From DAOVGU01 sp030637775 [NCBI: bacterium] (GTDB taxonomy: Bacteria; Ratteibacteria; UBA8468): DNA of 10,587 nt. The stretch spans positions 1-10,587 of the forward strand of contig DAOWFY010000176.1 in the NCBI GenBank assembly GCA_030637775.1, written 5' to 3'. Position numbers and translations under genes: made by a program. This document shows, piece after piece, positions 1-10,587 of the stretch (position 1 is its first letter; each line of letters begins with the position of its first letter). The notes beneath the pieces are model-generated. The model worked only from the letters and a program-made list of their open reading frames with translations. It searched no databases and was not told where the DNA came from.

Positions 1-958
1 GAACCACCTTAGCCAAAGCTGCTTCCTTTCCCACTTTAACTGCATTAGCGATAGCCGAGGCCGGGGATCGACCATGACTGATAATGCAGATACCATTCAC
101 CCCTAAAAGCATTCCTCCCCCATATTCGGCGTAGCTGACTTTTTTCTCCAATTCCTGGAGGAGGTTTCGGTTTAAAATAGCTCTTAACCTACCCAGAGGA
201 TGAGAAGAAAGACTATCCTTTACCATCTTTCTTATAAGATCAGCCATCCCTTCGCATGCTTTCAACACCACATTACCTACAAAGCCATCGGTAACGACAA
301 CATCAATATCTCCGGAGAAGATATCCTGACCTTCAATGTTGCCTTTGAAATTCAGGAAAGAGGAGGAAAGGAGCCGATAAGTCTCCTTACTTAAACTATT
401 TCCCTTTGTTTCCTCCTCGCCAATATTAAGGAGACCGATCGTCGGATTTTCCTTCTTTAGAAGAATCTGACTGCAGACATTTCCCATTACTGCGTATTGC
501 AAAAGATTATGGGGGGAAGGATCAACCATAGCCCCTACATCCAAAAAGATGCAAAATCCTTTAGGAGTGGGTAAAAAAACGGCAATGGCTGGTCGATCAA
601 CCCCAGGGAGAAATCCCAATTGTCTGATCGCCAAACCAACAAAGGCCGCGGTATTGCCAGCGCTAACTACCACCTCTGCCCTTTCTTCTTTAACTAATTT
701 AAGAGCGATAGAAAGGGAGGAATCCTTATCTTTCAAAAGGCTCAAAGAAACCTTCTCCCCCATCGGTACAATCTTATTGCTATCCTCTATCGTCACTTCT
801 GAGGATCCAGTAAATTGACCAGCAAAAGAGGTAGTGATCTTTTTTCTATCACCCACCAAGGCAAGATCAACCTTTTCTCGTCTTGCACCTAAAAGGGCTC
901 CTTCAATAATTTGTTCCACTCCCTTATCGGAACCCATTACATCTACGGCTACCTTCAT
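1..958 (-). CDS. plsX: Phosphate acyltransferase PlsX, C-terminus cut by window edge
   Basis: PlsX makes acyl-phosphate from acyl-ACP and phosphate, the first step of the PlsX/PlsY route to phosphatidic acid, as a peripheral membrane or cytosolic enzyme. Read from the complement of position 958, the frame is open for 319 codons to the window edge. It begins MKVAVDVMGSDKG and carries the family blocks VVSAGNTAAFVGLA, LDVGAMVDPSPHNLLQYA, IGLLNIGEEETKGN and VVTDGFVGNVVLK, then LLGVNGICIISHGRS near the end. The family usually has about 330-340 residues, so probably only 10-20 residues are missing. The ATG overlaps the rpmF stop (ATGA), which fixes the start and implies translational coupling. rpmF-plsX is a very common bacterial pairing. 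The early motif reads GSD where GGD is more usual, a minor deviation. Confidence 0.95.
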   Translation of the reverse strand, partial: MKVAVDVMGSDKGVEQIIEGALLGARREKVDLALVGDRKKITTSFAGQFTGSSEVTIEDSNKIVPMGEKVSLSLLKDKDSSLSIALKLVKEERAEVVVSAGNTAAFVGLAIRQLGFLPGVDRPAIAVFLPTPKGFCIFLDVGAMVDPSPHNLLQYAVMGNVCSQILLKKENPTIGLLNIGEEETKGNSLSKETYRLLSSSFLNFKGNIEGQDIFSGDIDVVVTDGFVGNVVLKACEGMADLIRKMVKDSLSSHPLGRLRAILNRNLLQELEKKVSYAEYGGGMLLGVNGICIISHGRSPASAIANAVKVGKEAALAKVV

Positions 959-1152
959 TCTTTCTTCTTTTTCTTCTCTTTCTTTATCAAAACCGGTTTT
1001 TCCCCATAATAGCCACAATGAGGGCAGATACGATGGGAAAATCTTATTCCTTTACAGTGAGGGCAAAGGGAGAGTCCGGAGAGTTCATATCTTATAGATT
1101 TTCTCCGTTCATCTCTTCGGGATTTAGAATGTCTTCTTTTGGGATTTGGCAT
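955..1152 (-). CDS. rpmF: 50S ribosomal protein bL32, zinc-binding form
   Basis: This 65-residue protein belongs to the large ribosomal subunit. It starts MPNPKRRHSKSRRDERR, the typical basic bL32 amino end. It keeps the zinc ribbon as CPHC (residues 30-33) and CPHC (43-46), so this is the zinc-dependent C+ form rather than the zinc-free paralogue. The carboxyl end is a lysine-rich tail (KKEKKKKKE). The ATG lies inside coaD, giving a 29-bp overlap. An AAAGGAG about 10 bases upstream, within the coaD 3' end, supports the start. Its stop overlaps the plsX start by 4 bp. The arrangement coaD > rpmF > plsX suggests coupled translation of one transcript. Confidence 0.95.
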   Translation of the reverse strand: MPNPKRRHSKSRRDERRKSIRYELSGLSLCPHCKGIRFSHRICPHCGYYGEKPVLIKKEKKKKKE

Positions 1153-1630
1153 GAGAGATTTTCTCCTTTAATTTCTCCTCTACAAATTTTGGAACATATC
1201 TGCTGATATCAGCCCCTAAGCCAGCAAGTTCCTTGACGAGGGAAGAGGAAAGATAAAAATAGGCTTCTGTAGGCATCATAAAAATTGTTTCTGTCTTCTC
1301 GTCCAATTTGCGGTTTGCCAAAACCATTTGGAATTCATATTCAAAGTCAGAGACGGCTCTCAAACCGCGGATGATGATTCTAACTCCTTTTCTTTTCAGA
1401 AAGTCAACCAGTAGTCCATCAAACTCCTCCACCCGAACATCCTTCATTTCCTTTATTGTCTCCTTCAGAAGAAGAATACGTTCCCGGAGAGAGAGAAGAG
1501 ACTTCTTCGTTGGATTGGAGGAAACGGCAATAATTAATTGATCGCAGATTTTCAAAGCTCTTTTGATGATGTCAAGATGGCCATAGGTTACCGGATCGAA
1601 ACTGCCCGGATAGACGATAACTCTTTTCAT
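1124..1630 (-). CDS. coaD: Pantetheine-phosphate adenylyltransferase (PPAT)
   Basis: CoaD transfers AMP from ATP to 4'-phosphopantetheine, giving dephospho-CoA, the penultimate step of coenzyme A synthesis in the cytosol. The 168-residue protein has the nucleotidyltransferase signature GSFDPVTYGH at residues 9-18 (T/HxGH type), the pantetheine-site block IIIRGLRAVSDFEYEFQM, and the late SSSLVKELAGLGADISRYVP block corresponding to the ISSSxxR-type motif. Length fits the family (about 160). The rsmD stop lies one base upstream of the ATG, and the 3' end overlaps rpmF by 29 bp, so the gene is the second of a tight four-gene run. rsmD-coaD is a widely conserved neighbourhood, which supports both calls. 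Confidence 0.96.
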   Translation of the reverse strand: MKRVIVYPGSFDPVTYGHLDIIKRALKICDQLIIAVSSNPTKKSLLSLRERILLLKETIKEMKDVRVEEFDGLLVDFLKRKGVRIIIRGLRAVSDFEYEFQMVLANRKLDEKTETIFMMPTEAYFYLSSSLVKELAGLGADISRYVPKFVEEKLKEKISHAKSQKKTF

Positions 1631-1631
1631 C

Positions 1632-2237
1632 TTATAATTTAATTGTAGTGCGAGGCTTTAGCCTCGCTAATTTATAAAATGATAGTGTTGACCTTCCGTA
1701 TTGCTTCTGCTTAGTTAAGTAAAAAGGCTCGATTGCTTCGGGAATATCTTTCCCCCTCCGATGTTCCAAAATAAGCACACCCTTATCTGAAAGAAGTCGA
1801 TACCTCCTGACCATTTCCAAAATTCCTTTTAATTTTTCTAAAAGTATTGAATATGGTGGATCAAGAAAGATGAACTTAAATTTTTTACCATTTTTAGATA
1901 GGATTGTCAACACCTTCTCTACGGGAAGGCAATAAACTTCAGTCCTTTCCCTCACTCCCAATTCATTTAGATTTCTCTCAATTACCGCCACGCATCTTTT
2001 TTCCTTCTCCGCAAAAACAACCTCTTTTGCTCCTCTACTTAAAGCCTCCAATCCTACTGTGCCCAAACCCGCATAAAGGTCTAAAAAATTTCCTTTTTTA
2101 AGGTCACCCAAAATATCAAAGAGCGCCTCTCTCACTCTATTCTTGGTAGGCTGAACCTTCAGACCCCTGCCTATCTTTAATCTCTTTCCCCTCCAGACTC
2201 CCCCAATAATCCTTAATTTCTTTTCATTAAATATCAT
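1632..2237 (-). CDS. rsmD: 16S rRNA (guanine966-N2)-methyltransferase RsmD
   Basis: RsmD is a Rossmann-fold S-adenosylmethionine-dependent enzyme that methylates G966 of 16S rRNA on the assembling small subunit. Visible features in order: LRIIGGVWRGKRLK (residues 9-21), TKNRVREALFDIL (31-43), SAM motif I FLDLYAGLGTVGLEALSRGA (51-70), and the catalytic DPPY at residues 126-129. At 201 residues it is somewhat longer than the usual 180-190. The extra carboxyl residues ARLKPRTTIKL follow the normal end (RSTLSFYKL). They are encoded by a perfect 18-bp palindrome, so they look like a captured repeat rather than part of the enzyme. No strong Shine-Dalgarno is visible. The start is chosen because LRIIGG normally lies within the first 10 residues. 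First gene of the rsmD-coaD-rpmF-plsX run. Confidence 0.94.
   Translation of the reverse strand: MIFNEKKLRIIGGVWRGKRLKIGRGLKVQPTKNRVREALFDILGDLKKGNFLDLYAGLGTVGLEALSRGAKEVVFAEKEKRCVAVIERNLNELGVRERTEVYCLPVEKVLTILSKNGKKFKFIFLDPPYSILLEKLKGILEMVRRYRLLSDKGVLILEHRRGKDIPEAIEPFYLTKQKQYGRSTLSFYKLARLKPRTTIKL
1650..1667. repeat. Perfect palindrome in the rsmD 3' end
   Basis: GCGAGGC, loop TTTA, GCCTCGC: a 7-bp perfect stem, G+C-rich in AT-rich surroundings. It encodes residues 191-196 of RsmD (ARLKPR) and sits just before the stop codon. There is no T-run after it on either strand, so it does not look like an intrinsic terminator. It resembles short REP-like dispersed palindromes. Whether it recurs in this genome cannot be seen here. 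Confidence 0.7.
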
Positions 2238-2311
2238 CCGAAATTTCGTCTAAATAGTTTTATTAGCTACTTGTCCGCCATCTTCTTTCTGAACCTCATT
2301 AATAATTCTTT

Positions 2312-2605
2312 CTACGGATGAGGGATAATTGAAATTATAGTAATCTGTTTCCTCTCCGGACCATAGTACCAAAAAATACGGTAAGCAGCAGAAGTTAAGC
2401 TTTCAGCATATACTTCAAAAACTTTTTCACCATTTGGCCCTTGCAAAGAACTGTATTCATGAGTATGAAGGCCGGGATGGCGAGGATTCCTCGCTAAGAG
2501 TTTAATAGATTTGACAACAGCTTTGTATCGTTTTTCTAATCCCTTATTTCTTTTTAAAACCTCAAGCTGTTCTTTTACAAGATTTGTTTGAATAATTTTA
2601 AACAC
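2312..2605 (-). CDS. RelE/ParE-family toxin (probable)
   Basis: The 97-residue basic protein has the compact layout of the RelE/ParE superfamily. An amino-terminal helical part (LVKEQLEVLKRNKGLEKRYKAVVKSIKLLARNPRHPGLHTH) is followed by a beta-rich end with AYRIFWYYGPERKQITIISIIPHP, corresponding to the family's YRI(I/F)(F/Y) strand and the closing histidine-containing strand. RelE members cleave ribosome-bound mRNA and ParE members poison gyrase; the sequence does not say which. It begins with GTG. Its weak AGGAT site overlaps the stop codon of the upstream antitoxin gene 8 bases away, so the toxin should be made at a lower rate than its partner. Family call is from residue pattern only. Confidence 0.75.
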   Translation of the reverse strand: MFKIIQTNLVKEQLEVLKRNKGLEKRYKAVVKSIKLLARNPRHPGLHTHEYSSLQGPNGEKVFEVYAESLTSAAYRIFWYYGPERKQITIISIIPHP

Positions 2606-2613
2606 GTAAAATC

Positions 2614-2898
2614 CTATAATTTTTTCAAGTCAAGTTTTGAGGTTTTCTTTTCTTTGGCTTGTTTCAATCCTTTTCTTACAGAGGACAATGCTCCCTTGTT
2701 TTGGTAAAGCCAGATCTCTGAAGCGGGGATTTCAACTATTGGTCGCAAGAGAATTTCTCCGGATCTGTTTTGATATATACGAACGCGCTTGTAGTGTCCT
2801 GCAAGATATTTCCCGAGCACAATGCGTTCTCGCCCATCAATAGTTTTAGTAGCAATCTCACGAAAATTGTCCGTGATATGCACAATTTCTTGTCTCAT
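2614..2898 (-). CDS. AbrB-like antitoxin partnering the RelE-like toxin
   Basis: This 94-residue protein lies directly upstream of the toxin gene. Its first half (IDGRERIVLGKYLAGHYKRV, then IYQNRSGEILLRPIVEIPAS) has the short beta-strand pattern of a swapped-hairpin AbrB-type DNA-binding domain. The second half (EIWLYQNKGALSSVRKGLKQAKEKKTSKLDL) looks like the extended helix plus acidic/hydrophobic tail that antitoxins wrap around a RelE-type toxin. The order antitoxin then toxin, with an 8-base gap, is standard for type II modules. It has its own promoter and a near-perfect ribosome binding site (AGGAGGTGA, 6 bases before the ATG). By analogy, the protein and its complex probably repress that promoter. 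The exact family is not certain. Confidence 0.7.
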   Translation of the reverse strand: MRQEIVHITDNFREIATKTIDGRERIVLGKYLAGHYKRVRIYQNRSGEILLRPIVEIPASEIWLYQNKGALSSVRKGLKQAKEKKTSKLDLKKL

Positions 2899-2904
2899 CT
2901 AAAA

Positions 2905-2948
2905 TCACCTCCTACTTTTAGGTTACCAGAAATCCCAGAATGTGTCAA
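2905..2948 (-). promoter_or_regulatory. Promoter and strong RBS of the antitoxin-toxin pair
   Basis: On the minus strand TTGACA (complement of 2943-2948) is followed after 17 bases by TAACCT (complement of 2920-2925), a perfect -35 with a weak -10. AGGAGGTGA (complement of 2905-2913) follows and is spaced 6 bases from the antitoxin ATG. The promoter lies in the 89-bp gap after secF, so the pair need not depend on read-through from hisI-secDF. Confidence 0.6.
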
Positions 2949-2987
2949 GTGGGAATTGGGGAAAACACCCATTGGCTTATCTAGCCC

Positions 2988-3878
2988 CTAAACGCGGAAG
3001 CGATGAGGACTTTTCTTTTCCCATTCTATAACTAAAGCACTGGCGATAAAGATCGAGGAATAGGTTCCGGTAATCACGCCTACTAAAAGAGCAAAGGCAA
3101 AGTTATGAATGACATCTCCTCCCAAGAAGAAAAGAGAAAGGAGTACCAAAATTGTAGTAAAAGAGGTAATCAGGGTCCGACCTAAAACCTGATTGATGCT
3201 TTCATTGAATAATTCCACGTGATTGGTCTTTTTGGTTTTCCTTAAATTTTCCCGGATGCGGTCAAAAATTACAATGGTATCATTGATGGAGTAACCGGCA
3301 AGCGCCAAAAGAGCAGCAATAATCTTGCCATCAATCTGTTTGCCAAAAAGAGCCAAGAACCCAATGGTTATTAGGATATCATGAAAAATGGCAATTACCC
3401 CACAGGCGGCAAATCTGAATTCAAAACGGAAAGCAACATAACAAAGAATACCAATTATTCCATAAAAAAAGGCCAAAAGTCCTTTCCTTCGAAGAGTCTT
3501 ACCCATTGTTGGGCTAATCATCTCATCGGCTACAATCTCAAAACGATTATTATCCAATCCCTTCCTGAACTGGGCTAAAATCCCCGAGGTACTTGAGGTA
3601 GTTTTTAAGACGATTTCACGCTTGGTCTTTCCAATTTCTTGGATGGGAATTTGGCTCAAACCCATATTTTTCAGGGAATTTCTAATTTCATTTAAGGAGA
3701 TTGGCTTTTCAAACCTTAATTGCAGGAGTCTCCCTCCGGTAAAATCGATGGCAAAGTTGCTCCTGCCTCGCTCGATAAAGACAAAAAGACCCAAAACAAT
3801 AAATAATGCAGAAAGAAAAAAGAAAAACCTTCTCTTCCCAAAAAAATCTATTCTCGTTTCCTTTTTTATCAGTTTCAT
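2988..3878 (-). CDS. secF: Protein translocase accessory subunit SecF
   Basis: SecF pairs with SecD in the inner membrane and uses the proton gradient to help pull secreted proteins through SecYEG. The 296-residue protein has a first membrane segment (about residues 20-34), the periplasmic entry motif FAIDFTGGRLLQL (about 42-54), and a periplasmic region. Five more membrane segments follow, containing the family signature GYSINDTIVIFDRIRENLRKT. It ends with a short basic tail. The length fits SecF (about 290-320). Its ATG overlaps the secD stop by one base (TAATG), typical of coupled secD-secF. No clear terminator is visible in the 89 bp that separate it from the antitoxin gene. Confidence 0.96.
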   Translation of the reverse strand: MKLIKKETRIDFFGKRRFFFFLSALFIVLGLFVFIERGRSNFAIDFTGGRLLQLRFEKPISLNEIRNSLKNMGLSQIPIQEIGKTKREIVLKTTSSTSGILAQFRKGLDNNRFEIVADEMISPTMGKTLRRKGLLAFFYGIIGILCYVAFRFEFRFAACGVIAIFHDILITIGFLALFGKQIDGKIIAALLALAGYSINDTIVIFDRIRENLRKTKKTNHVELFNESINQVLGRTLITSFTTILVLLSLFFLGGDVIHNFAFALLVGVITGTYSSIFIASALVIEWEKKSPHRFRV

Positions 3879-5194
3879 TAAATGCTCAACCTCTCCACTC
3901 GATATTGACTGCAGATAAAATCAAAGATAAGTTTAGTAACAAAGACCGCCGTGAAAATATTGGCTAAGATCCCGACTGTAAGGGTCAGTCCAAAGCCCTT
4001 AATAGAACCGGTGCCAAAGAGAAAGAGAACAAAACCGGCAATGACCGTAGTAAGATTTGAATCCACAATGGTCACCAATGCCCTTTCATAACCGGCATCA
4101 ATGCTGGAGCGAATTGCCTTTCTTATTTTTAGTTCCTCCCGGATCCGTTCAAAGATAAGGACATTGGCGTCGACTGCCAAGCCAATCGTTAAAGCGATAC
4201 CTGCGATACCAGGAAGCGTCAGGGTTGCTTTGAAAAAGGCGAGGATGGCTAAAATAATAAGAATATTGAGGAAAAGGGCAAAATTGGCAATCATCCCGGA
4301 AGCCGCATAGTAAATCACCATAAAGAGCACCACCAGAATTGCTCCCAAAATGGCCGAAGTTGCTCCTTTCTTGATAGAATCACGCCCCAAACTGGGACCA
4401 ACAATCCTTTTCTGGATAATGGATAGTTCTGCCGGGAGTGCCCCTGCGCGGAGAATTATTGCTAAGTCCTTTGCCTCCTCCATCGTGAACCGACCGCTAA
4501 TCTGAGCCTTGCCGCTGGGAATACGGTCCCTGATTACCGGGGCAGAGAAAACCTTACCGTCAAGAACAATCGCAAGCCTCTTTTCAATATTGTCGCTGGT
4601 AATCTTGGCAAACTTCCTTGCTCCTTCTCGATTAAATTCCAACCTGACCTCAGGAAGACCGTTATCGTCGATACCAACATAGGCATCCTTCAAACCAGAA
4701 CCGGTAAGTTCCGCTTGTCTCTTTAAAAGTAATGGAGGACCCTGCCGCGGGATTCCTCGCTCATCCTTTTTAACAAGATAAGCGATTTCATACTCTTCTG
4801 GAATATCCCCGGAAAGTGCTTTGTCCAAAAGTTCGGCATCATCATTAACCAACTTGAATTCCAAGAGGGCAGTCTTGCCAATAATCTCAATTGCCCTTTC
4901 TGGGTCCTTTATTCCCGGGAGTTGAACCAAAATACAATCCTCCCCTGCCTTCTGTATCACCGGCTCCGTTACCCCTAAAGCATCAATCCGATTGCGAATA
5001 ACCTCTAAGGCTCGCTCGGTAGCATCTCGCGCAGTTTCCTCTTTTAGACCACTCTTCTCTACCTGCAGCATCAGCTGCATTCCTCCCAAAAGGTCAAGTC
5101 CCCGCCTGATCTTCTTTGCCGGCGGATATACCTGCCAGGCACAGAGCCCGATAATTGCTAATACGAATAAAAGTTTATATTTTATTGTCTTCAT
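3878..5194 (-). CDS. secD: Protein translocase accessory subunit SecD
   Basis: SecD forms the large periplasmic part of the SecDF complex. The 438-residue protein opens with a membrane segment (about residues 7-22) followed at once by RRGLDLLGGMQLMLQVE, the classic SecD motif. The P1 region includes EVIRNRIDALGVTEPVIQ and ILVQLPGI. A second periplasmic part (GIDDNGLPEVRLEFN, and IVLDGKVFSAPVIRDRIPSG) precedes five further membrane helices with AVDANVLIFERIREEL, the signature of the proton pathway in this RND-type family. Length is in the compact SecD range of many non-proteobacteria. The gene starts 3 bases after the hisI stop and overlaps secF by one base. yajC, a frequent neighbour, is absent here. 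Confidence 0.96.
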   Translation of the reverse strand: MKTIKYKLLFVLAIIGLCAWQVYPPAKKIRRGLDLLGGMQLMLQVEKSGLKEETARDATERALEVIRNRIDALGVTEPVIQKAGEDCILVQLPGIKDPERAIEIIGKTALLEFKLVNDDAELLDKALSGDIPEEYEIAYLVKKDERGIPRQGPPLLLKRQAELTGSGLKDAYVGIDDNGLPEVRLEFNREGARKFAKITSDNIEKRLAIVLDGKVFSAPVIRDRIPSGKAQISGRFTMEEAKDLAIILRAGALPAELSIIQKRIVGPSLGRDSIKKGATSAILGAILVVLFMVIYYAASGMIANFALFLNILIILAILAFFKATLTLPGIAGIALTIGLAVDANVLIFERIREELKIRKAIRSSIDAGYERALVTIVDSNLTTVIAGFVLFLFGTGSIKGFGLTLTVGILANIFTAVFVTKLIFDFICSQYRVERLSI

Positions 5195-5197
5195 AAT

Positions 5198-5587
5198 CTA
5201 ATAGACTTCCTTCGGCGCAAAAACCTTTTTCTCAATTACTTTAAATCTTCCGGAAGAGGGTTCGAACTTTCGATAGAAGCAACTCCGGTATCCCTTATGG
5301 CAGGCTCCCTTTAATTGCTTTACCTTAAGAAGAAGAGTATCATTATCACAATCAAGGAGAATCTCCTCTAATAATTGAAAGTGACCCGAGACCTCCCCCT
5401 TTAACCAGACTCTTTTTCTTGACCTGCTAAAAAAATGAACCTTTTTAGTCTCCAAGGTTTTCCGAAAAGATTTCTCGTTCATATAGCCAAGCATCAAGAC
5501 TTCATTATTCTCTACATCCTGAATGATTGCCGGAATAAGTCCATCTTTGTTAAATTTTAACTCTTTAACAATGTCTTGCGTCTTCAT
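5198..5587 (-). CDS. hisI: Phosphoribosyl-AMP cyclohydrolase HisI
   Basis: HisI opens the adenine ring of phosphoribosyl-AMP, the third step of histidine biosynthesis. The 129-residue protein has LKFNKDGLIPAIIQDVENNE, the block EVLMLGYMNEKSF, SRSRKRVWLKGEVSGHFQ and the metal sites: DCDND for magnesium and the three cysteines of GACHKGYRSCFY plus DC for zinc. No HisE domain follows, so it is the monofunctional form. The reading frame extends 27 codons upstream to 5668, but that part lies over the promoter and an ogt fragment and matches nothing in the family. MKTQDIVKELKF is the natural amino end. The gene heads a hisI-secD-secF run. Confidence 0.93.
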   Translation of the reverse strand: MKTQDIVKELKFNKDGLIPAIIQDVENNEVLMLGYMNEKSFRKTLETKKVHFFSRSRKRVWLKGEVSGHFQLLEEILLDCDNDTLLLKVKQLKGACHKGYRSCFYRKFEPSSGRFKVIEKKVFAPKEVY

Positions 5588-5596
5588 TCTTAAGTA

Positions 5597-5631
5597 GTTA
5601 TAATAAGATAAATATGGTTTTCTGTCAAAAA
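5597..5631. repeat. 35-bp direct repeat, left copy
   Basis: Positions 5597-5631 are identical to 7247-7281 (same orientation, 35 of 35 bases, offset 1650). The identity stops abruptly at both ends. The repeat contains a full minus-strand promoter and abuts the hisI start. The two copies bracket an island holding the MazF module, a pseudogene and the MNT-HEPN gene. Confidence 0.95.
5600..5628 (-). promoter_or_regulatory. Promoter of hisI-secD-secF
   Basis: Minus strand: TTGACA (complement of 5623-5628), 17 bases, TATTAT (complement of 5600-5605). The -35 is perfect and the -10 has five of six consensus bases. Transcription should begin near 5593, only about 6 bases before the hisI ATG at 5587, leaving no room for a Shine-Dalgarno. 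The hisI message from this promoter would be nearly leaderless. Confidence 0.75.
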
Positions 5632-5633
5632 TT

Positions 5634-5662
5634 ACCCCTTCCCTTTTACCATCCCCTGCCAT
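5634..5662 (+). pseudogene. Fragment of the ogt active-site region
   Basis: These 29 bases match 7633-7661 of the intact ogt gene at 27 positions (differences at 5644 and 5648). In frame on the plus strand they read YPFPFTIPCH against NPFPFAIPCH around the catalytic cysteine. Nothing of the gene is left on either side. Together with the adjoining 35-bp repeat this is a relic of a duplicated hisI-ogt boundary with most of the middle lost. Confidence 0.75.
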
Positions 5663-5674
5663 ACCCACACACCC

Positions 5675-5703
5675 TTGACACCCTCCTCACGATGTGATAG
5701 ACT
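5675..5703 (+). promoter_or_regulatory. Promoter of the antitoxin-MazF pair
   Basis: TTGACA at 5675-5680, 17 bases, then TAGACT at 5698-5703 (four of six consensus bases). The ribosome binding site GGAGGT follows at 5711-5716. This promoter diverges from the hisI promoter, with about 45 bp between the two -35 boxes. Confidence 0.6.
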
Positions 5704-5721
5704 TGATAATGGAGGTGCAAA

Positions 5722-5934
5722 ATAGCTAAGATTATCCATGCTATATTTGAAAATGGTGTTTTCCGCCCGGTAGACAAAATCAGCCTTCCTGAACATCAAG
5801 AAGTTGAAATTATTATCCAAGAAGATATTCCAACCAGGCTTATAGCTGTTGTGGCGGAGAGAACAGGAGGGTTTGATTTCCTCGCTGATCCGAGAGAAGA
5901 TATATACACTATCGCCGATGGAGAACCCATTTAA
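5722..5934 (+). CDS. DUF104-like antitoxin of the MazF pair, ATA in place of a start codon
   Basis: The plus frame reads (M)AKIIHAIFENGVFRPVD, then KISLPEHQEVEIIIQED, and ends DPREDIYTIADGEPI (70 residues). The opening (I.AIFENGV.RP....LPE...VEI) is the pattern of DUF104/AF2212-like antitoxins, and the tail looks like a toxin-binding segment. It would neutralise the downstream MazF-type toxin and probably repress the operon. A perfect GGAGGT lies 5 bases before position 5722, exactly where ATG is expected, but the codon there is ATA. No in-frame ATG, GTG or TTG exists upstream before a stop, or downstream until codon 44. Either ATA is used inefficiently, or the antitoxin has lost its start. 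The stop lies 17 bases inside the toxin gene. Confidence 0.7.
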   Translation: MAKIIHAIFENGVFRPVDKISLPEHQEVEIIIQEDIPTRLIAVVAERTGGFDFLADPREDIYTIADGEPI

Positions 5935-6280
5935 AATTATACTAAAACGTGGCGATATTGTCTTAGTGCCTTTCCCATTCACTGACCTGTCAAAGGAAAA
6001 AGTTAGACCCGCTGTTGTTATTTCTTCCAAAAATGATGTTGATGTCAGCGTTGCTTTCATCTCTGCCATTATTCCCGAAGAGCCCACCGAGGTTGATTTT
6101 GTGTTATCAGAATCCCATCCTGATTTTTCAATGACAGGCTTGAAGAAATCATCTGTATTCAAAATGAATAAGGTTCTTACACTTGAACGATCAAAAATTT
6201 TACGCCGACTTGGTAGAATTTCTCCATCTATTCAAAAAGAACTTGACCCTAGATTTAAACTTGCCTTTGGTATAGAATAA
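5918..6280 (+). CDS. MazF/PemK-family toxin (probable mRNA interferase)
   Basis: The 120-residue product starts MENPFKIILKRGDIVLVPFPFTDLS, followed by KVRPAVVISS. This is the hallmark of the MazF/PemK fold: the GDIV strand, then the RPAVVI block containing the conserved arginine of the RNase active site. Members cut mRNA at short single-stranded motifs; the target here cannot be read from sequence. The ATG at 5918 lies within the antitoxin's last codons (17-bp overlap), and the frame's upstream extension to 5849 is antitoxin sequence read out of frame. No separate ribosome binding site is obvious, so translation is probably coupled to the antitoxin. The length fits the family. The reading frame is intact although its antitoxin lacks a normal start codon. 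Confidence 0.85.
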   Translation: MENPFKIILKRGDIVLVPFPFTDLSKEKVRPAVVISSKNDVDVSVAFISAIIPEEPTEVDFVLSESHPDFSMTGLKKSSVFKMNKVLTLERSKILRRLGRISPSIQKELDPRFKLAFGIE

Positions 6281-6441
6281 ACTCTCCTTACAATTTCCGA
6301 ATGGTGATGTAGCCTCTATCGGTGCTGGTTATGCTTCAGAATGGGATTTTGGTATTAGTTTGGGGGGAGGATGGGCTTGCCGCCCTAAAAATTTGTCTTG
6401 CCGTGAAAGAATCTATTCGTAAAGAAAGACTTATCCAATAA
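6276..6441 (+). pseudogene. Remnant of a Gfo/Idh/MocA-type dehydrogenase
   Basis: Two short pieces in different frames look like parts of one gene. From 6276 one frame reads NKLSLQFPNGDVASIGAGY, resembling the strand block F.NG...S.... of the C-terminal domain of Gfo/Idh/MocA NAD(P)-dependent sugar dehydrogenases. From about 6337 the next frame reads LQNGILVLVWGEDGLAAL, then KICLAVKESIRKERLIQ and a stop at 6439. This matches the usual end of that family (NG..P.V.GEDG..AL.I.LA..ES...). In an intact enzyme more than 100 residues separate these blocks; here about 20 codons do. The piece starts immediately at the mazF stop, suggesting the toxin module landed in or replaced the rest of the gene. 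The identification rests on motif memory, not alignment. Confidence 0.55.
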
Positions 6442-6451
6442 TTCCATTTTG

Positions 6452-7180
6452 TTATTTGCTCTCTAAAATTCCTTCGGCAAAATTTAACAATTTTTTCACC
6501 CTATCAATTACAAATTTTGCATCTTCAGGGTTCAATTTAGCCTTTGGTTTATATCGTGCACTTGCTCGAAGATCAAGGCATAAATGAAGGTCGTGTCCAA
6601 ACTGCGAGGGAAGTTTTCCGGTTAAAACAAAAAGCTTACCAAATTGGGCTACTACTCCTCCATGTGAAGAGGCTAAAGGTTCTTTTGTACTAATGATCAA
6701 TGCCTTTACCAAAAGCTCGATAGCATTATATCCTGAATCAATCGCTAAGCGAGTTTTCTCCTGCCTCAAAGCATCCTCAGCATAACCTAAGAATTCCTTA
6801 GCCAGCTCTAGATAATCTTTAAAATTCAATTCCCATTCTGTGCCGGTTAATTTCGTAAAGATAGGACGGCCAAAATTAAGGACTTCCCAAAGGAAAGGTG
6901 AATGTCCTAAGGATTGCTCAAAATCCTCTTTTGACATAGGTACGATTTCGATCACTTGGTTTTCTTCACAGGCAAGGTTAAAGCTTATCTTACTCGCTAC
7001 TTCTAAAAGGCCCCATTCATTTATGTCGGAATAGATTACCAAGAGGTCAATGTCACTTTCAGGAGTATCCTTTTCCTTTGCAACACTTCCGAATAGATAA
7101 ATTCCTAAGATTTTCTCGCCGAGGCGATCTTTTAGTTGTGAAGTAAAACGTTCTATTACTCTTTCTTTCTCTTTTTCCAT
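6452..7180 (-). CDS. Fused MNT nucleotidyltransferase-HEPN domain protein
   Basis: The 242-residue protein joins two domains usually encoded by separate genes. Residues 1-110 are a minimal nucleotidyltransferase: LFGSVAKEKDTPESDIDLLV carries the GS (31-32) and the D-x-D pair (43 and 45) that bind metal and nucleotide. Residues 118-240 are a helical HEPN domain (AIDSGYNAIELLVKALI, then DLRASARYKPKAKLNPEDA and a final helix). In MNT-HEPN toxin-antitoxin modules the HEPN part is an RNase toxin and the MNT part adds nucleotides to it to silence it. Here the R-x4-6-H RNase motif is not visible: RASARYKP has no histidine. So a regulatory or housekeeping nucleotidyltransferase role is equally possible. 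The ATG at 7180 has no Shine-Dalgarno. The promoter in the right 35-bp repeat lies about 70 bases upstream. Confidence 0.8.
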   Translation of the reverse strand: MEKEKERVIERFTSQLKDRLGEKILGIYLFGSVAKEKDTPESDIDLLVIYSDINEWGLLEVASKISFNLACEENQVIEIVPMSKEDFEQSLGHSPFLWEVLNFGRPIFTKLTGTEWELNFKDYLELAKEFLGYAEDALRQEKTRLAIDSGYNAIELLVKALIISTKEPLASSHGGVVAQFGKLFVLTGKLPSQFGHDLHLCLDLRASARYKPKAKLNPEDAKFVIDRVKKLLNFAEGILESK

Positions 7181-7246
7181 TGATTATAATTTACTATATC
7201 TCAGATGAAAAATCAAACCGAAAGTTATTTTTAAAGAACTCAATGG

Positions 7247-7281
7247 GTTATAATAAGATAAATATGGTTTTCTGTCAAAAA
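7247..7281. repeat. 35-bp direct repeat, right copy
   Basis: Identical to 5597-5631. This copy lies 66 bp upstream of the MNT-HEPN ATG and immediately left of the hairpin array. Sequence outside the 35 bp is unrelated on the island side. To its right, the left copy continues into the ogt fragment while this copy continues into the full ogt upstream region. Confidence 0.95.
7250..7278 (-). promoter_or_regulatory. Promoter of the MNT-HEPN gene
   Basis: Minus strand: TTGACA (complement of 7273-7278), 17 bases, TATTAT (complement of 7250-7255), the same boxes as the hisI promoter because both sit in the 35-bp repeat. Transcription would start near 7243, giving a 5' untranslated region of about 60 bases without a visible Shine-Dalgarno. 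Confidence 0.65.
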
Positions 7282-7285
7282 GACC

Positions 7286-7342
7286 TTACCCCATTTAGAA
7301 ATATCAGAGATAGAAGACATCTGCCGGAATTTCTAACGGGGT
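7286..7342. repeat. Hairpin unit H0 upstream of ogt
   Basis: Nested inverted repeats: ACCCC (7288-7292) with GGGGT (7338-7342), TTAGAAAT (7295-7302) with ATTTCTAA (7329-7336), and CAGA (7305-7308) with TCTG (7320-7323). The unit is bracketed by the direct repeat TTACCCCATTT at 7286-7296 and 7343-7353. There is no T-run, so a terminator is unlikely. Confidence 0.75.
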
Positions 7343-7506
7343 TTACCCCATTTGCTGTGAGCAATTTCAGAGAAGCTAATTCTCTCCGCATATTGCTACT
7401 GAAGTAAGCTGATAATAAAATGTCGCAAGTTGCTGTGAGAAATATCAAGGAAGATTATCTACTCGCATATTGCTACTGAAGATAGCATATAGTATAGTGT
7501 CGCAAT
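7343..7506. repeat. Tandem ~77-bp repeat with hairpin units H1 and H2
   Basis: Copy 1 (about 7352-7429) and copy 2 (about 7430-7506) share TTGCTGTGAG at the start, GCATATTGCTACTGAAG in the middle and TGTCGCAA at the end. H1 folds as AGCAAT (7360-7365) with ATTGCT (7392-7397) and AGAGAA (7369-7374) with TTCTCT (7380-7385). H2 keeps the right arm ATTGCT (7469-7474) but has left arm AGAAAT (7438-7443), so one pair is lost. Copy 2 runs into the first codons of ogt. With H0 this array fills the stretch between the MNT-HEPN gene and ogt. Confidence 0.8.
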
Positions 7507-7757
7507 TTCAAAAAGCGGTCTATAAAGCGGTAAACCGGATCCCCTTTGGTCAAACAAGGTCTTACCAATGGGTGGCAAGAAAAACAGGAAGACCCAAAGC
7601 GGTTCGGGCAATTGGAGAGGCTCTAAAGAAAAACCCCTTCCCCTTTGCCATCCCCTGCCATCGGGTAATCAGAAAGGATAAAACCTTGGGTGGGTACATC
7701 CTGGGCAAGGAACTAAAGAAGAAACTCCTGAATTGGGAGAAAAATATTCTTAGTTAG
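7497..7757 (+). CDS. ogt: Ogt/MGMT-type methylated-DNA-protein-cysteine methyltransferase, single catalytic domain
   Basis: The protein repairs O6-alkylguanine by moving the alkyl group to its own cysteine. With a GTG start it has 86 residues. FQKAVYKAVNRIPFGQTRSY is the start of the catalytic domain, RAIGEALKKNP carries the DNA-intruding arginine finger region, and IPCHRVI holds the acceptor cysteine (residue 54). The usual amino-terminal domain is absent, so this is a minimal form. Alkyltransferase-like proteins are equally short but replace the cysteine, which is intact here. An in-frame TTG at 7470 would add nine residues, but these are tandem-repeat sequence. The GTG aligns with an ATG in repeat copy 1 (7420), both followed by TCGCAA. 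No good Shine-Dalgarno is seen for either start. Confidence 0.85.
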   Translation: MSQFQKAVYKAVNRIPFGQTRSYQWVARKTGRPKAVRAIGEALKKNPFPFAIPCHRVIRKDKTLGGYILGKELKKKLLNWEKNILS

Positions 7758-7792
7758 AATCCATCCCTTTAATAAAATTTTCTCAACCGCAC

Positions 7793-7820
7793 TTGACAAA
7801 AAAATATTTTGGGGTATAAT
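7793..7820 (+). promoter_or_regulatory. Consensus promoter of the regulator-pseudopilin-CBM9 run
   Basis: TTGACA (7793-7798), 16 bases, TATAAT (7815-7820): both boxes are perfect, with a spacer one base below optimum. Transcription should start near 7827, leaving about 24 bases to the preferred ATG at 7851. So strong a promoter in front of a repressor-type gene suggests it is held down by its own product, but no clear palindromic operator was found. Confidence 0.8.
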
Positions 7821-7850
7821 ATAATTAAAGAGTCGATGGAGCGAGGGAAT

Positions 7851-8966
7851 ATGAAAATTATCGAAAAAGGACCCATCCCCAAATATTATCAATTAAAGAC
7901 CATCATCGCCCAAAAGATTAAAGATAGAGAGTATCCTTCTTCTTCTCAAATCCCCTCTGAAGACCAATTGATGCAGCAATATCATTTAAGCTATTCTACA
8001 GTTAGCCGAGCCTTGAAAGAATTAGAGCAAGAGGGTTTGCTCTACTGCGTTCAAGGCAAAGGCACCTTTGTCTCCGATACAGATTCAGCTGATAAGTCTC
8101 CAAAAGAAGAGAAAAAGAGCAATAACATTGGGTTGCTTATCTTCCACGAAAAGAATTTCATTTCTACAGATCCATTTTTTACTACGATTATGAGTGCAAT
8201 CAAGGATGAAGCAAAAAATAGCAATATTACTTTATTTGCTACTTCTAAGAGTAAAATTTCTGATACCAAGAGATTTTCCCGAGAGCAAAATAGTATAGAT
8301 GGTTTAATTATTATAAGTCCAACAGTTGATATTGGCTATCTTCTCCAGATCCAAAAAAAGAAAATTCCTTATGTAGTAGTGGGCAGATACCCTCAACTCC
8401 CCAACTTGCATAGTGTCGATATAGATACCTCTTTTGGAACGCGACTGGCTCTAAAACACCTAATCAATTCAGGACACCGTCGAATTGGTTTTATCCATGG
8501 TCTTTTAGATCATACCGTTACTCAATATTCCTTACAGACCTATCAAAATATCCTAAAAGAAGAAAACCTTACTTTTGATAAAAGACTAGTTAAGGAAGGG
8601 AAATTTACCCTGAACGGTGGTTATCGCAAAACATTAGAATTACTTAACCTGTCCAAAATACCAACCGCTATCTTTGCTGCCAATTCCTCAATGGTTTTAG
8701 GGGTGATGAAAGCAGCTAGAGAAAAGGGAGTAAAGGTTCCTGATGAGATAGCGGTAGTTGGTTACGATGACTTCCCCTTTACCTCTTATCTCTCTCCCCC
8801 TCTAACTACTATCGCCCAGCCTATCGAAGAATTGGGAAAGATAGCAGTGAGAACGCTTTTTAAGCTTATTTCTGGGAAAACTAATCAACCGATTCAGATT
8901 TTACTAAAACCAAGATTAGTTACCAGAGAATCCTGCGGTGCTAAAATGGGAGGCGATAGAAGATGA
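7851..8966 (+). CDS. GntR/LacI hybrid transcriptional regulator (AraR-type architecture)
   Basis: The 371-residue protein has a GntR winged helix-turn-helix at the amino end (residues 8-76: PIPKYYQLKTIIAQKIKDRE, IPSEDQLMQQYHLSYSTVSR, VQGKGTFVSD). A short charged linker follows, then a LacI/GalR-type sugar-binding domain (91-370) with NNIGLLIF, the closing block VVGYDDFPFTSYLSPPLTTI and a late LVTRESC. The same domain order occurs in AraR of Bacillus. By family it should be a repressor released by a sugar ligand; the ligand cannot be told. The ATG at 7851 is chosen because GAGGG lies just upstream and MKIIEKGPIPKYYQLK starts in the family manner. ATG 7836 (five residues more) is the alternative. 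The stop is 28 bp before the pseudopilin gene, implying co-transcription. Confidence 0.92.
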   Translation: MKIIEKGPIPKYYQLKTIIAQKIKDREYPSSSQIPSEDQLMQQYHLSYSTVSRALKELEQEGLLYCVQGKGTFVSDTDSADKSPKEEKKSNNIGLLIFHEKNFISTDPFFTTIMSAIKDEAKNSNITLFATSKSKISDTKRFSREQNSIDGLIIISPTVDIGYLLQIQKKKIPYVVVGRYPQLPNLHSVDIDTSFGTRLALKHLINSGHRRIGFIHGLLDHTVTQYSLQTYQNILKEENLTFDKRLVKEGKFTLNGGYRKTLELLNLSKIPTAIFAANSSMVLGVMKAAREKGVKVPDEIAVVGYDDFPFTSYLSPPLTTIAQPIEELGKIAVRTLFKLISGKTNQPIQILLKPRLVTRESCGAKMGGDRR

Positions 8967-8994
8967 AAGGGAAATATAACAGGAAGGAGGCAAA

Positions 8995-9717
8995 ATGCAG
9001 TTAAAGAAAAGAGGTTCAAGTCAGGGACTGTCCCAGAATTACCGAGGAGCAAAGCGACTGGTAGATTCGGGACTGTCCCAAAAAGGAAAATGTGGGTTCA
9101 CCCTCATCGAACTTTTGGTGGTTATCACCATCATTGCCATTCTGGCCGCAATGCTATTACCGGCATTGAGGGAAGCCCGAGAAAAGGCCAGGCAGGTAGT
9201 ATGTATAAGTAACTTAAAGCAAATAGGACTGGCAATTATGATGTATGCGGATGATTACGATGAATATATACCTCCAGCTTTAGACCGACAAGTTCCGGAT
9301 CCAGGCAGGGGCGCTTGGGCAAAGTTGAGAAACGGTGGGTATTTAAAATCAAAATCAAAATTATATGACTGCCCTTCAGATACGACACGGGAACCGGGTC
9401 CATCCCCATTTACAAGCGGAGATTATGGTTATCACAATAATTTTTTCAAGTCCAATATCTCATATATTTATAGTTATCAGGCGGGTTACCGAGACTCTAC
9501 TGGTGGATGGATTTATAAACCAGTAAAATTATCTATGATTCGCAAACCAACCAAGGATTATATTGTTTGTGATGGTGAAACAAGTAAAGTTGGTACTTGG
9601 ACGTACTATTATGGAGTTGGATATTTTACCGACGCATTTGACGAAGCAGACCCTCGTCTATACGGCTGTCGTCATTCAGGAGGCAGTAATGTTCTTTTTA
9701 TGGATGGACACATGTAG
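8995..9717 (+). CDS. Type II secretion-like pseudopilin with H-X9-DG motif, 3' frameshift
   Basis: A GGAAGGAGG site 4 bases before the ATG fixes the start of this 240-residue protein. A long basic leader (residues 1-34) precedes the prepilin peptidase site [20 protein letters not shown], with Phe +1 and Glu +5. The helix continues [20 protein letters not shown], then [18 protein letters not shown], the standard entry of the DUF1559/H-X9-DG group abundant in planctomycetes and Lentisphaerae. The body has C(P) and aromatic-rich segments and ends [14 protein letters not shown], an exact H-x9-DG motif. The frame then hits TAG at 9715. The -1 frame continues VERWTQGDF...YQGDTWNP to 9779, so the natural protein was probably about 261 residues. 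Likely a surface or secretion-apparatus subunit; its role is unknown. The gene lies between a sugar-type regulator and a CBM9-like protein. Confidence 0.88.
9024..9079. repeat. Two GGGACTGTCCC palindromes inside the pseudopilin leader
   Basis: GGGACTGTCCC occurs at 9024-9034 and 9069-9079, each followed by A and spaced exactly 45 bp (15 codons), so both are read in the same frame as GLSQ. The sequence is an 11-base perfect palindrome around a central T. Both lie in the leader peptide that prepilin peptidase should remove, so the insertion could be harmless. Confidence 0.85.
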
Positions 9718-9779
9718 AACGTTGGACTCAGGGGGATTTTAATGCTAACAGGTATCAAGGGGATACGTGGAATCCGTAG
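9711..9779 (+). pseudogene. Out-of-frame C-terminal tail of the pseudopilin
   Basis: After DGH the main frame reads ATG TAG. From 9714 the -1 frame reads [14 protein letters not shown], then QGDTWNP, and stops at 9777-9779. Homologues typically continue DGHVE-W at this point, so the tail is the displaced end of the same gene. Removing two bases or adding one near 9711-9713 would restore it. No slippery heptamer is present. Confidence 0.75.
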
Positions 9780-9802
9780 TGTCAAAAACCAGAAAGGAGA
9801 AG

Positions 9803-10587
9803 ATGAGAATTGGGAAAATAATGATTAGAATAATGAGTAGTCTGTGCTTTATTTTGTTATTTTCGCCTATTGCTCTGGCTGAAGATGCTATTGCTTATCC
9901 TACTTATCCCTGCTATTTTCTTTCAGAAGAACCCGTCTTAGATGGAAAGTTAGAAGAGTCTATCTGGGATAAGATTCCTGTAGCTACCGGTTTCTTTCTC
10001 TTAGGAAGTGATGAGTATGCTCAAAAAAGACAGACCTCTTTCAAAGCTTTCTATAATGAAGAGGCTCTTTATCTGGGGATAGTCAGTGAAGAACCCGAAC
10101 CAGAAAAGATAAAGGCAGTTTCTGGAGACAGGGGGCCTCTCTGGAGAGAAGACCATATAGGGGTATATATCTTTCCCAAGGATGCCAAAAGATATTATCA
10201 GTTTCTCGTAAATTCTATCGGAGCCAGAAGGAGCGGGATAGCATCGGGTGGCGCACCAATGGATGCTTCCTCCTATGGCACCCAAATCCCTTTAGCCAAC
10301 TGGCAGGCTAAAATCTATCAAGGGAAAGGTTATCGGTCTTTAGAAGCAAAATTTCCTTTTAAGACTTTAAAAAAGAGACCAGAGGTTACAGAAAGGTGGA
10401 GAGTCAATGTTACCCGTAAGGTCGTTACAGATGCAAAGATAAGAGACTATGATTATAGGGAGTGGGAGAGGTTTACCACCTGGTCACAGCTATGGGAATG
10501 TGACCATGAACCAGAGAGTTTTGGCTCCTTTATCTTTAAAGAAAGACCTCCTTCCTCAAGAGAAGAGATAACTCAGTTAGAAAGCGA
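9803..10587 (+). CDS. Secreted CBM9/DOMON-like carbohydrate-binding protein, C-terminus beyond window
   Basis: The open frame from ATG 9803 (AAAGGAGA just upstream) runs to the window end, 261 codons. Residues 1-26 form a signal peptide: basic start, hydrophobic core LCFILLF, cleavage likely after SPIALA. The mature part begins with EEPVLDGKLEESIWDKIP, the typical opening of carbohydrate-binding module family 9-like domains. It continues with TSFKAFYNEEALYLGIVSEE, WREDHIGVYIFP and a YYQFLVNSIG strand, the repeated pattern of this beta-sandwich. The WRVNVTRKV, EWERFTTWS and ESFGSFIF segments complete one domain by about residue 245. Such domains bind sugars or sit in front of glycoside hydrolases or outer-membrane proteins. 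What follows here is cut off. It is 23 bp downstream of the displaced pseudopilin stop, so it is probably in the same operon. Confidence 0.85.
   Translation, partial: MRIGKIMIRIMSSLCFILLFSPIALAEDAIAYPTYPCYFLSEEPVLDGKLEESIWDKIPVATGFFLLGSDEYAQKRQTSFKAFYNEEALYLGIVSEEPEPEKIKAVSGDRGPLWREDHIGVYIFPKDAKRYYQFLVNSIGARRSGIASGGAPMDASSYGTQIPLANWQAKIYQGKGYRSLEAKFPFKTLKKRPEVTERWRVNVTRKVVTDAKIRDYDYREWERFTTWSQLWECDHEPESFGSFIFKERPPSSREEITQLES

What the first reader, a model, noticed from the sequence alone, without database searches (positions are those of the whole stretch)
5597..7281. A 35-bp perfect direct repeat with a built-in promoter brackets an accessory island
Positions 5597-5631 and 7247-7281 are identical over 35 bases. 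Each copy holds TTGACA-N17-TATTAT reading leftward, and each stands in front of a gene on that strand (hisI and MNT-HEPN). Between them lie a MazF module, a decayed dehydrogenase and the MNT-HEPN gene, none related to the flanking housekeeping genes. The simplest reading is that an ancestral hisI-[35 bp]-ogt region was split by an insertion that duplicated its edge. This gives the incoming MNT-HEPN gene a copy of the hisI promoter. A mobile promoter-bearing repeat is the alternative.
Basis: partly seen in the sequence, partly recalled or inferred. Interest (0 to 1): 0.62.

Follow-up and report, generated by a model that had tools for sequence, protein, structure and literature searches.

The report
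Duplicated hisI-ogt promoter flanking acquired genes
The repeated 35 bases are the native shared start region of two housekeeping genes, copied once when a DNA-repair gene was partly duplicated around newly acquired genes, which may have handed one newcomer a ready-made promoter; it is an ordinary kind of genome rearrangement.

Summary
In detail: 35 identical bases at 5597-5631 and 7247-7281, and no third copy in the held genome. The 35-mer is neither a mobile element nor a plain target-site duplication. It is the native head-to-head promoter between hisI and ogt and ends inside ogt (ATG, MVFCQK). Sister genomes G001 and G002 have one copy each, hisI and ogt adjacent, no island. In 21 of 29 fetched relatives' hisI loci ogt stands head-to-head with hisI. 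The left copy is followed by a collapsed ogt remnant (5634-5662, 97% to sister ogt). The right copy starts the other ogt, whose body (7503-7757) is cut from its ATG by a 221-bp insert holding two units of a family-specific dispersed repeat. So at least the first two thirds of ogt was duplicated; MazEF, a dehydrogenase remnant and MNT-HEPN lie between. The copied TTGACA-N17-TATTAT points into MNT-HEPN, about 63 nt before its ATG: plausible promoter capture, unproven. The dehydrogenase remnant parted from its closest homologue too long ago to have been copied with ogt. Ordinary rearrangement with a neat promoter; modest interest.

The parts
5198..5587 (-). hisI (phosphoribosyl-AMP cyclohydrolase)
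   Evidence: Pfam PRA-CH E=7.2e-34 on the longer ORF; match in 46 of 61 genomes searched, window genome included
5597..5631 (.). Left 35-mer: native hisI/ogt divergent promoter and ogt start. hisI -35 5628-5623 and -10 5605-5600 on the - strand; rightward -10 TATAAT 5599-5604; ogt ATG 5614-5616
   Evidence: identity with G001 extends to 42 bp on the hisI side
5634..5662 (+). ogt remnant: middle of ogt joined to the ogt start after a deletion of about 136 bp; truncated at the PCH codons
   Evidence: 29 bp, 96.6% to G001 ogt; 93% to the window's own ogt at 7633-7661
5722..5934 (+). AF2212-like antitoxin gene without a usual start codon (GGAGGTG, then ATA)
   Evidence: (AF2212-like, E=1.7e-11 on 5731-5931)
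5921..6280 (+). MazF/PemK toxin gene
   Evidence: PemK_toxin E=2e-11; other matches in 35 class genomes at most 35% identical
6300..6441 (+). Broken 3' end of a Gfo/Idh/MocA-type dehydrogenase gene (gfo')
   Evidence: C-terminal piece 69% to the Gfo of contig C142, other fetched Gfo loci 26-50%
6452..7180 (-). Fused MNT-HEPN protein (nucleotidyltransferase plus HEPN)
   Evidence: Pfam HEPN E=1.6e-12, NTP_transf_2 E=2.1e-8
7247..7281 (.). Right 35-mer: copy of the hisI/ogt promoter and ogt start (ATG 7264-7266); leftward promoter 7278-7250 faces MNT-HEPN
   Evidence: DNA to its left shows no likeness to the hisI side (local score reached in 773 of 1000 shuffles)
7282..7502 (.). Insert that replaces 6 bp of ogt and separates its ATG from its body: a palindromic stretch (7288-7342) and two units of a dispersed repeat
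7350..7508 (+). Two head-to-tail units (7350-7431, 7432-7508) of the dispersed repeat; its last bases, CAATTT, are shared with native ogt
   Evidence: (model R1)
7503..7757 (+). ogt body (O6-methylguanine-DNA methyltransferase), possibly read from GTG 7491
   Evidence: TIGR00589 E=1.8e-30, DNA_binding_1 E=1.2e-31; 92.6% DNA identity to G001; dN/dS about 0.15

Best explanation
The 35-mer is the conserved core of an ancestral compact divergent promoter: hisI is read leftward from TTGACA-N17-TATTAT, ogt rightward from an overlapping TATAAT, and the ogt start codon lies inside the hisI promoter spacer. In this lineage the promoter plus at least the first two thirds of ogt was duplicated locally, most simply as a tandem duplication. 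Foreign genes (mazEF, a dehydrogenase end, MNT-HEPN) now lie between the copies. The hisI-side ogt collapsed to a remnant. The other ogt kept its body but was cut from its start codon by repeat insertions. One consequence is that the copied hisI promoter points into MNT-HEPN and may drive it. Shown: the arrangement in relatives, absence of the island from their hisI-ogt locus, ogt remnant, insert, promoter match. Inferred: tandem duplication as the route, promoter activity, and use of the promoter by MNT-HEPN.
For: Sister genomes: hisI and ogt head-to-head with one copy of the 35-mer, no island. Wider adjacency: 21 of 29 fetched relatives' hisI loci. The left copy matches G001 over 42 bp on the hisI side and then a 29-bp ogt middle fragment at 97%; the right copy is followed, after the insert, by 258 bp of ogt at 92.6%. 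Promoter: 11 of 12 in G000, G001 and G002, with 0 of 200 shuffles as good in G001 and G002; 9 of 21 loci, these two included, have an exact TTGACA at 17-18 bp inside the ogt start. MNT-HEPN and MazF have no close relative in G001-G003. Bidirectional promoters usually have start sites 18 bp apart (PMC10268837, passages); here the predicted sites, about 5593 and 5611, are 18 bp apart (my arithmetic).
Against: No genome with an intermediate state (two whole ogt copies) was found; only one other genome of the genus is held. The duplication's right edge is not visible. The order of duplication and island arrival is unknown. The left ogt fragment is short (29 bp). No sign of selection on the right 35-mer beyond its identity: with about 7% divergence (2 of 29 in the ogt fragment) roughly 2.4 differences would be expected by drift and 0 are seen, which is not significant (my arithmetic). 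No Shine-Dalgarno is apparent by eye before MNT-HEPN. 12 of 21 loci show no such hisI promoter. The rightward ogt promoter has a good -10 but no convincing -35 (by eye).
Confidence: 0.68

Rival explanations
1. Plain insertion with a 35-bp target-site duplication.
For: One copy in relatives, two around the island.
Against: The left copy carries ogt middle sequence besides the 35-mer (5634-5662), which a 35-bp target duplication cannot supply. No integrase or transposase ORF was recognised in the island (ORF list, by eye; Pfam only on the ORFs).
Confidence: 0.08
2. Additive recombination: incoming DNA from a relative already carried its own hisI/ogt promoter and ogt, and was joined next to the resident ogt, so the two ogt copies come from different strains.
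For: The 35-mer is conserved between genera (34 of 35 in G002), so a related donor would carry it. Left and right ogt pieces each differ from G001 at one position of the 29 bp, different ones.
Against: Body ogt divergence (dS 0.25 to G001) resembles that of the resident hisI and secD (0.36, 0.38). mazF and MNT-HEPN have no close relative in the genomes searched.
Confidence: 0.17
3. Mis-assembly: the contig joins two loci or strains at the 35-mer.
For: Fragmented MAG (177 contigs). Recombining at the 35-mer would give a simple hisI-ogt arrangement. No reads could be checked.
Against: The matched sister records carry k141 in their titles (MEGAHIT-style naming, from recall); if this MAG was assembled likewise, a 35-bp repeat is far below the overlap needed. 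Both flanks of both copies differ, and each side has its own sequence changes.
Confidence: 0.05
4. Mobile promoter-bearing repeat.
For: The repeat contains a near-consensus promoter.
Against: Only 2 copies in the genome and 1 in the sister, the sister's at hisI/ogt. An exact scan of genome contigs gave 2 stretches, both on the G001 and G002 hisI-ogt contigs (that tool may leave out the window's own genome).
Confidence: 0.02

Closest known systems
Promoter capture by tandem duplication (PMC11111574: abstract, outline and passages seen; it cites Anderson and Roth 1978 for histidine genes, not seen)
   Same: A duplication joins a native promoter to a neighbouring acquired gene; no long homology is needed at the join.
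   Different: Natural, partly decayed, one event; no expression data; the promoter is one half of a divergent pair and brought the start of ogt with it.
Bidirectional promoters with a shared -10 element (PMC10268837 and PMC12825309, passages; Warman et al. 2021 seen only as cited there)
   Same: Pseudo-symmetrical TTATAATAA, overlapping -10 boxes on both strands, predicted start sites 18 bp apart.
   Different: Inferred from sequence only; the hisI -35 box lies inside the first ogt codons.
REPIN/MITE-type dispersed repeats (likeness from recall; PMC8049555 and PMC2759123 seen only in the search listings)
   Same: Units of about 80 bp, about 50 matches per genome in three family genomes, single, in tandem or as halves, one pair inserted into ogt.
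   Different: No transposase link was looked for; no conserved fold predicted; found only in this family among the class genomes searched.

Membership tests
Promoter capture by tandem duplication | The promoter occurs once in relatives and twice here, once before its native gene and once before an acquired gene | tested here: met
Promoter capture by tandem duplication | The duplicated segment extends beyond the promoter (a unit, not a short target duplication) | tested here: met
   ogt remnant 5634-5662
Promoter capture by tandem duplication | Both edges of a tandem unit visible | tested here: inconclusive
   left edge at 7247 is clear; right edge lost or overwritten
Promoter capture by tandem duplication | The acquired gene is transcribed from the copied promoter | not testable with these tools
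   needs transcript 5' ends
Insertion with target-site duplication | The duplicated sequence is exactly the target and nothing more | tested here: not met
   left copy includes further ogt sequence
Mobile promoter / dispersed repeat | Copies at several unrelated loci | tested here: not met
   2 copies in G000, 1 in G001
Bidirectional promoter with shared -10 | Overlapping -10 elements on opposite strands at a divergent gene pair | tested here: met
   TATAAT 5599-5604 (+, by eye) and TATTAT 5605-5600 (-)
Bidirectional promoter with shared -10 | Two mapped divergent start sites 7-25 bp apart | not testable with these tools
   predicted 18 bp apart; definition seen in PMC10268837

The most novel reading that the evidence does not exclude
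A local duplication of the hisI/ogt bidirectional promoter was kept because it put a horizontally acquired MNT-HEPN (toxin-antitoxin-like) gene under a steady amino-acid-biosynthesis promoter, while ogt on the same copy was silenced by dispersed-repeat insertions: one event recruiting a promoter for a selfish or defence gene at the cost of a DNA-repair gene.
Probability: 0.2. Interest if true: 0.5.

Novelty: new member of a known kind. Interest (0 to 1): 0.3.

Why it matters
It is a readable natural example of how an acquired toxin-antitoxin-like gene can come to lie behind a host promoter through local duplication, with the ancestral arrangement still present in sister genomes. It also shows that a perfect short direct repeat round an island need not be a target-site duplication: here it is best read as what purifying selection on a promoter plus start codon leaves of a longer, decayed duplication. 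Finally it documents a divergent hisI/ogt pair found in 21 of 29 fetched relatives' hisI loci of uncultivated bacteria.

Tried and rejected
Target-site duplication: rejected because ogt sequence beyond the 35 bp is present on the left. Mobile promoter repeat: rejected, two copies only.

Large tandem duplication of [promoter-ogt-sugar cluster-gfo] with the left unit collapsed: attractive because gfo' at 6300-6441 is closest to the Gfo that ends a cluster on contig C142 (69% over 35 residues; the other fetched Gfo loci 26-50%, the 50% over 16 residues only; the loci compared are the 30 fetched from the longer match list). Rejected because synonymous sites are saturated (pS 0.80 over 17.5 sites, pN 0.09, against pS 0.30 for secD between G000 and G001), so the two gfo genes parted under selection long before G000 and G001 did. 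The sample is only 75 bp.

hisI sequence left of the right 35-mer: none detectable (773 of 1000 shuffles as good). A source for MNT-HEPN: nothing close in the 60 other genomes, in plasmids (1 record, 28% identity) or viral contigs (5 pattern matches, none confirmed). A conserved RNA fold of the dispersed repeat: none predicted. Rfam on the window: no match at the gathering threshold. Structure prediction was not used: it does not bear on the question.

Limits of the absence claims: the DNA searches scored at most 40 candidates per genome, and one search missed the 75% match of gfo' to C142 that pairwise BLAST showed, so DNA relatives below about 75-80% could have been missed; the genomes are 77-93% complete.

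Full report
Observation. The two 35-base stretches are exactly as described and the held genome contains no further copy at up to 3 mismatches (G000, 1.40 Mb, 177 contigs, 83.5% complete; the window is the whole of contig C6). The leftward promoter TTGACA-17-TATTAT scores 11 of 12 in each copy.

What the 35-mer is. In G001, the only other genome of the genus held, the sequence occurs once, between hisI and a divergent ogt gene. G002, another genus of the family, has the same arrangement with 34 of 35 bases. G003, the third relative of the family, gave no hisI match. The last 18 bases, ATGGTTTTCTGTCAAAAA, are the start of ogt (MVFCQK). So the 35-mer is the core of a divergent promoter plus the ogt start. 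In the left copy the rightward -10 TATAAT (5599-5604, by eye) overlaps the leftward -10 TATTAT (5605-5600). Predicted start sites (+7 from each -10, my arithmetic) are 18 bp apart, the usual spacing reported for bacterial bidirectional promoters (PMC10268837, passages; PMC12825309, passages).

How old the arrangement is. Of 29 relatives' hisI loci fetched (L004-L032), 21 have ogt head-to-head with hisI, with 31-165 bp between the extrapolated hisI start and the position matching the first residue of the query ogt. Of the 8 without, 2 (L013, L015) have hisI at a contig edge and 2 (L011, L030) come from genomes outside the class. Of the 21, 9 (G001 and G002 among them) have an exact TTGACA overlapping the first ogt codons with a -10 at 17-18 bp and are reached by at most 5% of 200 shuffles; the other 12 do not. 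The hisI promoter inside the ogt start is thus old in parts of the class, not in all of it.

What happened here. The left copy agrees with G001 over 42 bp on the hisI side and is then followed by 29 bp of the middle of ogt (96.6% to G001), about 136 bp of ogt between them being gone; then the island begins. The right copy agrees over the 35 bp only. Its left flank shows no likeness to the hisI side (773 of 1000 shuffles as good). To its right, 6 bp of ogt are replaced by 221 bp (7282-7502), followed by 258 bp of ogt and its end at 92.6% identity to G001. Both copies therefore carry ogt sequence from two separate parts of the gene, so the duplicated stretch covered at least the promoter to codon about 61 of ogt. 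A 35-bp target-site duplication does not explain this. The perfect identity of 35 bp is not a clock: the same 35 bp is identical in G001, although secD and hisI differ from G001 by dS 0.38 and 0.36 and ogt by 0.25.

The island. It holds an AF2212-like antitoxin gene with ATA where a start would be expected, a MazF/PemK gene, the broken end of a Gfo/Idh/MocA-type gene and a fused MNT-HEPN gene. At the hisI-ogt locus of G001 and G002 it is absent. Elsewhere in G001-G003 its DNA was not found apart from the 35-mer, the ogt piece, the dispersed repeat and one 35-bp match at 86% (at most 40 candidates per genome scored). Protein matches to MNT-HEPN in the 61 genomes are distant (20 of 61 genomes have a match, window genome included; 24-48% identity over parts, the window's own gene aside). 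Those of MazF in 35 class genomes are at most 35%, four of them paralogues in G000 itself. PADLOC gives candidate-system models for the nucleotidyltransferase part of MNT-HEPN (best PDC-S09, E=2.9e-16); of the NCBIfam matches listed for it none reaches its curated cut-off.

A second lineage-specific insertion lies on the other side of ogt. In G001 and G002 ogt is followed by a convergent beta-barrel-type gene (naming mine, no family search). In G000 that gene is on contig C142, where its 3' end faces a Gfo gene that ends a set of genes which look sugar-related by eye, while the window continues from ogt into a GntR/LacI-type regulator, a pilin-like and a CBM9 protein. In G001-G003 this DNA matched only at ogt, in pilin-like N-terminal segments (67-82%) and over short stretches (candidates capped at 40 per genome). 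The bases TTAGAATCC stand at both broken ends (window 7754-7762, C142 4028-4036), compatible with a 9-bp duplication at one insertion, but the two contigs are not joined in the assembly.

Could the remnant gfo' show that the whole cluster was duplicated with ogt? It is closest to the C142 Gfo (69% over 35 residues; other fetched Gfo loci 26-50%), but the 75 aligned bases have pS 0.80 and pN 0.09: both genes evolved as functional proteins for far longer than the split of G000 and G001. So gfo' most likely came separately.

Consequences. (i) MNT-HEPN has the copied hisI promoter upstream with a predicted leader of about 63 nt. This is promoter capture in form; PMC11111574 (abstract, outline and passages) describes tandem duplication activating transferred genes. 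No expression evidence exists here. (ii) ogt is cut from its ATG, and the DNA upstream of the right 35-mer is no longer that of the native locus; its body has dN/dS about 0.15 to G001 (12 synonymous, 7 non-synonymous changes) and may be read from GTG 7491, so either the break is recent or the gene still works.

The insert in ogt. 7350-7508 holds two units of a repeat of about 80 bp. A sequence model from 25 copies finds 58 matches in G000, 48 in G001, 50 in G003, 1 in G002 and none in the other 31 class genomes searched (at most 132 candidates per genome were scored, so these may be lower bounds). Matches to one half only (model positions 36-82 or 2-43) also occur. No conserved RNA fold was predicted.

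Verdict. It is a new member of a known kind.

Noticed in passing
window 7350-7431 and 7432-7508; 58 matches in G000: Dispersed repeat of about 80 bp (AGTTGCTGTGAG...CTCGCATATTGCTACT...AGTAGCGCAATTT) in G000, G001 and G003, one match in G002 and none in 31 other class genomes searched; whole units, tandem pairs and half units occur, several flanked by inverted sequence as if inside longer palindromes (by eye).
   Followed up: partly
window 2214-2991: Stretch absent between rsmD and secF (gene names by eye) in G002, carrying two small ORFs (2312-2605, 2614-2898) that look by eye like a toxin-antitoxin pair, but no Pfam or NCBIfam match.
   Followed up: partly
window 5711-5724: The antitoxin gene has GGAGGTG followed by ATA instead of ATG, GTG or TTG; the antitoxin may be start-less although mazF is open.
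   Followed up: no
window 7789-7831: A near-perfect promoter sequence (TTGACA...TATAAT, 12 of 12) before the GntR-type regulator recurs at 83-93% identity once more in each of the four family genomes searched (G000 C147, G001 C48, G002 C66, G003 C22).
   Followed up: no
window 7754-7762 and L071 (G000 C142) 4028-4036: TTAGAATCC at both broken ends of the ogt/beta-barrel intergenic region suggests a second, sugar-related insertion next to ogt with a possible 9-bp duplication.
   Followed up: partly
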